From: Sphingomonas faeni
Lineage (GTDB): Bacteria > Pseudomonadota > Alphaproteobacteria > Sphingomonadales > Sphingomonadaceae
Assembly: GCF_030817315.1 (NCBI RefSeq)
Contig: NZ_JAUSZF010000001.1
Span: 2,685,001-2,749,000, forward strand
Reading direction: 5' to 3'
DNA: 64,000 nucleotides
Every line of letters starts with the position of its first letter. The stretch's first letter is position 1. Positions 1 to 64,000 of the stretch are shown one piece after another. Below the pieces are notes generated by a model. It saw only the letters and a list, made by a program, of their open reading frames with translations. It was not told the DNA's origin and searched no databases. Both the position numbers and the translations under genes were made by a program.

Positions 1-145
1 GGCCGCCATCGAGTACCGGCGCCGCACCGATCCGCTTCTCCGTGAGCAACGCGACTGCGTCCGCCACGGTGGAATCGGGGGTCAGCGCCTGTATGTCGCC
101 CTTGTCCTTCAGGGCCTTGTCTTTCAGGATCGCCGCGATCGTCAT
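1..145 (-). CDS. CBS-domain protein, N-terminal fragment
   Basis: Only the first 48 residues are in the window; the gene runs off the left edge. The frame opens with MTIAAILKDKAL and continues through a segment (DSTVADAVALL, then EKRIGAAPVLDG) typical of the first half of a CBS domain, the adenosine-nucleotide-sensing module found in pairs in small regulatory proteins. In alphaproteobacteria such short stand-alone CBS-pair proteins are common, but partners and ligand cannot be inferred here. It is divergent from the small membrane protein that starts at 193, so the 47 bp between them must hold both start regions. Family call is good; function is open. Confidence 0.7.
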   Translation of the reverse strand, partial: MTIAAILKDKALKDKGDIQALTPDSTVADAVALLTEKRIGAAPVLDGG

Positions 146-192
146 CTTCGCCTCTCCTCAACTGCGTCTGTTGCGCGTGGCTTGAGGAAACC

Positions 193-507
193 ATGTTTGC
201 GCGGCAATGTGAAGCGATGACCGATCGACCGCCTGAACCGCCCGTCGGGCTGGACGACCCGCACTATGCCGCGTTCGCCTGGGCACGGTTTCGTGAGATC
301 ATGGCATGGATGATCCTGGCTGCGGCCATATGCGTCGCCGCGGTGATTGCGACGATGGCGTATGTGCAAGGGCCGCTGCACCTCGTGACGATGCTTGCGA
401 TAATCGGCGGAGTCGGCGGATCCGTGATGCTCGCGGGACTGTTGATGGGCCTCGCCTTCCTCAGTTCGGGAAGCGGGCATGACGAGAATGTGACCCGGAT
501 CGATTGA
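193..507 (+). CDS. small two-helix membrane protein, unknown function
   Basis: A 104-residue protein I do not recognise. After a polar, proline-rich N-terminus (about residues 1-35) there are two hydrophobic segments, about residues 39-58 (ILAAAICVAAVIATMAYV) and 65-90 (MLAIIGGVGGSVMLAGLLMG), then a short polar tail. I chose the ATG at 193 because GAGGAAA lies 5-8 bases upstream; an internal ATG at 217 (MTDRPPEPP) is the alternative. It is divergent from the CBS-domain gene and convergent with the DUF4167 gene. The frame is credible from base composition and the ribosome site, but no function can be given. Confidence 0.6.
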   Translation: MFARQCEAMTDRPPEPPVGLDDPHYAAFAWARFREIMAWMILAAAICVAAVIATMAYVQGPLHLVTMLAIIGGVGGSVMLAGLLMGLAFLSSGSGHDENVTRID

Positions 508-537
508 GCGGATCGGGAAAGCAGGACTCTGGTTACC

Positions 538-615
538 GTTCTCCCGCGGACGCGGGACCTAAGGCAGACCAGGAACACCTCACCTGGCCTTGGGCCCCCG
601 CCTTCGCGAGAAACG
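538..615. repeat. palindromic intergenic element, family C copy 1
   Basis: An imperfect inverted repeat with ends reading ttctcccgcggacgcggga and, in inverse, cccccgccttcgcgagaaa. It belongs to the family with arms of the type 'ttctcccgcgaa(g/c)gcggga' found again at 10679, 25481, 30835, 41341 and 42399. It fills the space between two convergent genes. No coding capacity. Confidence 0.6.
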
Positions 616-635
616 GAATTTGGTGCACCGAGCCG

Positions 636-676
636 CAAAAAAAGCCGGCACCGCGTGATGCGATACCGGCTTTTCC
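636..676 (-). terminator. intrinsic terminator of the DUF4167 gene
   Basis: Read on the minus strand, AAAAGCCGG and CCGGCTTTTTTT form a stem around a loop of about 17 bases, with a T-run on the 3' side. It lies 40 bases beyond the stop of the DUF4167 gene, in the right orientation to end its transcript. Confidence 0.65.
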
Positions 677-716
677 GTTTCACCTGATGATCCCGAAGCA
701 GTTCGGACTGATCGGA

Positions 717-1967
717 TCAGCCTGCCTGGACTTCGTCCGGCACCGCGCGAACGCGACGGCGGCGGGGCTTTTCCTCAGGCGTGGCGTCCGAAGCGGCGGC
801 ATCAGCCGCGGGTGCCGGTGCCGGAGCAGGCGCGACCGCCGAAATGCCGAGCGATGGCGGCAGACGATCTGCGTCGAACGCGGTTGGTGCGCCCTCGTCC
901 TGCGCAACAGGTGCGTCGAGGCTGCGATCGCGGCGCGGGCGGCCGCGACGACGGGGCTGCTCCTCGGTTGCGGCAACGGGCGCCGTGGCCTCGGAGGTTT
1001 CGCCCGGCTGGACAACCTGATCATTGGTCGGCTGGGCAGTCTCGGTCGCGGAACGCAGCGTGTCGGCTTCCGAATCCTGGTTGGCGTTGGCCACCGGCGC
1101 GCTCACGCGGGGCGTACGACGGATAGTCTCACGCTGCGGCGCATCGCGGTAGTCGCTGCGGGGCTCGCGAACCTGCTCCTCGCGCCCGTTCTCGCGGGGC
1201 TGGGTCTCACGCGACTGTGCCTCACGAGCCTGGGCCTCACGAGCCTGTCCCTGCTCCTCGCCGCTGCGGTCGTCGCGGGGCTGGGTATCGCGTGGCTGGG
1301 CATCGCGGGGAGCGTTGCGCTGATTGCGCTGGCCGTCGCCACGGACGCGGTCTTCGCGCTGGCCGTCGTTACGCGGCTGAGCCTCGTTCCGGGGGCCGTC
1401 GTTACGCTGGCCTTCGTAGCGGTTGTTCTCGTACCGCGGGCGCTCTTCGCGCTGGGGACGATCGTCGCGCTGCGGACGATCTTCACGGCTCTGGCGGGGT
1501 GCATTCTGGTACTGGCCGTTCTGCTGGCCACCATTCTGCTCGCCACGCGGCTGCTCGGGCGCACCCTGCTGCTCGCCCGAACGGATCGGTTCGCCCTCGT
1601 CGCCGTAATCGTCGTCGCCGTCGAGATCGAACGGCTGCTGGCGGCGTGGCTGCTGCTGGGCCTGCGGCTGGCTCTCTTCGAAGCGCGCGCGGGTTTCGCT
1701 CAGGACGCGGAAATAATGGTCCGCGAACTGGAGGTAATATTCGATGTTGACGCGGTCGCCCTGCATCTGTGCGTCGCGCGCGAGGTTCTTGTACTTCTCG
1801 TACAGCTGGCTCGCGTTGCCGCGCGCGCGGCTGTCGATGCGGTTGCCGGTATCGCGACCACCCTGGCCACCGCCGCCACCTTGGCGTTGACCGCCACCGC
1901 TACCGCCGCCGCCATTATTATTGTTGCCACGACCGCGACGGCGGCCGGCTTGCCGGTTGTTGATCAA
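717..1967 (-). CDS. DUF4167 domain protein, disordered RNA-binding-like
   Basis: A 416-residue protein. Right after the start come a basic, Asn/Gly-rich patch (INNRQAGRRRGRGNNNN) and a helical block at about residues 40-100 (ARGNASQLYEKYKNLARDAQ, then a YLQFADHYFR segment). Together these are the DUF4167 signature, found next to prmC/prfA in alphaproteobacteria. The rest is a long low-complexity Arg/Gln/Asp/Glu-rich region ending in an Ala/Pro-rich, basic tail, so most of the chain is expected to be disordered. Its composition suggests nucleic-acid binding, but that is inference. I chose the TTG at 1967 because the family starts at this motif and GAGGA lies 7 bases upstream; the frame stays open to 2102. 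The intrinsic terminator at 636-676 ends it. Confidence 0.85.
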   Translation of the reverse strand: MINNRQAGRRRGRGNNNNGGGGSGGGQRQGGGGGQGGRDTGNRIDSRARGNASQLYEKYKNLARDAQMQGDRVNIEYYLQFADHYFRVLSETRARFEESQPQAQQQPRRQQPFDLDGDDDYGDEGEPIRSGEQQGAPEQPRGEQNGGQQNGQYQNAPRQSREDRPQRDDRPQREERPRYENNRYEGQRNDGPRNEAQPRNDGQREDRVRGDGQRNQRNAPRDAQPRDTQPRDDRSGEEQGQAREAQAREAQSRETQPRENGREEQVREPRSDYRDAPQRETIRRTPRVSAPVANANQDSEADTLRSATETAQPTNDQVVQPGETSEATAPVAATEEQPRRRGRPRRDRSLDAPVAQDEGAPTAFDADRLPPSLGISAVAPAPAPAPAADAAASDATPEEKPRRRRVRAVPDEVQAG

Positions 1968-2225
1968 GCTTGTGTCCTCAGTCGTCGAACCAAAATCTGG
2001 TCGTGCTCCGAAATGCGGTGCAAACCCCCCGCCGCGCACCGACGATCTATACGAGATCGGTGCGTCGAACTTGCCAGGGCCGCCGGACTGCAGCGACCTC
2101 AAAGCGAAGGATGCGGGTCAACGCTCAAAACCGACCATCATGTCGAGATTGCGTGCCCCTGCCCGCGTGATAGCGTCCGCAAGGGACCTACTACAAGCGA
2201 AATGTGAGGTTTAGCGCCATATTGT

Positions 2226-2969
2226 TCAAGTCGCGGGCCCCCGGGTTGCTAGTAACGCGCGCGCGTTGCCGCCATAGTCTTGGTGGAGCGCGAGGTGCAG
2301 ACCTTGCGCTTCGAGCAGCGCCGTGACGGCGGGAGCCTGCGTCGAGCCGATCTCGATCACCGCCGCGCCGCCGGAGCCGATCAAGGCGGGGAGTTGCTCG
2401 GCTAGGATGCGGTAGTCGTCTAGTCCGTCGCTGCCGGCGAAGAGCGCGGCGTGGGGTTCGTGGTTCTGGACTTCGGGCGGGAGTTGCTCGTCGGTGGCGA
2501 TGTAGGGCGGGTTGGCGAGGATCAGGTCGAATTGGCCGACGATCGCGCTGGCCCAGCTTCCATGGATGAAGTGGGCGCGGTCGGCCATCCCGAGTGTGAT
2601 GGCGTTAGCGCGAGCGTAGTCGAGCGCCTGGGAGGAATAGTCGATGCCGAGGCCTTGCGCGGGCCACTCGTCGAGGGCTGCGAGGAGCAGCGTGCCGGGG
2701 CCTGTGCCGAGGTCGAGCACGGTTGCGGGAGCGCGTCCGGCGAAATGCGCTTGCGCGGCGATGAGGAGCGTTTCGCTGTCGGCACGGGGGACGAGCGCGC
2801 CGGGACCGACGGCGAGGTCGATCGACCAGAAGCCGCGGGTGCCGGTGATGTAGGCGATCGGCTCGTGGCGGAGGCGGCGTTCGACGAGCGCGGCGAAGGT
2901 GGCGGGGACTCTGTAGCGGGTCGGGTCGAGGAGGATCGCGTTGCGGTCGATGCCGAGTGCGTGCGCCAT
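2226..2969 (-). CDS. prmC: PrmC, release-factor glutamine methyltransferase (5' end frameshifted)
   Basis: PrmC methylates the Gln of the GGQ motif in RF1/RF2 using S-adenosylmethionine. Seen here: the SAM motif (VLDLGTGPGTLLLA), the catalytic NPPY motif (LANPPYIAT) and the C-terminal methyltransferase fold. The open frame starts only at MAHALGID, about 30-40 residues short of the family. The missing part (AAAIATAAAQFAFSAH) is present just upstream but one frame away. Removing one base from the run of six G at 2990-2995 would read ...FSAHPRLDAELLMAHALG, a normal PrmC N-terminus. Upstream of that, the frame runs into a palindromic repeat (3046-3198), and no native start is visible. It is downstream of prfA, its substrate's gene. 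Either the gene is damaged or this is a homopolymer sequencing error. Confidence 0.85.
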   Translation of the reverse strand: MAHALGIDRNAILLDPTRYRVPATFAALVERRLRHEPIAYITGTRGFWSIDLAVGPGALVPRADSETLLIAAQAHFAGRAPATVLDLGTGPGTLLLAALDEWPAQGLGIDYSSQALDYARANAITLGMADRAHFIHGSWASAIVGQFDLILANPPYIATDEQLPPEVQNHEPHAALFAGSDGLDDYRILAEQLPALIGSGGAAVIEIGSTQAPAVTALLEAQGLHLALHQDYGGNARALLATRGPAT

Positions 2970-3045
2970 GAGGAGTTCCGCGTCGAGGCGGGGGGTGGGC
3001 GGAGAACGCGAACTGCGCGGCGGCGGTGGCGATCGCTGCAGCTAC

Positions 3046-3198
3046 CCCCCCGCCCGCTTGCGGGAGGGGGTTGGGGGGTGGGCACGCGCTCACCTTGGAC
3101 GCACCATTGGCGATTGGTCGAAAGACCAGAGCGACCCGTTCGTGTGGAACGAGCCGCGAGCCCACCCCCCGGCCCCCTCCCGCTTGCGGGAGGGGGGG
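3046..3198. repeat. palindromic element between prfA and prmC, family D copy 1
   Basis: Two inverted arms, each containing cctcccgc(a/t)(a/t)gcgggagg and a run of the type ggggggtgggc / gcccaccccccgg, enclose a central segment of about 75 bp. The whole space between the prfA stop and the prmC N-terminal codons is this element. A GTG at 3093, in frame with the displaced prmC N-terminus, lies inside it. Related arms occur at 23222, 44805 and 57980. Confidence 0.75.
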
Positions 3199-3210
3199 AA
3201 GTAGGCGGGC

Positions 3211-4284
3211 TCAGCCATCCAGCTGCGCCAGGCGGTCTGCCTCGTCCTGTGCGACCAGCGCGCCGATCAGTTCGTCCATCTCGCCCGCGACGATCTCCGG
3301 CAGGCGGTGAAGAGTCAGGTTGATGCGGTGATCGGTCACGCGGCCTTGCGGGAAGTTGTACGTGCGAATCCGCTCCGAGCGGTCACCCGAACCGACCATC
3401 GACTTCCGCGCACCCGCCCGCTCGGCATGCAGCCGGTCGCGCTCGGCCTCGTAAAGGCGCGTCCTGAGTACGCGCAGGGCCTTGGCCTTGTTCTTGTGCT
3501 GCGATTTCTCGTCCTGCTGGATCACCGTCAGGCCGGTCGGGATGTGGACGATCCGCACCGCGCTGTCGGTGGTGTTGACCGACTGGCCGCCCGGCCCCGA
3601 CGAGCGATAGACGTCGATGCGCAGGTCCTTGTCGTCGATCTTGACGTCGACCTCCTCCGCCTCGGGCAGCACCGCGACGGTCGCGGCCGACGTGTGGATG
3701 CGGCCGCCCGCCTCGGTGGTCGGGACACGCTGGACGCGGTGGACGCCGCTTTCGAACTTGAGTTTCGCGAACACGCCCTGGCCGGTGACGCTGGCGACGA
3801 CTTCCTTGAAGCCGCCAGCGTCGGACGACGAGCCCGAGATCATCTCGACCCGCCAGCCCTGCGATTCGGCATAGCGCTGGTACATGCGGAACAGGTCGCC
3901 CGCGAACAGCGCCGCCTCGTCGCCGCCGGTGCCGGCGCGGATCTCGAGCATCGCCGCGCGTTCGTCGGCCGCATCGCGCGGCAACAGCGCGAGCGCGAGC
4001 TTGCGGTCCGCGGTTTCGAGCAGCGTGCGATTCTCGTGCAACTCCTCGGACGCCATCGCGCGCAGTTCGTCATCGGCATCGTCGGCCATGAACGCGAGAC
4101 TCTCCGCCTCCTGCCGCAACCGGCGCACTTCGGTGGCGGCCTGCGCGACGGGTTCGAGCTCGGCATATTCCTTCGACACCGCGACGAAGCGGTCGGAGGG
4201 GAGGTCGCCGGTCGACATAAGCGCCTGCAACTCGTCACGCCGCGCCTCGATCGCGCGGATGCGGTCGGGGGAGATCTGGGTCAT
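3211..4284 (-). CDS. prfA: peptide chain release factor 1
   Basis: RF1 reads UAA and UAG stop codons in the ribosome and triggers peptidyl-tRNA hydrolysis. The 357-residue protein has the catalytic GGQ (residues 232-234, in [17 protein letters not shown]), the conserved downstream stretch [20 protein letters not shown], and the domain order and length of the family. I chose the ATG at 4284 ([13 protein letters not shown]), whose ATG overlaps the hisS stop codon by ATGA; the frame stays open 11 codons further but has no better start. Translational coupling with hisS is likely. The substrate Gln234 is what PrmC, next downstream, modifies. Confidence 0.97.
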
Positions 4285-5579
4285 GGATTGTTCCAACCCG
4301 CGCTTCCCATCGACCAACCAAAGCGGTCACCGAGAACGTCACGCACTTTGTTCACTAGCTCGTCTTGTTCAGCATTGGACAACGATGAGTTGTAAAAACT
4401 CATTTCCAGAGCAGAACCTGGACCGTCCGGATCGCCGACAAAAAGCTTGCTGACGGCAGCCTCCTTATTCGCGATCTCGCCCCGCCGCTTGAGATTACCT
4501 TTGAACGCCATTGAGCAAGAAAAGCCCGCACTACGAAGAAGTGTAACGGCCTCCAGCGCCCGTGAATTCCAGTCGGCACTTTTGGGAATAACTGCCACGA
4601 GTGGACGTTCAACCGCCGGTTCTTCCAGCAACATAGCCAGCCGCTCGACACCCGCGGCCCAGCCCACGCCCGCCGTCTCCGGCCCGCCTAGCGACCCGAT
4701 CAGCCCGTCATACCGACCACCAGCCAGCACGGTCCCCTGCGCGCCCAGCTTGTCGGTCACGAACTCAAACGCGGTGTGGCGGTAGTAGTCGAGGCCGCGG
4801 ACCAACCGCGCGTTGCGCTCCCAAGCGACCCCCGCCGCATCGAGACCGGCGGTCACCGCCTCGAAGAACGCGCGTGCCTCGTCCGTCAGATATGCGTCGA
4901 TATCCGGCGCGCTGTCGGCGATCGGGCGGTCGCGCGGGTCCTTCGAATCCAGGATCCGCATCGGGTTCTTTTCGAGCCGGGTCAGGCTGTCTTCCGACAA
5001 CTCACCGCGATGCGCTTCGAAATGCGCGACCAGCGCCTCGCGCCAGGCGTCGCGCGTCGCCGCGTCGCCGAGCGTATTGAGCTGCAACGTCACGCCCTCG
5101 GAAACCCCAAGTTCGCGCAGCAACTGGTCCGCCAGCACGAGCAACTCGACGTCCGCCGCCGGCTCGGCCGCGCCGATCACCTCGGCGTCGATCTGGTGGA
5201 ACTGGCGGAAGCGTCCCTTTTGCGGGCGTTCGTAGCGGAATACGGGGCCGCTGGTGGTGAGCTTCAACGGTGAGAACTGCTGCCAGCCTTCGGTCAGATA
5301 GGCGCGGGCGATGCCGGCGGTGAACTCGGGGCGGAGCGTGAGCGAATCCCCGCCGCGGTCCTCGAACGTGTACATTTCCTTCGACACGACATCGGTCGTC
5401 TCGCCGAGCGAGCGCGCGAACACGGCCGTGGATTCGAACACCGGGATATCGATCCGCTGGAAGCAATACAGCGCGCGCACCCGTTCGAACGTCGACAGGA
5501 CGTGCGCGAACCGGCGCTGCTCGTCGCCGAAAATGTCCTGGGTGCCACGGATGCGGCGCGGGGTTTCTGTCTTGGCCAT
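4281..5579 (-). CDS. hisS: histidyl-tRNA synthetase with atypical low-GC 3' end
   Basis: Class II synthetase that charges tRNA-His. The 432-residue protein shows motif 2 ([16 protein letters not shown]), the histidine-specific segment ([15 protein letters not shown]) and motif 3 ([14 protein letters not shown]), so the catalytic core is intact. The C-terminal anticodon-binding domain, from about residue 320, is unusual: it still has a [20 protein letters not shown]-like core but diverges around it and ends ...[12 protein letters not shown]. The DNA of this part (about 4290-4620) is roughly 54% GC by hand count against about 70% just upstream, suggesting a recombined segment. The start [15 protein letters not shown] is the family's usual one. 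It is first in an operon with prfA and prmC, divergent from the DUF1345 gene. Confidence 0.95.
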
Positions 5580-5628
5580 GATGCGCGCGTATCTAGGCGA
5601 CGTCCCCGCTAAGCGCTAGCGCTGTAGC

Positions 5629-6279
5629 ATGACCAGCAAAGCCAGATATTGGGGTCTCGGCCAGCGCGTGGCCCCGCCGCGCTTCGTCCTGTTCGTGCTG
5701 GTCTTCGCGATCGGGCTGGTCGCGATGATCCCGCGCTTCGGGCTCGGCCGGGGCACGATGGCGGCGTTCGACGTCGGGGCGGTCGTGTTCCTGATCGCGG
5801 TCTCGACGCTGTTCCGCAACGCCGGCGCCGAGCGGATGCGCCGAACGGCGGTGGAGAACGACGCCAACCGCGCGGTGCTGCTCGGGTTCAGCGGGACGAT
5901 CATGCTGGTCATCCTGGTCGCGGTGGCGAAGGAACTGCAGGGCAAGAACGACGCGGTCGGAATCGCGCTGACGATCACGACGCTGGCGCTCGCGTGGCTG
6001 TTCTCGAACATGATCTACACGCTCCACTATGCGCATCTCTATTATGTCGACGATCCGGACGGGAAGGACGCCAAGGGCCTCGACTTTCCGAGTTGCGACG
6101 AGCCCGATTACTGGGACTTCGCCTATTTCGCGTTCACGCTGGGGATGACGTTCCAGACGTCGGACGTTCAGATCACCTCGCGTCGGGTGCGGAAAGCGGC
6201 GCTCGGCCAGTGCATGGCAGCGTTCGTGTTCAACATCGGCGTGCTGGCGTTCACGATCAATGTGCTGGGGAGTGGTTGA
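5629..6279 (+). CDS. DUF1345 family membrane protein
   Basis: A 216-residue inner-membrane protein. Hydrophobic segments are visible at about residues 19-36, 45-62, 82-100, 111-130 and 193-213. Before the last one sits the characteristic DUF1345 stretch GMTFQTSDVQITSRRVRK. The function of the family is not established. It is divergent from hisS with 49 bp between the starts. The family call is by recognition of the C-terminal motif and the overall pattern of helices. Confidence 0.85.
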   Translation: MTSKARYWGLGQRVAPPRFVLFVLVFAIGLVAMIPRFGLGRGTMAAFDVGAVVFLIAVSTLFRNAGAERMRRTAVENDANRAVLLGFSGTIMLVILVAVAKELQGKNDAVGIALTITTLALAWLFSNMIYTLHYAHLYYVDDPDGKDAKGLDFPSCDEPDYWDFAYFAFTLGMTFQTSDVQITSRRVRKAALGQCMAAFVFNIGVLAFTINVLGSG

Positions 6280-6419
6280 GGGTCCGCCACCGTCAGGATG
6301 ACGGGAAGGGTTTGGTGACGCCGGAGGGGCCCCGAACCACGCCTCGGTAAAGGACTGGACGACTGCCCTTTATCGCGATTACACCTCGTGTCATCGTCTC
6401 TCAGCCGGAAGGCCCTTCC

Positions 6420-8333
6420 TTGATCCGCAAGCTCCTCGTCGCATCCCTGCTCGCGTCTGCCGTTCCTGCCATCGCGCAGGTCCCCGCCGGCAACACCGCG
6501 CCGCAGCCCGTCCCGTTCGTCGACACCATTCCCGACCCGGTCGACACGCCCTATCCGGGCACGCTCATCCTCGACGTCGATGCGACCGATACCGAGCGCG
6601 GCATCTTCCGCGTGAAGGAGACGATCCCGGTCGCCAAGGCAGGCCCGATGGCGCTGCTCTATCCGAAGTGGCTGCCAGGCGCGCATTCCCCGCGCGGCGA
6701 GATCGAGAAGCTCGCCGGCCTCGTGATCCGCGCGAACGGCAAGATCATTCCCTGGACGCGCGATCCGGTCGACGTGTTCGCATTCCACATCGACGTGCCC
6801 ACCGGTGTGAAGACCCTGGTGGCCGAGTTCCAGTTCATCTCCGCGACCAAGGGCGACCAGGGCCGCATCGTGATGACGCCGACGATGGTCAGCCTCCAGC
6901 CGAACCTCGTCAGCCTGTACCCGGCCGGCTATTTCACGCGCCAGATCCCGATCAAGATGACCGCCACCTATCCGGCGGGCTGGACCGCGGCGGGTGCGGT
7001 GCCGGCCAAGGTGTCGGGCTCGACCTACAGCTACGACACGACGAACTACGAGATCCTCGTCGATTCGCCGACGCTCGCGGGCAAATACGGGAAGGTCTGG
7101 CCGCTCAGCCCCCGCGTCGGCCTCAACGTGTTCGCGGACAGCCCCGATCAGCTTGCCGCCAAGCCGGAGCAGATCGACGCGCACAAGCGCCTCGTCGACC
7201 AAGCGGTGAAGACGTTCGGCGCGCAGCATTACGATCGCTACGAATTCCTGCTGTCGATCACCGACCAACTCGGCGGGATCGGCCTGGAGCATCATCGCAG
7301 TTCGGAAAACGGCGTTCGTCCGGGGTATTTCACCGAGTGGGAGACCGGTGCCGCCGGCCGCAACCTCCTCCCGCATGAGTTCACGCACAGCTGGGACGGC
7401 AAGTTCCGTCGTGGTGCCGACCTTTGGACGCCCGATTTCCGCACGCCGATGCGCGATTCGCTGCTGTGGGTGTACGAAGGCCAGACGCAGTTCTGGGGCT
7501 ATGTGCTCCAGGCGCGGTCGGGGCTGGTCAGCAAGCAGGACACGCTCGACGGCTATGCTTCGATCCTCGGCAACTACGATACCGCGCCGGGCCGCCAGTG
7601 GCGTCCGCTGATCGATACGACGAACGATCCCGTGATCTCGGCACGCAAGCCGAAGGGCTGGACCAGCTGGCAGCGGTCCGAGGATTACTACAACGAAGGC
7701 CTGATGGTCTGGATGGAGGTCGATGCGATGCTCCGCCAGAAGTCGAACGGCGCCAAGTCGATCGACGATTTCGCGCGCGCCTTCTTCGGCGTCCGCGACG
7801 GCGATTACGGCGAGCTGACCTACACCTTCGCCGACGTCGCCAAGACGCTCAACGGCATCGTCCCCTATGACTGGGCGACGTTCCTCAACACCCGCCTGAC
7901 CGAGACCGGCAAGCCCGCGCCGATCAACGGCTTCGCGATGAACGGCTACAAGCTGGTCTATGGCCCCGAGCAGAGCCCGTATCTTAAGCAGGCCGAGAAG
8001 ACCCGCGGCACCGACGTCAGCTATTCGTTGGGCATGGTGATCAACAAGGAGGGCGTCGTGACCTCGTCGATCTGGGATAGTCCGGCGTTCAAGGCTGGCC
8101 TCGACGTCGGCACCGAGATCGAAGCGGTCAACAACGAGGCGTATTCGTCCGACCGGATCAAGGCGGCGATCCTTGCGGCGAAGGGTACGAAGGTGCCGAT
8201 CCGCCTGACTGTAAAGAACAACGACCGATTCCGGGACATCTTGCTCGATTACCATGACGGCCCGCGCTATCCGCGGCTTCAGAAGGTGGGTACAGGTGAC
8301 GGCGGGCTGGACAAGCTGCTGATGCCGCGCTGA
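6420..8333 (+). CDS. M61 family metallopeptidase with PDZ domain
   Basis: A secreted or periplasmic aminopeptidase of the M61 (glycyl aminopeptidase) family, 637 residues. A Sec signal peptide (MIRKLLVASLLASAVPAIAQ) is followed by the N-terminal beta domain. The zinc site is HEFTH at residues 319-323, with the third ligand probably Glu353 in LLWVYEGQTQFWG. A PDZ domain lies near the C-terminus (SSIWDSPAFKAGLDVGTEIEAV). The start is a TTG at 6420 with GGAAGG seven bases upstream; no in-frame ATG would preserve the signal peptide. It stands alone, 76 bp before ppa. Confidence 0.92.
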   Translation: MIRKLLVASLLASAVPAIAQVPAGNTAPQPVPFVDTIPDPVDTPYPGTLILDVDATDTERGIFRVKETIPVAKAGPMALLYPKWLPGAHSPRGEIEKLAGLVIRANGKIIPWTRDPVDVFAFHIDVPTGVKTLVAEFQFISATKGDQGRIVMTPTMVSLQPNLVSLYPAGYFTRQIPIKMTATYPAGWTAAGAVPAKVSGSTYSYDTTNYEILVDSPTLAGKYGKVWPLSPRVGLNVFADSPDQLAAKPEQIDAHKRLVDQAVKTFGAQHYDRYEFLLSITDQLGGIGLEHHRSSENGVRPGYFTEWETGAAGRNLLPHEFTHSWDGKFRRGADLWTPDFRTPMRDSLLWVYEGQTQFWGYVLQARSGLVSKQDTLDGYASILGNYDTAPGRQWRPLIDTTNDPVISARKPKGWTSWQRSEDYYNEGLMVWMEVDAMLRQKSNGAKSIDDFARAFFGVRDGDYGELTYTFADVAKTLNGIVPYDWATFLNTRLTETGKPAPINGFAMNGYKLVYGPEQSPYLKQAEKTRGTDVSYSLGMVINKEGVVTSSIWDSPAFKAGLDVGTEIEAVNNEAYSSDRIKAAILAAKGTKVPIRLTVKNNDRFRDILLDYHDGPRYPRLQKVGTGDGGLDKLLMPR

Positions 8334-8409
8334 CCAGAGACTAATCCAACGTGGTGCCGGCCGCTCCCCAGAAGAGGAGCGCCGGCATCGCCATTTCGAA
8401 AGGACCGCC

Positions 8410-8988
8410 ATGCGTATCGATCTCATCCCGACCGGCAAGAACCCGCCCGAAGACCTGAACGTCATCATCGAAGTGCCGACCGGTGGCGAGCCCGTGAAGT
8501 ACGAGTTCGACAAGGCATCGGGCGCGCTGTTCGTCGATCGCATCCTGCACACGCCGATGCGGTACCCCGCGAACTATGGCTTCGTGCCGCACACGCTGAG
8601 CCCCGATGGCGATCCGCTCGATGCGCTCGTGATCGCGCGCTCGCCGTTCATCCCGGGCTGCGTCGTCCGCGCACGCCCGATCGCGGTGCTGAACCTGGAA
8701 GACGAAGCCGGCGGCGACGAGAAGCTCGTTTGCGTACCCGTCGATTCGGTGTTCCCGTATTACGCCAACATCGGCGAGCGCGGCGACATGCCGGAGATCG
8801 TGTTCGAGCAGATCGAGCACTTCTTCACGCACTACAAGGACCTGGAAAAGAAGAAGTGGGTCCGCGTCGGCAAGTGGGGCGATGCAGACGAAGCCAAGCG
8901 CGTGACGATCGAGGCGATCGAGCGCTACGAAGCCGAGAAGGCCAAGGGCGAAGAGCCGATGAACGCGGACGACATCGTCGGGCGCTGA
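8410..8988 (+). CDS. ppa: inorganic pyrophosphatase
   Basis: Soluble family I pyrophosphatase that hydrolyses PPi to two phosphates and pulls biosynthetic reactions forward. The 192-residue protein has the signature DGDPLDALV (from about residue 66) with the metal-binding aspartates, and typical family stretches (YEFDKASGALFVDR, RYPANYGFVPHT). The ATG at 8410 has AAAGGA eight bases upstream. Length and ends match the bacterial family, so the gene is intact. Confidence 0.97.
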   Translation: MRIDLIPTGKNPPEDLNVIIEVPTGGEPVKYEFDKASGALFVDRILHTPMRYPANYGFVPHTLSPDGDPLDALVIARSPFIPGCVVRARPIAVLNLEDEAGGDEKLVCVPVDSVFPYYANIGERGDMPEIVFEQIEHFFTHYKDLEKKKWVRVGKWGDADEAKRVTIEAIERYEAEKAKGEEPMNADDIVGR

Positions 8989-9036
8989 TCTGACGTCTTT
9001 CCGGTCTATTGCACCGGTCGCGTCGCAAATTTGCCG

Positions 9037-9135
9037 CCCCGGCGCAGGCCGGGTCCAAGTGGAAAGGTCGAAGTAACGGAGCGCTATCCTTCGTTACCTC
9101 TGGCTCCCAATTGGACCCCGGCCTGCGCCGGGGAG
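9037..9135. repeat. palindromic intergenic element, family A copy 1
   Basis: About 100 bp, with ends ccccggcgcaggccggg and the inverse ccggcctgcgccgggg, inner arms tccaagtggaaaggtcg / tcccaattgga, and a core containing 'agtaacggagcgc'. Four further copies with the same arms and core lie at 17931, 21958, 25342 and 41185. It sits between two convergent genes (ppa and the GNAT gene). Confidence 0.8.
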
Positions 9136-9174
9136 GAATTACTCGACGGGACCGGTGAGGGACGGCGCCCAGAC

Positions 9175-9651
9175 CTACCGCCCTGCCAGCTTCACCAGCG
9201 CATGCCCGGACATCCGTTGGATCGTCCATTCCTCCATCCCGACCGCACCGACCTTCCGGTAGAAGGCGATCGCATCGGCGTTCCAGTCGAGCACCGACCA
9301 TTCGAACCGCGCGCAGTCGCGATCGAGCGCCACGCCCGCGAGATGCGCCAGTAGCGCGCCGCCGACCCCCTGCCCACGCGCGTCCGGCGTCACGTACAGA
9401 TCCTCCAGATACAGCCCGCGCTTGCCCGTCCAGGTCGAGAAGTTGTGGAAGAACAGCGCGAAGCCGAGCGGACCGTGCGCACTCTCCGCGATCAACGCCT
9501 CGGCCGCCGGCTTTTCCCCGAACAGCGCCTCTTCCAGCATGGTCTCTGTCGCCTCGACTGCATCCGGTTCGCGCTCGAACGCGGCGAGTTCGCGGACGAA
9601 GCGCAGGATCGTGCCGACATCGGCAGCGGTGGCGGAACGGATGACGGTCAT
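9175..9651 (-). CDS. GNAT family N-acetyltransferase (SSAT-like)
   Basis: A 158-residue single-domain acetyltransferase using acetyl-CoA. The acetyl-CoA binding motif A is VTPDARGQGVGGALL, preceded by LYLEDLYV and followed by the motif B region (WNADAIAFYRKVGA). The combination of ELAAFE, FHNFSTWTGKRGLYLEDL and FYRKVGA resembles the spermidine/thialysine acetyltransferase (SSAT) branch, but the substrate cannot be assigned. Its ATG overlaps the stop of the EamA gene (ATGA), so it is translated as the second gene of a pair. Confidence 0.88.
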   Translation of the reverse strand: MTVIRSATAADVGTILRFVRELAAFEREPDAVEATETMLEEALFGEKPAAEALIAESAHGPLGFALFFHNFSTWTGKRGLYLEDLYVTPDARGQGVGGALLAHLAGVALDRDCARFEWSVLDWNADAIAFYRKVGAVGMEEWTIQRMSGHALVKLAGR

Positions 9652-10562
9652 GCACTTGCCTCGATCGATGTCTGCGCGATGTCACGCCGCCGCGCCGCGT
9701 ACAGGCACGCGACGACGATGATCGCCGCGCCCGCCAGCGTGAACGCCGATACCCGCTCGCCGAACACCAGGAAACCCAGCACCGCGGCATAGACGAACGA
9801 GGTGTATTCGGTGGTCGCGAGGAAACCAGTGTCGCCGTGTGCATAGGCCCAGCCGAGGAGCCACAACGATGCAGTCGCAAGCCCCGCGGCGAGCACGAGC
9901 TTCGGCCACTCCGCGGCCTCGGGCACGACTGCAAGCCACGGTGCCGCCAGCGCCAGCGTCGCGGTGATGACGAGCGCCTGGAAGAACGCGATCTCGCCCG
10001 GGCGCGCGGCCTGGCTCTGCATCCGCGCGATCACGAGGTTGACCGCATACAGCACCGCGGAGCCGAGGATCGCGAGCGTGCCGTGGAACGTCTCGGATCC
10101 AGGCACCTCGCGTCCCTGCCCGATCATCACCACCAGCACGCCGCCAAGTGCGGCGATCGACGCGACGAAGGTCTTCCACCCGACGCGCTCGCCCAGCGTC
10201 ACCGCCGCGAGCAGCAATGCGAGAATCGGCGCGATGTAGGTGAGCGATATCGCCTGTGCCATCGGTACGCGCGCGAGGCCCCAGAAGAAGAGCACCGCCA
10301 TCGCCGTGGTTACGAGCCCCCGCGCCAGATGCAGCTTCAGAGCACGCCCGCTCGGCCGGCCGCTGTTCCCGAGCTTCCACGCCACCGCGCCGAGACCGAC
10401 GCTGATCATCTGCCGCCAGAGGAGCGCGTTGTAGACGCCGATCGCCAGGACGAGCGACTTCATCACCGCGTCCATCATGGAGAACAGGCCGATGCCGAGC
10501 GCGGCGATCGCGAAGGCCAGAGCGGGGGAGACGACGCGGTTCGTCACGGGACTAGACCGCAT
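9648..10562 (-). CDS. EamA/DMT superfamily transporter
   Basis: A 304-residue inner-membrane protein with about ten hydrophobic segments arranged as two EamA repeats, typical of the drug/metabolite transporter superfamily. Visible family features include the N-terminal FSMMDAVMKSL segment, the first-repeat region PMAQAISLTYIAPILALLL and, near the end, TEYTSFVYAAVLGFLVFGE. The substrate is unknown. It is the first gene of a two-gene unit with the overlapping GNAT gene. Confidence 0.88.
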   Translation of the reverse strand: MRSSPVTNRVVSPALAFAIAALGIGLFSMMDAVMKSLVLAIGVYNALLWRQMISVGLGAVAWKLGNSGRPSGRALKLHLARGLVTTAMAVLFFWGLARVPMAQAISLTYIAPILALLLAAVTLGERVGWKTFVASIAALGGVLVVMIGQGREVPGSETFHGTLAILGSAVLYAVNLVIARMQSQAARPGEIAFFQALVITATLALAAPWLAVVPEAAEWPKLVLAAGLATASLWLLGWAYAHGDTGFLATTEYTSFVYAAVLGFLVFGERVSAFTLAGAAIIVVACLYAARRRDIAQTSIEASA

Positions 10563-10678
10563 TGTGAACGCTTAGTGCCCGGACAATTACCATGCGATCC
10601 GCTTAACCGGCATAGCATCGCTACGCTATCGTCGACGCGGGTTCCGTTTTGAAAGAGCGGTGCCCACACAATATTACT

Positions 10679-10756
10679 GTTCCCTCGCGAACGCGGGGGC
10701 CCAGGACCACGAACGCTATCGTCTGTTACCCTGGACTCCCGCTTTCGCGGGAGAAC
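10679..10756. repeat. palindromic intergenic element, family C copy 2
   Basis: Ends gttccctcgcgaacgcggg and, inverted, cccgctttcgcgggagaac, with inner arms gcccagg / cctggac. Together with the family B element that follows it, this accounts for most of the 328-bp gap between the EamA gene and ispG. Confidence 0.7.
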
Positions 10757-10780
10757 GATAAGGCGCCCACCTCCACACTG

Positions 10781-10863
10781 CGTCATCCTGACGAAAGTCA
10801 GGATCCAGGGTAACGAACGTCGCCCTTCATGGCTCTGGATCCTGCCTTTCGTCAGGATGACGG
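10781..10863. repeat. palindromic intergenic element, family B copy 1
   Basis: A strong inverted repeat: cgtcatcctgacgaaagtca... on one side and ...cctttcgtcaggatgacg on the other, with inner ggatccaggg / ctctggatcc. Further copies occur at 38271 (with homopolymer ends) and 52778. It lies beyond the ispG stop codon and could also act as a weak stem-loop for transcript 3' ends, though it has no T-run. Confidence 0.75.
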
Positions 10864-10890
10864 GATAATTGGAGCCGCCCGCGTAAATCG

Positions 10891-12030
10891 TTATTCCGCT
10901 GCCATCTCCGGCACCAATGCAGCAATCGCCTCGTCCGCAGCTTCGATCTCCGCGGCCTTCGCCTCGACGAGCCGGACGATGTGATCGACCATGTCGGCAT
11001 CCTGGACGTGGTGGTCGGTCACGCCCGACAGATACACCATGTGCTTGCCGTTGCCGCCGCCGGTGATGCCGATGTCGGTCTCGCGCGCTTCGCCGGGGCC
11101 GTTCACGACGCAGCCGAGCACCGACAGGGACATCGGCGTGCGGATGTGCTGCAAGCGTTCTTCCAGCGCCTGCACAGTGCGGATCACGTCGAAGCCCTGG
11201 CGCGCGCAGGATGGGCACGACACGACGCGGACGCCGCGGTTGCGGATGCCGAGCGACTTCAGGATCTCGAAGCCGACGCGGACTTCTTCTTCCGGCTCGG
11301 CGGAGAGCGAGACGCGGATCGTGTCGCCGATGCCGTACCAGAGCAGGCTGCCCATCCCGATCGCCGACTTGACCGTGCCGCCGACGAACCCGCCCGCCTC
11401 GGTGATGCCGAGATGCAGCGGGCAATCGACCTGCTCGGCCAGCTGCTGATACGCTGCGACCGCGAGAAACAGGTCGGACGCCTTCACCGCGACCTTGAAC
11501 TCGTGAAAATCATGGTCCTGCAACAGCTTGATGTGATCGAGCGCCGACTCGACCAGCGCGTCCGGGCAAGGCTCGCCGTATTTCTCGAGCAGGTGCCGCT
11601 CGAGCGAGCCACCGTTGACGCCGATCCGGATCGCGCAGCCGTTCGACTTGGCCGCGTCGACGACCTCCTTCACGCGCGCCGCCGAGCCGATATTGCCCGG
11701 GTTGATCCGCAGGCACGCCGCGCCCGCGTCCGCCGCTTCGAGCGCGCGCTTGTAGTGGAAATGGATGTCGGCGACGATCGGCACGCGGCTCGCGCGGACG
11801 ATTTGCTTCAGCGCGGTGGTCGATTCGACATCGGGGCAGCTGACGCGGATGATGTCGACGCCCGCCTCTTCGCAGCGCCGGATCTGGTCGACCGTCGCGC
11901 GGACGTCGTCGGTCGGCGTGTTGGTCATCGTCTGCACCGTCACCGGCGCATCGCCGCCGACGGGGACGTTGCCGACCATGATCTGGCGGCTCTTGCGGCG
12001 GGTGATATCGCGCCAGGGACGAAGGGACAT
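10891..12030 (-). CDS. ispG: 4-hydroxy-3-methylbut-2-enyl diphosphate synthase
   Basis: IspG (GcpE) is a [4Fe-4S] enzyme of the MEP isoprenoid pathway that converts MEcPP to HMBPP. The 379-residue protein shows the TIM-barrel segment ([17 protein letters not shown]) and the cluster-ligand region with CPSCARQG and, further on, [11 protein letters not shown]. The ending ([15 protein letters not shown]) is also typical. I chose the ATG at 12028-12030 ([14 protein letters not shown]) because AGGA lies eight bases upstream and the family starts here; the frame is open a further 43 codons. It is a single gene, divergent from the DUF1993 gene. Confidence 0.96.
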
Positions 12031-12174
12031 GGAGATTCCTCGGGAGTTCGAGGATGCATATAGCGACTTGCGCGGTGGAACGGAACATCGCTGGCGAGAC
12101 GGCGCTGGCAAGGACGGTGCTGGCAGGTGTGGCCAACGTCGGCCATAGCGGCGCAACACATAGGAGCCCGGTCG

Positions 12175-12696
12175 ATGACGCTTTCCCTCTACGATGCGAC
12201 GATCCCCTCGAACCTCCAGATCCTCCGCGCGGTCGACGCCCTGCTCGACAAGGCCGAGGCATTCGCGGTCGAGCGCGGTATCGACCCCGCGGCACTGATC
12301 GACGCGAAGCTTGCCGACGACATGCTACCGCTGGGCTATCAGGTGAAATCCTGCGCAGCGCATTCTGTCGGCGGGATCGAGGGCGTCCGTTGCGGCACCT
12401 TCTCGCCCGACCGATCAGCCTGGCCGACCGATTTCGCGGGGCTCCATAGCGTCCTGCGCGACGCGATCGCCACGCTGGAAGCGATCGACCGCGAGACGTT
12501 CGACGCGCTCGCCGACAACGACACCAAGTTCGAGTTCGGGACGTTCGTCATGCCGTTCACCGGCGCGAACTTCCTGCTGTCGTTCTCGCAGCCGAACTTC
12601 TATTTCCATGCCACGACGGCCTACGCGATCCTGCGCGCGCAGGGCGTGCCGATCGGCAAGCGCGACTTCATGGGCACGCCACGCATGAAGGTTTGA
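12175..12696 (+). CDS. DUF1993 family protein
   Basis: A 173-residue soluble protein of the DUF1993 family, related to DinB-like four-helix proteins. Features seen: N-terminal [23 protein letters not shown], a central [15 protein letters not shown]-like stretch, and the C-terminal motif [21 protein letters not shown], which marks the family. No function is established. I chose the ATG at 12175 because GGAGC lies nine bases upstream and the homologous region begins there. Confidence 0.87.
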
Positions 12697-12855
12697 ACCG
12701 GCCGAAACACTGTTTGCACGATCTTCCCCTCCGTCTGGCTAGCGTCAGCGACCTCCTCCTTGCGGGGGAGGATTACAGGGATACCGGTCGGTTCTGCGCA
12801 CCACCTTGGCCGTCCTGCGCTTGCGGCACCGCCCCACGCCCCGTAGGGCCGCGCG

Positions 12856-13995
12856 ATGAACCGGCATTTCGGCATGGACTGGCTGCGGATCGGCGCGTTC
12901 GCCCTGCTGATTGTCTATCATATCGGCATGGTCTTCGTGCCGTGGAACTTCCATGTGAAGTCGCTCCATGTCGAGAACTGGGTGCGGCTGCCGATGCTGG
13001 CGAGCAATGCGTGGCGGCTCACATTGCTGTTCGTCGTGTCGGGATACGCCAGCCGCGCGCTGCTCGCCCGGTCGAGCGGCACCGCCGGGTTCTTTGCCAA
13101 TCGCTGCAACCGGCTGCTCGTGCCGCTGCTGTTCGGCATCGCGGTGATCGTGCCGCCGCAACCCTGGGTCGAGCTGGTTACCAAGCATGGCTATGCCGGC
13201 AGCTACTGGACGTTCTGGACACACGATTATTTCCGCTTCGGCAAGCTCGCAGGGCTTTCCCTACCTACCTGGAACCACCTGTGGTTCGTCGTCTATCTCT
13301 GGGTCTACACCACCGTACTGACGCTCGGGGTCGTCGTCGTCCGCGGCCAGTGGTTGCAACGCGCGTTCGACCGGATTTTTAGCGGCTGGGCGGTCGTGCT
13401 GCTGCCGATCGCGTGGCTCGTGTTCGTCCATGCCTGGTGGATGCGGATGGTCGGCGAGACGCAGGCGCTGTGGGGCGACTGGATCGCGCACGTCACTTAT
13501 TTCCCCGCCTTCCTGTTCGGCTTCGGCCTTGCGCGGTCGGAGCCGGCGATGGCGGCGATCGGCCGCTGGTGGAAGTTCGGCGCGATCGCGGCACTGCTAA
13601 GCTATCTCTGCATCATCGGCATCGAGTTGCGCTGGCCGGCGGATGTCCCGACGCCGCGCTGGGTCTACACGCCCTACGGTATCGCGCACGCGGTCGAGCA
13701 ATGGGGCGCGATCGTCGCGCTGATCGGAATCGCCGAGCGGCATTGGAACCGCGACCATCGCTGGCGGCCGATCCTGACCGAGGCCGTGTTCCCGTTCTAC
13801 CTGATCCACCAGACGATCATTGTCCTCGTAATGTACGCGTTGCTCCCCGCCGGCCTGCCGGGCTGGGTGGAGTTCGCATGCCTGCTGGCTGCGACGATCG
13901 TCGGCTGCGTCGCCTTCTACTGGATCGGCCGCAGCATCGCGCCGCTCCGTCCCCTCATCGGCCTTCGCGCCCTACCCTCGAAAGACTCAGCATGA
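12856..13995 (+). CDS. acyltransferase 3 family membrane protein (OpgC-like)
   Basis: A 379-residue polytopic inner-membrane protein of the acyltransferase-3 family, which moves acyl or succinyl groups onto envelope glycans. Near the N-terminus is the family pattern DWLRIGAFALLIVYHIGMVF, with the conserved His. About ten hydrophobic segments follow, including LWFVVYLWVYTTVL, like OpgC/MdoC proteins of periplasmic glucan modification. The acceptor is unknown. The stop codon overlaps the start of the next gene by ATGA, so it heads a three-gene coupled operon with an isoaspartyl peptidase and a nuclease, with no obvious functional link. Confidence 0.88.
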   Translation: MNRHFGMDWLRIGAFALLIVYHIGMVFVPWNFHVKSLHVENWVRLPMLASNAWRLTLLFVVSGYASRALLARSSGTAGFFANRCNRLLVPLLFGIAVIVPPQPWVELVTKHGYAGSYWTFWTHDYFRFGKLAGLSLPTWNHLWFVVYLWVYTTVLTLGVVVVRGQWLQRAFDRIFSGWAVVLLPIAWLVFVHAWWMRMVGETQALWGDWIAHVTYFPAFLFGFGLARSEPAMAAIGRWWKFGAIAALLSYLCIIGIELRWPADVPTPRWVYTPYGIAHAVEQWGAIVALIGIAERHWNRDHRWRPILTEAVFPFYLIHQTIIVLVMYALLPAGLPGWVEFACLLAATIVGCVAFYWIGRSIAPLRPLIGLRALPSKDSA

Positions 13996-14912
13996 CCTGG
14001 ACCCTCGTCATCCACGGCGGCGCCGGCAAACTCGATAGCGAGATGGTCTCGCCCGAGCAGGATGCCGGCGCGCGCGCCGGCCTGTCGAACGCACTCGACG
14101 CCGGGTCGAAAGTGCTGGCGGATGGCGGCAGCGCGCTCGATGCGGTCGAAGCGGCGGTCCGTGTGCTGGAGGACGACCCGCACTTCAACTCAGGCCGAGG
14201 GGCGGTCTTCACGCATGACGGCACGCTGGAATTGGACGCGGCGATCATGGACGGCCGGACGCGAGCCGCCGGCGCCGTCGCCGCAGCGACCGCGACGCGC
14301 AACCCGGTCGGGCTCGCGCGCGCGATCCTCGACGACGGCCGCCACGTATTCCTCGCCGGCAAGGGCGCGGACGCGTTCTCGCGCGATCGTGATTTGCCGC
14401 AAGCCGACGCGGACTGGTTCGCGACCGACGAACGCCGGCGGCAGTTCGCGGAATTCCAGGCGGATGGCGGCGGGTTCGACGTCGACATGAAGTACGGCAC
14501 GGTCGGCGCGGTCGCGTGCGACACGCATGGCCACGTCGCCGCCGCTACCTCGACCGGCGGGGTCACCGGCAAGCGCTGGGGCCGTATCGGCGATACGCCG
14601 GTGATCGGCGCGGGCACCTTCGCCGACGACCGCGCCTGTGCGGTATCATGCACCGGCTCGGGCGAGTTCTTCCTCCGGGTCGGCGTCGGCCATGAGATCG
14701 CCGCGCGTGTCCGCCTGTCGGGCGAATCGCTGCAGGTCGCCGCCGACGCGGTGCTTGCCGAAGTGAAGGCGCTCGGCGGCACCGGCGGGGTCATCGTCGC
14801 GGGGCCGGACGGCGACATGGCGTGGGGCTTCAACACCGTCGGCATGTACCGCGGCACCGCGTCGTCAGCGGGTAGCCGGACGGTCGCGATCTACGCTAAC
14901 GAAGCGGCATGA
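13992..14912 (+). CDS. isoaspartyl peptidase / L-asparaginase (Ntn hydrolase)
   Basis: A plant-type asparaginase / isoaspartyl dipeptidase of 306 residues that cleaves itself to expose a catalytic threonine. Seen: N-terminal WTLVIHGGAGK, the substrate-region pattern FNSGRGAVF, and the autocleavage site KYGTVGAV with nucleophile Thr170, followed by the GGxTGK pattern (STGGVTGKRWGR). It is complete for the family. The ATG at 13992 overlaps the preceding stop, and its own stop overlaps the nuclease start, implying coupled translation. In sphingomonads such enzymes remove isoaspartyl dipeptides; the exact substrate is not visible. Confidence 0.93.
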   Translation: MTWTLVIHGGAGKLDSEMVSPEQDAGARAGLSNALDAGSKVLADGGSALDAVEAAVRVLEDDPHFNSGRGAVFTHDGTLELDAAIMDGRTRAAGAVAAATATRNPVGLARAILDDGRHVFLAGKGADAFSRDRDLPQADADWFATDERRRQFAEFQADGGGFDVDMKYGTVGAVACDTHGHVAAATSTGGVTGKRWGRIGDTPVIGAGTFADDRACAVSCTGSGEFFLRVGVGHEIAARVRLSGESLQVAADAVLAEVKALGGTGGVIVAGPDGDMAWGFNTVGMYRGTASSAGSRTVAIYANEAA

Positions 14913-15760
14913 AGCGCTATCTCCTCGCCGCCTTGGCCGTTACCGGCCTCGCCTCCCCCGCCACCGCGTTCTGGGAGTATGGCCACCAGACCGTCGCGCA
15001 GATCGCCTATGCCAACGTCACGCCCAAGACCAAGGCCGCGATCCGCAAACTGCTCGCGCAACAGGCGTTGCTCGACACACCCGAATGCCCGGCGGGCACG
15101 ATCGAGGAGGCGAGCGTCTGGGCGGACTGCATCAAGCCGCTCAAGACCGCCGACGGCAAGTCGCGGTTCGGGTTCGCGTATAGCTGGCACTACCAGAACG
15201 CCGACGTCTGCGCGCCGTTCGACCTGGCGCCCGCATGCAAGGACGGCGACTGCGTCTCGGCGCAGATCGACCGCGACGTTAAATTGCTGCGGGATCGCGC
15301 CACGTCGCAAAAGGACCGCGTGCAGGCGCTGGCGTTCCTGATCCACTTCGTCGGCGATCTCCACCAGCCGCTCCACGCTGGCGACCGCCACGACAAGGGC
15401 GGCAACGACGTGAAGGCGGATTACGGGATCTACGGGCCGGCGCGGTTCAACTTGCATTCGATCTGGGATGGCCCGCTGGCGGAGCGCGCGATCTCGACGC
15501 CACCTTCGCTGGTGCGGCGCTATCCGGCGGCGGAGCGGGCAAAGATCGGGGCTGGGACGGTCGTCGACTGGAGCCGGGAGTCGTGGGAAGCCTCGCATAC
15601 GGCGTATGCGGCGGCGCTGGGCGGGGACGCGTGCGGTGCGGTGCCAGCGCGGGTGAAGATGGACGACGCCACGATCGCGAAGATGGTGCCGGTATCGCGG
15701 GAAGAGGTCCGACGCGGGGGGATTCGGTTGGCGAAACTGCTCGATAGGGCGCTGGGCTGA
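14909..15760 (+). CDS. S1/P1 nuclease, secreted
   Basis: A zinc-dependent nuclease of the S1/P1 family, 283 residues with a signal peptide (MKRYLLAALAVTGLASPATA). Cleavage before FW would place Trp and then His at the mature N-terminus (FWEYGHQTVAQIA), as needed for the trinuclear zinc site. Further ligands appear in FLIHFVGDLHQPLHAGDR and DKGGND. It probably degrades single-stranded nucleic acid in the periplasm or outside. It is the third gene of the coupled operon, and a palindromic repeat follows it. Confidence 0.93.
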   Translation: MKRYLLAALAVTGLASPATAFWEYGHQTVAQIAYANVTPKTKAAIRKLLAQQALLDTPECPAGTIEEASVWADCIKPLKTADGKSRFGFAYSWHYQNADVCAPFDLAPACKDGDCVSAQIDRDVKLLRDRATSQKDRVQALAFLIHFVGDLHQPLHAGDRHDKGGNDVKADYGIYGPARFNLHSIWDGPLAERAISTPPSLVRRYPAAERAKIGAGTVVDWSRESWEASHTAYAAALGGDACGAVPARVKMDDATIAKMVPVSREEVRRGGIRLAKLLDRALG

Positions 15761-15768
15761 CCCACTTA

Positions 15769-15914
15769 CCCTCTCCCCTTCGGGGAGAGGGAGGGGCCCG
15801 CGTGTTCTTGCACGTGGGAGGGTGAGGGGCTTGAGGCTTGGGACACCCGCGCCAAAGCCCCTCACCCTTCCGTCGCCTACGGCTCTTCCTTCCCTCTCCC
15901 CGCAGGGAGAGGGA
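15769..15914. repeat. long palindromic element, family D-like
   Basis: Arms ccctctccccttcggggagaggg and, at the far side, ccctctccccgcagggagaggg. Between them is an inverted segment (gggagggtgaggggctt / aagcccctcaccctt). It fills the gap between the convergent nuclease and pal genes. Confidence 0.7.
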
Positions 15915-15928
15915 TCGCCGCGACAAAC

Positions 15929-16456
15929 CTAGTTCAGCACCACCGTGACCGCGCGGCGGTTCGCGGCCCAGCTCTGGTCGTCCGAGCCCATTGCGACCGG
16001 GCGCTCCTTGCCGTAGCTGATCGTCGTCATCCGCGACGACGATACACCCTTTGCGGCCAGATAGTTCTTCGTCGCGTTCGCGCGGCGATCGCCGAGCGCA
16101 AGGTTGTATTCGCGCGTGCCACGCTCATCGGCATGACCTTCGATCGTGATGCGCTGGTTCGGGAACTTCGCCAGCCACTGCGCCTGGCTGTCGAGGATCG
16201 CGCGCGCGGTCGGATCGATGTCGTACATGTCGAGACCGAAATTCACCGTGTTCGAGCTGACCGAGCGCTGGAAGTCGGCATCGGAGCCCGGCACGATCGC
16301 ACCGCCGACGTTGCCGTTGTTCATCCCGGCATTGGGATCGACGGCAGCGTTGTTGTCGACCGGCGCGGGCGGCAGGACCTCGGGACGCTTCTTCGCACAG
16401 CCGGCGACGGCGATCAGCGCGGTGCACGCAAGCAAGATGTTGGAAAGCTTCGACAT
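15929..16456 (-). CDS. pal: peptidoglycan-associated lipoprotein Pal
   Basis: Outer-membrane lipoprotein that anchors the Tol system to peptidoglycan during cell constriction. The 175-residue precursor has a lipoprotein signal peptide ending AVAGC and a flexible linker. Its OmpA-like C-terminal domain carries the peptidoglycan-binding pattern TIEGHADERGTREYNLALG, then RRANATKNYL. I chose the ATG at 16456 (MSKLSNILLACTA), which gives a normal signal peptide; an in-frame ATG at 16480 would add eight residues. It lies 52 bp after tolB in the Tol-Pal operon. Confidence 0.96.
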   Translation of the reverse strand: MSKLSNILLACTALIAVAGCAKKRPEVLPPAPVDNNAAVDPNAGMNNGNVGGAIVPGSDADFQRSVSSNTVNFGLDMYDIDPTARAILDSQAQWLAKFPNQRITIEGHADERGTREYNLALGDRRANATKNYLAAKGVSSSRMTTISYGKERPVAMGSDDQSWAANRRAVTVVLN

Positions 16457-16508
16457 AGATAGTCTCCCGTAGAAAAACACGTGTCCCCGTTATGCCCCCA
16501 TAGCAGGT

Positions 16509-18110
16509 TTACGGACGAAGCGGGCCCCAGGCCGGATCGGAGCCGTCGAGCGGCGTCGGGATCTTGCGCTCGTTGACCCCGGTGAGGTCGACCGACCAGA
16601 GGTCCGCCTTGCCGCCGCTGCCGCGTCCCGAGCGATAGAAGTTGATCACGCGACCGTTCGGCGACCAGCTCGGACCTTCATCCTGCCAGTCGTTGGTGAG
16701 CAATTTCTCGCCGCCGCCGCTCGGGCTCATGATGCCGATCCGGAAACCGCCGCCGAGCTTGGTGAACGCGATCAGGTCGCCGCGCGGGCTCCAGACCGGC
16801 GTCGCATAGCGCCCGCCGCCAAAGCTGATCCGTTGCTGGTTCGATCCGTCGGCGTTCATCACGTAGATCTGCTGCCCACCCGAGCGGTCGCTCTCGAACA
16901 CGATCCGCGAGCCGTCCGGCGAATAGCTGCCGCCGGTATCGATCCCCGGCGAGTTGGTCAGCCGCTGCGGGGTGCCGCCCTGCGCCGAGACGCGGTAGAC
17001 ATCGGTGTTACCGCCCTGCGCCATCGAGAACAGGATGTTGCGCCCATCGGGCGAGAAGCGTGGCGCAAACGTCAGGTTCGCGTTTGACACGACGAGCCGC
17101 TGCTTGCCCGACCCTATATCGTAGACATAGATCGCCGGGCGATTGTTGAGATAGCTCATATAGACGATCGACTGCTTGTTCGGCGCAAACCGCGGCGTTA
17201 GCACGATCGACTGGCCGTTGGTCAGGAAGCGGTGATTGGCCCCGTCCTGATCCATGATCGCGAGCCGCTTGATCCGGCGCCCCTTGGGTCCGGTCTCGGA
17301 CACATAGACGACGCGGCTGTCGAAATACGCGCCTTCACCGGTGAGGCGGGTGTAGACCATGTCGGCGCATTTATGCCCTGCGCGACGCCAGTCCGACGGC
17401 GGTACCACGAATCCGGTGCGGGTCAGCTCGGCCTTGGAGGACACGTCGTAGAGGTAGCAGCCGACCGTCAGGTTGCCGTCGCCATTGGCGCGAATGAACC
17501 CCTGCACCAGCGCCTGGGCGCCGGTGCTGCCCCAGTAATCGAACCCGGGTGCGGTGACTTCGGGGAAGCTGACCGGGCGCAGCTGGCCGGGGGAAAGCGG
17601 CGTGAACAGCCCCGAGTTGCGAAGATCGTTGGTGACGATATCGGCGAGCTGGCGGCCGAGGACGTCGGTCGAGCCGGCTGGCGTGGAGACGACTGCGGCG
17701 GTCGGCATGACCGGAATCGCGATCGGCATCGGCGCGGAGATGCCGCCGGTGACGTCGACCACGAGGCCGCCGGACTGGTCGCCGGCCGGGGCTGGCGCGG
17801 CGGAGCCAGCGGGCGCTTGTTGGGGTGCTGGTGAAGGTGCGTCCTGTGCGCTGGCTGCACCGGAGACAAACGCGAGCAACCCAACCGATGCAAGAATCGA
17901 TCGAGCCCGACGCCCACCCAACCCAGCTTCCACCCCGGCGAAGGCCGGGGCCCAATTGGGAGACGCCGCTGAGGGATCGTTGCGCGTCGTTACATCGACC
18001 TTTCCAATTGGGCCCCGGCCTCCGCCGGGGTGGTTGCCGTGCGCTGGGTGGTATTTCTCAACTGGAAGCAGCTGGCGCGAAGGGAAAAACCCCAGGATCG
18101 ATCGAGTCAT
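16509..18110 (-). CDS. tolB: TolB, with a repeat-bearing insertion before the signal peptide
   Basis: Periplasmic beta-propeller protein of the Tol-Pal system. The body is normal: an N-terminal domain (LGRQLADIVTNDLRNSGLF) and repeated WD-like blades (SPDGRNILFS, SPDGSRIVFESDRSGG, SPRGDLIAFTK). The start region is not. The natural ATG at 18110 (MTRSIL...) has GAGGA eight bases upstream and sits beside the tolA stop. The codons RSIL then recur 67 residues later in front of the real hydrophobic signal (ILASVGLLAFVSGAASA). The 201 bp between contains a family A palindrome read in frame. A Sec signal buried at residue 70 should not work, so translation may really begin at GTG 17933 or TTG 17921, giving about 470 residues, the usual length. 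Confidence 0.93.
   Translation of the reverse strand: MTRSILGFFPSRQLLPVEKYHPAHGNHPGGGRGPIGKVDVTTRNDPSAASPNWAPAFAGVEAGLGGRRARSILASVGLLAFVSGAASAQDAPSPAPQQAPAGSAAPAPAGDQSGGLVVDVTGGISAPMPIAIPVMPTAAVVSTPAGSTDVLGRQLADIVTNDLRNSGLFTPLSPGQLRPVSFPEVTAPGFDYWGSTGAQALVQGFIRANGDGNLTVGCYLYDVSSKAELTRTGFVVPPSDWRRAGHKCADMVYTRLTGEGAYFDSRVVYVSETGPKGRRIKRLAIMDQDGANHRFLTNGQSIVLTPRFAPNKQSIVYMSYLNNRPAIYVYDIGSGKQRLVVSNANLTFAPRFSPDGRNILFSMAQGGNTDVYRVSAQGGTPQRLTNSPGIDTGGSYSPDGSRIVFESDRSGGQQIYVMNADGSNQQRISFGGGRYATPVWSPRGDLIAFTKLGGGFRIGIMSPSGGGEKLLTNDWQDEGPSWSPNGRVINFYRSGRGSGGKADLWSVDLTGVNERKIPTPLDGSDPAWGPLRP
17931..18033. repeat. palindromic element, family A copy 2, inside the tolB 5' coding region
   Basis: Same ends and inner arms as the other family A copies (caccccggcgaaggccggggc, then aattggg... 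and ...ccaattggg), with the 'gtaac' core in reversed orientation. It is part of a 201-bp in-frame insertion-like segment flanked by the direct repeat ATCGATCGAG at 17896-17905 and 18097-18106. Confidence 0.8.
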
Positions 18111-18121
18111 AACGGACATCC

Positions 18122-19156
18122 TCAGCCGGGAAGTTTGTAGCGCAGGCTGAAATTGCTCCAGCCGTTCTGCACGTCATACAGGTCGTCGGGCAAACCGCGT
18201 AGCGGCGAACACCCGACAAAGGTCGCGATCGCCAGATCGTCGACGCGGTCGACATAACGCCGGTTGTCGTCGTCGACCCCAGCATGACCACTGATCGTCG
18301 GCCGCGACTTCAGCGTGCCGTCGCGGTTGAGCTTCAGGTTGATCGTCACGCGGATCCGCTCCGCGCCGGGCCCGGGCGTGACCTGACGGTTGGCGCAAGG
18401 CTGCACCTGCCGCAGGATCGCCGAGCCGATGTTCGCCGCCGCCTGCGCACCGAGCTTGGCCGCCTTGGGCGCCTCCGACTTGCTCGGCGAAGGATCGGCC
18501 GACAGCCCCTTCAGGAAATTGTCGCCGAGCCGCGAGCCGCGCGGACGCGACGCCTTGGCCTCCGCGGTCGAGCCGCTGCCCTTGGTCGCGGAAGGCTTCG
18601 CAGGCTTGGCCGAACTCGACGACGACTTGGCGGCAGTATCCGTCGATTTCGTCGCAGTCTTCGCCGGCGCCGATTTCGCCGGCGCAGCCTTGGTCGGCTT
18701 CGCCTTGGCGGGTGCTGGCTGCGGCTTCACGACAGGCTTCGCGACCGGGGCCGGCTTGGCGGCAGGCTTTGGTGGCGCAGGCTTGGGTTTGGGCTGCGGC
18801 TTGGGCGCGGGTTCCGGGGCCGGTTGTGGCTTGGGCGCAGGCTTTGGCGGCGCGGGCTTGGGCTGCGGCGCAGGCGGGGTCGGATCGGGCTTCGGCTCTG
18901 GTTCGGCCTCTTGCGGAGCCGGCGGCGCGGCATCCTCGGGCGCGCCTTCGTCCGGTGCGATCGATTGCGCAGGCGCCTCGGTCGATTGCGGCGCGGTCGC
19001 CTCCAGCGCGACGTCGGGCACCAGGCTCACGTCGATCGGCTGCTGCTGGATCTTGGGCGGTTCGGGCGCGCTGAGAAAGCCCAGCGACAGCAGGCCGAAC
19101 AGCACGACATGCCCGACGACGGCAACGCCTAAGCCGATCTTCTCCGAGCGATCCAT
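18122..19156 (-). CDS. tolA: TolA-like protein of the Tol-Pal system
   Basis: Links the inner-membrane TolQR motor to TolB/Pal. The 344-residue protein has a short cytoplasmic start, one transmembrane helix at about residues 8-27 (GLGVAVVGHVVLFGLLSLGF) and a long Pro/Lys/Ala-rich spacer at about residues 80-200 expected to span the periplasm. A C-terminal globular domain of TolA/TonB type follows (QPCANRQVTPG, then IRVTINLKLNRDGTL). Sequence conservation is low, as is usual for TolA, so its identity leans on position between tolR and tolB. The stop is 2 bp before an ATG in the tolB frame. Confidence 0.9.
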   Translation of the reverse strand: MDRSEKIGLGVAVVGHVVLFGLLSLGFLSAPEPPKIQQQPIDVSLVPDVALEATAPQSTEAPAQSIAPDEGAPEDAAPPAPQEAEPEPKPDPTPPAPQPKPAPPKPAPKPQPAPEPAPKPQPKPKPAPPKPAAKPAPVAKPVVKPQPAPAKAKPTKAAPAKSAPAKTATKSTDTAAKSSSSSAKPAKPSATKGSGSTAEAKASRPRGSRLGDNFLKGLSADPSPSKSEAPKAAKLGAQAAANIGSAILRQVQPCANRQVTPGPGAERIRVTINLKLNRDGTLKSRPTISGHAGVDDDNRRYVDRVDDLAIATFVGCSPLRGLPDDLYDVQNGWSNFSLRYKLPG

Positions 19157-19169
19157 CAGGCCAGCGCCA

Positions 19170-19607
19170 TCAGTTCTGATTACCCTCGACGGTCACGAGC
19201 GCGACGCGGTTCAGCCCGGCGCGGTTGAGTTCGCCCATCACGCGCATCACGCGCCCGTAGTCGAGCTTCCGGTCAGCGCGCAGCAGCACCTGTGGCTCGT
19301 CGCCGACCGCACGGCTGGCGGCGATCGACGCGAGCCGGATCGGGAGCGCGTCGTCGGTCACCTGATCCTTGTCGATGAACAGCGCGCCGGTCCCGTCCAT
19401 CGAGATCTCGACGGGCTTCTGCTCCTGGTCGAGCGCCTTGGCGCGCGCGTCGGGCAGGTTCACCGGCACGCCTGCAGTCATCAGCGGCGCGGTCACCATG
19501 AAGATGATCAGCAGCACCAGCATCACGTCGACCAGCGGCGTGACGTTGATATCCGCCATCGGCGCGCGGCGGCCGCGCCCGCGGGAAGAAGGAAGGTTCA
19601 TCGCCAC
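19170..19607 (-). CDS. tolR: TolR / ExbD family protein
   Basis: Inner-membrane partner of TolQ in the proton-driven Tol motor. The 145-residue protein has one N-terminal transmembrane helix with the functional aspartate (INVTPLVDVMLVLLIIFMVT, Asp in PLVD) and a periplasmic ExbD domain (LLRADRKLDYGRVMRVMGEL). It follows tolQ in the operon but is separated from it by a palindromic element of about 170 bp, unusually wide for this cluster. Confidence 0.95.
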   Translation of the reverse strand: MAMNLPSSRGRGRRAPMADINVTPLVDVMLVLLIIFMVTAPLMTAGVPVNLPDARAKALDQEQKPVEISMDGTGALFIDKDQVTDDALPIRLASIAASRAVGDEPQVLLRADRKLDYGRVMRVMGELNRAGLNRVALVTVEGNQN

Positions 19608-19611
19608 CTAA

Positions 19612-19780
19612 AATCCTCCCCGCACGCGGGGAGGGGGACCAGCGAAGCTGGTGGAGGGGGCGTGCCGCAGACGTCCGGATGCGTTTAGGTCCTCGTCAAA
19701 CGGGCGACGCGCTGTGTGGAGAACCCCCTCCACCACGCCGCTGCGCGTCGCGGTCCCCCTCCCCGTGCCGGGGAGGATTT
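19612..19780. repeat. palindromic element between tolQ and tolR
   Basis: Outer arms aatcctccccgcacggggag-type and the inverse ggggaggatt, with inner arms ggtggagggggc / gccccctccacc-like sequences. The same architecture occurs at 62866-63031 after topA. It interrupts an operon that is otherwise tightly packed and would form a large stem-loop in the tolQ-tolR transcript, possibly changing their relative expression. Confidence 0.75.
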
Positions 19781-19789
19781 GCGTCGCGC

Positions 19790-20482
19790 TCATCGCGAGC
19801 CGTCCAGCTGGCGGCTCAAGGTCGTGTGGAAGCCGTCGGCGAACCGGTTGAGGCTCGCCTCGATCCGGTTGATGCCGTGCGAGAAGCGGTTGTACGCGAT
19901 CACCGCCGGAATAGCCGCGAACAGGCCGATCGCCGTCGCGAACAGTGCCTCGGCAATACCCGGCGCGACCACCGCCAGCGACGTGTTCTGTGCCGCCGCG
20001 ATGCTCGTGAAGCTCCGCATGATCCCCCAAACCGTACCGAACAGCCCGACGAACGGCGCCACCGAGCCAACCGTCGCCAGCACGTTCAACCGATCCGACA
20101 GCTTGTCGATCTCGCCAGCAACCGCTGCGCCCATCGTGGTCGCCAGCCGCTCGCGCGTGCCGCTCTTGTCGATCGTGCCGCCCGCGGTGGAACGCCGCCA
20201 CTCGGTCACGCCCGCCGCGAACACCCGCGCCGACGGCAGGTCGTTCTCGCCCTCCGCCTTGTAGAAGACGTCGATATCCTCGGCCTTCCAGAAATCGCGC
20301 TCGAACCGGGTCATGTTCTTGCGCGTCTTGCCGATCCGCCGCCAGAACGCGACGATCAGCGCCCAGGTCCAGATGCTGGCGAGCAGCAGCCCGATCATAA
20401 CGCCCTTCACGACCCAGTCGGCCTGCAGGAACAAGTGGATCGGCGACAGCGTCGCGCTATCCATAGTCAACACCGGATTCAT
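19790..20482 (-). CDS. tolQ: TolQ / ExbB proton-channel protein
   Basis: Inner-membrane subunit of the Tol motor, forming the proton path with TolR. The 230-residue protein has three transmembrane helices at the usual places (VMIGLLLASIWTWALIVAF, APFVGLFGTVWGIMRSF, LFATAIGLFAAIPAVIAY), with the family pattern VGLFGTVWGIM. I chose the ATG at 20482 (MNPVLTMDS) because GGGGGAAGC precedes it and it overlaps the ybgC stop by ATGA. Confidence 0.96.
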   Translation of the reverse strand: MNPVLTMDSATLSPIHLFLQADWVVKGVMIGLLLASIWTWALIVAFWRRIGKTRKNMTRFERDFWKAEDIDVFYKAEGENDLPSARVFAAGVTEWRRSTAGGTIDKSGTRERLATTMGAAVAGEIDKLSDRLNVLATVGSVAPFVGLFGTVWGIMRSFTSIAAAQNTSLAVVAPGIAEALFATAIGLFAAIPAVIAYNRFSHGINRIEASLNRFADGFHTTLSRQLDGSR

Positions 20483-20937
20483 GCTTCCCCCTGCCAGACT
20501 AGGCGTTCGTAGATATCGATCCATGCGCGTGGCTGGCGGCGCGGGCGACCATTCGGGGCGACCAACGCCGCCACGATGTCCGCCTCGGCCAAGACAAGCC
20601 CGTCGCGCATGACCCTTTGATGAATGGCGACCCCGGCCGCGCGGACCTGCACGATCCGCGAGACGACCAGCAATGCGTCGTCGAGCCTGGCGGGCGCGGC
20701 ATAGCGGATGGTGACGCTGGCGATCGCGTAGGAGCCCTCGCCCGCCTCGAACGCCGCGCGCTGATCGATCCCGCCGACCCGCAGCATGTCCGACCGCGCG
20801 CGCTCCATGTAGCGCAGGTAATTGGCGTGATAGACCGCGCCCGACAGGTCGGTGTCCTCGAAATACACGCGTACCGGAAACCGGTGCTCGCGCCCGTCGA
20901 AGCGGCCTTCCGCCGGACGATCTGAAACTTCAGCCAT
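20479..20937 (-). CDS. ybgC: Tol-Pal-associated acyl-CoA thioesterase YbgC
   Basis: Hot-dog-fold thioesterase habitually encoded first in Tol-Pal operons. The 152-residue form starts MAEVSDRPAEG and has the catalytic pattern VYFEDTDLSGAVYHANYLRYMERAR, with the active-site Asp and His. Starts further upstream (ATG at 20979 or TTG at 20988) would add up to 17 residues. None has a convincing ribosome site, so the start is uncertain. It overlaps tolQ by four bases. Confidence 0.92.
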   Translation of the reverse strand: MAEVSDRPAEGRFDGREHRFPVRVYFEDTDLSGAVYHANYLRYMERARSDMLRVGGIDQRAAFEAGEGSYAIASVTIRYAAPARLDDALLVVSRIVQVRAAGVAIHQRVMRDGLVLAEADIVAALVAPNGRPRRQPRAWIDIYERLVWQGEA

Positions 20938-21048
20938 TCCCGCGGCTGTTAACCCAGTCTTTGCGGGGAAGCCAACCATTGCCTGCAAGATGTGCGCGGT
21001 AACGGCGGTGAAACGTTAACGCGCCCCCTCTCCGCAAGGGAGAGGATT

Positions 21049-21807
21049 TTACTGGAAGACGCTGGGGTCGAGCTTCAGGCGAGGCTGCGCGGGCGGCACG
21101 GGCTGCGAGACCGGCTGGAGCCGGGCCTGCGTGATCGCCTGCACCGGCGCGTTCGACGCATATTGGCGCGAGGCGACCAGCTGCGGCTGGACCGGACGGA
21201 CCGTGCGACCGCGCCATGCGTCGACCGCGCGGTAGAAATCGGTGAACGGCCGCTCGAGCACCGGCAGGTTCTGTGCGGCGAACGCGGGCAAGGTATCGGC
21301 CGTCAGACCTGTGCTCTGCGCGAGAACAGCGCCCGCCGCGGCGCAGAAGTCATCACGCGCGGGGGACTGGGAGAAGAAGTTGTAGAGCCGCGTCATCGAA
21401 TCGTCGTAGCGATCCTGCCAGTCGCCGCCGCCTGCCTTGTATTCACTTGCATAGGTCGCCTCGGCCTTTGCGAGCACCGGCTTCTGCGCCGAGAGCAGCG
21501 CGTTGTAGCCTGCGACGATCGTCAACTCCTGCGGCCCGCGGCACGCGAGCGCGGCGACGTTGAGAGCGGCGCGGAGATGCCAGACCTTGGCGGACGTCGT
21601 CAGGTTGCGATTCGGCGTGGGATAGGTGCCGTCGGCGAGCGCGACCGGGATGACGATGGTCGGCGACGCACCCTTGGGCATCGTCGGCGCAGGGACCGGC
21701 ACCATGATGACGGGCGGCGTGACCTGCGCCACGGTCCGTGGCTTCGACGTGCAGCCGGCCAGCAGGCCCAATGCGGTAACGGACAGCAAAGCAAACCGAC
21801 GACTCAT
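21049..21807 (-). CDS. putative lipoprotein, unknown function
   Basis: A 252-residue protein I cannot assign. It begins MSRRFALLSVTALGLLAGC, a lipoprotein signal with lipobox LLAGC, so it is probably membrane-anchored. The mature part starts with a Pro/Val/Thr-rich linker, continues with a mostly helical region (LRAALNVAALACRG, then ELTIVAGYNALLSAQKPVLAKAEATYASEY) and ends in a Gln/Pro-rich tail. It follows the Tol-Pal operon on the same strand but upstream of ybgC, with a small palindrome and its own start region, so it is likely a separate unit. An ATG three codons earlier (21816) is possible. Confidence 0.75.
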   Translation of the reverse strand: MSRRFALLSVTALGLLAGCTSKPRTVAQVTPPVIMVPVPAPTMPKGASPTIVIPVALADGTYPTPNRNLTTSAKVWHLRAALNVAALACRGPQELTIVAGYNALLSAQKPVLAKAEATYASEYKAGGGDWQDRYDDSMTRLYNFFSQSPARDDFCAAAGAVLAQSTGLTADTLPAFAAQNLPVLERPFTDFYRAVDAWRGRTVRPVQPQLVASRQYASNAPVQAITQARLQPVSQPVPPAQPRLKLDPSVFQ

Positions 21808-21957
21808 CGCAACCACCTCGTATCGTCCCCCGACGGGACACTCTATGCAGGGATTAGGTTAACGAGACGTAATCCGTATACGGTTTGCGGTGAGTTGAGA
21901 GAGGGTGGGGGTTCAGGGTTGTGCTGAAGTGGGGGGGCCGGTTCCCCGCAACTCCAC

Positions 21958-22058
21958 CACCCCGGCGGAGGCCGGGGCCCAATTGGAAAGGTGAGAGTAA
22001 CGGAGCGCGACCTCAGTCAGCGACGTCCCCCAATTGGGCCCCGGCCTTCGCCGGGGTG
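21958..22058. repeat. palindromic intergenic element, family A copy 3
   Basis: ccccggcggaggccggggccc, then aattggaaaggt, core 'agagtaacggagcgc', then ccccaattgggccccgg. It occupies the middle of the 332-bp gap between the flavin oxidoreductase and lipoprotein genes. A short palindrome of the form ccctcgtaaggga also lies at 22105-22130. Nothing else is seen in the gap. Confidence 0.8.
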
Positions 22059-22139
22059 GTGCTGGGGTGAAGTATCACGCCGTTAAAACGATGCCGCCCC
22101 TCTTGACCCTCCCTCGTAAGGGAGAGGATCAGAAGTACC

Positions 22140-23207
22140 TTAAACCGCGCGTGCTTCCAGCGCGGCGGCCGCCTGTGCCATCAGGCCGCCGATGATATCC
22201 GCGACCGGCTCCTCGCGCTTGACCATGCCGACCGACTGGCCTGCCATCACCGAGCCATGCTCGACATCGCCGTCGACCACCGCGCGGCGCAACGCGCCCG
22301 CCCAGTAATGCTCGATCTGCAACTGCGCCTCGGCCATTTCCACGCGGCCGCCATCCAGATGCCCGGCGACTTCGCGCTGCTTTGCCGTAAACAACTCGCT
22401 CGACGCATTTTTCAGCGCGCGAACCGGAATCACCGGAAGCCGCGCATCGATCTGCACGCTGGCGATCGCATCACGCGCCGACGCTCGGATGAACGCCTTC
22501 TTGAAATTGGCATGCGCGATCGATTCGGTCGCGCACACGAACAGCGTGCCGAGCTGGACGCCCGCCGCACCCATGTCGAGATACCCCGCGATCGCCTCGC
22601 CGCGACCGATCCCGCCGGCGACGAACACCGGCACCTGATCTGCGATCTCGGGCAGCATTTCCTGCGCGAGCACGCTGGTCGAGACCGGGCCGATATGGCC
22701 GCCGGCCTCCATCCCCTCGATCACCAGCGCATCGACGCCGCTGCGAATGAGCTTCTTCGCGAGTGCCAGCGCAGGCGAGAACGCGATCAGCTTCGCGCCA
22801 GTCTCCTTGATCGCCTCGATGCTGCCCTTGGGCGGCAGGCCACCGGCGAGCACGATGTGGCCGACCTTGTGCTTGGCGCAGACCGCGATCAGCTCGAACA
22901 GGTCGGGATGCATCGTGATGAGGTTCACGCCGAACGGCTTGTCGGTCATCGCCTTGGTCGCGGCGATCTCGGTATCGAGCAGCGCGGGCGTCATCGCGCC
23001 GCACGCGATCACGCCGAACCCGCCCGCGTTGGAGATCGCGGAGACGAGGTTACGCTCGCTTACCCAGGACATCGCGCCGCCGAGAATGGCGACCTCCGAC
23101 CCGAGGAACGCTGCGCCGCGCGCCATCCGGCGGGCGAGCCGCTCGGCGCCTACCGAGTGAAGGGGGGCGGGGGATGAGGTAGCCTGAAGCGCGGACATAT
23201 CGGTCAT
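22140..23207 (-). CDS. NAD(P)H-dependent flavin oxidoreductase / nitronate monooxygenase family
   Basis: A 355-residue TIM-barrel FMN enzyme of the 2-nitropropane dioxygenase / FabK-like family. Seen: the N-terminal substrate region (PILGGAMSWVSERNLVSAISNAGGFG-type pattern), the phosphate-binding loop (QVPVFVAGGIGRGEAI) and GAAGVQLGTLFVCATES. A Gly-rich EGMEAGGHIGP segment matches the nitronate monooxygenase class. Whether the substrate is a nitronate or an enoyl thioester cannot be decided. The start MTDMSALQ was kept; MSALQ at 23198 is the alternative. Confidence 0.87.
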   Translation of the reverse strand: MTDMSALQATSSPAPLHSVGAERLARRMARGAAFLGSEVAILGGAMSWVSERNLVSAISNAGGFGVIACGAMTPALLDTEIAATKAMTDKPFGVNLITMHPDLFELIAVCAKHKVGHIVLAGGLPPKGSIEAIKETGAKLIAFSPALALAKKLIRSGVDALVIEGMEAGGHIGPVSTSVLAQEMLPEIADQVPVFVAGGIGRGEAIAGYLDMGAAGVQLGTLFVCATESIAHANFKKAFIRASARDAIASVQIDARLPVIPVRALKNASSELFTAKQREVAGHLDGGRVEMAEAQLQIEHYWAGALRRAVVDGDVEHGSVMAGQSVGMVKREEPVADIIGGLMAQAAAALEARAV

Positions 23208-23221
23208 GCGCCCCGCCTAGC

Positions 23222-23256
23222 CCTCCCCCGACCCCTCCCGCAAGCGGGAGGGGAGA
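23222..23256. repeat. short palindrome, family D
   Basis: cccctcccgcaagcgggagggg with flanking C- and G-rich arms, immediately downstream of the lysC stop. It is the same core as at 3046-3198. Confidence 0.6.
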
Positions 23257-23259
23257 GAT

Positions 23260-24513
23260 TTACGCCGCGTCCTCGGCATCGAGACCGTACGCCGTGTGCA
23301 GCACGCGCACCGCCAGCTCGGTATAATCCTCTTCGATCAGCACGCTGACCTTAATCTCCGAGGTCGCGATCGCCTGGATGTTGATGCCGCGCTCGCCGAG
23401 CGTCGTGAACATCGTCGATGCAACGCCCGCGTGGCTGCGCATCCCGACGCCGACGACCGAGACCTTGGCGACGCGCGTATCGTGGACGATCGTCGCATAG
23501 CCGATCGCCTCCTTTGCCTTGTCGAGGATATCGAGCGATCGCGCGAGGTCCGCCGCAGGCACCGTGAAGGTGACGTCAGTCGAGCCGGTCGAGTGCGCGA
23601 CGTTCTGCACGATCATGTCGACGTTGATCCCGCCGTCCGCCAGCGGCGCGAAGATCGCCGCGACCGAGCCGGGCCGATCGCTGACCTGCGTCAGCGTGAT
23701 CTTCGCCTCGTTCTTGTCGTGCGCGATGCCGGTGATGAGCTGGCGTTCCATATCGTCGATTTCCTCTTCGCCCACGATCAGCGTGCCGCGGTGACCGTCA
23801 TTGGTATCGCCGTCTTCGAACGAAGACAGCACGCGCACGCGCACATTCTCTTTCATCGCCAGGCCGACAGAGCGCGTCTGCAACACCTTGGCACCTACGC
23901 TGGCGAGTTCCAGCATCTCTTCATACGTGACCTTGCTCAGTTTTCGCGCGCGCGGCACGATCCTGGGGTCGGTCGTGTAGACGCCGTCGACGTCGGTATA
24001 GATGTCGCAGCGGTCGGCCTTCATCGCCGCCGCCATCGCCACCGCCGACGTATCCGAGCCGCCGCGGCCCAAGGTGGTGACGCGCTGACCGTCCGCAACG
24101 CCCTGGAAACCTGGGATCACCGCGACGACACCCTCGGCGAGGCTCGCATCGAGCGCGGCCGTGTCGATTTCACCGATCCGGGCCGAGCCGTGCGCGTCGG
24201 ACGTGTTGATCGGCAACTGCCAGCCGAGCCACGACCGGGCCTTGCAACCCGCCGCCTGCAAAGCGATCGCGAGCAGGCCGCTCGTGATCTGCTCGCCGGC
24301 CGAGACGACGACGTCATATTCCTTGGCATCGTACAGCGACGACGCCTCGCGGCAGAAGCCGACGAGCCGGTCGGTCTCGCCAGCCATCGCGGAGACGACG
24401 ACGGCGACCTGGTTGCCGGCGTCGACTTCGCGCTTCACGCGCGCGGCGACGTTGCGGATCCGCTCGATCCCAGCCATCGACGTCCCGCCGAATTTCATCA
24501 CGATACGGGCCAT
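23260..24513 (-). CDS. lysC: aspartate kinase
   Basis: First enzyme of the aspartate family pathway: phosphorylates aspartate toward lysine, methionine and threonine. The 417-residue protein opens MARIVMKFGGTSMAG, the family's nucleotide-binding motif. It contains the catalytic core (TLGRGGSDTSAVAMAAA, then CDIYTDVDGVYTTDPR) and ends with two ACT domains (TLTQVSDRPGSVAAIF; VSVVGVGMRSHAGVASTMF), so allosteric inhibition by lysine and/or threonine is expected. I chose the ATG at 24511-24513 from the motif; the frame stays open 43 codons further. It is divergent from ubiG. thrC, in the same pathway, is elsewhere in the window. Confidence 0.97.
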   Translation of the reverse strand: MARIVMKFGGTSMAGIERIRNVAARVKREVDAGNQVAVVVSAMAGETDRLVGFCREASSLYDAKEYDVVVSAGEQITSGLLAIALQAAGCKARSWLGWQLPINTSDAHGSARIGEIDTAALDASLAEGVVAVIPGFQGVADGQRVTTLGRGGSDTSAVAMAAAMKADRCDIYTDVDGVYTTDPRIVPRARKLSKVTYEEMLELASVGAKVLQTRSVGLAMKENVRVRVLSSFEDGDTNDGHRGTLIVGEEEIDDMERQLITGIAHDKNEAKITLTQVSDRPGSVAAIFAPLADGGINVDMIVQNVAHSTGSTDVTFTVPAADLARSLDILDKAKEAIGYATIVHDTRVAKVSVVGVGMRSHAGVASTMFTTLGERGINIQAIATSEIKVSVLIEEDYTELAVRVLHTAYGLDAEDAA

Positions 24514-24565
24514 TGGCAGCGCAAATCCCTTTGGGTCGAAGCGGCGGCCCTGATAGGTAGCGCGC

Positions 24566-25306
24566 ATGATACTGGCAAGTGACACCGTAAACAGCGCAAC
24601 AATCGATCCGCGCGAGGCCGCGCATTTCGGCACGATGGCCAAGGACTGGTGGGATCCGAAGGGCTCGTCCGCCCCGCTTCACAAGCTCAACCCGCCGCGG
24701 CTGCGCTATATTCGCGAGCAGGTCGACGCGCATTGGGGCGGCGATGGGGTTAGCTTCACGCCGCTGGCGGGGAAGACCGCGCTCGACGTCGGCTGCGGCG
24801 CAGGGTTGCTATGCGAACCGCTCGCTCGTCTCGGCGCGACGGTGACGGGGATCGATGCCGCGCCCGAGAATATCGCGGTGGCGGAGACCCATGCGGCGCA
24901 GAGCGGGTTGGCGATCGATTATCGCGCGGGGGGCGTCGAGGGGCTGGTCGGGCAATATGATCTGGTCACCAGCCTCGAGGTGATCGAGCATGTCAGCGAT
25001 CCCGCCGGCTTTGTTCGGGGTTTGGCGCGGACGTTGGCGGAGGGCGGGCTGCTGATTTTGTCGACGCCCAACCGTACGCCGTTGTCTCGGTTGGCGATGA
25101 TCACCGTAGCGGAAGGTGCTGGGGTCATTCCCAAGGGGACGCATGACTGGAACAAGTTCCTGACGCCAGAAGAGCTGACGGCGTTGCTGAAGGATGCGGG
25201 GCTGCGTGTGACGGATACGCGGGGGCTGAGCTTCTCGCCCGCGACGGGGTTCACGCTGAGCGATTCAACCAGTCTCGATTACTTCCTGACCGCGGTAAAA
25301 GCCTGA
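24566..25306 (+). CDS. ubiG: ubiquinone biosynthesis O-methyltransferase
   Basis: UbiG performs both O-methylations of ubiquinone biosynthesis with S-adenosylmethionine. The 246-residue protein has the family N-terminus (AAHFGTMAKDWWDPKGSSAPLH), SAM motif I (ALDVGCGAGLLCEPLARLGA) and the signature following it (VTGIDAAPENIAVAETHA). It ends with SLDYFLTAVKA. It lies 52 bp from the divergent lysC start, a common arrangement in alphaproteobacteria. Intact by length. Confidence 0.96.
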   Translation: MILASDTVNSATIDPREAAHFGTMAKDWWDPKGSSAPLHKLNPPRLRYIREQVDAHWGGDGVSFTPLAGKTALDVGCGAGLLCEPLARLGATVTGIDAAPENIAVAETHAAQSGLAIDYRAGGVEGLVGQYDLVTSLEVIEHVSDPAGFVRGLARTLAEGGLLILSTPNRTPLSRLAMITVAEGAGVIPKGTHDWNKFLTPEELTALLKDAGLRVTDTRGLSFSPATGFTLSDSTSLDYFLTAVKA

Positions 25307-25341
25307 CCTTGCCGCGCACGCCGCCACCCCGGTTCTCGCCG

Positions 25342-25445
25342 CCACCCCGGCGGAGGCCGGGGCCCAGTTGGAAAGGTCGTGGTAACGCAGCGCGATCGCT
25401 AATCATCACCGTCCCCCACCTGGGCCCCGGCCTCCGCCGGGGTGG
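25342..25445. repeat. palindromic intergenic element, family A copy 4
   Basis: ccaccccggcggaggccggg, then gttggaaaggtcg, core 'ggtaacgcagcgcg', then ccacctgggccccgg and ccgccggggtgg. Same arms and core as the copies at 9037, 17931, 21958 and 41185. Confidence 0.8.
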
Positions 25446-25480
25446 GGCTGAGTAATGGAGCGCTTCCCTCCCCTACCTTG

Positions 25481-25532
25481 TTCACCCGCGAAGGCGGGTG
25501 CCCAGTCTGGGCACCCGCCTTCGCGGGTGAAC
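25481..25532. repeat. palindrome, family C copy 3, overlapping a start codon
   Basis: A nearly perfect palindrome: ttcacccgcgaaggcgggtg, spacer, then cacccgccttcgcgggtgaa. Its last bases (gtgaac) supply the GTG at 25527 used as the likely start of the following gene. It is closely similar to the copy at 41341, including the preceding 'ctaccttgtt'-type flank. Confidence 0.75.
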
Positions 25533-26966
25533 ATACTTCTGATGCTGGCAGCGCTGGCAATCCTCTTCATCACCCTCGCGCTCCTTCGCCCGGTAGACCA
25601 CGACGAGAGCCAATACGTCGCCGCCGCCGCGCTCACCGCCCACGGCCTCCTCCCCTACCGGGACTTCGCGTACCTCCAGACCCCGCTCCAGCCCTACCTC
25701 TTCGCACCCGTCGCAGCCCTAGCCGGCCCCTGGACCTGGCCAGCGCTCCGCATCCTCAACGCGCTGCTCGGCGTCGTGACGATAGCCTGCATCCACACCG
25801 CCGCCCGAACCCTCGGCGCCAAACCCAAAGCCGCACTTGCCTGCGCAGCCCTGTTCGCGACCTGCGACATCCTTCTCTTCAGCATCGGCACCGCGCGTAA
25901 CGACGCGCTTCCCGCCGCGCTTCTGGCGGCCGCACTCCCCCTGATCGTCCGCCCCGCCATCACGCACAAAACCGCCGCACTCGCCGGCCTCCTCCTCGCC
26001 AGCGCCGCCGCCGCGAAGATCTCCTACGCGTTCCCCGCGCTGGCCTACGGCGTCTACGCGCTGGTCGATCGCCGCCACCGCCCTGCCGCGATCCTGCTCG
26101 GCACAGTCCCGGTGATCGCCTTCGTTGCGTGGAGTTACGCCACGAGCCCGGCCGGGTTCGTGTTCGGCACTTTCACCTTCCCGGCACGCGCCCCCGCCGA
26201 ATATTACGCACTCCGCCCGTGGAAGACGTCGCTGCCCGCCAAGGCGATCGATACGCTCAAGTTCCTCGCGCTCGGCGCAGCCCTCCCCGCGCTCGCGCTG
26301 GTCGCGCGCGACGCCTGGCGACGCCGCACGGTCGGACTGCTCGATTGGCTAATCCTCGCCGGCTTGATCGCCGCACTGCTGCCGTTCCCGACGTGGCGGC
26401 AATATCTCCTCCCGGCCCTGCCCGCGTTGTTCGTCCGCCTCTCGATGATCCCGCCCCCGAGCCGTGCATGGCGGATCGCGTTCGCGACATTCGCCATCGC
26501 CGGCCTCGCCCCCTCGGTCGCGGCCCTGGCGGATTCGGACGGCCTCTCGCTGACCCAGGCCCAGCGCGAAGGCCGAGCGGTCGGCCGCACGCTCGACCGA
26601 CGTGGACTCGAAGGCCCGATCACCACGCTATCTCCGCAAGTCCTACCCGCGGCCAATCGCCTGCCTGACCCCGCCTTCGCCACCGGCCCGTTCTATTTCC
26701 GCAGCACAACGCTGCTCGACGCGTCTCAGGAACGCGCACTTCACTTGATCTCCAGAGCGCGCATAAAGCTCGACGGATCGACGATTCTCACCGGCGGCGA
26801 AGGCCCAGCGACCAGCGGCGACGCCAGCCTCGACCACGCACTCGCCAGCGCCGCGCGCGACGCCGGGTACGACGCGATCCCGATCCCCGGCACGCGCTTC
26901 ACAGCCTTTAGGCCGCCAGCTCGCGCCCCTGCTTCGCCGCAACCAGTCCCGCATAATAGTCCATGA
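25527..26966 (+). CDS. multispanning glycosyltransferase-like membrane protein (GT39/PMT-like)
   Basis: A 479-residue polytopic membrane protein. After the first helix comes PVDHDESQYVAAAAL, resembling the catalytic D/E loop of GT-C enzymes that use polyprenyl-phosphate sugars. About eight to ten further hydrophobic segments follow (including ALAGLLLASAAAAKISYAF and LIAALLPFPTWRQYLLPAL) and a C-terminal soluble part of about 130 residues. Family assignment is by architecture and this motif, so treat the function as probable only. The start is either GTG 25527, made by the adjoining palindrome, or ATG 25542 in the helix; neither has a good ribosome site. Its 3' end overlaps the convergent GT4 gene by 59 bp. 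Confidence 0.72.
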   Translation: MNILLMLAALAILFITLALLRPVDHDESQYVAAAALTAHGLLPYRDFAYLQTPLQPYLFAPVAALAGPWTWPALRILNALLGVVTIACIHTAARTLGAKPKAALACAALFATCDILLFSIGTARNDALPAALLAAALPLIVRPAITHKTAALAGLLLASAAAAKISYAFPALAYGVYALVDRRHRPAAILLGTVPVIAFVAWSYATSPAGFVFGTFTFPARAPAEYYALRPWKTSLPAKAIDTLKFLALGAALPALALVARDAWRRRTVGLLDWLILAGLIAALLPFPTWRQYLLPALPALFVRLSMIPPPSRAWRIAFATFAIAGLAPSVAALADSDGLSLTQAQREGRAVGRTLDRRGLEGPITTLSPQVLPAANRLPDPAFATGPFYFRSTTLLDASQERALHLISRARIKLDGSTILTGGEGPATSGDASLDHALASAARDAGYDAIPIPGTRFTAFRPPARAPASPQPVPHNSP

Positions 26967-28092
26967 GCTCGACCGCATGCTCGCGGTCGCTGCGCACATG
27001 CCGCGCCGCCACCGCCGCGGCACGCCGAAGCATCGCCGGATCGCGCGCGAACAACCGCCCGATCGCCGCCGCCGCACTCTCCGCATCGCGCGCCGCGTAA
27101 AGTTCGCTCGCATGGCGGTCCGCGACTTCGGCGCACCCGCCCGTATCCGGCACGATCAGCGGCAGGCCCGACGCCATCGCCTCCGATGCGACCAGCCCGA
27201 ACGGCTCCGCCTCCGACCCGTGGATCAGCGCGTCGCAGCTCGCCATGATCCGCGCGAGCCGCTCCCGGTCATACACCGGCGCGAACATCCGGATATGCGG
27301 CGAGCCGCCGATCCGCCGCTGGATCGCCTTGGTCTGCGCACCCGCGCCGATCAGGACCAGCCCGACCGGCAAAGTCGCCCCCGCCCGCGCCACCGCATCG
27401 ACCACTAGCGGCCAACGCTTCTCACCGTGATGCCGGCCGAGCCCGAGCAGCAGCATCCCGTCCTCGGGCAATCCGCACTGCCGCAGCAACGCCGCGCGCA
27501 ACCGCGTGTCGCGCAGGTCGGGCGAGAAATGTCCGCGCTCGATCCCCAACGGCATTGCGGCATCGATGCGGACGCCACGCGCGCGCAACCGCTTCTCCAG
27601 CGCCGGACCATTGGTGACGACGACGTCGTATTTCTCGAGGAAGCGGTTCATGTACCGACTGTACCAGGCGAAGCCGCGCTCGATCTGGTCATGGCTCGCG
27701 ACGCCCGCGAACCAGCGCTGTGCGTACGCCGCGATGTTGTCGTTGTGCATAAAGAACGCCTTCACCGCGCGGCCCTGCCAGTCGCCGACGAACCACGCCG
27801 GCCGCCACGGCGAGCAGCATTCGACCACGTCGGGATCGAGATCGTCGAGCACGCGGTGGATCGCGCCCTCGTCCCAGAACAGCCCGTAGTTGCGATCGAA
27901 CGGCATGCCCGGCGACTTGAGGTAGATGATTCGCCCGCCGCCCGGCCGTTCCTCGACGCGGTCCTGTCTGCCGGGCGCGACGACGATCAGTTCATGGCCC
28001 ATGTCCGCCATGATGCCCATCTTGCGGTCGACATAGGTTCGCACGCCGCCGCCGGTCGGCGAGTAGAACTCGTTGACGTCGACGATCCTCAC
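26908..28092 (-). CDS. GT4 family glycosyltransferase
   Basis: A 394-residue GT-B glycosyltransferase, likely cytoplasmic at the membrane. N-terminal domain: MRIVDVNEFYSPTGGGVRTY, with the Gly-rich loop. C-terminal donor-binding domain: LLGLGRHHGEKRWPLVVDA, the helix HGSEAEPFGLVASEAMASGLP with the E-x7-E motif, and VPDTGG. The donor is a nucleotide sugar; the acceptor is unknown. It is last in a minus-strand run after the membrane protein (28615-29547) and DUF2141 genes, with 10 bp to the latter. Confidence 0.9.
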   Translation of the reverse strand: MRIVDVNEFYSPTGGGVRTYVDRKMGIMADMGHELIVVAPGRQDRVEERPGGGRIIYLKSPGMPFDRNYGLFWDEGAIHRVLDDLDPDVVECCSPWRPAWFVGDWQGRAVKAFFMHNDNIAAYAQRWFAGVASHDQIERGFAWYSRYMNRFLEKYDVVVTNGPALEKRLRARGVRIDAAMPLGIERGHFSPDLRDTRLRAALLRQCGLPEDGMLLLGLGRHHGEKRWPLVVDAVARAGATLPVGLVLIGAGAQTKAIQRRIGGSPHIRMFAPVYDRERLARIMASCDALIHGSEAEPFGLVASEAMASGLPLIVPDTGGCAEVADRHASELYAARDAESAAAAIGRLFARDPAMLRRAAAVAARHVRSDREHAVELMDYYAGLVAAKQGRELAA

Positions 28093-28102
28093 AGGCGAGC
28101 CC

Positions 28103-28618
28103 TCACGGCGTGACAGGCCCGAACCCGCCGAGCCCGCGCAGATACTGCACGGTGATCCGCACCGTGGTCACGCCGGCACCGACCTCGACCAGCGCCTGTT
28201 CGACCTTGGGGCGCGATCGTCCGAGCTTCACGTTGCTCGCGAACCCGGCGCCATCGGTCCAGAAACTGAACTTGTTCTTGCCGTCGCGATTATGCGTCAG
28301 CAACAGCGCGTAGCGGCCCGGTCGCGGCACCCTGATGCACAGCATCGGCGCGCCGCTCGGCGGCGTCGACACCACCACCCGCCGGAACGTCTTGCCCGCC
28401 GCGATCAGGACGTGGTCGTCCTTCAGGAAATCTGCTTCCTCGCCGGGATAGAGTTCGAGTTTCAACTCGCCCGTGCGATCCTTCAATCCGGTGATTTCGA
28501 CCGCAATCGCCGGCCCCCCTCCCGGTCGGCACGCCGCGGCGTCGCTGCCGAGCACCTGCGCGCCGGCCGGTCCCGCAAGCGCAGCGATCGCGACCAGCGC
28601 GACACAGGCGCGGATCAC
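28103..28618 (-). CDS. DUF2141 family secreted protein
   Basis: A 171-residue exported protein of the DUF2141 family. It starts at GTG 28618 (VIRACVALVAIAALAGPAGAQ, a signal peptide), overlapping the stop of the preceding membrane-protein gene (GTGA). The mature part is mostly beta: EITGLKDRTGELKLELYP, CIRVPRPGRYALLLTHNRDGKNKF and FGPVTP near the end. The HNRDGKNKF segment is typical for the family, whose role is unknown. Genomic linkage to two glycosyltransferases suggests an envelope role, which is inference. Confidence 0.85.
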   Translation of the reverse strand: MIRACVALVAIAALAGPAGAQVLGSDAAACRPGGGPAIAVEITGLKDRTGELKLELYPGEEADFLKDDHVLIAAGKTFRRVVVSTPPSGAPMLCIRVPRPGRYALLLTHNRDGKNKFSFWTDGAGFASNVKLGRSRPKVEQALVEVGAGVTTVRITVQYLRGLGGFGPVTP

Positions 28619-29547
28619 GCGCGCAACCGGGTGAGCCCGGCATGGATGCCGAACAGGATGATCAGCGCGACGTGCACCAGCAGCGTCAGCGCGGCGGTGA
28701 ACGCGATCAGTTCCGACAGCGCCTGATCCTGCCCGATCAACAGAATCGCGGCGTTGGCGAACAGCAGGTCCTTGTTCGGCACCAGCGGCAGGCGCGATAC
28801 CAGCAGGCGCCCGGCGGCCAGGAACAGCCACATGCCAACTGGCACGCCCGGCAGCGCGAAATGCCACGCGAACGCGATCAGCACCGATCCACACAGCAGC
28901 CGTATGCAGTGGATCCCGAATACCCACCACAGTTTCGCACGCGGCAGGGAGAATACCCGTCGCGAGAAGATCAGGAACGGCAACGAGATCGCCAGCGTCA
29001 CGCCGGCCGACGCCAGCACCGTGCGGAACTGATCGTGCGTCAACAGATGCCGGCCGAGCGGCAACGCGATCGCCACCAGCAGCAGCGTGACCGCATTGCC
29101 CGCGATCGCCGACAGGATCGACACGTCCTTCACCGCACCGAACGGCGACGCCACCATCCGCGCCTTCGCCCGCGCCCAGGCGTAAAAATACGCGTCGCCC
29201 GAGTAGCCGAACACGACTTCGTTCGCGATCCGCTTCTTGATCAGCGCGACGAGGCCGCCGAGGGGGATGCCCCATAGCCGCCGGAAGATGACGTAATCCC
29301 CGGTCGGCGGCGACATGTAGAGCAAGCCGAAACACAGGTAGAAGCGCGGGTCCTGCGGTACCGATCGCGTAAGTCCGACGAGGCCGTGCCCGAGCAACTC
29401 GCGCCCCAGCCCGACGATCATGGCCAAAGTCAGCACCGCACCGATGATCGCGGGCCAGCGGCTGCCAAGCGTCTTCAGCGGCTCGAGCCCGACGCGCGCG
29501 ATATCCGCATAGCCGTCGCGGTCGGCAGTTTTCGTACGGAAGTTCAC
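28615..29547 (-). CDS. integral membrane protein, unassigned (LPG synthase-like topology)
   Basis: A 310-residue membrane protein with about seven to eight hydrophobic segments. The first is WPAIIGAVLTLAMIVGLG near residue 35; the last, near residue 290, is LTLLVHVALIILFGIHAGL. I do not recognise a diagnostic motif. The pattern, with a charged stretch FRRLWGIPLGGLVALIKKRI and a central GNAVTLLLVAIALPL, recalls the flippase-like membrane half of lysylphosphatidylglycerol synthases (UPF0104), but this is a weak comparison. It is first in a minus-strand operon with DUF2141 and GT4 genes and divergent from another GT4 gene. Confidence 0.7.
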   Translation of the reverse strand: MNFRTKTADRDGYADIARVGLEPLKTLGSRWPAIIGAVLTLAMIVGLGRELLGHGLVGLTRSVPQDPRFYLCFGLLYMSPPTGDYVIFRRLWGIPLGGLVALIKKRIANEVVFGYSGDAYFYAWARAKARMVASPFGAVKDVSILSAIAGNAVTLLLVAIALPLGRHLLTHDQFRTVLASAGVTLAISLPFLIFSRRVFSLPRAKLWWVFGIHCIRLLCGSVLIAFAWHFALPGVPVGMWLFLAAGRLLVSRLPLVPNKDLLFANAAILLIGQDQALSELIAFTAALTLLVHVALIILFGIHAGLTRLRA

Positions 29548-29720
29548 TCGCCGGTCCTCAAACCATTGTCCTCAAGCCATCCTGACGCCCGTTGCCCGCC
29601 GCCCCCTGCTGCCCACCGTCGCGCGGCCTGATAGCCGCCCGCCATCGTGCATGCACGCAAAGTCGGTTTCAATCGGTCCCGATCTCCGCTTTATCCATCG
29701 CGCATCATGATGACCCCCAT

Positions 29721-30785
29721 ATGTCACTCCTGAGCGAACCACCGACCGCGCGGCACATCCTGACCTATGCCAGGGATTTGCGCGGCGGCGGGGTCGAACG
29801 CGCACAACTGCGCCTCGCGCGCGGCTGGTTGGCGGCGGGGCGGCGCGTGACGCTGGCGATCGAGGATATTTCTGGGCCGCTGGCGGCGGAACTGCCGGCT
29901 GGGCTGGAGATCGTCGCGCCGTCGCGGTTGCTGGCGTTGCCGGGGGTGGTTCGGCGTTTTTCGCCGGATGTGATCTTCTGCCCGGGTAATTTCTATACCG
30001 GGATTGCGGCCTGGACCCGGCTGCAGCTTGGGAAGACCTGTCCGCCGATCGTCGCCAAGATGTCCAACGCGCCTGCGCGCGGCGATCATGGCTGGGCGAT
30101 GCACGCTGCGCATCAGCTTTGGCTGGCGCGGCACAGGAGTTTTCTCGATCACTTGGTGGCGATGACTCCGGCCACTGCGGAGGAGGCTGCGCGGGCGACG
30201 CGGATGGTCGGGCGGACAAGCGTCATCCCGAACCCGCCGGCGTTGCCGATTGCGGGCGCACTGCCCGATCTGCCCGCGCGTTTCATTCTCGGCGTCGGTC
30301 GGCTCGAACCGCAGAAGCGCTGGGACCGGCTGATCGCCGCGCTGCCGCTGTTGGCGGACCGGACGGTACCGCTGGTGATCCTTGGCGAAGGGAGTGAGCG
30401 GGACGCGATCGAGGCTCAGATCCGGGCACTGGGTTTGGAGGGTCGCGTCCTCCTGCTCGGCCATAGCGGCGATCCCCTCCCGGCGATGGCCCGCGCGACC
30501 GTGCTGGCGCTGACCTCCGATTACGAAGGGGTGCCGGGGGTGTTGCGCGAGGCGCTGTCGGTCGGGACGCCGGTGGTCTCGACCGATTCGAGCGCGGCGG
30601 TCGCGGAGATTGTAGACCGGCCTGACCGCGGCACGGTCATCGCGAGAGACGATGCCGAGGCGTTGGTCGAAGCGCTGAACGCGTGGCTAGCGCCGACTGG
30701 GCAGCGGCCGGAGCCGGTCCCGCAGCCGGGTGCGGACTCGGCGGAGCGCTACCTTGCGCTCTTCGACCAGTTGGTAAGGCGGTAG
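29721..30785 (+). CDS. GT4 family glycosyltransferase
   Basis: A 354-residue GT-B glycosyltransferase. N-terminal acceptor domain: HILTYARDLRGGGVERAQLRLA. C-terminal donor domain: FILGVGRLEPQKRWDRLIAAL, the turn VLLLGHSGDPLPAMARA, and SDYEGVPGVLREALSVGTPVV with the conserved glutamates. I chose the ATG at 29721 (MSLLSEPPTARH) because the conserved sequence begins there; there is only a weak ribosome site. It is divergent from the membrane protein/DUF2141/GT4 operon, with 173 bp between that holds no recognisable gene. Confidence 0.9.
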   Translation: MSLLSEPPTARHILTYARDLRGGGVERAQLRLARGWLAAGRRVTLAIEDISGPLAAELPAGLEIVAPSRLLALPGVVRRFSPDVIFCPGNFYTGIAAWTRLQLGKTCPPIVAKMSNAPARGDHGWAMHAAHQLWLARHRSFLDHLVAMTPATAEEAARATRMVGRTSVIPNPPALPIAGALPDLPARFILGVGRLEPQKRWDRLIAALPLLADRTVPLVILGEGSERDAIEAQIRALGLEGRVLLLGHSGDPLPAMARATVLALTSDYEGVPGVLREALSVGTPVVSTDSSAAVAEIVDRPDRGTVIARDDAEALVEALNAWLAPTGQRPEPVPQPGADSAERYLALFDQLVRR

Positions 30786-30834
30786 CGCCTCTACTTCGTT
30801 CCCCGCCTCAATAACGTTCGGGGCCCCCACCTTC

Positions 30835-30910
30835 CGTCATCCCCGCGGACGCGGGGACGCATATCCTCAGGGGTTTGCCAGTATGGGTCCCCGCGTCCGC
30901 GGGGATGACG
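30835..30910. repeat. palindromic intergenic element, family C copy 6
   Basis: cgtcatccccgcggacgcgg with the inverse ccgcgtccgcggggatgacg around a short core. Nearly perfect inverted ends of about 20 bp, between two convergent genes. Confidence 0.75.
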
Positions 30911-30960
30911 GGGAGTGGGGTTGAATCCGCATCAGTTGAAAGCGGGTACGCTAAACTGGA

Positions 30961-32034
30961 TCAGGCCGTAGCCTCACCACTCGCCTCAGCCTTTTCCTCT
31001 TCCCGCTCAGACCGCCGCTCCAGCGCGGTCTTCAGCATCGCGGTCATCGGGTCGGCTAGCGCCAGCCCCAATATCCCGAACAGCGCGCTCGCCAGGATCT
31101 GCGCACCCAGCGTCAGCGCCGGCGGCAGGTCGACCGTGCGCTTGGCGACCATCGGCACGATCACGTATCCGTCGATCGTCTGCACCACGAGGTACGTGCC
31201 GATCGCCCAATAGCCGGTATCGACGCCCGCGCTGAACCCGACTGCGACCATCAGCACGCCGGTCACGATCGCGCCGACGTTGGGGATGAACGCCAGGATG
31301 CCCGCGATGATGCCGAGTAGCATCGCCATCGGAACGCCACCAATCGTCAGCGCGATACCCGTCGCGACACCCTCGACCGCCATGCCGAGCAGGCGGCCAG
31401 CCAGCAGCTTGCGCAACGTGTCGCCCATCTTGACCAGCGTCTTGGCGAACTCGGGCCGCAGGTCGATCGGCACCATCCACTGGAGCCCGCGCGAATAGGT
31501 CCCCGGATCCATCGCGATGAACAGCCCGAGGATCAGAATCATGAACATGCTGGTCAGCGCGCCGATCGCGGTGCCGACCCACGACGTCACCCGACCGACC
31601 GAGCCCAGCGCCTGCTTGACGATTCCGTTGACGTCCGACGCGCCCGGCATGAGCCCTTGCGAAGTCAGATAGCCGGTGAAGCGATTGGCCTGCGATTCCA
31701 GCGTCGAGCGCAGCTGGGTCACCTGTTCGGTCACTTGCACGCCGGTCAGGACGAAGGTTCCGACCAGGAACGCGAACGTCAGCAACACGACAATCAGCAG
31801 CCGCCAGCCGCGCCCGATCGGCAGCACCCGCCCGAGCAGCCGCACGCCGCCATCGAGCAAAGCCGCGAACACGACGCCGGCAAAGATGATCAGCAACGGC
31901 TGGACCAGCACGATCAGCAGCGCGATCAGACAGGCGAGCCCGAGCCAGATGACCGCACGCTTCAATTCCTTGCGCAGGAACGGATCGCGCATCTCGACCG
32001 GGCTGAGTTCGGTGACGGCTTTGTCGTCGGCCAC
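30961..32034 (-). CDS. AI-2E family transporter (PerM/YdiK-like)
   Basis: A 357-residue inner-membrane permease of the AI-2E family, whose members include exporters and Na+/H+-type transporters; the substrate here is unknown. Hydrophobic segments are visible near residues 30-60 (paired), 65-90, 150-180 and in the C-terminal half. The latter includes the family pattern GIIAGILAFIPNVGAIVTGVL and, near the end, PPALTLGAQILASALFGILGLALADP. Its start is 1 bp after the lepB stop, so it is the last gene of the pyrE-pdxJ-acpS-lepB series. Confidence 0.92.
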   Translation of the reverse strand: MADDKAVTELSPVEMRDPFLRKELKRAVIWLGLACLIALLIVLVQPLLIIFAGVVFAALLDGGVRLLGRVLPIGRGWRLLIVVLLTFAFLVGTFVLTGVQVTEQVTQLRSTLESQANRFTGYLTSQGLMPGASDVNGIVKQALGSVGRVTSWVGTAIGALTSMFMILILGLFIAMDPGTYSRGLQWMVPIDLRPEFAKTLVKMGDTLRKLLAGRLLGMAVEGVATGIALTIGGVPMAMLLGIIAGILAFIPNVGAIVTGVLMVAVGFSAGVDTGYWAIGTYLVVQTIDGYVIVPMVAKRTVDLPPALTLGAQILASALFGILGLALADPMTAMLKTALERRSEREEEKAEASGEATA

Positions 32035-32035
32035 C

Positions 32036-33031
32036 TCAGCTGGCCTTGGCGGGATGAAGCGACGTGCCGGCGCGGTCCGAGCGCAGCGAACTCCACCAGG
32101 TCAGCGGATTGAACGTTGCGTCGCCGTCGAGGCTGAAGGTGATGAACTCTGCGCGGCCGCCGAGATTCTCGTACGGCACCGCACCACCCAGCCCGAGCTG
32201 GCTGAGGGCGAACCGGCTGTCGGCGGAGCGATCGCGGTTGTCGCCCATCAGGAAGACATGGTCGGCGGGGATCGTTATCTCCGCGAAATTGTCGCCCTGG
32301 CTATCCGATTCGAGATCGATCGTCTCGTAGCGGCGACCATTGGGCAGCGTCTCGGTATAGGTCGGCAGGCGGCACATTGCGCGACCGTCGGGCAGCGTTT
32401 CGCGCGCGCCGGGATAGTCGATCTCGCTGCACGGGCTGTTGGTGTCGACCGGGATCAGTGTGTCGTGCAAAGCGCCCCGCTTCACCGCGACGCCGTTGAG
32501 GAACACGATCCCGCCGCGCACTGCCAGTCTGTCGCCGGGTAGGCCGATGACGCGCTTAATATAGTCGTTATGCGTGCCCGGCGGCGTCACGATCACCACG
32601 TCGCCGCGCGTCGGCAGCGAGCCGAACAGACGGCCGTGTATGAACGGCAGCGACACGCTCCAGCTGTCTTCCTGCTGGCGCAGCACAACGCCCTTGAAGA
32701 TCGCGACCGGGTTCGGGATCGTCGGCGAGACGAACGACCAGCCATAGGCGAACTTGGTCACCACCAGCCTGTCGCCGATGCGGAGGCCCGGCAGCATCGA
32801 TTCGCTGGGGATATAGAAGGGTTTGGCGATGAAGCTGTGGAAGCCGAGCACGACCAGGATCAGCCAGAAGATCCCCTTCACCTCGCCCCACCAGTCGGTG
32901 CCGCGGCGGCGTGTCGTTTCGGGGTTGGTGGTGGCCGAAGGCGCGGGATCGACCGCGGTGGTCTGCGCGAGGGGGGCCTGCGCGAGGGGCTTTTCCTGGA
33001 ACTCGTTGCCGTCCAACGCCGCGTCCTTCAT
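32036..33031 (-). CDS. lepB: signal peptidase I
   Basis: Inner-membrane protease that removes Sec and Tat signal peptides. The 331-residue protein has a polar Pro/Thr-rich N-terminus and one transmembrane helix at about residues 53-66 ([14 protein letters not shown]). The catalytic serine is Ser78 in PSESMLPG, the general-base lysine is Lys159 in [11 protein letters not shown], and the C-terminal box is [12 protein letters not shown] chose the ATG at 33031 (MKDAALDG), which overlaps the acpS stop by ATGA. Confidence 0.96.
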
Positions 33032-33462
33032 CGATTCATATCCAGGCTCGTGTCCGGGGATATCAGAGGTATAGCTTCGATGATCACGAAGGCCTGCGCC
33101 CACGGATGATCATCCGTCATCGTCAAATGCACGCGCGCGGCGTGGCCTTCGGGGGTCAACGCGTCAAGCCTCGCTTTGGCGCCCCCGGTCAGCGCCAGCG
33201 TCGGCGCGCCACTGCGTGCGTTGACCACGCCGATGTCCCGCATGAACACGCCCGCGCGAAACCCGGTGCCGACCGCCTTCGAAAACGCTTCCTTGGCGGC
33301 AAACCGCTTCGCTAGCGTGCCGGCTTTGGTGAACGGCCGCCGCGCAGCCTTCGCCCGCTCGACATCGGTAAACACCCGCTGCTCGAACCGGTCCCCGAAC
33401 CGCTCGACCGACGCGGCGATCCGCTCGATATTACACAGGTCGGACCCGAGCCCGATGATCAC
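33028..33462 (-). CDS. acpS: holo-[acyl-carrier-protein] synthase
   Basis: Transfers 4'-phosphopantetheine from CoA to the serine of acyl carrier protein. The 144-residue protein has the signature [15 protein letters not shown] with the metal-binding Asp, then [15 protein letters not shown] with the second ligand Glu. The C-terminal extension after the AcpS core (ending [14 protein letters not shown]) is slightly longer than usual. It overlaps lepB by four bases and is separated from pdxJ by a palindromic repeat. Confidence 0.96.
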
Positions 33463-33495
33463 GACACGGCCTGGAGTCGGAAGACAAAAGATTCT

Positions 33496-33627
33496 GTTCG
33501 CGCGGAGACGCGGAGACGCGGAGAGTATGAGGGCCGCAGGAGCGGCAAAGAAGAAGTGAGAGGGTCAGCGCTAGCCGCTCGGACCGAAGCCCCCTTCTCC
33601 TCCGCGTCTCCGCGTCTCCGCGTGAAC
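33496..33627. repeat. inverted repeat with tandem gcggaga units (family F)
   Basis: One arm holds three copies of cgcggaga (gttcgcgcggagacgcgg...) and the other its inverse (ctccgcgtctccgcgtctcc, then gcgtgaac). The arms are about 28 bp, separated by about 75 bp. It fills the 177-bp gap between pdxJ and acpS, inside an otherwise tightly packed operon. Confidence 0.75.
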
Positions 33628-33639
33628 AAACCTTCCTCC

Positions 33640-34380
33640 CTACCGCGCCGCATCCATAGCCTCACGCATCAGTCGAACCGCCTCGCCGAGCCCGACGAAC
33701 AGTGCCTCCCCGACCAAGAAATGCCCGATGTTCAGCTCCCGAACCTGACGGATAGCGGCGATCGGGGCAACGTTGCAGTAGGTCAGGCCGTGCCCCGCAT
33801 GCACCTCGATACCGTTCTTCGCCGCCAGCGCCGCAGCGTCAGTCAGCCGCCGCAGCTCCACCGTCCGCGCCTCGCCCGACAGCTCGGCGTACAAGCCGGT
33901 GTGCAGTTCTATCACCGGCACCTTGAGACGCATCGCCGCCTCGATCTGCCGCGCATCCGGTTCGATGAACAGCGACACGCGGATGCCCGCCCCCGCCAGC
34001 GCATCGACCAGCCGCGCCATCCGGTCGTAATGCCCGGCCACGTCGAGGCCGCCCTCGGTGGTCAGCTCCTCGCGCTTTTCCGGTACGATGCACGCGGCAT
34101 GCGGCTTGTGGCGCAGCGCGATGCCGAGCATCTCGTCGGTCGCCGCCATCTCCAGGTTTAGCGGGATCGTTAATTCGGCCGACAGCCGCGCGATGTCGTC
34201 GTCGGTGATGTGCCGGCGATCCTCGCGCAGATGCGCGGTGATCCCGTCCGCCCCTGCCGCCGCCGCGACCAGCGCCGCGCGCACCGGATCGGGGTACCCC
34301 GCCCCCCGCGCGTTTCGCACGGTCGCGACGTGGTCGATGTTCACTCCAAGTCGAAGGTGATCGTTGCCGGGGGGGCTCAT
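33640..34380 (-). CDS. pdxJ: pyridoxine 5'-phosphate synthase
   Basis: Condenses 1-deoxyxylulose 5-phosphate and 3-amino-2-oxopropyl phosphate to pyridoxine 5'-phosphate in the DXP-dependent vitamin B6 pathway. The 246-residue TIM barrel has the family N-terminus [18 protein letters not shown], the conserved [11 protein letters not shown], the catalytic segment [15 protein letters not shown] and the C-terminal [15 protein letters not shown]. Its ATG overlaps the pyrE stop by four bases. Confidence 0.97.
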
Positions 34381-34961
34381 GCGGCCGCCCTGCTGCCGGG
34401 CTTGATCGCCGGGATTGCGGCTAGTTCGGGTGGCAGAGCGTCCGCCGAATAGGTCGGCACGTCGAGCCGGATCAGCGGGAAGAACGGCACGCCCAGATCC
34501 GCCGCCCCGTTCGAGCGATCGACCAAGGCGGCCGCCGCGACGGTCACGCCGCCCGCGCGCCCGATCGCCGCGATCGCCTCGCGCGACGACAGGCCGGTGG
34601 TGACGACATCCTCCATCATCAGTACGCGCTGGCCGGCTGCGAGCCGGAATCCGCGGCGCAGTTCGAACACGCCATCGGGTCGCTCCAGGAACATCGCCTC
34701 GACGCCGAGCGCGCGCGCCATCTCATGTCCCGCGATCACACCGCCCATCGCCGGCGACACGACCGCACCGATCTGCCCGCAGATCTCGTCGGGAATCATC
34801 GCGACCAGCGCCTTGGCCAGACGCGCGCCTCGCGCCGGGTCCATCAACACCCGCGCGCATTGCAGATAGCGCGAACTGCGCAGGCCGGAGGACAAAATGA
34901 AATGCCCTTCGAGCAACGCTTCGGCAGCGCGGAATTCGGCGAGCACGTCGTCTTCGGTCAT
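34377..34961 (-). CDS. pyrE: orotate phosphoribosyltransferase
   Basis: Pyrimidine biosynthesis enzyme making OMP from orotate and PRPP. The 194-residue protein has the N-terminal helix ([23 protein letters not shown]), SSRYLQCAR and the PRPP-binding loop [19 protein letters not shown]. It matches the short alphaproteobacterial type. It is first in the pyrE-pdxJ-acpS-lepB-permease series, divergent from ctaC with a 267-bp intergenic region. Confidence 0.96.
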
Positions 34962-35125
34962 CGCGGGTCATCGCTCCAAATGGTCTGCTCGCGCTGATAC
35001 GAGCGCGGGAATGGCCGCGCAACGAGAACCGGCGCTCCGGGCATCACACGTCATCCCGACCCGCTCCCCTGACGAACGTGAGGGTGACGGGAACCAGGCT
35101 CATTCCCGCCCACGCCAGACAAGGC

Positions 35126-35154
35126 TTGAGGCAAGCCCCCCCGCTGGGTATAGC
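35126..35154 (+). promoter_or_regulatory. candidate promoter for the cytochrome oxidase operon
   Basis: TTGAGG and TATAGC are separated by 17 bases, a sigma70-like arrangement about 75 bp upstream of ctaC. This is a motif match only, with nothing to show it is used. The 267-bp pyrE-ctaC gap also contains a degraded palindrome near 35052-35092 (cgtcatcccgac / gtgagggtgacg) and no gene. Confidence 0.35.
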
Positions 35155-35228
35155 TCTACCCAAATCATAAGCAGACATCCGCGCGTCCGTGATATCGGGT
35201 TCGCTATAAACCGGGGTCAAGAACAACG

Positions 35229-36404
35229 ATGCGCAAGATGGGGATGAGAGGATTTGCGATGGCAGCGGGGCTCGCACTGGCGAGTCTCGGTGGTGTCGCC
35301 GGGCATGCGGCCCAGCCTACGGCGACTGCGGCGCCCGCTCCGCAAGCAGCGGCAGGCCCTGCGGGCGTGTCGAACACCGCGCCGACCACGTCTGCGGCTA
35401 CTCCGACCGCCAACCCGTCCAGCCCCGAGCTCGCGATGGACGGTGCGCCGGCGATGACGGCCCAGCCGATGATCGGCCAACCGACCGACGGACTCTACGG
35501 CCTGCAGCCGCAGGTGACGAAGAACGGCGTCTTCGCGCACTGGATGCACAATTCGATCCTGGTGCCGACGATCACGATCATCTGTCTGTTCGTGTTAGCG
35601 CTGCTGTTCTGGGTATCGTTCCGTTATCGCCGCGCCGCCAATCCGGTGCCGTCGAAGACGTCGCACAACACCGTCATCGAGATCCTGTGGACGCTGCTCC
35701 CGGTCGTGATCCTGGTGCTGATCGCGGTGCCGTCGATCGGGCTGCTACAGGCGCAGTTCAAGCCCGCCCCTTCGGGCGCCGTGACGCTCAAGGCGATCGG
35801 CAACCAATGGTACTGGACGTACCAGTATCCGGACAATGGCGGCTTCGAGATCACCGCCAACATGCTGAAGGAAAAGGGCGACATCGCTGCCGGCGAACGC
35901 GCACGTACCGATGCCGACGGCCCTCCATTGCTCGCCACCGACAACCGCATCGTGCTTCCGGTCGGCGTGCCGATCCGCCTGATCACGACGGCGAACGACG
36001 TGATCCACAGCTGGGCCGTCCCCGCATTCTGGATCAAGCTCGACGCGATCCCGGGCCGGTTGAACGAGACGAGCTTCACGATCGACAAGCCCGGCCTGTA
36101 TTTCGGCCAGTGCTCGGAACTTTGCGGCGCGCGTCACGGCTATATGCCGATCGCGGTCGAGGCAGTTCCACCGGCCCAGTTCGCAGCATGGGTCCGCGCC
36201 AAGGGCGGCACGATGCCGACCCCCGGCAAGGCGTCCGACAAGGTCATCCCGCAGCCCGGCGCCGACGGCTCCGCGGCGAAGGTCGAGGAGGCCGCGGAAA
36301 CCGCAAACGCCACCGGCCCGGTCGAGAACGTGACCACCGCAGCCCCCGCGACCACGCAGGGCGCCACCTCAAACCCGGCCGGCGCCGGCAACGCGGGACT
36401 GTAA
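35229..36404 (+). CDS. ctaC: cytochrome c oxidase subunit II
   Basis: CuA-bearing subunit of the aa3 oxidase, accepting electrons from cytochrome c. The 391-residue precursor has a signal peptide ([19 protein letters not shown]) and an Ala/Pro/Thr-rich spacer, then two transmembrane helices ([41 protein letters not shown]). The cupredoxin domain has the aromatic WYWTYQYPD, the His ligand in [10 protein letters not shown] and the CuA site [13 protein letters not shown] long Ala/Thr/Pro-rich tail of about 75 residues is unusual but occurs in the order. The start could also be at 35238 or 35244. The next gene, ctaD, begins 1 bp after its stop. Confidence 0.96.
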
Positions 36405-36405
36405 G

Positions 36406-38070
36406 ATGACCGACACCGCTCTCAATCCGTCGGCGTTCGTAAGCCACGAAGCGCACGACCATCACCACGATACCGATCACAAACCGGGCTTCTTCGCGCG
36501 TTGGTTCATGTCGACCAACCACAAGGACATCGGCACGCTGTACCTGATCTTCGCGATCGTCGCGGGGATCATCGGCGGCTCGGTATCGGGGCTCATGCGC
36601 GCCGAGCTCGCGCACCCCGGCATCCAGTATCTGCAGGGCTGGGCGTCGATGCTCCACGGCGGCAGCGCCAGCCTCGACGAATCGCTCCATCTCTGGAACG
36701 TGCTGATCACCGCACACGGCCTGATCATGGTGTTCTTCATGGTCATGCCCGCCATGGTCGGTGGCTTCGGCAACTGGTTCGTGCCGATCATGATCGGCGC
36801 GCCCGACATGGCGTTCCCGCGCATGAACAACGTGTCGTTCTGGCTGCTGATCCCCGCCTTCACGCTGCTGCTCGCCTCGCCGTTCTTCGGTGGCGCAGGT
36901 AACGGCTGGACGCTCTACGCCCCGCTCTCGACCTATGGAGAGCCCGGGCCGTCGACCGACATGGCGATCCTCGCGCTGCATCTTGCCGGCGCATCGTCGA
37001 TCCTCGGCGCGATCAACTTCATCACGACGATCTTCAACATGCGTGCGCCGGGCATGACGCTGCACAAGATGCCGCTGTTCGTGTGGTCGATGCTCGTCAC
37101 CGCGTTCCTGCTGCTGCTGGCGCTGCCGGTGCTCGCGGCCGCGATCACGATGCTGCTGACCGATCGCAACTTTGGCACGACCTTCTTCGATCCGGCCGGC
37201 GGCGGCGACCCCGTCCTGTATCAGCATCTGTTCTGGTTCTTCGGCCATCCCGAAGTTTACATCATGATCCTGCCGGGCTTCGGCATCGTCAGCCAGATCA
37301 TCTCGACGTTCAGCCGCAAGCCGGTCTTCGGCTATCTCGGCATGGCGTATGCGATGGTCGCGATCGGCGTCGTCGGGTTCGTCGTGTGGGCGCACCACAT
37401 GTTCACCACCGGCCTCAGCGTGAACACCAAGATGTACTTCACCGCCGCGACGATGGTCATCGCGGTGCCGACCGGCATCAAGATCTTCTCGTGGATCGCG
37501 ACGATGTGGGGCGGTTCGCTCACCTTCAAGACGCCGATGGTGTGGTCGATCGGCTTCATCTTCATGTTCACGGTCGGCGGCGTGACCGGCGTGGTGCTAG
37601 CGAACGGCGGCATCGACGATTACATGCAGGACACCTATTACGTGGTGGCGCATTTCCACTACGTTCTGTCACTAGGTGCGGTGTTCTCGCTGTTTGCCGG
37701 CTTCTACTATTGGTTCCCGAAGATGTCGGGCAAGATGTACAACGAGTTCCTCGGCCAACTGCACTTCTGGGTGTTCTTCGTCGGCGTGAACGTGATGTTC
37801 TTCCCGATGCACTTCCTGGGCCTCCAGGGCATGCCGCGCCGTATTCCGGACTACACGCCGCAGTACGAGCATTGGAACACCGTCGCCTCGGTCGGCTACA
37901 TGATCATGGCCGCGGGCATGGTGGTGTTCTTCGTCAACCTGATCTGGTCGATGGTCGCGGGCAAGCCGGCGGGCGACAACCCCTGGGGCGACGGCGCGAC
38001 GACGCTGGAGTGGACGATCTCCTCGCCGCCGCCGTACCACCAGTTCGAGACGTTGCCGAAGATCGATTAG
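36406..38070 (+). CDS. ctaD: cytochrome c oxidase subunit I
   Basis: Catalytic subunit with heme a and the heme a3-CuB site, reducing oxygen and pumping protons. The 554-residue protein has about twelve transmembrane helices. It shows the D-pathway entrance region ([21 protein letters not shown]), the CuB His and cross-linked Tyr region ([16 protein letters not shown], then WAHHMFTTG), the K-pathway region ([15 protein letters not shown]) and the heme-ligand helix ([19 protein letters not shown]). It is of the aa3 type A family. An intrinsic terminator follows at 38199. Confidence 0.97.
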
Positions 38071-38198
38071 GGTGCGAGGCAGCGTAGCGCCAGCTACGCG
38101 CCGGTGCGGCCGAGCCGTACGCATCCGACCGGCCGGCGCGGCAACGCCGCGTCCGACGACACGGGATTCATTCCCGTGTCGGGCCAGCCAAGAAAGAG

Positions 38199-38234
38199 AA
38201 CGCCTCGGGGAAACCCGGGGCGTTTTTCTTTTTA
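38199..38234 (+). terminator. intrinsic terminator after ctaD
   Basis: aacgcctcggg and cccggggcgttttt form a GC-rich stem with a GAAA-type loop, followed by a T-run (tttttcttttt). It lies 130 bp after the ctaD stop, in the correct orientation. Confidence 0.75.
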
Positions 38235-38270
38235 GGCAGAGCAGCACTTGGCGCCGACACGCGAACACTT

Positions 38271-38382
38271 CCCCCCCCCCCATCGTCATCCTGACGAAAG
38301 TCAGGACCCAGGGTCAAAAGCGTCGTCCTCCACGACTCTGGGTCCTGACTTTCGTCAGGATGACGATGGGGGGGGGGGGGGG
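38271..38382. repeat. family B palindrome with poly-C and poly-G ends
   Basis: A perfect-looking inverted repeat of 112 bp. The C11 run at 38271-38281 is followed by atcgtcatcctgacgaaagt and caggacccaggg; the far side mirrors this, ending in a G15 run at 38368-38382. The core is shared with the copies at 10781 and 52778, but only this copy has the homopolymer ends. Confidence 0.8.
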
Positions 38383-38605
38383 CGGATCGCCGGGCCGATC
38401 CGGCCGAGACCGGCTAACGAGCCCGCGCCTCAGCCTCCATCCGTCACCCCAGCGAAAGCTAGGGTCTCATCGTGGGACTCCCGTCACGTGCAACGCAGGA
38501 GGCCCCAGCTTTCGCCGCGGCGACGAACCTGCGAGTTGCCCGCGCGCACCACAAAGCCACACCGCTTTCCTCAAGCCTTTCCAACGCGTATAGCGTACCC
38601 GAACC

Positions 38606-39505
38606 ATGACTCCTGCAACTCCCCTCCTGCCACCGGCGCACTGGCGCGACTTTCTCGCGCTGACCAAGCCGCGCGTCATGACGCTCGTTGTCTTCACGGG
38701 CCTCTGCGGCATGCTTGCGGCCCCCGTCGGCGTGCACCCGGTGATCGGCTTCACAGCGATCCTCTGCATCGCGCTCGGTGCCGGCGCGGCGGGGGCGCTC
38801 AACCAATGGTACGAGTCGGACATCGACGCGGTCATGCGCCGCACACAGAAGCGTCCCCTCCCCGATGGCCGCATGGACCGCCAGGCCGCGCTCCATTTCG
38901 GCGTCGGGCTCGGCGCGTTCTCGGTCCTGTTCATGGGGTTCGCGGTCAACGCCGTCGCCGCCGCGATCCTGACCGTCTCGATCCTGTTCTACGTGCTGGT
39001 CTACACCGTCTGGCTGAAGCGCCGCACGCCGCAGAACATCGTCATCGGTGGTGCGGCCGGCGCGTTCCCGCCGCTGATCGGCTGGGCCGCGGCGACCGGC
39101 GACATCGCACTGCTCCCCGTCCTGCTGTTCCTGTTCGTGTTCCTTTGGACGCCGCCGCATTTCTGGGCGCTCGCGCTGTTCATGAAGAGTGATTACGCCG
39201 CCGCGGGCGTGCCGATGCTGCCGGTCGTGTCAGGCGAGCGCACCACGCGGACTCAGATCGGGCTCTATACGATCCCGATGGCGGCGGTCGCGATCCTGCC
39301 CTGGCCGCTCGGGCTGACGGGTGCGATCTACGGCATCGCCGCCGTCCTGCTCACGGGCTGGTTCGCGCTGCTCGCCGTCCGCGTCGCCAAGCGCACCACG
39401 CATGCCGACGATGCGATGAAACCGGAGAAGGCCTTGTTCAAATACTCGATCCTGTATCTGTTCGTGATGTTCGGCGCGCTGGTCGTCGACCGGTGGTTCG
39501 CATGA
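38606..39505 (+). CDS. ctaB: protoheme IX farnesyltransferase (heme o synthase)
   Basis: Membrane prenyltransferase that adds farnesyl to heme b to make heme o, the precursor of heme a for the aa3 oxidase. The 299-residue protein has about eight helices and the UbiA-family Asp-rich motif [20 protein letters not shown]. The segment [27 protein letters not shown] is diagnostic for CtaB/CyoE. Its stop overlaps the next ATG (ATGA). Confidence 0.96.
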
Positions 39506-39651
39506 GCATCCCCGACCCCCTCCGCGAGGAAGACCTGATCCGTAGCCGCCAGCGCGGTCGCGCGCGCGTCATGGCTGTCCTGCTCGGCGCCTTCGTCATC
39601 CTCGTCTTCGCGATTTCGATCGCCAAGATCCGCGCGGGGATGCCGCACTGA
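39502..39651 (+). CDS. small single-helix protein of the oxidase cluster (CoxF-like)
   Basis: A 49-residue protein, [20 protein letters not shown] then a single transmembrane helix ([19 protein letters not shown]) and a short tail ending MPH. It overlaps the ctaB stop by four bases, and its own TGA overlaps the ctaG ATG by one base (TGATG), which strongly supports translation. Small proteins of this shape sit between ctaB and ctaG in many alphaproteobacterial oxidase clusters and are thought to help assembly; the specific role here is inference. Confidence 0.8.
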
Positions 39652-40202
39652 TGGCCGGGTGGAAGGCCATGTCGCGCACCAACCGCACCGCGGCGCTCGC
39701 CGTGCTCTTCATCTGTTTCATGACCGGGCTCGCCTGGGCTAGCGTGCCGCTCTACCGCCTGTTCTGCTCGGTTACCGGCCTGAACGGCACGACGCAGCGC
39801 GGGCTCGTCGCCCCCGGCGCGGTCGATCACAAGATCACGGTCGACTTCGACACCAACGTCAGCCCCAAGCTGCCGTGGAAGTTCGTCCCCGAGAATCGCT
39901 CCGACACGATCGACATCGGTGCGCGCGACATGGCGTTCTTCAAGGCCACCAACACCTCGACCAAGCCGCTGACCGGCACCGCGACCTTCAACGTTCAGCC
40001 TGCACAGGCCGGCAAGTATTTCACCAAGATCCAGTGTTTTTGCTTCACGCAGCAGACGTTGAAGCCCGGCGAGACCGTGCGGATGCCGGTGATCTTCTTC
40101 GTCGATCCGAAGATACTGACGGACCCGGATGCGGCCGATATCCAGACGATCACGCTGAGCTATACGTTTTACCCGGTGGATTCTGCGAAGACGGCGAGCT
40201 AG
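39651..40202 (+). CDS. ctaG: cytochrome c oxidase assembly protein CtaG (Cox11)
   Basis: Copper chaperone that inserts CuB into subunit I. The 183-residue protein has one N-terminal transmembrane helix (TAALAVLFICFMTGLAWASVPLY, with YRLFC following) and a periplasmic Ig-like domain. The copper-binding pair is in KIQCFCFTQQTL, and FFVDPKI is also typical. The start overlaps the preceding small gene's stop, indicating coupled translation. Confidence 0.96.
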   Translation: MAGWKAMSRTNRTAALAVLFICFMTGLAWASVPLYRLFCSVTGLNGTTQRGLVAPGAVDHKITVDFDTNVSPKLPWKFVPENRSDTIDIGARDMAFFKATNTSTKPLTGTATFNVQPAQAGKYFTKIQCFCFTQQTLKPGETVRMPVIFFVDPKILTDPDAADIQTITLSYTFYPVDSAKTAS

Positions 40203-40233
40203 AACCCACGGCAAATAGAATAGGGGAGTACCG

Positions 40234-41160
40234 ATGGCCGGCGCCAAGAACCATGATTACCATATCCTGCCGCCGAGCGTGTGGCCGCTGGTCGGCTCGT
40301 TCTCGGCGCTGATCATGGCGGTGGGCGGCATCATGTGGATGCATGGCGGCCATATAGATAAGCCCAATGGCGGCGGCTGGATCTTCTTCATCGGCCTCGC
40401 CGGGCTGCTCTTCACCTTCTACAGCTGGTGGGCGCAGGTCATTCAGGAGGCTCGCGCGGGCGATCATACGCCGGTGGTCCAGCTTCATTTCCGCTACGGC
40501 ATGATCCTGTTCATCGCCTCCGAGGTGATGTTCTTCGTCGGCTGGTTCTGGGCGTTCTTCGACTTCTCGCTGTTCCCGACCGCGATGACCTATGCCGACG
40601 GCAGCGTCACGCGCGCGGTCGAGGGCGGTGCGGCGATCGTCGCGCAGTGGCCTCCGAAGGGCCTGACGGTGATCAACCCGTTCGAACTGCCGCTGCTCAA
40701 CACGCTGATCCTGCTGACCTCGGGCACCACCGTGACCTGGGCGCATCATGCGTTGATCCACAACCAGCGCGGCGGCGAGAAGACCGGCGCTTGGGGCCTG
40801 ATCGGCGTGGGCAACCGCGACGGCGTCCTCAAGGGCCTGTGGCTGACGGTGATCCTCGGCGCGCTGTTCAGCGCGATCCAGGCGTATGAATACGTCCACG
40901 CGCCGTTCCCGTTCAAGGGCATTAACTACGGCGCGGCATTCTTCATGGCGACCGGTTTTCACGGTTTCCACGTGCTGATCGGCACGATTTTCCTGATCGT
41001 CTGCCTGGTCCGCGCGTATCGCGGCGACTTCACCCCGAAGCAGCATTTCGGTTTCGAGGCGGCGGCGTGGTACTGGCATTTCGTCGACGTCGTTTGGCTA
41101 TTCCTGTTCGTCACCGTGTATGTCTGGGGCGGCTGGGGCGCACCCGTCCACGGCGGTTGA
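40234..41160 (+). CDS. ctaE: cytochrome c oxidase subunit III
   Basis: Third core subunit of the aa3 oxidase, stabilising subunit I and its proton uptake. The 308-residue protein has seven helices. It shows the family opening YHILPPSVWPLVGSFSALIM, the Glu-bearing FIASEVMFFVGWFWAFFDFSL, TSGTTVTWAHHAL and the C-terminal FHGFHVLIGTIFLIVCL and YWHFVDVVWLFLFVTVYVW. The ATG at 40234 has GGGGAG seven bases upstream. Confidence 0.97.
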   Translation: MAGAKNHDYHILPPSVWPLVGSFSALIMAVGGIMWMHGGHIDKPNGGGWIFFIGLAGLLFTFYSWWAQVIQEARAGDHTPVVQLHFRYGMILFIASEVMFFVGWFWAFFDFSLFPTAMTYADGSVTRAVEGGAAIVAQWPPKGLTVINPFELPLLNTLILLTSGTTVTWAHHALIHNQRGGEKTGAWGLIGVGNRDGVLKGLWLTVILGALFSAIQAYEYVHAPFPFKGINYGAAFFMATGFHGFHVLIGTIFLIVCLVRAYRGDFTPKQHFGFEAAAWYWHFVDVVWLFLFVTVYVWGGWGAPVHGG

Positions 41161-41184
41161 GCGTCGATCGGCTAGTTTATAGTG

Positions 41185-41289
41185 ACCACCCCGGCGCAGG
41201 CCGGGGCCCAACTGGGAAGGTTGCAGTAACGAAGCGTGGTCCTACGTTGGCGACGGCTCTCAATTGGGCCCCGGCCTCCGCCGGGGTGG
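41185..41289. repeat. palindromic intergenic element, family A copy 5
   Basis: ccaccccggcgcaggccggg, then aactgggaaggttg, core 'cagtaacgaagcg', then ctctcaattgggccccgg and ccgccggggtgg. Lies between ctaE and the DUF983 gene. Confidence 0.8.
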
Positions 41290-41340
41290 TGGCGATTGGT
41301 GGTAAGGCACTGGCGCAAACCGACCGGCCTACCCTTACCT

Positions 41341-41392
41341 TGTTCTCCCGCGAAGGCGGGAGCCCAGTCTGGGTCCCCGCCTTCGCGGGGAA
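41341..41392. repeat. palindrome, family C copy 4
   Basis: ttctcccgcgaaggcgggag, gcccagtctgggt core, then ccccgccttcgcggggaa. Closely matches the copy at 25481-25532, including the 'ccagtctggg' core. Confidence 0.75.
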
Positions 41393-41415
41393 ACATGAAG
41401 GGGAGCGCTGACCGC

Positions 41416-41799
41416 ATGACCGAAGATCCATACCCGCTCGCCAACGCCCCCACGATCGCGCAGGCCGCGCTGAAAGGCCTGTGCCCCCGCTGCGGCAAGC
41501 CGACCCTCTTCGCCAAATGGTCCAACTTCGCCGATCGCTGCCCGAACTGCGGGCTCGACTTCAGCAAGTTCAACGTCGGCGACGGCCCCGCCGCCTTCCT
41601 CACCCTGATCCTCGGCGCGCTCGTGGTCATACTCGCGATCACGCTCGAACTGAAAGTCCACCCCCCGCTCTGGCTGCACATGCTGATCTGGATCCCCTTC
41701 ACCGCTGGCGGAGTCGTTCTCTCGCTTCGAGCCGCGAAGGGCGCGCTCATGTCCGCCGAATACCGCAACGCAGCCCGCGAAGGCCGAATCGACCCGTGA
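41416..41799 (+). CDS. DUF983 family zinc-ribbon membrane protein
   Basis: A 127-residue protein with an N-terminal zinc ribbon made of two CxxC pairs (CPRCGKPTLF and CPNCGLDFSKF), then two transmembrane helices (AAFLTLILGALVVILAITLEL; LHMLIWIPFTAGGVVLSLRA). DUF983 genes sit with oxidase assembly genes across alphaproteobacteria, suggesting a role in oxidase biogenesis. The ATG at 41416 follows AAGGGGAG. It overlaps the SURF1 start by four bases (GTGA). Confidence 0.9.
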   Translation: MTEDPYPLANAPTIAQAALKGLCPRCGKPTLFAKWSNFADRCPNCGLDFSKFNVGDGPAAFLTLILGALVVILAITLELKVHPPLWLHMLIWIPFTAGGVVLSLRAAKGALMSAEYRNAAREGRIDP

Positions 41800-42395
41800 C
41801 CAAGCGCATACCCGTCATACCGACCATCCTCGTAACGCTAGCAATCGCGGCGATGATCGGCCTCGGCCTGTGGCAACTCCTCGACCGCCTCCCCAAAAAG
41901 GAAGCGTTTCTCGCGCAATTAGCCGCCAACCCCGCCAAGCCAACGATGGCCTTCCCGCGCTTCCCCGACGAGACGCTGCTCTTCCGCCGCGCTTCCGGCC
42001 TTTGCCTCCAGCCGACCGAGATCAAGCTCGCCGGCGCCGGCAAGTCCGGCTTCCGCGCGATCGCCGAGTGCCGGACCGGTGCGGAAGGCCCTGGCATGGT
42101 GGTCCAGCTCGGCACCACGCGCGACCCGATGACCAAGGTGAACTGGCCCGGCGGCGAAGTCTCCGGATACATCAGCCACGCCCCCGACGGCCGCTCGCTG
42201 ATCGGATCGCTGTTCGATCACACGCCGCAACGCCTGATGCTCGTCGCGGACACGCCGCAGGCGGGCCTCAATCCCAACGGCAAGCCGGACCTCGCCTCGG
42301 TCCCCAACAACCACCTCGCTTACGCTGGCCAATGGTTCTTCTTCGCCGCCATCGCAGCGATCATCTACACGCTGGCGCTGCGCCGCCGGCGCTGA
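41796..42395 (+). CDS. SURF1 family oxidase assembly protein
   Basis: A 199-residue protein with the SURF1 layout: N-terminal helix (VTLAIAAMIGLGLWQLLDRL, with the typical GLWQL then RLPKKEAFL), a periplasmic domain and a C-terminal helix (HLAYAGQWFFFAAIAAIIY, with the family HLxYAxQWF motif). SURF1 delivers heme a to subunit I. It begins at GTG 41796, overlapping the DUF983 stop. At 199 residues it is a little shorter than the usual family range of roughly 220-250. Confidence 0.92.
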   Translation: MTKRIPVIPTILVTLAIAAMIGLGLWQLLDRLPKKEAFLAQLAANPAKPTMAFPRFPDETLLFRRASGLCLQPTEIKLAGAGKSGFRAIAECRTGAEGPGMVVQLGTTRDPMTKVNWPGGEVSGYISHAPDGRSLIGSLFDHTPQRLMLVADTPQAGLNPNGKPDLASVPNNHLAYAGQWFFFAAIAAIIYTLALRRRR

Positions 42396-42398
42396 CCG

Positions 42399-42475
42399 TT
42401 CTCCTGCGAACGCAGAAGTCCAGGGTACCGCGCGCCTCACTTCGTAACCCTGGATTCCTGCGTTCGCAGGAAAAC
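42399..42475. repeat. palindromic intergenic element, family C copy 5
   Basis: gttctcctgcgaacgcagaa, inner tccagggta / taaccctgga, and ttcctgcgttcgcaggaaaa at the far end. Lies between the SURF1 gene and thrC. Confidence 0.75.
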
Positions 42476-42528
42476 GGAAAGTGCGCGCAGCTTGTCGCCT
42501 TCCGCCCCATTCGCTAACCGGCTTGGCC

Positions 42529-43929
42529 ATGCGTTACATCAGCACCCGCGGCTCGGCGCCAATCCTCGATTTCGAAGCGGCGACTCTCGCCGGGCTCGCG
42601 TCCGACGGTGGCCTCTACCTCCCCGAGGCGTGGCCGACGATGACCCACGACGAGATCGCCGCGCTCGCCGGGCTCTCGTATGTCGACACCGCGGTCGCCG
42701 TGATGACCCCGTTCGTCGGCGACGCGATGACACGCGACGAGCTGAAGTCACTCTGCGACCAGGCATACGGCCGCTTCTCGCACGCAGCGGTGACCCCGCT
42801 GGTCCAGCTCGACCACGACCAATGGCTGCTGGAGCTCTTCCACGGCCCGACACTCGCGTTCAAGGACGTCGCGCTCCAGCTGCTCGGGCTGTTCTTCGAG
42901 CGCTTCCTCGCCGGCACCGACAAGCGCCTGACGATCGTCGGCGCGACCAGCGGCGACACCGGCTCGGCGGCGATCGACGCGGTCGCCGGACGCGAGGGCA
43001 TCGACATCTTCATGCTCCACCCGGTCGGCCGAATCTCCGACGTCCAGCGCCGCCAGATGACCACGGTACTCAGCCCCAACGTCTACAACATCGCGATCGA
43101 GGGCAGCTTCGACGACGCGCAGGCGCTCGTGAAGGCGATGTTCAACGACCGCGCCTTCTCGACCAAGTTCGCGCTGTCCGCGGTCAACTCGATCAACTGG
43201 GCCCGCCTGATGGCGCAGGTGGTGTATTTCTTCTACGCCGCGGTCCGCCTCGGCGCGCCCGATCGCGAGGTCGCGTTCGCGGTCCCGACCGGCAATTTCG
43301 GCGACGTCTTCGCCGGCTATGTCGCAGCGAAGATGGGGCTGCCCGTCGCCAAGCTGGTCGTCGCGACCAACGTCAACGATATCCTCCACCGCGCGCTGAG
43401 CACCGGCGATTACTCGAAGGGCGGCGTCCAGCAGACCCCGACCCCGTCGATGGACATCCAGGTGAGCTCGAACTTCGAACGCCTGTTATTCGACCTCGGC
43501 GACCGCGACGGTGCCGCGCTGGCCGCACAGATGGCCGGCTTCGAAGCTTCGGGAGCGATGCGTCTCACCAACGCGCAGTCGCAAGGCGCCGCCGCCCTCT
43601 TCCAGAGCGAGCGCATCGACCTCGACGACATGACGCTGGCGATGCGCTGGGCACACGAGCATGCGGGGCAAGTCATCGACCCGCACACCGCGATCGGTCT
43701 CGCCGCCGCCCTGCGCACCGAAGTCCCCGCCAGCGTCCCGATCGTGACCTTGGCCACCGCGCACCCCGCTAAGTTCGGCGACGCGGTCGAGCGCGCTACG
43801 GGCGTCCGCCCCTCGCTGCCAACCCGCGTCGGCGACCTGTTCGACCGCGAGGAACGCTACGCCACGCTGCCAGCCACGTTCGAGGCGATCACCGCCTACA
43901 TCACCGAGCGCGCGAAGCCGTCGGCATGA
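42529..43929 (+). CDS. thrC: threonine synthase
   Basis: PLP enzyme making threonine from O-phosphohomoserine. The 466-residue protein starts MRYISTRGSAPILDF and carries the PLP lysine in FHGPTLAFKDVALQ. It also has the phosphate-binding GATSGDTGSAAID and the longer insert of the gammaproteobacterial/alphaproteobacterial type (AVNSINWARLMAQVVYFFYA). I chose the ATG at 42529 on homology; the frame is open 16 codons upstream. Its stop overlaps the next start by ATGA. Confidence 0.97.
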   Translation: MRYISTRGSAPILDFEAATLAGLASDGGLYLPEAWPTMTHDEIAALAGLSYVDTAVAVMTPFVGDAMTRDELKSLCDQAYGRFSHAAVTPLVQLDHDQWLLELFHGPTLAFKDVALQLLGLFFERFLAGTDKRLTIVGATSGDTGSAAIDAVAGREGIDIFMLHPVGRISDVQRRQMTTVLSPNVYNIAIEGSFDDAQALVKAMFNDRAFSTKFALSAVNSINWARLMAQVVYFFYAAVRLGAPDREVAFAVPTGNFGDVFAGYVAAKMGLPVAKLVVATNVNDILHRALSTGDYSKGGVQQTPTPSMDIQVSSNFERLLFDLGDRDGAALAAQMAGFEASGAMRLTNAQSQGAAALFQSERIDLDDMTLAMRWAHEHAGQVIDPHTAIGLAAALRTEVPASVPIVTLATAHPAKFGDAVERATGVRPSLPTRVGDLFDREERYATLPATFEAITAYITERAKPSA

Positions 43930-44795
43930 AGCTGCATACCCTCATCGGCGAACCCTGGGCGGATTACGGCCTGATCGATTCCGGCCACGGCAAGAAGCTC
44001 GAACGCTATGGCCGCTTCCGCTTCATCCGCCCCGAACCGCAGGCGATGTGGGCGCCCGCCTCGACCGACTGGCAGGCGCAGGGCGAATTCGTCCCCGGCT
44101 CGGACGAGGACGGCGGCGGTCGCTGGGAGTTTTCCGAGCCCGTACCCCGCGAAGGCTGGACCCTCAAGTGGAACGAGGTGTCGTACACCGCGCAGACCAC
44201 CCCGTTCCGCCACCTCGGCTTCTTCCCCGACATGGCGCCGGTGTGGAGCTGGATGCGCGAGCGCGTCGCGGGGCTCGAGTCGCCCGAATGCATGAACCTG
44301 TTCGGCTATACCGGCGTCGGCACGCTGGCGATGGCGACCAAGGGAGTCCGCATGGTCCACGTCGACGCGTCGAAGAAGTCGGTCGAGGCGGCCAAGGCCA
44401 ACGCGAAACTGTCGGGCATGGCCGACGCGCCGATCCGCTGGATGACGGATGATGCGGCGAAGTTCGTCGCGCGTGAGGTGCGCCGGGGGCGGCGGTATGA
44501 CGGGATCCTGCTCGATCCGCCGAAATATGGGCGTGGGCCGGAGGGTGAGGTCTGGCGGCTGGAAGAGGACCTGCCGAAGCTGATCGCCGACTGCCGCAAG
44601 CTGCTCGACGAGAATTCCCGGTTCCTGTTCCTGACGGTGTATGCTGTGCGGATGTCGGCGCTGGCGATCGGGGAGTTGCTGAACCAGGTGTTCGGGGACC
44701 TCCCCGGCAAGGTCGAAGTGGGCGAACTTGGCGTCCGCGAAGAAGCGCGCGGTCTGACGCTCCCCACCGCAATCTGGGCTCGCTGGAGCCGCTGA
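43926..44795 (+). CDS. class I SAM-dependent methyltransferase (RlmI-like)
   Basis: A 289-residue methyltransferase resembling the catalytic half of RlmI-type rRNA cytosine-5 methyltransferases, without an evident PUA domain. SAM motif: CMNLFGYTGVGTLAMATKG, then VHVDASKKSVEAAKANA. Catalytic-type motif: YDGILLDPPKYGRG. The N-terminal beta hairpin domain is short. The substrate is uncertain; an RNA base is likely from family resemblance. Translationally coupled to thrC by a four-base overlap. Confidence 0.87.
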   Translation: MKLHTLIGEPWADYGLIDSGHGKKLERYGRFRFIRPEPQAMWAPASTDWQAQGEFVPGSDEDGGGRWEFSEPVPREGWTLKWNEVSYTAQTTPFRHLGFFPDMAPVWSWMRERVAGLESPECMNLFGYTGVGTLAMATKGVRMVHVDASKKSVEAAKANAKLSGMADAPIRWMTDDAAKFVAREVRRGRRYDGILLDPPKYGRGPEGEVWRLEEDLPKLIADCRKLLDENSRFLFLTVYAVRMSALAIGELLNQVFGDLPGKVEVGELGVREEARGLTLPTAIWARWSR

Positions 44796-44804
44796 GTCTG
44801 GCAT

Positions 44805-44910
44805 CCCCCTCCCTGGAAGGGAGGGGTTAGGGGTGGGTCGGCTTATTGGCTAATGCAAGCACCCGCACCAGACCGACCCACCCCCGGCCCCTCCCTTCCA
44901 GGGAGGGGAG
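44805..44910. repeat. palindromic element, family D copy with ccctccctggaaggg ends
   Basis: Ends cccctccctggaagggaggg and the inverse ccctcccttccagggagggg, with inner ggggtgggtcgg / ccgacccacccc. The copy at 57980-58089 shares both ends and inner arms. It lies between two convergent genes. Confidence 0.8.
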
Positions 44911-44917
44911 CAGAAGA

Positions 44918-45892
44918 TCAGCCGGGGATCTGCTGCGAGATGCAGTGGAAGCTACCGCCGCCTGTGAGGATGTGGTCCGCGCGCTGTCCGACCACCTCGC
45001 GGTCGGGGAACAGCGCCTGGATCGCCACCACCGCCGCCTCGTCGTTATCCGCGCCGTACAACGGCACCACCACCGCGGCATTGCCGATGTAGAAGTTCAT
45101 GTAGCTCGCCGGCACGATCTCCTCGTCGCGCAGCACGCGGCCCGGCGACGGGATCGTCACGACCTCCAGCCCGGCCGCGGCGGCATCGCGCGCCGCATTC
45201 TGGTACACCTGCCAGTTCGGATCGTTGTCGGTCGCCTTCGGGATCGCCACGCGCCCCTCGCCGACGAACCGCGCGAGGTTGTCGACATGGCCGTCGGTAT
45301 GGTCGTTGACCAGCCCGTCGCCCAGCCAGACCACGCGGGTGTACCCGAGGTCCGACGCAAGCCGCGCCTCGATATCGGCCTTGCTCAGCGACGGATTGCG
45401 GTTGCGATTGAGCAAGCACTGCTGGGTGGTGACGACCGTCCCGGTACCGTCGCCATCGATCGCGCCGCCTTCGAGCACCCAGTCGCACGCCTCGACGCGC
45501 TTGTGCCTGCTCGCCGCCAGCCGCTGCCCGATCGTGTCGTCGCCGGGCAGGTCGTACTTCCCGCCCCAGCCGTTGAACCGGAAGTCGCGCGCGCTGCCGT
45601 CACCGACGATGATCGGCGCGGTATCGCGCAGCCAGATGTCGCCGAACGGCTCGACCACCACCTGCGCGAACGGCGCCAGCTTCTTGGCGGTGGTCGCCGA
45701 GCCGACGTCCGCCGCAACTAGGATCACCGTCTCGCCCCGGCCCTCGGCATGCACCGCCTTGGCGAACGCGACGACCTCGTCCCGCGCTGGCTCCAGATCC
45801 TCCAGCCACAGGTCCGCATGGCTCGGAAAGCCGATCCAGACGGCCTTGTGGTGCGCCCATTCGGCAGGGGTCGAGACGGCGGATGTGGTCAC
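44918..45892 (-). CDS. aguA: agmatine deiminase
   Basis: Converts agmatine to N-carbamoylputrescine and ammonia (peptidyl-arginine deiminase family). The 324-residue protein has VWIGFPSHADLW near the start, the central LEGGAIDGDGTGTV motif with catalytic acid, then HTDGHVDNLARFV. The catalytic cysteine is near the end, in TGGGSFHCISQQIPG. I chose GTG 45892, which has GGAG nine bases upstream and lies just after the preceding gene's TAA; an ATG at 45922 would overlap that gene by 29 bp. No carbamoylputrescine amidase gene is in the window. Confidence 0.93.
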   Translation of the reverse strand: MTTSAVSTPAEWAHHKAVWIGFPSHADLWLEDLEPARDEVVAFAKAVHAEGRGETVILVAADVGSATTAKKLAPFAQVVVEPFGDIWLRDTAPIIVGDGSARDFRFNGWGGKYDLPGDDTIGQRLAASRHKRVEACDWVLEGGAIDGDGTGTVVTTQQCLLNRNRNPSLSKADIEARLASDLGYTRVVWLGDGLVNDHTDGHVDNLARFVGEGRVAIPKATDNDPNWQVYQNAARDAAAAGLEVVTIPSPGRVLRDEEIVPASYMNFYIGNAAVVVPLYGADNDEAAVVAIQALFPDREVVGQRADHILTGGGSFHCISQQIPG

Positions 45893-45893
45893 G

Positions 45894-47525
45894 TTACTTG
45901 GCTCCTGCGCGGTCGCGGTCACGAATGCCGCGGAATTCGGCGGTCTTATACCAGTTCGGCCACAGACTGGTATCGTCCGCGAGCTTCCGGCCCAGCCCGT
46001 AATAGATCGTCAGGTCCTCGACCGCGCCCGACCAGTCCCACTTCGCGTCATATTCGTCCGCAGGCTTGTGGTAGCGGTGCGCGACATAATCCTCGCGCGC
46101 GGCATGTCCCGCTGCCGTGCCGCCGACGACGAGGTCCTCGCCGCTGCCGCCATCGAGCATCGGTACGCCTAGCTTAGCGAAGCTGAAGTGATCCGACCGG
46201 TAGTAGCCGCCGCGTTCCGGGTTCGCTTCGACGCCGATCACGCGGCCCTCCGCAGCGACGAACGGCTTCACCAGATCCTCAATTTCCGATTTGCCCGCGC
46301 CAGCCAGAACGAAGTCCTTCGCCCGGCCGTCGACGTTCAACACGTCCATGTTCACCCCGCCGACGGTGTGCGCGAGCGGATAGATCGGATGCTCGGCATA
46401 GTAACGCGACCCGAGCAGCCCGGACTCCTCTGCCGTCACCGCCAGGAACGCGATCGAACGCTTGGCCGACCCCGCCTTGGCCTGCGCCTCCGCCAGCGCG
46501 ATCAGCCCGGCGACGCCGCTCGCATTGTCCGACGCACCGTTGCAGATGTCGTCGCCATCGACTGCATCGCAGCGCCCGAGATGATCCCAATGCGCCGAAT
46601 ACATCACGTAATCATTGGGCGCGGTGGTGCCCGGTAACACGCCGATGACGTTCTTCGACGCCTGACGCCGGATCGTGTTGTCGAACCCGCCGCCGAACTT
46701 CAGCCCAAGCGGCACCGCCTTGAAACCCTTCACCTTGGCCGCCGTGGCCAGCGTCGCGTAATCCTTGCCGGCGCTCGCGAACACGCGCTCCGCCGCCGGC
46801 TTCTGCATCCAGCCGACGATCTGCGACTGGTCGAGATGATCGCCCTTCTCGTCCAGCTCCAGCTGAGGTCCGGTCCAGGACGATTGAACCACCGCCCAGG
46901 GGTACGCCGCCGGCTCGGTATCATGCACGATGATCGCCGCCGCCGCGCCGTGCTTGGCGGCGTTCTCGAACTTATACGGCCAGCGTCCGTACCACGTCAT
47001 CGCCCGACCCTCGAACGGTCCCTCACGCGACATCGTCTGCCAGTCGGCGTCGTTGATCAGGATGACCACCGTCTTCCCCTTCACGTCGACGCCGGCGTAA
47101 TCGTCCCAGCCCTTTTCTGGTGCGGTGATGCCATAGCCGACGAACACCACGTCGCTGTTCGCAACGGAGGACTTCGGCGCCACGCGGTAGGTGCCTGCGA
47201 CCATGTCGGTGCGATAGGCGAGGCTGACGGGCGATTTGCCGCCGGTGAAGCTGAACGGCGCGACGTTGCCAGCCGTGATCTCGACCATCGGCACGTCCTG
47301 TGTCCACTGCCCCTTGTTGCCGGGCTTGAGACCTGCCGCCTTCATTCTCTCGACGATATACGCGACCGTCTTCGCCTCGGCGGGGGTGGTCGGCGCGCGG
47401 CCTTCATACGCGTCCGACGACAGCACCTGCGTGACGGTCTTCAACGTCTCGACCGAAATCGCCGGAGACGTCTGCGCGGACGCGGCAGTCCCGAGTAGCA
47501 ACAGAGACAGGATGGCAGCGCGCAT
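45894..47525 (-). CDS. M28 family zinc metallopeptidase, secreted
   Basis: A 543-residue peptidase with signal peptide (MRAAILSLLLLGTAASAQ), an inserted PA-type domain (about residues 130-260) and an M28 catalytic domain. Zinc ligands are visible in YSAHWDHLG, GASDNASGVAGLI (bridging Asp) and VTAEESGLLGSRYY (general-base and ligand Glu). Its specificity is probably aminopeptidase-like. I chose the ATG at 47525 because GGGGGA lies six bases upstream and this gives a normal signal peptide. It is followed by the agmatine deiminase gene in what looks like one transcript. Confidence 0.92.
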   Translation of the reverse strand: MRAAILSLLLLGTAASAQTSPAISVETLKTVTQVLSSDAYEGRAPTTPAEAKTVAYIVERMKAAGLKPGNKGQWTQDVPMVEITAGNVAPFSFTGGKSPVSLAYRTDMVAGTYRVAPKSSVANSDVVFVGYGITAPEKGWDDYAGVDVKGKTVVILINDADWQTMSREGPFEGRAMTWYGRWPYKFENAAKHGAAAAIIVHDTEPAAYPWAVVQSSWTGPQLELDEKGDHLDQSQIVGWMQKPAAERVFASAGKDYATLATAAKVKGFKAVPLGLKFGGGFDNTIRRQASKNVIGVLPGTTAPNDYVMYSAHWDHLGRCDAVDGDDICNGASDNASGVAGLIALAEAQAKAGSAKRSIAFLAVTAEESGLLGSRYYAEHPIYPLAHTVGGVNMDVLNVDGRAKDFVLAGAGKSEIEDLVKPFVAAEGRVIGVEANPERGGYYRSDHFSFAKLGVPMLDGGSGEDLVVGGTAAGHAAREDYVAHRYHKPADEYDAKWDWSGAVEDLTIYYGLGRKLADDTSLWPNWYKTAEFRGIRDRDRAGAK

Positions 47526-47599
47526 TGTCATTCCCCCGATAAGTTGCGCGCGTTTTGGCAAAGCCGGGCGCGCATGTCCACGAAGCGACACCGGGCAAC

Positions 47600-47636
47600 G
47601 AAAAAGGGCGGCCCGAATGGGACCGCCCTTTTCTGT
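47600..47636 (-). terminator. intrinsic terminator after rpsD
   Basis: On the minus strand, AAAAGGGCGGTCCC, a short loop and GGGCCGCCCTTTTT form a long stem ending in a T-run, beyond the rpsD stop. The symmetric A-run on the other side means it could also work in the plus direction. Confidence 0.75.
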
Positions 47637-47713
47637 TCCAAACCGCGCCGCGGCAAAGCCACGTCGTCGGACGGTGCCTGAGCACCGCCGGCCGGTCGAC
47701 GAATTTACTCAGC

Positions 47714-48328
47714 TTAACGCGAGTAGAATTCGACGACCAGGTTCGGTTCCATCTTCACCGGGTAAGGCACTTCGTCGAGCGTCGGAACGCGCGTGAAGGT
47801 GACCTTGGCCGCACCGTCGGGAGCGACGTAGTCGGGGATTTCGCGCTCGGCGAGGCTCTGGGCTTCCATGACCAGCGCCATTTCCTGCGCCTTCGAACCC
47901 AGCGTGATCTCGTCGCCGACGAAGCAGCGACGCGAGGCGATGTTGCACTTCACGCCGTTGACGCGGATGTGGCCGTGCGAAACGATCTGGCGTGCCGCGA
48001 AGATCGTCGGTGCGAACTTGGCGCGGTAGACGATCATGTCCAGGCGCTGCTCGAGCAGGCCGATCAGGTTCTGCGAGGTATCGCCCTTCAGACGTGCAGC
48101 CTCATGGTAGCACGCGCGGAACTGCTTCTCGGTCACGTCGCCGTAATAGCCCTTGAGCTTCTGCTTGGCGCGCAGCTGGATACCGAAGTCGCTGACCTTG
48201 CCCTTGCGGCGCTGACCGTGCTGGCCCGGGCCGTATTCGCGCTTGTTGACGGGCGACTTGGGGCGACCCCAGATGTTCTCGCCCATACGGCGATCGAGTT
48301 TGTACTTCGCGCTTTGACGCTTCGACAT
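47714..48328 (-). CDS. rpsD: 30S ribosomal protein S4
   Basis: Primary 16S rRNA-binding protein of the small subunit. The 204-residue protein starts [20 protein letters not shown] and contains [15 protein letters not shown], the [12 protein letters not shown] segment and the S4 RNA-binding domain ([15 protein letters not shown], then [14 protein letters not shown]). I chose the ATG at 48328 from the family start; the frame is open 38 codons further. It is a stand-alone rpsD, as usual in alphaproteobacteria, with its own terminator. Confidence 0.97.
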
Positions 48329-48533
48329 AGTATAACCTTTGCAAATGCAAACAACGTTGGTCCCGGTATCGCTCTGCTGGTCATCGTGAGACACAAGGTC
48401 CGGACAAGGCAGGGCCACCGCTTCACCGGGGTGCAGGGCCATTGCGAAGGCGGGCGCCTAGACGGAGGGGGCGCTGGAGTCAAGCTCAGCGGTCATGCTG
48501 GACAGGGTGCGGAAGGGTCGGCAAGAGCGGCGC

Positions 48534-48833
48534 ATGACTATTCTATCCGGCGCCGATTGCATCACCATGACCGAGGTCCGCGCGGGCGTCGATGCGCTCG
48601 ACCGCGAACTGGTTGCGCTGCTTGCCCAGCGCTTCGCCTACATGGATGCCGCCGCTCGCATCAAGCCCGAGCGTGGGCATGTGCGGGATGAGGCTCGGAA
48701 GACGCAGGTGATCGAGAATGCGCGGGAGGAAGCAGTGAGATTGGGGCTGCCGGAAGCGGTGATCGCGGATCTGTGGGAGGTCTTGGTCGAAGCCTCGATC
48801 GCGTATGAGCTAGCTGCGTTCGACCGCCGCTAA
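48534..48833 (+). CDS. chorismate mutase (AroQ type)
   Basis: A 99-residue all-helical AroQ-class protein that rearranges chorismate to prephenate; some relatives (PchB) instead act as isochorismate pyruvate lyases. Features: VRAGVDALDRELVALLAQRF, the helix break AAARIKPERGHVRDEARK with active-site Lys/Arg, and VIADLWEVLVEASIAYEL. The ATG at 48534 is preferred; the frame is open 13 codons upstream. It is divergent from rpsD, about 205 bp away. Function is likely, but the PchB alternative is not excluded. Confidence 0.88.
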   Translation: MTILSGADCITMTEVRAGVDALDRELVALLAQRFAYMDAAARIKPERGHVRDEARKTQVIENAREEAVRLGLPEAVIADLWEVLVEASIAYELAAFDRR

Positions 48834-48872
48834 AACTTCCGAAAGCCCCAAACCCCACCTCGTTCACCCCAC

Positions 48873-48946
48873 CCCGTTCGTGCTGAGCGAAGTCGAAGCA
48901 CCTTCGCTTGGGGCACACCCTTCGACTTCGCTCAGGGCGAACGGAA
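48873..48946. repeat. palindromic element, family E (tgagcgaagtcgaa)
   Basis: ccgttcgtgctgagcgaagtcgaa, short core, and the inverse ttcgacttcgctcagggcga then acgg. The same arms occur at 49709-49870 (inside a reading frame) and 50190-50287. Confidence 0.8.
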
Positions 48947-48967
48947 GCTGGTGGGTCAGTCGGAAAA

Positions 48968-50152
48968 TCAGCCCCGCGGCCTCTTACCCGCCAGCGACGA
49001 CAGCACGCCGCGGAGCGTTCGGATTTCTTGGCTCGACCAGCCCGGCTTGGTCAGCAACGTGCGCAGCGTCCGCCGCGTCGACTGCATCTTGTCGGGCAGG
49101 TGAAAGAACCCTGCGCCCATCAGCATCGCGTCGAGCTGCCCGATCATCCCGTCGAGCTCCTCCTGCGGCGCGGGCGGCATGATCGGGTTGATCGACGGCT
49201 GCGACAGCTCGCGCTCGGCAGTCAGGCCCTTCGACCATTCATAGGCGACCAGGATCACCGCCTGGGCGAGGTTGAGCGAGCCGAACTCCGGATTGATCGG
49301 CACCGTGATGATCGTCCGCGCCACCGCGACGTCGTCGGTTTCTAGGCCGGAGCGCTCGGGCCCGAACAGGATCGCGGAGCGGCCGGGGGCGGCGTGGATC
49401 TCGGTCGCGGCCTGTTCGGGGGTCACGACCGGCTTGGTCACGCCGCGCTTGCGGACGGTGGTGGCGAACACCTGCGCGCAGTCGGCAGTGGCGGCGGCGA
49501 CGCTGTCGTAGACCTTCGCGTTCTGGAGAACGATGTCGGCGCCGCTGGCGGCGGGGCCGGCGGAGGGGTTTGGCCAACCGTCCCTGGGGGAGACGAGGCG
49601 CATTTCGGTGAGGCCGAAATTGAGCATGGCGCGGGCGGCTTTGCCGATGTTCTCGCCGAGTTGGGGGCGGACGAGGACAATGACCGGGGGCGCGGTTTCG
49701 TCCGCCAAGGTGCTTCGACTTCGCTCAGCACGAATGGGAGGAGGAGATGAGGGCTCGTTCCCCTGTTCCGATCGGACATGGTTCTCGCCGACCGAGGGAA
49801 TATCCTTCCCCCCTTCCGACGGGATGCCCTCCCCACCTTCCGTTCGCCCTGAGCGAAGTCGAAGGGCACGTTCCCGCGGGGGGATCGCCGCATCGTGTAG
49901 ATCCGCCCAATCCTCAAACGCGAGCGCTTCCTTCTTGCGCCGTGACCAGCCCTTGACCTGGAACTCCGCAGCGAGGGCCTCCTGTCGGCTCCCGAAATCC
50001 TGGCACCACAAGAGCGTCACTGGCCGTCGCGTCTGCGTGTATCCCGAAATCTCGCCGAGGTTATGCTGGCCGATCCTGCGCTCCAGGTTATCGGTATGTC
50101 CGGTGTAATAACTGTCGTCGGCGCAGCGCACCACATAGGCCCAAAATGTCAT
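48968..50152 (-). CDS. trmJ: fused frame: GIY-YIG domain + TrmJ-type tRNA methyltransferase
   Basis: One uninterrupted frame of 394 residues joining two proteins that are normally separate. Residues 1 to about 90 are a complete small GIY-YIG protein (FWAYVVRCADDSYYTGHT, RRPVTLLWCQDF, KGWSRRKKEAL). Residues about 150-394 are a SpoU-class methyltransferase, best matched to TrmJ (tRNA Cm32/Um32): VLVRPQLGENIGKAARAML, LVSPRDGWPNPSA, ILFGPERSGLETDDV and PINPEFGSLNLAQAV. The 50-60 residues between are encoded by a palindromic repeat. TTG 49708 would give a 246-residue TrmJ of normal length, so the methyltransferase may also be made independently. Downstream of nrdR on the same strand. Confidence 0.87.
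   Translation of the reverse strand: MTFWAYVVRCADDSYYTGHTDNLERRIGQHNLGEISGYTQTRRPVTLLWCQDFGSRQEALAAEFQVKGWSRRKKEALAFEDWADLHDAAIPPRERALRLRSGRTEGGEGIPSEGGKDIPSVGENHVRSEQGNEPSSPPPIRAERSRSTLADETAPPVIVLVRPQLGENIGKAARAMLNFGLTEMRLVSPRDGWPNPSAGPAASGADIVLQNAKVYDSVAAATADCAQVFATTVRKRGVTKPVVTPEQAATEIHAAPGRSAILFGPERSGLETDDVAVARTIITVPINPEFGSLNLAQAVILVAYEWSKGLTAERELSQPSINPIMPPAPQEELDGMIGQLDAMLMGAGFFHLPDKMQSTRRTLRTLLTKPGWSSQEIRTLRGVLSSLAGKRPRG
49709..49870. repeat. family E element read as the GIY-YIG/TrmJ linker
   Basis: Inverted arms gtgcttcgacttcgctcagc and gctgagcgaagtcgaag-like sequence (cctgagcgaagtcgaagggc) sit about 100 bp apart inside the fused frame. The encoded linker (RLRSGRTEGG ... RAERSRSTLA) is repeat-derived in both arms, as shown by SGRTE and AERSR. 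Confidence 0.75.
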
Positions 50153-50189
50153 GCTCGCGGCTTACGCGGGGGCGTGGTGTTGGGACAAG

Positions 50190-50287
50190 TCCTTCGATTT
50201 CGCTCAGGACGAACGGAAGGGGGCTGCTTCTTCTCGATAGTAAGGCAGTCTACCCACCCCGTTCGTCCTGAGCGAAGTCGAAGGACA
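50190..50287. repeat. palindromic element, family E
   Basis: ccttcgatttcgctcaggac with the inverse gttcgtcctgagcgaagtcg then aagg around a core of about 40 bp. It lies between nrdR and the GIY-YIG start. Confidence 0.8.
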
Positions 50288-50301
50288 GGTAGGTGAGCGC
50301 A

Positions 50302-50766
50302 TCACTCCGCCCGCCCGACCTCCTCGACACTTCCGGCAAAAGCCTCGAAGTCCCGCGCCTCGTTAAAATCCCGATACACGCTCGCAAACCGGATATACGC
50401 CACGGAATCGAGCCCCTTGAGCCCGTCCATCACCATCTCGCCGATCCGCTTCGACGTGACGTCGTTCTCGCCCAGCGTCTCCAGCCGCCGCTGGATCCCG
50501 CTCACCAGCTTCTCGATCCGCCCCGGCTCGATCGCGCGCTTCCTGGTCGCGATCGACAGCGACCGAAGCAGCTTCTCCCGGTCAAACGGCTCTCGCCTGC
50601 CCTCACTCTTCAACACGAACAGCTCGCGCAGTTGAATGCGCTCGAACGTCGTGAAACGCGCAGCGCAGCCTTCGCATTGGCGCCGACGCCGGATCGCCGC
50701 CCCGTCTTCGGTGGGGCGGCTGTCCTTTACCTGGCTGTCTTCATGTCCGCAGAAGGGGCAGCGCAT
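50302..50766 (-). CDS. nrdR: transcriptional repressor NrdR
   Basis: Zinc-ribbon/ATP-cone repressor of ribonucleotide reductase genes that senses ATP/dATP. The 154-residue protein starts [18 protein letters not shown], with the second zinc pair in [20 protein letters not shown], then the ATP-cone ([20 protein letters not shown]). It ends with a long helix typical of the family. Its ATG follows directly after the TGA of the small gene upstream (TGAATG), in the rpiB-glyA operon; glyA-nrdR linkage is common. Confidence 0.96.
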
Positions 50767-50946
50767 TCAGACCTTCTTCTTGCCCTTGTAATAGGCGTAG
50801 CCCGCGCCCGCGAGTGCGCCGAAGATCGGGCCGATCACCGGCACCGGGATCGCCACGACCGCGCCGAGTGCGCTCCACTTGGCCATGCTCTTGCCAAGGC
50901 CGGGGGTGCTCTTCACGTCGTTCTGAATTTCGTCGAACTTCGACAT
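50767..50946 (-). CDS. small glycine-rich membrane-associated protein
   Basis: A 59-residue protein, MSKFDEIQNDVKSTPGLGKS, then a hydrophobic Gly/Ala/Pro-rich stretch (ALGAVVAIPVPVIGPIFGAL, then AGAGYAYYKG) and a basic KKKV end. Likely one hydrophobic hairpin or glycine-zipper-like segment. AGGA lies nine bases before the ATG. It starts 4 bp after the glyA stop, and its TGA abuts the nrdR ATG, so it is cotranscribed. I do not know its function. Confidence 0.8.
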   Translation of the reverse strand: MSKFDEIQNDVKSTPGLGKSMAKWSALGAVVAIPVPVIGPIFGALAGAGYAYYKGKKKV

Positions 50947-50950
50947 GGCA

Positions 50951-52261
50951 TCATCCTTGATAGATCGGGAAGCGCGCGCACAGGGCCCGCACGCGAGTCC
51001 GAACGTCCGCCTCGACGTCCGGGTCCCCATGCTCGCCCTTTTTCGCAAGGCCGTCCAGCACGTCGGCGACCATGTTGCCGATCTCGCGGAACTCCGCCGG
51101 GCCGAAGCCACGCGTCGTACCCGCGGGCGAGCCGACGCGGATGCCGCTGGTCTTGACCGGCGGCAGCGGATCGTTGGGGATGCCGTTCTTGTTGCAGGTG
51201 ATGCCTGCACGCTCCAGCGCCTCGTCCGCATCGCGCCCGGTGATGCCGAGCGGCGTGAGGTCGATCAGCGCCAGATGCGTGTCGGTGCCGCCTGAAACGA
51301 CATCCGAGCCGCGCTCCTTGAGCGTCGCCGCCAGCACCTTCGCGTTTTCGACGACCGCCGCGATGTAGCTCTTGAAGTCGGGCTGCAGCGCCTCGCCGAA
51401 CGCGACCGCCTTCGCGGCGATCACGTGCATCAGCGGCCCGCCCTGAAGCCCTGGGAACACCGCAGAGTTGAACTTCTTCGCCAGCGCCTCGTCGTTGGTC
51501 ATGATCATGCCGCCGCGCGGCCCACGCAGCGTCTTGTGCGTGGTGGTCGTCACGACATGCGCGTGGCCAAACGGCGTCGGGTGCAGCCCAGCCGCGACGA
51601 TCCCGGCGAAATGCGCCATGTCGACCATGAAATACGCGCCGACCTTGTCCGCGATCGCGCGGAAGCGCGCGAAGTCGATCGTCCGCGGATAGGCAGAGCC
51701 GCCCGCAATGATCAGCTTGGGCTGATGCTCGACCGCCAGCGCCTCGACTTGGTCATAGTCGATCAGGTGCGTGGTCGCATCGACACCGTATTGAATGGCG
51801 TTGAACCACTTGCCCGACATCGCCGGTTTCGCGCCATGCGTCAGGTGGCCGCCCGCATCCAGGCTCATGCCGAGGATCGTGTCGCCCGGCTTCACCAGCG
51901 CGAGCATCACCGCGCCGTTCGCCTGCGCGCCCGAATGCGGCTGGACGTTGACGAACCCGCAGCCGAAGATCTGCTTGGCACGCTCGATCGCGAGCGTCTC
52001 GACCACGTCCGACGGTGCGCAGCCCTGGTAATAGCGCTTGCCCGGATAGCCCTCGGCATATTTATTCGTGAACACCGACCCCTGCGCCTCGAGCACTGCC
52101 TTCGAGACGATGTTCTCGCTCGCGATCAGCTCGATCTGCGTCTGCTCGCGTTCGAGTTCGGCCTCGACGCCGGCGAACACGGCGGCATCCGCATCGGCGA
52201 GAGTGCGCGTGAAGAATCCGTCCGGCTGGACGTCGTGGAGATCGCGGGGCTGGGTGCTCAT
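50951..52261 (-). CDS. glyA: serine hydroxymethyltransferase
   Basis: PLP enzyme converting serine and tetrahydrofolate to glycine and 5,10-methylene-THF. The 436-residue protein has [20 protein letters not shown] near the start, [15 protein letters not shown], the PLP lysine in [15 protein letters not shown] and the C-terminal [17 protein letters not shown] chose the ATG at 52261 ([10 protein letters not shown]), which overlaps the rpiB stop by ATGA; the frame is open 26 codons upstream. Confidence 0.97.
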
Positions 52262-52692
52262 GCGGGGACCTTTAGCTTGTCGACACGGAGTTGATGACGG
52301 CCGCCGGCGAAATCGGCGGTGAGGAACGCTTCGACGCACGCCTTGGCCATTTCCTCGCCGATCAGGCGGGCGCCCATCGCAATGGCGTTGGCGTCGTTAT
52401 GCACGCGGGCGAGGCTCGCCGACAGCGGTTCGGACACGAGCGCGCAGCGGCAGGCGAGGTTCCGGTTGGCGGCGATCGAAATGCCGATCCCAGAACCGCA
52501 CAGTGCGATGCCCCGTTCCGCGCTACCATCGGCGATCGCGGACGCGAGCTTGTACCCGTAATCGGGATAGTCGACGCTGGCTGTGCCCTCCGGCCCGAGA
52601 TCGAGCACGTCATGCCCTGCTTCGCGCAGCCAAGCGGCGAGCACCGCTTTCAACGAAACGGCGGCGTGATCGGACGCGATGGCGATGCGCAC
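52258..52692 (-). CDS. rpiB: ribose 5-phosphate isomerase B
   Basis: Interconverts ribose 5-phosphate and ribulose 5-phosphate. The 144-residue protein begins [19 protein letters not shown] and has [16 protein letters not shown], the active-site loop [18 protein letters not shown] with the catalytic Cys, and [16 protein letters not shown] chose GTG 52692 with AGGA nine bases upstream, which matches the family start. It heads the rpiB-glyA-small protein-nrdR series. Confidence 0.95.
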
Positions 52693-52777
52693 CTGGCGTA
52701 ATCCTGTGGCGGGAGATCGGGTGCCCAGCCCCTTACCGACCCGAGCACGGATTTGCCACACCTGTTCGCTGCTGCTT

Positions 52778-52869
52778 CGTCATCCTGGTGAAAGTCAGGA
52801 CCCGGGGTAACCCAGGGCAACGTAGCGCATTACCGGTGGCTCTGGGTCCTGACTTTCGTCAGGATGACG
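52778..52869. repeat. palindromic intergenic element, family B copy 3
   Basis: cgtcatcctggtgaaagtca, inner ggacccggggtaa / ggctctgggtcc, and ctgactttcgtcaggatgac at the far end. It sits between divergent genes (rpiB and the lipoprotein gene). Confidence 0.75.
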
Positions 52870-52924
52870 CGCTAAGATGAAAGATCGAGATCTGCGCTAA
52901 ATGCCGACCGTGAAGGAGACATCC

Positions 52925-53347
52925 ATGAAAGCCCTCACCCTGCTCGCTACCATCGCGCTCGCCGCCTGCTCCGGTCCCGCACCCGACACCAGCAGCGATG
53001 GCAACATGACATCGGCAGGGTCAGTCGAGCGAAAGGCTACTGGATCCGCATCCGCGCCGCGCGACTACACCGGCCGCTGGGTCGGGGTGGAGGGCATGGT
53101 CCTGGATATCGCCGACGCCGGCGCACCCGGCCACTACGACCTCACGATGCAATGGGACCTCGACCACAAGGGCACATTTGACGGCATCGCGAACGGGAGG
53201 ACCATCACGTTCATCCGCAACGATATTCCCGAAACCCTGCGCCCGACAAACGGCGATGCGACCGGACTGAAATATCTCGCCGGCAAAACCGACTGCCTCA
53301 CCGTAAAGCCCGGCGAAGGCTATTGCCGCGACGGACTTAGCCGCTAG
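52925..53347 (+). CDS. putative lipoprotein, unknown function
   Basis: A 140-residue protein with a lipoprotein signal (MKALTLLATIALAAC, lipobox ALAAC) and a Ser/Gly/Thr-rich linker. A compact beta-rich domain of about 90 residues follows, with YTGRWVGVEGMVLDI and YLAGKTDCLTVKPGEGYCRD; the two cysteines near the end could form a disulfide. AAGGAGA lies before the ATG at 52925. It ends 10 bp before the sigma factor gene, so the two may be cotranscribed. I do not recognise the family. Confidence 0.75.
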   Translation: MKALTLLATIALAACSGPAPDTSSDGNMTSAGSVERKATGSASAPRDYTGRWVGVEGMVLDIADAGAPGHYDLTMQWDLDHKGTFDGIANGRTITFIRNDIPETLRPTNGDATGLKYLAGKTDCLTVKPGEGYCRDGLSR

Positions 53348-53357
53348 GTTCTCGGTC

Positions 53358-53927
53358 GTGACCCGAGCCTATCCAGACGCCGACGCCGCCCGCGCGCACC
53401 TCTCCGAGGTGCTGCTGCGTACCGGCCAGGAGGATCGCGACGCGTTTCGCGAACTCTATACGCTGACCAGCGCGAAGCTTTTCGGCATCACCCACCGTAT
53501 CTGCGGCAACGCCCAAGCCGCGGAGGATGTGCTGCACGAGGTCTATCTCACGATCTGGAAACGCGCCGGTGCCTGGGAACCCGGCCGCGCGAGCCCGATA
53601 ACCTGGTTGGCGACGATCGCGCGCAACCGCGCCATTGACTGGCAGCGCGCGCAGGGCGTCCGCCGCACCAGCCCGCTCGACGACGCGCCCGACATCGCCG
53701 ATCCCGGCGAGGGTGCCGAGGCTAGGCTGCTCGCCAGCGAATCGTCGCGCGAATTGATCGAGTGCCTCGAGGGCCTCGAACCACAGCAGCGCGACGCGAT
53801 CCGCACGGCGTTCTTCGACGGCGTCACCTACGCCGAACTCGCGATCAAGCGCGCGGTCCCGCTCGGCACGATGAAGAGTTGGGTCCGCCGTGGCCTCGCC
53901 CGCCTCAAGGATTGCCTCGATGGTTGA
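53358..53927 (+). CDS. ECF RNA polymerase sigma factor (SigK-like)
   Basis: A 189-residue extracytoplasmic-function sigma factor. Region 2 is visible in ELYTLTSAKLFGITHRICGN and AEDVLHEVYLTIWKRAGAW, with the linker into ITWLATIARNRAIDWQR. Region 4 is ALEPQQRDAIRTAFFDGVTYAELA, then VPLGTMKSWVRRGLARL. It starts at GTG 53358. The anti-sigma gene overlaps its 3' end by eight bases. The stimulus is unknown; SigK/RskA-type pairs in related bacteria respond to redox or light stress. Confidence 0.92.
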   Translation: MTRAYPDADAARAHLSEVLLRTGQEDRDAFRELYTLTSAKLFGITHRICGNAQAAEDVLHEVYLTIWKRAGAWEPGRASPITWLATIARNRAIDWQRAQGVRRTSPLDDAPDIADPGEGAEARLLASESSRELIECLEGLEPQQRDAIRTAFFDGVTYAELAIKRAVPLGTMKSWVRRGLARLKDCLDG

Positions 53928-54630
53928 TCCGACCACCGATACCGGCGTTCCCGAAGACGTGGCTGCCGCCGAACTCGCGCTCGGCCTGCTCGAAGGTGAA
54001 GAGCGCGGGGCAGCGCTTCGCCGTGTGCTCGCCGAGCCCGGTTTCGCCGCACAGGTCGAATGGTGGCGGTCGCGTCTGGCCGCCTTGTTCGACCTGTGGC
54101 CGGAGCGTGGGGCGCCGCCGCATCTCGCCGCGCGGATCGAGGCCAGCCTCGATGGTGCGCAAACACCTGCCAAGGCCACCCGCTTCGCATGGCCGGCGCT
54201 CGCCGCGATCACCAGCGCGATCGCCGCATCGCTGCTGCTGTTCGTCATGGTCCGCCCGGAACCGACCGTGCCCGTCTCGCAGCCGATCCCCGTCGCGCGG
54301 CCGACCAGCGTGCTCGTCGCGATGCTCGGCGATGCGAAGTCGCCCGTCGCCGCGGTCTATGATCCCGCCAATGGCATGCTCCGCGTCGCGGCAGGTCCGG
54401 GCGTACCGAATGCGCGGGTCGCAGAACTCTGGGTGATCGGGGGCGACGGCGTGCCGCATTCGCTTGGCCTGCTGTCGGGACGTCCAACCAAGCTGGTACC
54501 GAAGGGCGTCGACCGCGGTCGCATTGCCCCCGGCGCGACGCTCGCGATTTCGGTCGAGCCGCTCGGCGGCTCGCCGACCGGCCTGCCGACCGGCCCGGTC
54601 GTCGCCACCGGCGTGGTCGCGCGCGTCTGA
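53920..54630 (+). CDS. anti-sigma factor, RskA-like
   Basis: A 236-residue single-pass membrane protein. A cytoplasmic N-terminal helical region (AAAELALGLLEGEERGAALRR, then QVEWWRSRLAALFDLW) lacks any Cys, so the zinc anti-sigma motif is absent. A transmembrane helix at about residues 88-107 (LAAITSAIAASLLLFVMV) is followed by a periplasmic anti-sigma-K domain (ARVAELWVIGGDGVPHSLGLL, then ISVEPLGGSPTGLPTGPVV). It overlaps the sigma gene and shares the TGATG overlap with the DUF3429 gene. Expected to hold the sigma factor until signalled. Confidence 0.9.
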   Translation: MVDPTTDTGVPEDVAAAELALGLLEGEERGAALRRVLAEPGFAAQVEWWRSRLAALFDLWPERGAPPHLAARIEASLDGAQTPAKATRFAWPALAAITSAIAASLLLFVMVRPEPTVPVSQPIPVARPTSVLVAMLGDAKSPVAAVYDPANGMLRVAAGPGVPNARVAELWVIGGDGVPHSLGLLSGRPTKLVPKGVDRGRIAPGATLAISVEPLGGSPTGLPTGPVVATGVVARV

Positions 54631-55106
54631 TGACCGAGCGACCGCTGTATAGCGGGCCCGCGACCGGCGGCATCCCCCCGATCGCGCGCTTGCTCGGGCT
54701 GAGTGGCCTGCTCCCGCAATTGGCGTCGGTCGCGCTGCTGCTGAGCGGCGACCCCCAAAGCCGCTACTCCGCGCTGGCGATCGCCTATGCCTACGCCGCG
54801 ATCATCCTGAGCTTCCTTGGGGGCCTCTGGTGGGGCTTAGCCGCGCGCACTGACTCGCCCCCGCGCTGGCTCTGGTTCGCCAGCGTCGCGCCGTCGCTGA
54901 TCGCGCTGGCGACCGCGTGGCCCTGGATGGTCGGCCTGCGCTGGCCCGGCCCGTCGCTGGTGGTGCTCGGCGTCAGCCTGATCGCCGCGCTACTCATCGA
55001 CCGCACGCTGGTCCGCGCCGGCATCGCCCCGCCCGGCTGGATGGCGCTCCGCGTTCCGCTATCGCTTGGTCTCGGCGTCCTGACGATGCTCGCTGCCGCG
55101 CTTTAG
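54630..55106 (+). CDS. DUF3429 family membrane protein
   Basis: A 158-residue membrane protein with four to five helices (LLGLSGLLPQLASVALLLS; ALAIAYAYAAIILSFLGGLWWG; WLWFASVAPSLIALATAW; SLVVLGVSLIAALLID). The YAAIILSFLGGLWWG segment is the DUF3429 hallmark. No function is established. Its start overlaps the anti-sigma stop by one base (TGATG), so it belongs to the same transcript. Confidence 0.87.
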   Translation: MTERPLYSGPATGGIPPIARLLGLSGLLPQLASVALLLSGDPQSRYSALAIAYAYAAIILSFLGGLWWGLAARTDSPPRWLWFASVAPSLIALATAWPWMVGLRWPGPSLVVLGVSLIAALLIDRTLVRAGIAPPGWMALRVPLSLGLGVLTMLAAAL

Positions 55107-55157
55107 GGGTTGGTCGGGCGACTCGTAGGAACCTCGGATTCATGGTACGACTCGGGC

Positions 55158-55715
55158 ATGAATAAATCCGCCGTTATTCTCCGCACCGATCAGCAGACCA
55201 AGGCGCGTTTTACGACCGCCGAGTTCCTGCGAATGGGTGAGTCCGGCGCGTTCGACGACATCAAGGTCGAACTGGTCGATGGGGAACTCGAACGGATGAA
55301 CCCGCCTTTGACAGCACATGCCGCACGCCAGATGCAGATCGGCATCCGTCTTTCGCGCCTGCTGCCCGAAGCTCGGATTATGGGCGAAATTGGCGTCGAT
55401 CTCGGCAACGACACCGTGCTCGGCTGTGACGTTGCCGTCTTGCGCGAACCAGCCGAGGGTAACCGCTTGCTGATCGCTGACGCATTCCTACTCGTCATTG
55501 AAGTCGCGGAAACCTCCGTCGCTCGCGACACCACAATGAAGCGCTTCGCCTATGCCGGCGGCGGCATCCCCAATTACTGGGTTGTCGACGGCAACCGCTC
55601 CATCGTCCATGTTTACGCCGAACCCGTGGAAGGCGATTACACGCGGTTCCATTCGGTAGGGTTCGGCGAACCGCTCCACGTTCCTGGTACCGACGGCACC
55701 ATCACGATCGACTGA
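55158..55715 (+). CDS. Uma2 family (DUF820) restriction-endonuclease-like protein
   Basis: A 185-residue protein of the Uma2/DUF820 family, which has a PD-(D/E)xK nuclease fold. Visible: FTTAEFLRMGESGAF, the first acidic site KVELVDGELERM, CDVAVLREP and LLVIEVAETSVARDT with the E-x-x motif, and NYWVVDGNRSIVHVY. Common in cyanobacteria and actinomycetes as multi-copy families; here it is single. Activity is unproven for the family. It may be an accessory gene between the sigma operon and hemA. Confidence 0.88.
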   Translation: MNKSAVILRTDQQTKARFTTAEFLRMGESGAFDDIKVELVDGELERMNPPLTAHAARQMQIGIRLSRLLPEARIMGEIGVDLGNDTVLGCDVAVLREPAEGNRLLIADAFLLVIEVAETSVARDTTMKRFAYAGGGIPNYWVVDGNRSIVHVYAEPVEGDYTRFHSVGFGEPLHVPGTDGTITID

Positions 55716-55744
55716 ATAGGCTCGCCTGTCGCGCGCGCTTGACC

Positions 55745-57019
55745 TCAGGCCGCCTTGCGAAGATCCAGCCGGCTCCAGATTTCCACCAGCGCATCGGTCA
55801 GTTCGCGCATCATCGCCTCGGTATGCGCAGGCCCCGGCGTGAACCGCAGCCGCTCGGTGCCACGCGGCACGGTCGGGTAGTTGATCGGCTGCACGTACAC
55901 GCCGTATTCCGCCAGCAGCACGTCGCTGATCTTCTTCGCCTTGACCGGATCACCGACCATGAGCGGCACGATATGCGTATCGCCGATCATCACCGGCAGA
56001 CCGGCGTCCTTCAGCATCGCCTTGAGCATCGCTGCCGAGGCCTGCTGCCCCTCACGCTCGACGCTCGAGCTTTTGAGATGCCGCACGCTCGCAAGTACGC
56101 CGGCGACCAGCACCGGCGACAGCGAGGTCGTGAAGATGAACCCCGGCGCGTACGACCGGATCACATCGACGATCGTCCGATCGGCAGCGATATAGCCCCC
56201 CATCACCCCGAACGCCTTGCCGAGCGTCCCCTCGAGGATCGTGATCCGGTGCGCGACCTCGTCCCGCTCCGAAATGCCGCCGCCCCGCGCGCCATACATC
56301 CCGACCGCGTGGACTTCGTCGCAATAGGTCAGCGCGTTATACCGGTCGGCGAGATCGCACACCGCCGAGATCGGCGCGATGTCGCCCTCCATCGAATATA
56401 CGCTCTCGAACGCGATCAGCTTCGGAACGGCCGGATCTTCCGCGGCCAGCAACTCTTCGAGATGCGCAAGGTCGTTGTGGCGGAACACGCGCTTCTCGCA
56501 GCCCGAATTGCGGATCCCCGCGATCATCGACGCGTGGTTCAACTCGTCCGAAAAGATGATGCAGCCCGGCAGTACCTTCGCGAGCGTCGCCAGAGTCGCC
56601 TCGTTCGAGACGTACCCGCTGGTGAACAGCAGCGCCGCTTCCTTGCCGTGCAGGTCGGCGAGCTCGCCCTCCAGATCGACATGGTAGTGCGTGTTGCCGC
56701 CGATGTTGCGCGTGCCGCCCGAGCCCGCGCCGACGTCGTGCAGCGCCTCTTCCATCGCCGCAATCACCTTGGGGTGCTGGCCCATTGCGAGGTAGTCGTT
56801 CGAGCACCAGACCGTGATCGGCTTCGGCCCGTTATGCCCCGCGAAACAGCGCGCGTTCGGAAACGCGCCCTTGTTGCGAAGGATGTCGATGAACACGCGG
56901 TAGCGCCCCTCGGCATGCAACCGGTCGATCGCCTGCGTGAACACGCGCGAATAATCGACTCGCGGACCACTAATGCCGTCCGTTGCCGTTTTGCCGTCGA
57001 TAATCATGGCCTTGGGCAC
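55745..57019 (-). CDS. hemA: 5-aminolevulinate synthase
   Basis: First enzyme of the C4 (Shemin) heme pathway, joining glycine and succinyl-CoA; characteristic of alphaproteobacteria. The 424-residue PLP enzyme has [61 protein letters not shown] and the PLP lysine in [16 protein letters not shown] kept GTG 57019 (MPKAMIIDG), four bases after GAGG; an ATG at 57007 is the alternative but lacks a well-placed ribosome site. A 24-codon upstream frame ends at its start codon. Confidence 0.96.
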
Positions 57020-57093
57020 TACGCCTCACTTTCACTCAGTTCCAGCGTAATACCGCTCTTACGGTGATCGCTTTCCTCGTCCTGGCAGCACAT
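57019..57093 (-). CDS. candidate 24-residue leader peptide upstream of hemA
   Basis: A short frame [20 protein letters not shown] then ESEA, ending in a TAG that shares its last base with the hemA GTG (TAGTG), so the two could be translationally coupled. It opens with two adjacent cysteines. Its ribosome site (GTGG) is weak. This is an inference from position only; it could be chance. Confidence 0.3.
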
Positions 57094-57143
57094 TGCCACG
57101 ATGCGCGCCCGAAGCAAGGTGCCACATTGTCCCAGGTTAACGC

Positions 57144-57932
57144 TTAAAGCTGCTCGATCCGCGCGAATCCTCGCCCCGCCAAGGCTGGTCCGAGCGCGCG
57201 TTCGTCCTCGCCCAACCGGGTAAAGACCGCGACACCCTCCCCCGCGTCCGACCAAGATTCGCCCTGCATCAGGTGAACGATCCGCCCCGCGATCCCGGGA
57301 CCGCCGTCGACGAACCGCACACCGGGCACCGCCTTGGCCAGCTCCGCCTCGACCAGCGGAAAATGCGTGCAGGCGTTGACGATCACGTCGATTCGCTCGC
57401 CGCCGGGTTGCGAGAACAGCCCGTCCAACACCGCGGCATAGCGATCCGGCGCGACCGGTCGCCCGTGAAGCTTGGCCTCCGCCATCTCGACCAGCGCCGC
57501 CGAGCCATGGCGCAGCACCGTGCAATCGCCCGCGAACCGCGCCGCCAGATCATCGACATATGCCTGCCGCACGGTCGCCTCGGTCCCCAGCACGCCGATC
57601 GTCCGCGTCTTGGACAGCAGCGCGGCAGGCTTGATCGCCGGTACCGTCCCGACCACCGGCAGGTCGAGCGCCGCGCGTACCACCGGCAGCGCGATCGTCG
57701 ACGCGGTGTTGCACGCGATCACGATCAACCGCGGCCGATACCGCTCCGCCAAGCGCCCCAGCAGCACCGGCACCCGCGCCGCAATCTCCGCCTCGCTCTT
57801 CGTGCCGTAAGGGAAGCCGGCCGAGTCGGCGGCGTAGACGAACGGCGCATCGGGCAGCGCCGCGCGCGCCGGGCCGACGATCGACAACCCACCGACGCCG
57901 GAATCGAAGAACAGGATGGGGCGCGTGTCCAT
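57144..57932 (-). CDS. murI: glutamate racemase
   Basis: Makes D-glutamate for peptidoglycan. The 262-residue protein starts MDTRPILFFDSGVGGLSIV and contains FVYAADSAGFPYG, the first catalytic Cys in IVIACNTAST and the second in VNACTHFPLV, all in normal positions. Intact. It lies upstream of hemA on the same strand, 124 bp apart. Confidence 0.96.
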   Translation of the reverse strand: MDTRPILFFDSGVGGLSIVGPARAALPDAPFVYAADSAGFPYGTKSEAEIAARVPVLLGRLAERYRPRLIVIACNTASTIALPVVRAALDLPVVGTVPAIKPAALLSKTRTIGVLGTEATVRQAYVDDLAARFAGDCTVLRHGSAALVEMAEAKLHGRPVAPDRYAAVLDGLFSQPGGERIDVIVNACTHFPLVEAELAKAVPGVRFVDGGPGIAGRIVHLMQGESWSDAGEGVAVFTRLGEDERALGPALAGRGFARIEQL

Positions 57933-57979
57933 GCAGCGCTCTTAGGACGGAACGCCCCCCGTAAACCAGAGCGACATAT

Positions 57980-58089
57980 CCCCCCTCCCTGGAAGGGAGG
58001 GGTTGGGGGTGGGTCGGTTTCCGCATCTCCAGCTGTCGCGGCACGAGCCGGCCTACCCACCCCCAGCCCCTCCCTTCCAGGGAGGGGAG
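57980..58089. repeat. palindromic element, family D copy with ccctccctggaaggg ends
   Basis: Same ends and inner ggggtgggtcgg / ctacccacccccagcccc arms as the copy at 44805-44910. It lies between the divergent murI and plsY genes. The remaining part of that gap (58090-58182) shows no gene. Confidence 0.8.
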
Positions 58090-58182
58090 CCCGTTTTCCG
58101 CTTGGCGAAGGGTGCGCACACCACCAGCCATTTGCCGTCCGCCCCGCGTCGCTTATAAGCACCCCTAGAACGGGGGACATAC

Positions 58183-58800
58183 TTGCAGACGGAAATTCTC
58201 TGGGTCGCGCCCACGCTATCGCTCGTGCTCAGCTATCTGCTCGGCTCGATCCCGTTCGGCGTCATCCTCACGCGGCTCGGCGGTGCGGGCGATCTGCGCA
58301 CGATCGGCTCGGGCAACATCGGCGCGACCAACGTCCTGCGCACCGGACGGAAGGGCCTCGCCGCCGCCACGCTGCTGCTCGACATGGCCAAGGGCGCAGT
58401 CGCCGTGCTGCTGGTCGCACACCTGTTCCCGGGTAATGCCCTGCTCGCGGCCGCCGGCGCGTTCATCGGCCATTGCTATCCCGTCTGGCTGAAGTTCAAG
58501 GGCGGCAAGGGCGTCGCCACCCTCATGGGTATCGTCGTCGCGCTCCATTGGCCGCTCGGGTTGGTCTACGCGGTCGTCTGGCTGGGCCTCCTTGCAGGCC
58601 TGCGCATCTCCTCGGTCGCGGGCATGGCCGCGGCGCTCAGTGCGCCGTTCGCCGCCGCCTTGTTCAGCCGGTTCGACCTCGTCCTACTGCTGCTCGCGCT
58701 CGCGCTGATCGTCTTCTGGAAGCACCGCGAGAACGTCGAGCGCCTGTTCTCGGGCACCGAACCGCGCATCGGCCGCTCAAAACGACCACCGGGTGACTGA
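58183..58800 (+). CDS. plsY: glycerol-3-phosphate acyltransferase PlsY
   Basis: Membrane enzyme that transfers the acyl group of acyl-phosphate to glycerol-3-phosphate, the first step of phospholipid synthesis. The 205-residue protein has five helices and the motifs SYLLGSIPFGVILT, GSGNIGATNVLRTG, GHCYPVWLKFKGGKGVATLMG and, near the end, FWKHRENVERLFSGTEPRIG. It begins at TTG 58183 with GGGGGA five bases upstream. Followed by dprA with an eight-base overlap. Confidence 0.96.
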   Translation: MQTEILWVAPTLSLVLSYLLGSIPFGVILTRLGGAGDLRTIGSGNIGATNVLRTGRKGLAAATLLLDMAKGAVAVLLVAHLFPGNALLAAAGAFIGHCYPVWLKFKGGKGVATLMGIVVALHWPLGLVYAVVWLGLLAGLRISSVAGMAAALSAPFAAALFSRFDLVLLLLALALIVFWKHRENVERLFSGTEPRIGRSKRPPGD

Positions 58801-59884
58801 CCCGACGGTCTCACGACTTCGGCTCATCCGCACGACCGGGATCGGACCGGTCACCTATCGCCAGCTCATCGCCCGCTTCGGCAGCGCGGACGCCGCAATC
58901 GACGCCCTTCCCATTCTCGCCCAGCGCGGCGGCGGCCGCGTCCCGAGGGTCGCCGACGCCGCCCTCGTCGAGCGCGAAATAGCCGCCACCGCAAAGCTCG
59001 GCGCGCGCTACCTCTTCCTAGACGACGCCGAGTATCCTCGCCTGCTCGCCGAGATCGAGACGGCCCCGCCGGCATTGATCTTCCGCGGCGACATCGCGCA
59101 CGCCAGCCGCCCCTGCATCGCAATGGTCGGCGCACGCAACGCGTCGGCGGCCGCCTGCCGCTTCGCCCGCCAGCTCGCGCTGCAACTCGCTGAGGAAGGC
59201 ACGACGGTCGTCTCAGGCCTCGCCCGCGGCATCGACACCGCCGCGCACATCGGTGCGCTCGGCGGAGGCTCTAGCGGCGCCACGATCGGCGTGATCGCCA
59301 GCGGCATCGACATCGCCTACCCGCCTGACAACACCGCATTGCAGGAGCGCATCGCCACCGAAGGCCTGCTGCTCGCCGAACAGCCCCCCGGCACCGAGCC
59401 GAAAGCGCGCAACTTCCCCTCGCGCAACCGCATCATCGCTGGCCTCGCGATCGGCACGGTGGTGGTCGAAGCCGTCCCCAAATCCGGCTCGCTGATCACC
59501 GCGCGCCTCGCCAACGAATCCGGCCGCGAAGTCATGGCCGTCCCCGGCAGCCCGCTCGATCCGCGAGCGCAAGGGTGTAACCTGCTGATCCGCGAAGGCG
59601 CCACGCTGGTCCAATCCGCAGCCGACATCCTCGAACAGATCCGCCCATTCGATCCACGCTCGGTTCGCTCCCCAGTCGATGCCTACGCCAACGCGCAACC
59701 GGAAGATGCGAGCGACACCGACCGCAGCAGAATCGCGGATTTGCTCGGCCCCGTCCCCGTGGCGATCGACGAACTCATCCGTCAGTCGTATCTGGGACCG
59801 GCCGTCATCCAAACGGTGCTGCTCGAACTCGAACTTGGTGGCCATCTGGAACGTCATGCCGGCGGCCGAGTCAGCCTTCGCTGA
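58793..59884 (+). CDS. dprA: DNA-processing protein DprA
   Basis: Binds incoming single-stranded DNA and loads RecA during transformation. The 363-residue protein has an N-terminal SAM-like domain and the Rossmann-like core (IAMVGARNASAAACRFARQL, then TVVSGLARGIDTAAHIGAL, then GVIASGIDIAYPPDN). NFPSRNRIIAGLA, SLITARLANESGREVMAVPG and a C-terminal winged-helix-like region follow. It starts at GTG 58793, inside plsY, with only a weak ribosome site. The plsY-dprA-topA order is standard for alphaproteobacteria. Confidence 0.95.
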   Translation: MTDPTVSRLRLIRTTGIGPVTYRQLIARFGSADAAIDALPILAQRGGGRVPRVADAALVEREIAATAKLGARYLFLDDAEYPRLLAEIETAPPALIFRGDIAHASRPCIAMVGARNASAAACRFARQLALQLAEEGTTVVSGLARGIDTAAHIGALGGGSSGATIGVIASGIDIAYPPDNTALQERIATEGLLLAEQPPGTEPKARNFPSRNRIIAGLAIGTVVVEAVPKSGSLITARLANESGREVMAVPGSPLDPRAQGCNLLIREGATLVQSAADILEQIRPFDPRSVRSPVDAYANAQPEDASDTDRSRIADLLGPVPVAIDELIRQSYLGPAVIQTVLLELELGGHLERHAGGRVSLR

Positions 59885-60263
59885 TCGTCCGGGCTTCATG
59901 AAGCCGACAAGGCTCCGCGACCCTCTACCTGCGATTTCGCAACCCAGGCCTTAGCCTAATGTGTGAACGGTCCGATGCGGCGGCCGCTGAGCTGAATGAC
60001 CGAGGACCGTCTATCGGAACGATCTCCGCGCCTGATCTGATCGGAGGCAACGAAAGGGAATGGTCTACTGTCATCATACCGACGCGGATACCGTGCCAGC
60101 AGCGCCGGCAGAGTCCGGGAAATACCCCGGCCCTGAGACCCCCTCTCGAAAAGCGGCACCCGCGCCCTCATTTGCGGACGTCGCTCATACCCAACCCGGG
60201 TTGACGCGAGCACCCCGACGCCGTCACCCTCGTACGCGTACACGTAAGGACCCCGGTTTCCCC
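59885..60263 (+). other. 379-bp non-coding leader before topA
   Basis: No convincing gene. The frame of topA stays open to 60060, but the codons before 60264 do not look like protein-coding sequence (Pro/Arg/Thr-rich) and precede the family's start. GTAAGGA lies 13 bases before the topA ATG. TTGACG at 60200 lacks a clear -10 partner. The topA promoter should lie here. Confidence 0.5.
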
Positions 60264-62867
60264 ATGCAGCTTGTCATCGTCGAATCGCCTGCCAAGGCCA
60301 AAACCATCGAGAAGTATCTGGGCAGCGATTACCGCGTCCTGGCCAGCTATGGCCACGTCCGCGACCTGCCGCCCAAGGACGGTTCGGTCGATCCCGACGA
60401 TGCGTTCGCGATGACGTGGGAGAATTACGCGGACAAGTCGAAGCAGCTCAAGGCGATCACCGATCTCGCCAAGCTCGCCGACCGCCTGATCCTCGCGACC
60501 GATCCGGATCGGGAGGGCGAGGCGATCTCGTGGCACGTCCGCGAAGTGCTGCGTGCGAGGAAGGCGCTGCCCAAGGAGGTCGAGCGCGTCACGTTCAACG
60601 CGATCACCAAGGCCACCGTCACCGAGGCGATGAAGAACCCGCGCGAGCTCGACGACGACCTGATCGACGCCTATCGCGCCCGCCGCGCGCTCGATTACCT
60701 CGTCGGCTTCACGCTATCGCCGGTGCTGTGGCGCAAGCTGCCCGGCGCCAAGTCCGCCGGTCGCGTCCAGTCCGTGTCGCTCCGGCTGATCGTCCAGCGC
60801 GAGCGCGAGATCGACGTCTTCAAGCCGCAGGAATACTGGTCCGTCACGGCCGATATGGAGCATGACGGCACCGCGTTCACCTCGCGCCTGACGCAGTTCG
60901 AGGGCAACAAGCTCGATCGCCTCTCGATCGGCAACGAGGGCGATGCGCTGCGCGCCAAGCAGGCGGTGCTCGACGGCAATTTCTCGGTCCAGTCGGTCGA
61001 GACCAAGCCCGCCGGTCGCAACCCGCCGCCGCCGTTCACCACCTCGACGCTCCAGCAGGAAGCCTCGCGGAAGCTCGGTTTCTCGGCCGATCACACGATG
61101 CGGATCGCGCAGGGACTCTACGAGGACGGCGCGATCACGTACATGCGTACCGACGGCGTGCAGATGGATTCAAGCGCGATCAGCGCCGCGCGTCTCGCCG
61201 TCGCGAACCGCTTCGACGCGAGCTATGTCCCCGACAAGCCGCGCCAATATCAGTCGAAGGCGAAGAACGCACAGGAAGCGCATGAAGCGATCCGCCCGAC
61301 CGATTTCGGCAAGGACAAGGCCGGCGGCGGCGATCATGCGCGCCTCTACGACCTGATCTTCAAGCGCGCGCTGGCCAGCCAGATGGCGTCCGCCCGCATG
61401 GAGCGCACCACGGTCGAAATGGCAGACGGCACCGGCCGCAACATCCTGCGCGCCACCGGCCAGGTCGTGCTCTTCCCCGGCTACCTCGCGCTATACGAGG
61501 AAGGGTCGGATGATTCCGCCGACGAGGACGCCCGTCGCCTGCCGCGGATGCGCGAGGGCGATGCGCCTGCGAAGAAGAAGGTCGACGCCGAGCAGCATTT
61601 CACCCAGCCGCCGCCGCGCTTCTCCGAAGCCTCGCTGGTCAAGCGGATGGAGGAGCTCGGCATCGGCCGTCCGTCCACCTACGCGTCGATCATCAAGACG
61701 CTGAAGGACCGCGCCTATGTCCGGATCGAGAAGAACCGGTTCTTCGCCGAGGAATCCGGCCGGCTCGTGACCGCGTTCCTCGAGCGCTTCTTCGAGAAGT
61801 ACGTCGGCTACGACTACACGGCCGAGCTGGAGGAGGAGCTCGACGACGTGTCGGGCGGCCGCGCGCAGTGGCAGTCGGTGCTCGACGCGTTCTGGCGCGA
61901 TTTCAAACCGCGCACCAACGAAGTGATGGAGCAGCAGCCGTCGGCGATCACCGCCGAGCTCGACACCTTCCTCGCGCCGTACCTGTTCCCCGCCAAGGCG
62001 GACGGCGGCGATCCCCGACTCTGCCCGAATTGCGGCGAGGGCCAGCTCGCGCTGCGCGGCGGCAAGTTCGGCGCGTTCATCGCCTGCTCCAACTACCCCG
62101 AGTGCAAATACACGCGCCGCTTCGCGCAGCCCGGCGGCGACGCCGAGGCGGATGCCGGCCCGTCGACGCTCGGCACGCATCCGGACACGGGGCAGCCGAT
62201 CGAACGCAAGTCGGGTCGCTTCGGCCCGTATCTACAGATCGGCGAAGGAGAGGATCGCAAGATGGCGTCGATCCCGAAGGACATCGGCGAGTTGAATCTG
62301 GAGTGGGCAGTCAAGCTGCTGTCGCTCCCGAGGACGGTCGGCAACCACCCCGAGACCGGCGAACCGATCATTTCGACGATCGGCAAGTTCGGTCCGTATC
62401 TGAAGCATGCGGGGAAATACGCCCGCCTTCAGACGACGGCGGACGTGTTCGAGACAGGCATGAACGCGGCGGTCGTGAAACTCGCCGAGGCAGCTGCCGG
62501 CGGCGGACGTACCGCGCGTGGCGCTCAGGCGCCGCTCAAGGTGCTGGGCAATCATCCGCGCACCGAGGCCGAGATCAAGCTGATGGAGGGGCGCTACGGT
62601 CCGTACGTCACCGACGGCACGACCAATGCGACGCTGCCTAAGTCGATCGAGAAGGACCAACTGACGCTGGAGGAAGCGGCGTCGCTGATCGACGCGCGTG
62701 CCGCCGCGGCACCGGCGACAAAGAAGAAGAAAGCGCCCGCCAAGAAGCCGGCGGCGAAGAAGGCCCCAGCCAAGGACGCGGCCGGGGCGAAGGCTCCAGC
62801 AAAGAAGGCTCCGGCTAAAAAGGCCTCAGCCAAGAAAACCGCCCCAAAGAAGAAGGCCGAAGCCTAA
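60264..62867 (+). CDS. topA: DNA topoisomerase I
   Basis: Relaxes negative supercoils by a type IA mechanism. The 867-residue protein has the Toprim domain (MQLVIVESPAKAKTIEKYLG; ILATDPDREGEAISWHV) and the catalytic tyrosine Tyr293 in ITYMRTDGVQMD. C-terminal repeats follow, including a zinc ribbon (LCPNCGEGQLALRGGKFGAF, then ACSNYPECKYTR) and HPETGEPIISTIGKFGPYLK. A basic Lys/Ala/Pro-rich tail of about 55 residues follows, probably for DNA contact. I chose the ATG at 60264 on the family start. Its TAA lies at the edge of a palindromic element. Confidence 0.97.
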   Translation: MQLVIVESPAKAKTIEKYLGSDYRVLASYGHVRDLPPKDGSVDPDDAFAMTWENYADKSKQLKAITDLAKLADRLILATDPDREGEAISWHVREVLRARKALPKEVERVTFNAITKATVTEAMKNPRELDDDLIDAYRARRALDYLVGFTLSPVLWRKLPGAKSAGRVQSVSLRLIVQREREIDVFKPQEYWSVTADMEHDGTAFTSRLTQFEGNKLDRLSIGNEGDALRAKQAVLDGNFSVQSVETKPAGRNPPPPFTTSTLQQEASRKLGFSADHTMRIAQGLYEDGAITYMRTDGVQMDSSAISAARLAVANRFDASYVPDKPRQYQSKAKNAQEAHEAIRPTDFGKDKAGGGDHARLYDLIFKRALASQMASARMERTTVEMADGTGRNILRATGQVVLFPGYLALYEEGSDDSADEDARRLPRMREGDAPAKKKVDAEQHFTQPPPRFSEASLVKRMEELGIGRPSTYASIIKTLKDRAYVRIEKNRFFAEESGRLVTAFLERFFEKYVGYDYTAELEEELDDVSGGRAQWQSVLDAFWRDFKPRTNEVMEQQPSAITAELDTFLAPYLFPAKADGGDPRLCPNCGEGQLALRGGKFGAFIACSNYPECKYTRRFAQPGGDAEADAGPSTLGTHPDTGQPIERKSGRFGPYLQIGEGEDRKMASIPKDIGELNLEWAVKLLSLPRTVGNHPETGEPIISTIGKFGPYLKHAGKYARLQTTADVFETGMNAAVVKLAEAAAGGGRTARGAQAPLKVLGNHPRTEAEIKLMEGRYGPYVTDGTTNATLPKSIEKDQLTLEEAASLIDARAAAAPATKKKKAPAKKPAAKKAPAKDAAGAKAPAKKAPAKKASAKKTAPKKKAEA

Positions 62868-63031
62868 TCCTCCCCTGTAAGGGGAGGGGGACCATCCGGA
62901 GGACGGTGGAGGGGGGCTTCCCCAAACGTACCGCTGCGTAAAGTGAGACCCACAAACGCTACGTCCGCGGCACTCCCCCTCCACCCTTCGCCAAGCGGCG
63001 AACGGTCCCCCTCCCCGTTCCGGGGAGGATT
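62866..63031. repeat. palindromic element between topA and the Sel1-like gene
   Basis: Outer arms aatcctcccctgtaagggga and the inverse tccggggaggatt, inner gggggaccatccgg / ggtccccctcccc and ggtggaggggg / ccccctccacc. Same architecture as 19612-19780. Its two ends contribute to the stop codons of the two convergent genes (TAA of topA; TAA of the Sel1-like gene read as TTA). Confidence 0.75.
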
Positions 63032-63296
63032 ACGCCGCCCGTCGCTGCGTGAACTGCATCCAATCCCACGCGGTCATGTCCTCGGCGATTTCAGCGCGAC
63101 ATTCCTGCGCCGCGATGTTCCCCGACACCGCCGCTAGGTTGAACCACTTGTGCGCTTCGATCAGGTCGAGGGCGACACCCGACGTCCCCGTCGAATACAC
63201 CATCCCTAGTTCGTAACACGCTCGATCATCCTTGCACGCGGCATCCGCCAGACGGCGTTCAATTCCGATGTTCGCGTTCTTGATACTGCTACCCAT
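63030..63296 (-). CDS. Sel1-like / TPR repeat small protein
   Basis: An 88-residue protein with one clear Sel1-like repeat (CYELGMVYSTGTSGVALDLI, then EAHKWFNLAAVSGN) and part of a second (IAAQECRAEIAEDMTAWDW). Such repeats mediate protein contacts. The start is either ATG 63296 (MGSSIKNANIG) or TTG 63308; no clear ribosome site supports either. Its stop is formed at the edge of the palindromic element before topA. Confidence 0.78.
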   Translation of the reverse strand: MGSSIKNANIGIERRLADAACKDDRACYELGMVYSTGTSGVALDLIEAHKWFNLAAVSGNIAAQECRAEIAEDMTAWDWMQFTQRRAA

Positions 63297-63371
63297 GGTC
63301 TGCGCCAATGTTCGTGGGGACAGACTGCAGCGATTCCGACTACGAAATGGTTATGGGTTAAAGCCCGTTTT

Positions 63372-64000
63372 TTACGACTCGATCGCGATATTATCGATCA
63401 ACCGCGTCGCGCCCATGCGCGCTGCTGCTAGCAACCGCCGTGGACGATCCGCCGTTGGGTTCTCCGCCAGCGTCTCGGCATCCGCCAGCGCGACGTAATC
63501 GATCGTGAACCCCGCCCCGACCAAGGTCGTCCGCGCATCGTCCAGCACCGACTCGACGTCCTCGCCCTTCGCGATCGCACGCGCCGCCACACCCAGTGCG
63601 CGCGGCAAGGCTACCGCCTGCCTGCGCTGGTCGTCGTCGAGATAGATGTTGCGCGACGACATCGCCAAGCCGTCGTCGTCGCGCTGCGTCGGCACCCCGA
63701 CGATATCGATCGCGAAATCGAGATCGGCAACGAACCGCCGGATCACCGCCAACTGCTGGTAATCCTTCTCGCCGAAATAGGCTGCGTCGGGCCCGACCTG
63801 ATTGAACAGCTTCGACACGACCGTCGCGACGCCGTCGAAATGGCCGGGCCGCGAGGCGCCGTCGAACCCGTCGCTCACCCCCGAAACGCGCACCGTCGTC
63901 GCGAAGCCACCGGGATACATCGTCTCGACAGACGGCAGCCAGAGCAGGTCGCACCCAGCTTCGTTGAGCATTCGGATATCCGCCATCTCGCGCCGCGGAT
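63372..64000 (-). CDS. panC: pantothenate synthetase, 3' part
   Basis: Joins pantoate and beta-alanine using ATP. The window holds about the last 209 residues; the N-terminus with the ATP-binding HIGH-like region lies beyond the right edge. Seen: MLNEAGCDLLWLPSVETMYP, GHFDGVATVVSKLFNQVGPD, YFGEKDYQQLAVIRRFV and the KMSKS-like region LAMSSRNIYL, all in the family order. The C-terminus ends LIDNIAIES. The gene is partial because of the window, not because it is broken. Confidence 0.95.
   Translation of the reverse strand, partial: PRREMADIRMLNEAGCDLLWLPSVETMYPGGFATTVRVSGVSDGFDGASRPGHFDGVATVVSKLFNQVGPDAAYFGEKDYQQLAVIRRFVADLDFAIDIVGVPTQRDDDGLAMSSRNIYLDDDQRRQAVALPRALGVAARAIAKGEDVESVLDDARTTLVGAGFTIDYVALADAETLAENPTADRPRRLLAAARMGATRLIDNIAIES

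What the first reader, a model, noticed from the sequence alone, without database searches (positions are those of the whole stretch)
17896..18110. Repeat-bearing in-frame insertion in front of the TolB signal peptide
The tolB frame begins ATG ACT CGA TCG ATC CT (MTRSIL), then the same CTCGATCGAT...CT recurs 201 bp later, directly before the true signal peptide (RSILASVGLLAFVSG). The direct repeat ATCGATCGAG at 17896-17905 and 18097-18106 brackets a segment containing a family A palindrome. The spacing of 201 bp (67 codons) keeps the frame open. This looks like an element insertion with a target duplication of about 10 bp, or a local duplication. The signal peptide should fail if translation starts at the original ATG, so the element may have supplied a new start (GTG 17933 or TTG 17921). 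Caveat: GATCGATC-type words are common in these genomes, so the direct repeat could be partly chance.
Basis: partly seen in the sequence, partly recalled or inferred. Interest (0 to 1): 0.75.

Follow-up and report, generated by a model that had tools for sequence, protein, structure and literature searches.

The report
Palindromic repeat inside the tolB leader
In one group of Sphingomonas bacteria a short repeated DNA palindrome sits, still readable as protein, at the very front of the gene for the envelope protein TolB, probably tolerated because that part of the protein is cut off during export.

Summary
In detail: in tolB (window 16509-18119, minus strand) a family-A palindrome (17930-18034) lies in frame between the original start (ATG 18110) and the signal-peptide core, bracketed by ATCGATCGAG 201 bp apart. 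It is an old insertion: 22 of the 24 nearest genomes (S. faeni/aurantiaca/aerolata group) carry it; none of 81 other tolB loci read does. The two empty genomes sit in different subclades, so emptiness looks secondary. The 22 insertion alleles are all different and all open, and the signal core is in frame with the start in every one, despite about 19 length changes. Yet pN/pS in the extension is 0.9-1.0, against 0.25 in the signal peptide and 0.04 in mature TolB. Best reading: translation still starts at the original ATG, runs through the hairpin and makes a 74-89 residue leader that signal peptidase removes; selection keeps the frame, hardly the sequence. It resembles Rickettsia palindromic elements in kind. 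No protein data were available.

The parts
16509..18119 (-). tolB, 536 aa as read from ATG 18119 (533 from ATG 18110)
   Evidence: ORF; Pfam TolB_N and PD40; neighbours carry MotA_ExbB/TolQ, ExbD/TolR, thioesterase and OmpA domains in tol-pal order
18108..18110 (-). likely start codon (ATG ACT); ribosome-site-like GAGG at 18120-18123 in the end of tolA
   Evidence: site energy -6.2 or -6.4 kcal/mol in all 22 alleles, within the best quarter of random positions but not beyond their best 5%
18097..18106 (.). outer direct repeat copy (RSIL of the original start)
18035..18096 (-). stretch between start repeat and palindrome: first half fairly conserved, then hypervariable codons
   Evidence: hypervariable codons pN/pS 0.98; 6 distinct start-to-element lengths, all in frame
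17930..18034 (-). family-A palindromic element, read in tolB as HPGGGRGPIGKVDVTTRNDPSAASPNWAPAFAGV
   Evidence: 30-nt arms 97% complementary; many copies in the genome; predicted RNA hairpin -81.3 kcal/mol
17931..17933 (-). GTG at the element end, candidate internal start (disfavoured)
   Evidence: GTG in all 22 alleles; ribosome-site energy -2.2, random median -2.45
17919..17921 (-). TTG, candidate internal start (not excluded as a secondary start)
   Evidence: energy -6.6 here; no ATG/GTG/TTG after the element-end GTG in 2 of 22 alleles
17896..17905 (.). inner direct repeat copy
17847..17903 (-). signal peptide RSILASVGLLAFVSGAASA; expected cleavage before QDAPS
   Evidence: pN/pS 0.25 across 22 alleles; the cleavage site is inferred from the A-x-A rule (recalled), not tested
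18122..19156 (-). tolA by position and Lys/Pro/Ala-rich composition; ends 2 bp before the first ATG of tolB
   Evidence: ORF; no Pfam match at E 0.001, so the name rests on position and recall

Best explanation
Before the S. aerolata and S. faeni/aurantiaca lineages split, DNA carrying a family-A palindrome entered the first codons of tolB and left the start on one side and the signal-peptide core on the other, in some alleles with a short repeat of the start at both ends (shown by comparison; the way of insertion is unknown). Ribosomes still start at the original ATG behind a site at the end of tolA, read through the element in an open frame, and make a TolB precursor with a 74-89 residue leader (inferred from frame conservation). 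Sec recognises the hydrophobic core, which has Arg directly before it in all 22 alleles, and signal peptidase removes everything in front of QDAPS, so mature TolB is unchanged (inferred). Selection therefore keeps the frame and the absence of stops but hardly the amino acids. The arms stay conserved as they do in intergenic copies, by whatever keeps the family alike. The insertion is dispensable: two lineages now carry an empty allele.
For: 22 of the 24 nearest genomes have it. All 22 alleles differ, are open, and have the signal core in frame; nine start-to-core distances, 180-225 nt. By parsimony 11 length changes before and 8 after the element, each part always divisible by 3. If unconstrained, the inferred changes should have made 13-14 stops; none is seen (element and post-element alone about 4.4 expected, P about 0.01, worked out by hand). 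Three alleles carry what looks like cancelling +1/-1 shifts (RSILGFFPSR to RFDLGFR[PL]SR). pN/pS 0.98 / 0.91 / 0.89 in hypervariable stretch, element and post-element, against 0.25, 0.11 and 0.04 in signal peptide, linker and mature TolB. Control: the intergenic stretch holding another copy has a length divisible by 3 in 4 of 10 genomes read. Turning the element round would put a stop in frame in 19 of 21 alleles tested. The empty genomes nest in two subclades, in the tolAB tree and in an 18.8-kb tree of 11 genomes without the locus.
Against: No protein or ribosome data. 57-72 residues before the signal core (from ATG 18110) is much more than in the autotransporter examples seen (whole signals of 52-55). 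L036, L037 and L038 have an ATG right before the signal core, and many alleles have internal codons with ribosome-site energies as good as or better than the original (-6 to -10), so short forms may also be made. The energy of the original start (-6.2) is not exceptional, and the last 44 nt of tolA are as invariant as the start, so invariance there need not mean use of the start. The stop expectation is inflated where hypervariable codons align poorly. Anchors close to three control copies gave 0 of 8, 5 of 10 and 8 of 9 differences divisible by 3 (tolB 8 of 8), so length alone can mislead. The lack of inversions in tolB is weak evidence: 4 of 30 cells elsewhere, 0 of 9 in tolB. The loop diverges somewhat less in tolB (0.22 in nine genomes) than at control loci (0.28-0.34), which fits slight constraint rather than pure neutrality.
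Confidence: 0.7

Rival explanations
1. The element or its flank supplies a new start (GTG 17933, TTG 17921 or equivalents), and the original ATG gives at most a side product.
For: The element-end GTG is present in all 22 alleles; after it a compact signal peptide follows. L036, L037 and L038 have ATG right at the signal core. Ribosome-site energies at some downstream codons reach -10.
Against: Frame and openness are kept upstream of every internal candidate. The GTG lies in the predicted hairpin stem with a random-like site (-2.2). No further start codon in 2 of 22 alleles.
Confidence: 0.17
2. Both starts are used: the original ATG gives a long precursor and an internal codon a short one, and both mature to the same TolB (this overlaps with the best explanation).
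For: The long and short forms do not exclude each other; internal codons with fair sites exist in 20 of 22 alleles.
Against: No internal codon with a good site is at the same place in all alleles.
Confidence: 0.25
3. The direct repeat is chance, or two separate needs for Arg-Ser-hydrophobic codons, not a duplication from the insertion.
For: No shared 10-mer beside 30 other copies. It does not abut the palindrome. In S. aerolata NW12 and Leaf20 the longest shared word is 5 nt, and in 8 of 22 alleles it is 4-6 nt.
Against: 0.2% chance for a 10-mer and below 0.01% for the 12-mer of L036/L038 at a fixed spacing.
Confidence: 0.4
4. Assembly or annotation artefact.
For: Many of the genomes are drafts.
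Against: 22 different alleles in 22 genomes.
Confidence: 0.01

Closest known systems
Rickettsia palindromic elements (RPE; Ogata et al. 2000, 2002)
   Same: Short palindromic repeat in many copies, inserted in frame in host genes and read as part of the protein (passage of review PMC10969869; the original papers were not seen).
   Different: Other genus; RPE sequences were not compared. Here the insertion lies before the signal peptide in a part expected to be cut off. Of 24 long-frame matches read besides tolB, one other reached a real gene, at its C-terminal end.
Enterobacterial repeat units RU-1/2/3 (ERIC-like); [quoted passage not shown]
   Same: A small repeat fused to an open frame at a signal peptide (passages of PMC2759123).
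   Different: There the repeat itself forms part of the predicted signal of a putative exported protein. Here it lies in front of the signal core of a conserved gene and is followed across 22 alleles.
REP / REPIN elements with RAYT transposases
   Same: GC-rich palindromes in high copy number (listing abstracts).
   Different: No Y1_Tnp match in this genome; unit about 105 bp with a 44-nt loop.
MITEs
   Same: About 105 bp, terminal inverted repeats, too short for a transposase.
   Different: No flanking duplication in 31 copies; no partner transposase was sought beyond Y1.
Long signal peptides of autotransporters (e.g. EspP, 55 residues)
   Same: N-terminal extension in front of a Sec signal (passages of PMC2805444).
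   Different: In EspP the N-domain is residues 1-26 and carries a conserved pattern; this extension is longer and nearly neutral in sequence.

Membership tests
Rickettsia palindromic element-like coding palindromes | palindromic repeat in frame inside a conserved gene that stays open | tested here: met
Rickettsia palindromic element-like coding palindromes | same family inserted in frame in several unrelated genes | tested here: inconclusive
   24 matches with stop-free frames of 212 aa or more besides tolB were read by eye (17, 7); one (1642243, minus) continues a SPOR-domain gene; copies with shorter frames were not read
Rickettsia palindromic element-like coding palindromes | sequence homology to an RPE family | not tested
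   no RPE sequences were fetched
MITE | terminal inverted repeats and no transposase gene | tested here: met
   30-nt arms 97% complementary, 105 bp
MITE | target-site duplication | tested here: not met
   31 copies (tolB included), duplicate lengths 3-12, boundary shifts -4 to +8: at most 2 of 31 match at any setting
MITE | parent transposase with the same ends | not tested
   not sought
REP/REPIN with RAYT | RAYT (Y1_Tnp) gene in the genome | tested here: not met
   PF01797: 0 matches in the own genome; 5 of 14 control genomes positive
Insertion with duplicated target at tolB | direct repeats flank the insert and a single copy is left in an empty allele | tested here: inconclusive
   empty alleles read ATGACTCGATCGATTTTC, one copy, but their signal core differs (53-67% identity) and they nest within the insertion group
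Extended Sec signal peptide | leader translated, exported and cleaved | not testable with these tools
   needs protein data

The most novel reading that the evidence does not exclude
The leader before a cleaved signal peptide is a safe harbour for selfish palindromes, and the retained -81 kcal/mol hairpin inside the coding region also paces translation between tolA and tolB, so that the element sets the amount or timing of TolB export.
Probability: 0.12. Interest if true: 0.72.

Novelty: new variant of a known kind. Interest (0 to 1): 0.5.

Why it matters
It would show a repeat of the coding-palindrome type, known best from obligate intracellular Rickettsia, kept since before the split of several species in a free-living bacterium, in a conserved envelope gene, with selection on frame but hardly on sequence. 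It makes a testable case of how long and how random an N-terminal tail the Sec pathway tolerates, and it warns that start-site annotation of such tolB genes is unreliable.

Tried and rejected
Family target-site duplication: tested on 31 copies that matched a pattern (27 in the 38 stretches in the window, tolB included), none. My first flank test used 70-nt flanks, which miss even the tolB repeat; with 80 nt only tolB shares a 10-mer, 0 of 30 others. Clean empty sites for other family-A copies in ten syntenic relatives: most copies have orthologues, so no clear insertion boundary came out. Mobilisation by an own RAYT: no Y1_Tnp. Element as known RNA: eight matches, seven microRNA precursors and one lncRNA, all below their gathering scores, as any long hairpin may give. 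Codon-usage scan around copies: its training set mixed in shadow frames, so its scores were not used. The frame count (4 of 31 copies open) came from a shifting pattern boundary; recounted: 17 of 23 copies with a 98-nt core, tolB included, are open in the tolB frame, so an open copy is not special. Empty allele as ancestral state: not favoured because the two empty genomes nest in different subclades in two trees (rooted by me on S. aerolata NW12 and Leaf20); but an empty allele brought in from outside remains possible, since both have the same deviant signal peptide. Folding the precursor was not run.

Literature: ten searches of the open library. Searches gave 0 papers, 28 and 39 one paper each. 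In 55 I saw 12 of 74 papers and in 58 8 of 24, as titles and abstract starts; none of those shown is about a Sphingomonas palindrome in tolB. Passages read: PMC10969869, PMC2759123, PMC2805444. PMC186582 is not held.

Full report
What is there. The window lies in a Sphingomonas chromosome (G000:C1:2685001-2749000); the nearest named relatives are S. aurantiaca, S. faeni, S. aerolata and unnamed Sphingomonas strains. tolB runs on the minus strand from ATG 18119/18110 to 16509, directly behind the tolA stop, with TolB_N and PD40 domains. Its neighbours carry thioesterase, TolQ/ExbB, TolR/ExbD and OmpA domains in tol-pal order; the tolA frame itself has no Pfam match. Between the start (MSVMTRSIL) and the signal-peptide core (RSILASVGLLAFVSGAASA) lie 67 extra codons, whose middle is a 105-bp palindrome with 30-nt arms, 97% complementary. 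Its translation (HPGGGRGPIGKVDVTTRNDPSAASPNWAPAFAGV) matches 103 distinct places in the genome at E up to 1 (merged).

Is the repeat more than chance? At a fixed spacing a shared 10-mer occurs in 0.2% of random draws in this window and a 12-mer in 0.007%. For any 80-nt flanks of a 105-nt gap it is 3.4%, and the window has 155 exact 10-mer pairs at 100-300 bp. Among 22 alleles the longest shared word is 12 nt in 2, 10 in 3, 8 in 9 and 4-6 in 8. The 12-mer of L036 and L038 contains the start codon. It may be the old duplicated start or may have been regained; those two alleles are not sisters in the tree. Of 30 other family-A copies none shares a 10-mer in its 80-nt flanks.

Relatives. In a search of 295 genus genomes the 24 best matches are a close group: 22 carry the insertion; 2 (G069 = strain PP-CE-1G-424, G255 = strain H160509, by identity with named loci) do not. 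The 24 genomes have 24 different alleles. Of 83 other tolB loci on hand (some the same genome under two ids) 81 could be read, and none has a family-A core in the 500 nt before the mature part; the other genomes were not read one by one. S. aerolata NW12 and strain Leaf20, the outer branch, have the insertion at the same codons, so it predates that split. The empty alleles fall inside two different subclades, in the tolA-tolB tree and in a tree of 11 genomes from 23 tiles (18.8 kb) outside the locus. Their signal peptide is 97% identical between the two but 53-67% identical to those of the insertion alleles compared, while the bins after it are 80-99% identical. No other genome of 295 matched that segment closely over its whole length. 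A single empty allele that moved by recombination fits best.

Is the extension translated? All 22 insertion alleles are open with the signal core in frame. The distance from the first ATG to the core takes nine values from 180 to 225 nt; measured on DNA, the parts before and after the element are always divisible by 3, with 11 and 8 length changes by parsimony. In three alleles the start reads RFDLGFR[PL]SR instead of RSILGFFPSR, which the DNA explains best as +1/-1 shifts that cancel. About 483 inferred changes would have made 13-14 stops without constraint; none is seen. That number is inflated by poor alignment of the hypervariable codons; for the element and the stretch after it alone, about 4.4 would be expected and P is about 0.01 (by hand). 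Control: the stretch between the cox3-like gene and the next gene, which holds another family-A copy, has a length divisible by 3 in 4 of 10 genomes (the eleventh could not be read). Against this, closer anchors at three control loci gave 0 of 8, 5 of 10 and 8 of 9 differences divisible by 3, and 8 of 8 at tolB.

Is its sequence under selection? Hardly. pN/pS is 0.98 in the hypervariable stretch, 0.91 in the element, 0.89 after it and 0.59 in the first 15 codons, but 0.25 in the signal peptide, 0.11 in the linker, 0.04 in mature TolB and 0.08 in the TolA C-terminus. The arms hardly vary (0.05-0.06 per site, loop 0.19, 21 alleles), but the same holds at three intergenic loci (arms 0.04-0.06, loops 0.28-0.34), so that is a trait of the family. 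The loop varies a little less in tolB than there.

Which start? ATG 18110 has a site energy of -6.2 or -6.4 in all alleles, better than most random positions (quartile -4.1) but not exceptional (5% at -7.3). The first six codons are almost invariant among 20 alleles, but so are the last 44 nt of tolA. GTG 17933, at the element end, is in all 22 alleles with -2.2, the random median being -2.45. Codons further on have -6 to -10 in many alleles, but 2 of 22 have none. A start only inside the element would leave no reason to keep the frame upstream of it. Therefore I favour the original start, with a secondary internal start possible.

How it can work. The extension lies wholly before the expected signal-peptidase site, so mature TolB is the same whether the leader has 22 residues (empty allele) or 74-89 (counted from ATG 18110). 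An Arg directly before the hydrophobic core is present in all 22 alleles, which suits the positive-inside rule (recalled). Two-domain long signals are known from autotransporters (passages of PMC2805444). All of this step is inference.

What kind of thing. It works like the Rickettsia palindromic elements, coding palindromes fused in frame to host genes (review passage); it is not shown to be a member of that family. It is not a RAYT-driven REP in this genome, and it lacks the target duplication of a classical MITE. A precedent for a repeat at a signal peptide is RU-2 in YPO1552 (passages of PMC2759123). I read 24 further matches with stop-free frames of 212 aa or more (17, 7). By eye nearly all are shadow frames or lie before a gene; one (genome 1642243, minus strand) runs in frame from a gene with a full SPOR domain into an element at its C-terminal end. 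So tolB may not be the only fusion.

Verdict. A real, old, in-frame insertion, retained in most of a species group, translated in all likelihood and discarded with the signal peptide.

Noticed in passing
window 25342-25445 and 41186-41289, and the G033 copy in L149: The loop of family-A elements is turned round relative to the flanks in some strains: 2 of 7, 1 of 11 and 1 of 7 genomes; 0 of 4 and 0 of 1 at two further loci. Recombination between the arms or conversion by a copy in the other orientation could do it.
   Followed up: partly
L234 (genome C1:1642228-1642923, minus strand): A gene with a complete SPOR domain runs in frame through 34 more residues into a family-A element and ends 5 residues after it: a possible second fusion, at a C-terminus.
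   Followed up: partly
window 10770-10862, 38273-38365, 52777-52875: Another palindrome family (CGTCATCCTGACGAAAGTCAGGA...), three copies in the window.
   Followed up: no
window 25470-25534 and 41332-41396: A third palindrome family (CCCGCGAAGGCGGG...) lies right beside a family-A copy at both places, also in relatives.
   Followed up: no
window 48868-50286: Several inverted and direct copies of CCGTTCGTCCTGAGCGAAGTCGAAG-like words within 1.4 kb.
   Followed up: no
L010 and L051 (tolB of the two empty genomes): Nearly the same deviant signal peptide (FSSAAV[TM]AFAFSGTAIAQ) in two subclades, pointing to exchange of a short tract. No donor was found in 295 genus genomes.
   Followed up: partly
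window 9030-9138: A degenerate family-A copy, 67% and 73% like the reference copy in its two halves, missed by the strict pattern.
   Followed up: no
L036, L037, L038 (tolB): An ATG directly before the signal core (MTRSVLASVG or MARSVLASVG) recreates a compact start behind the element.
   Followed up: partly
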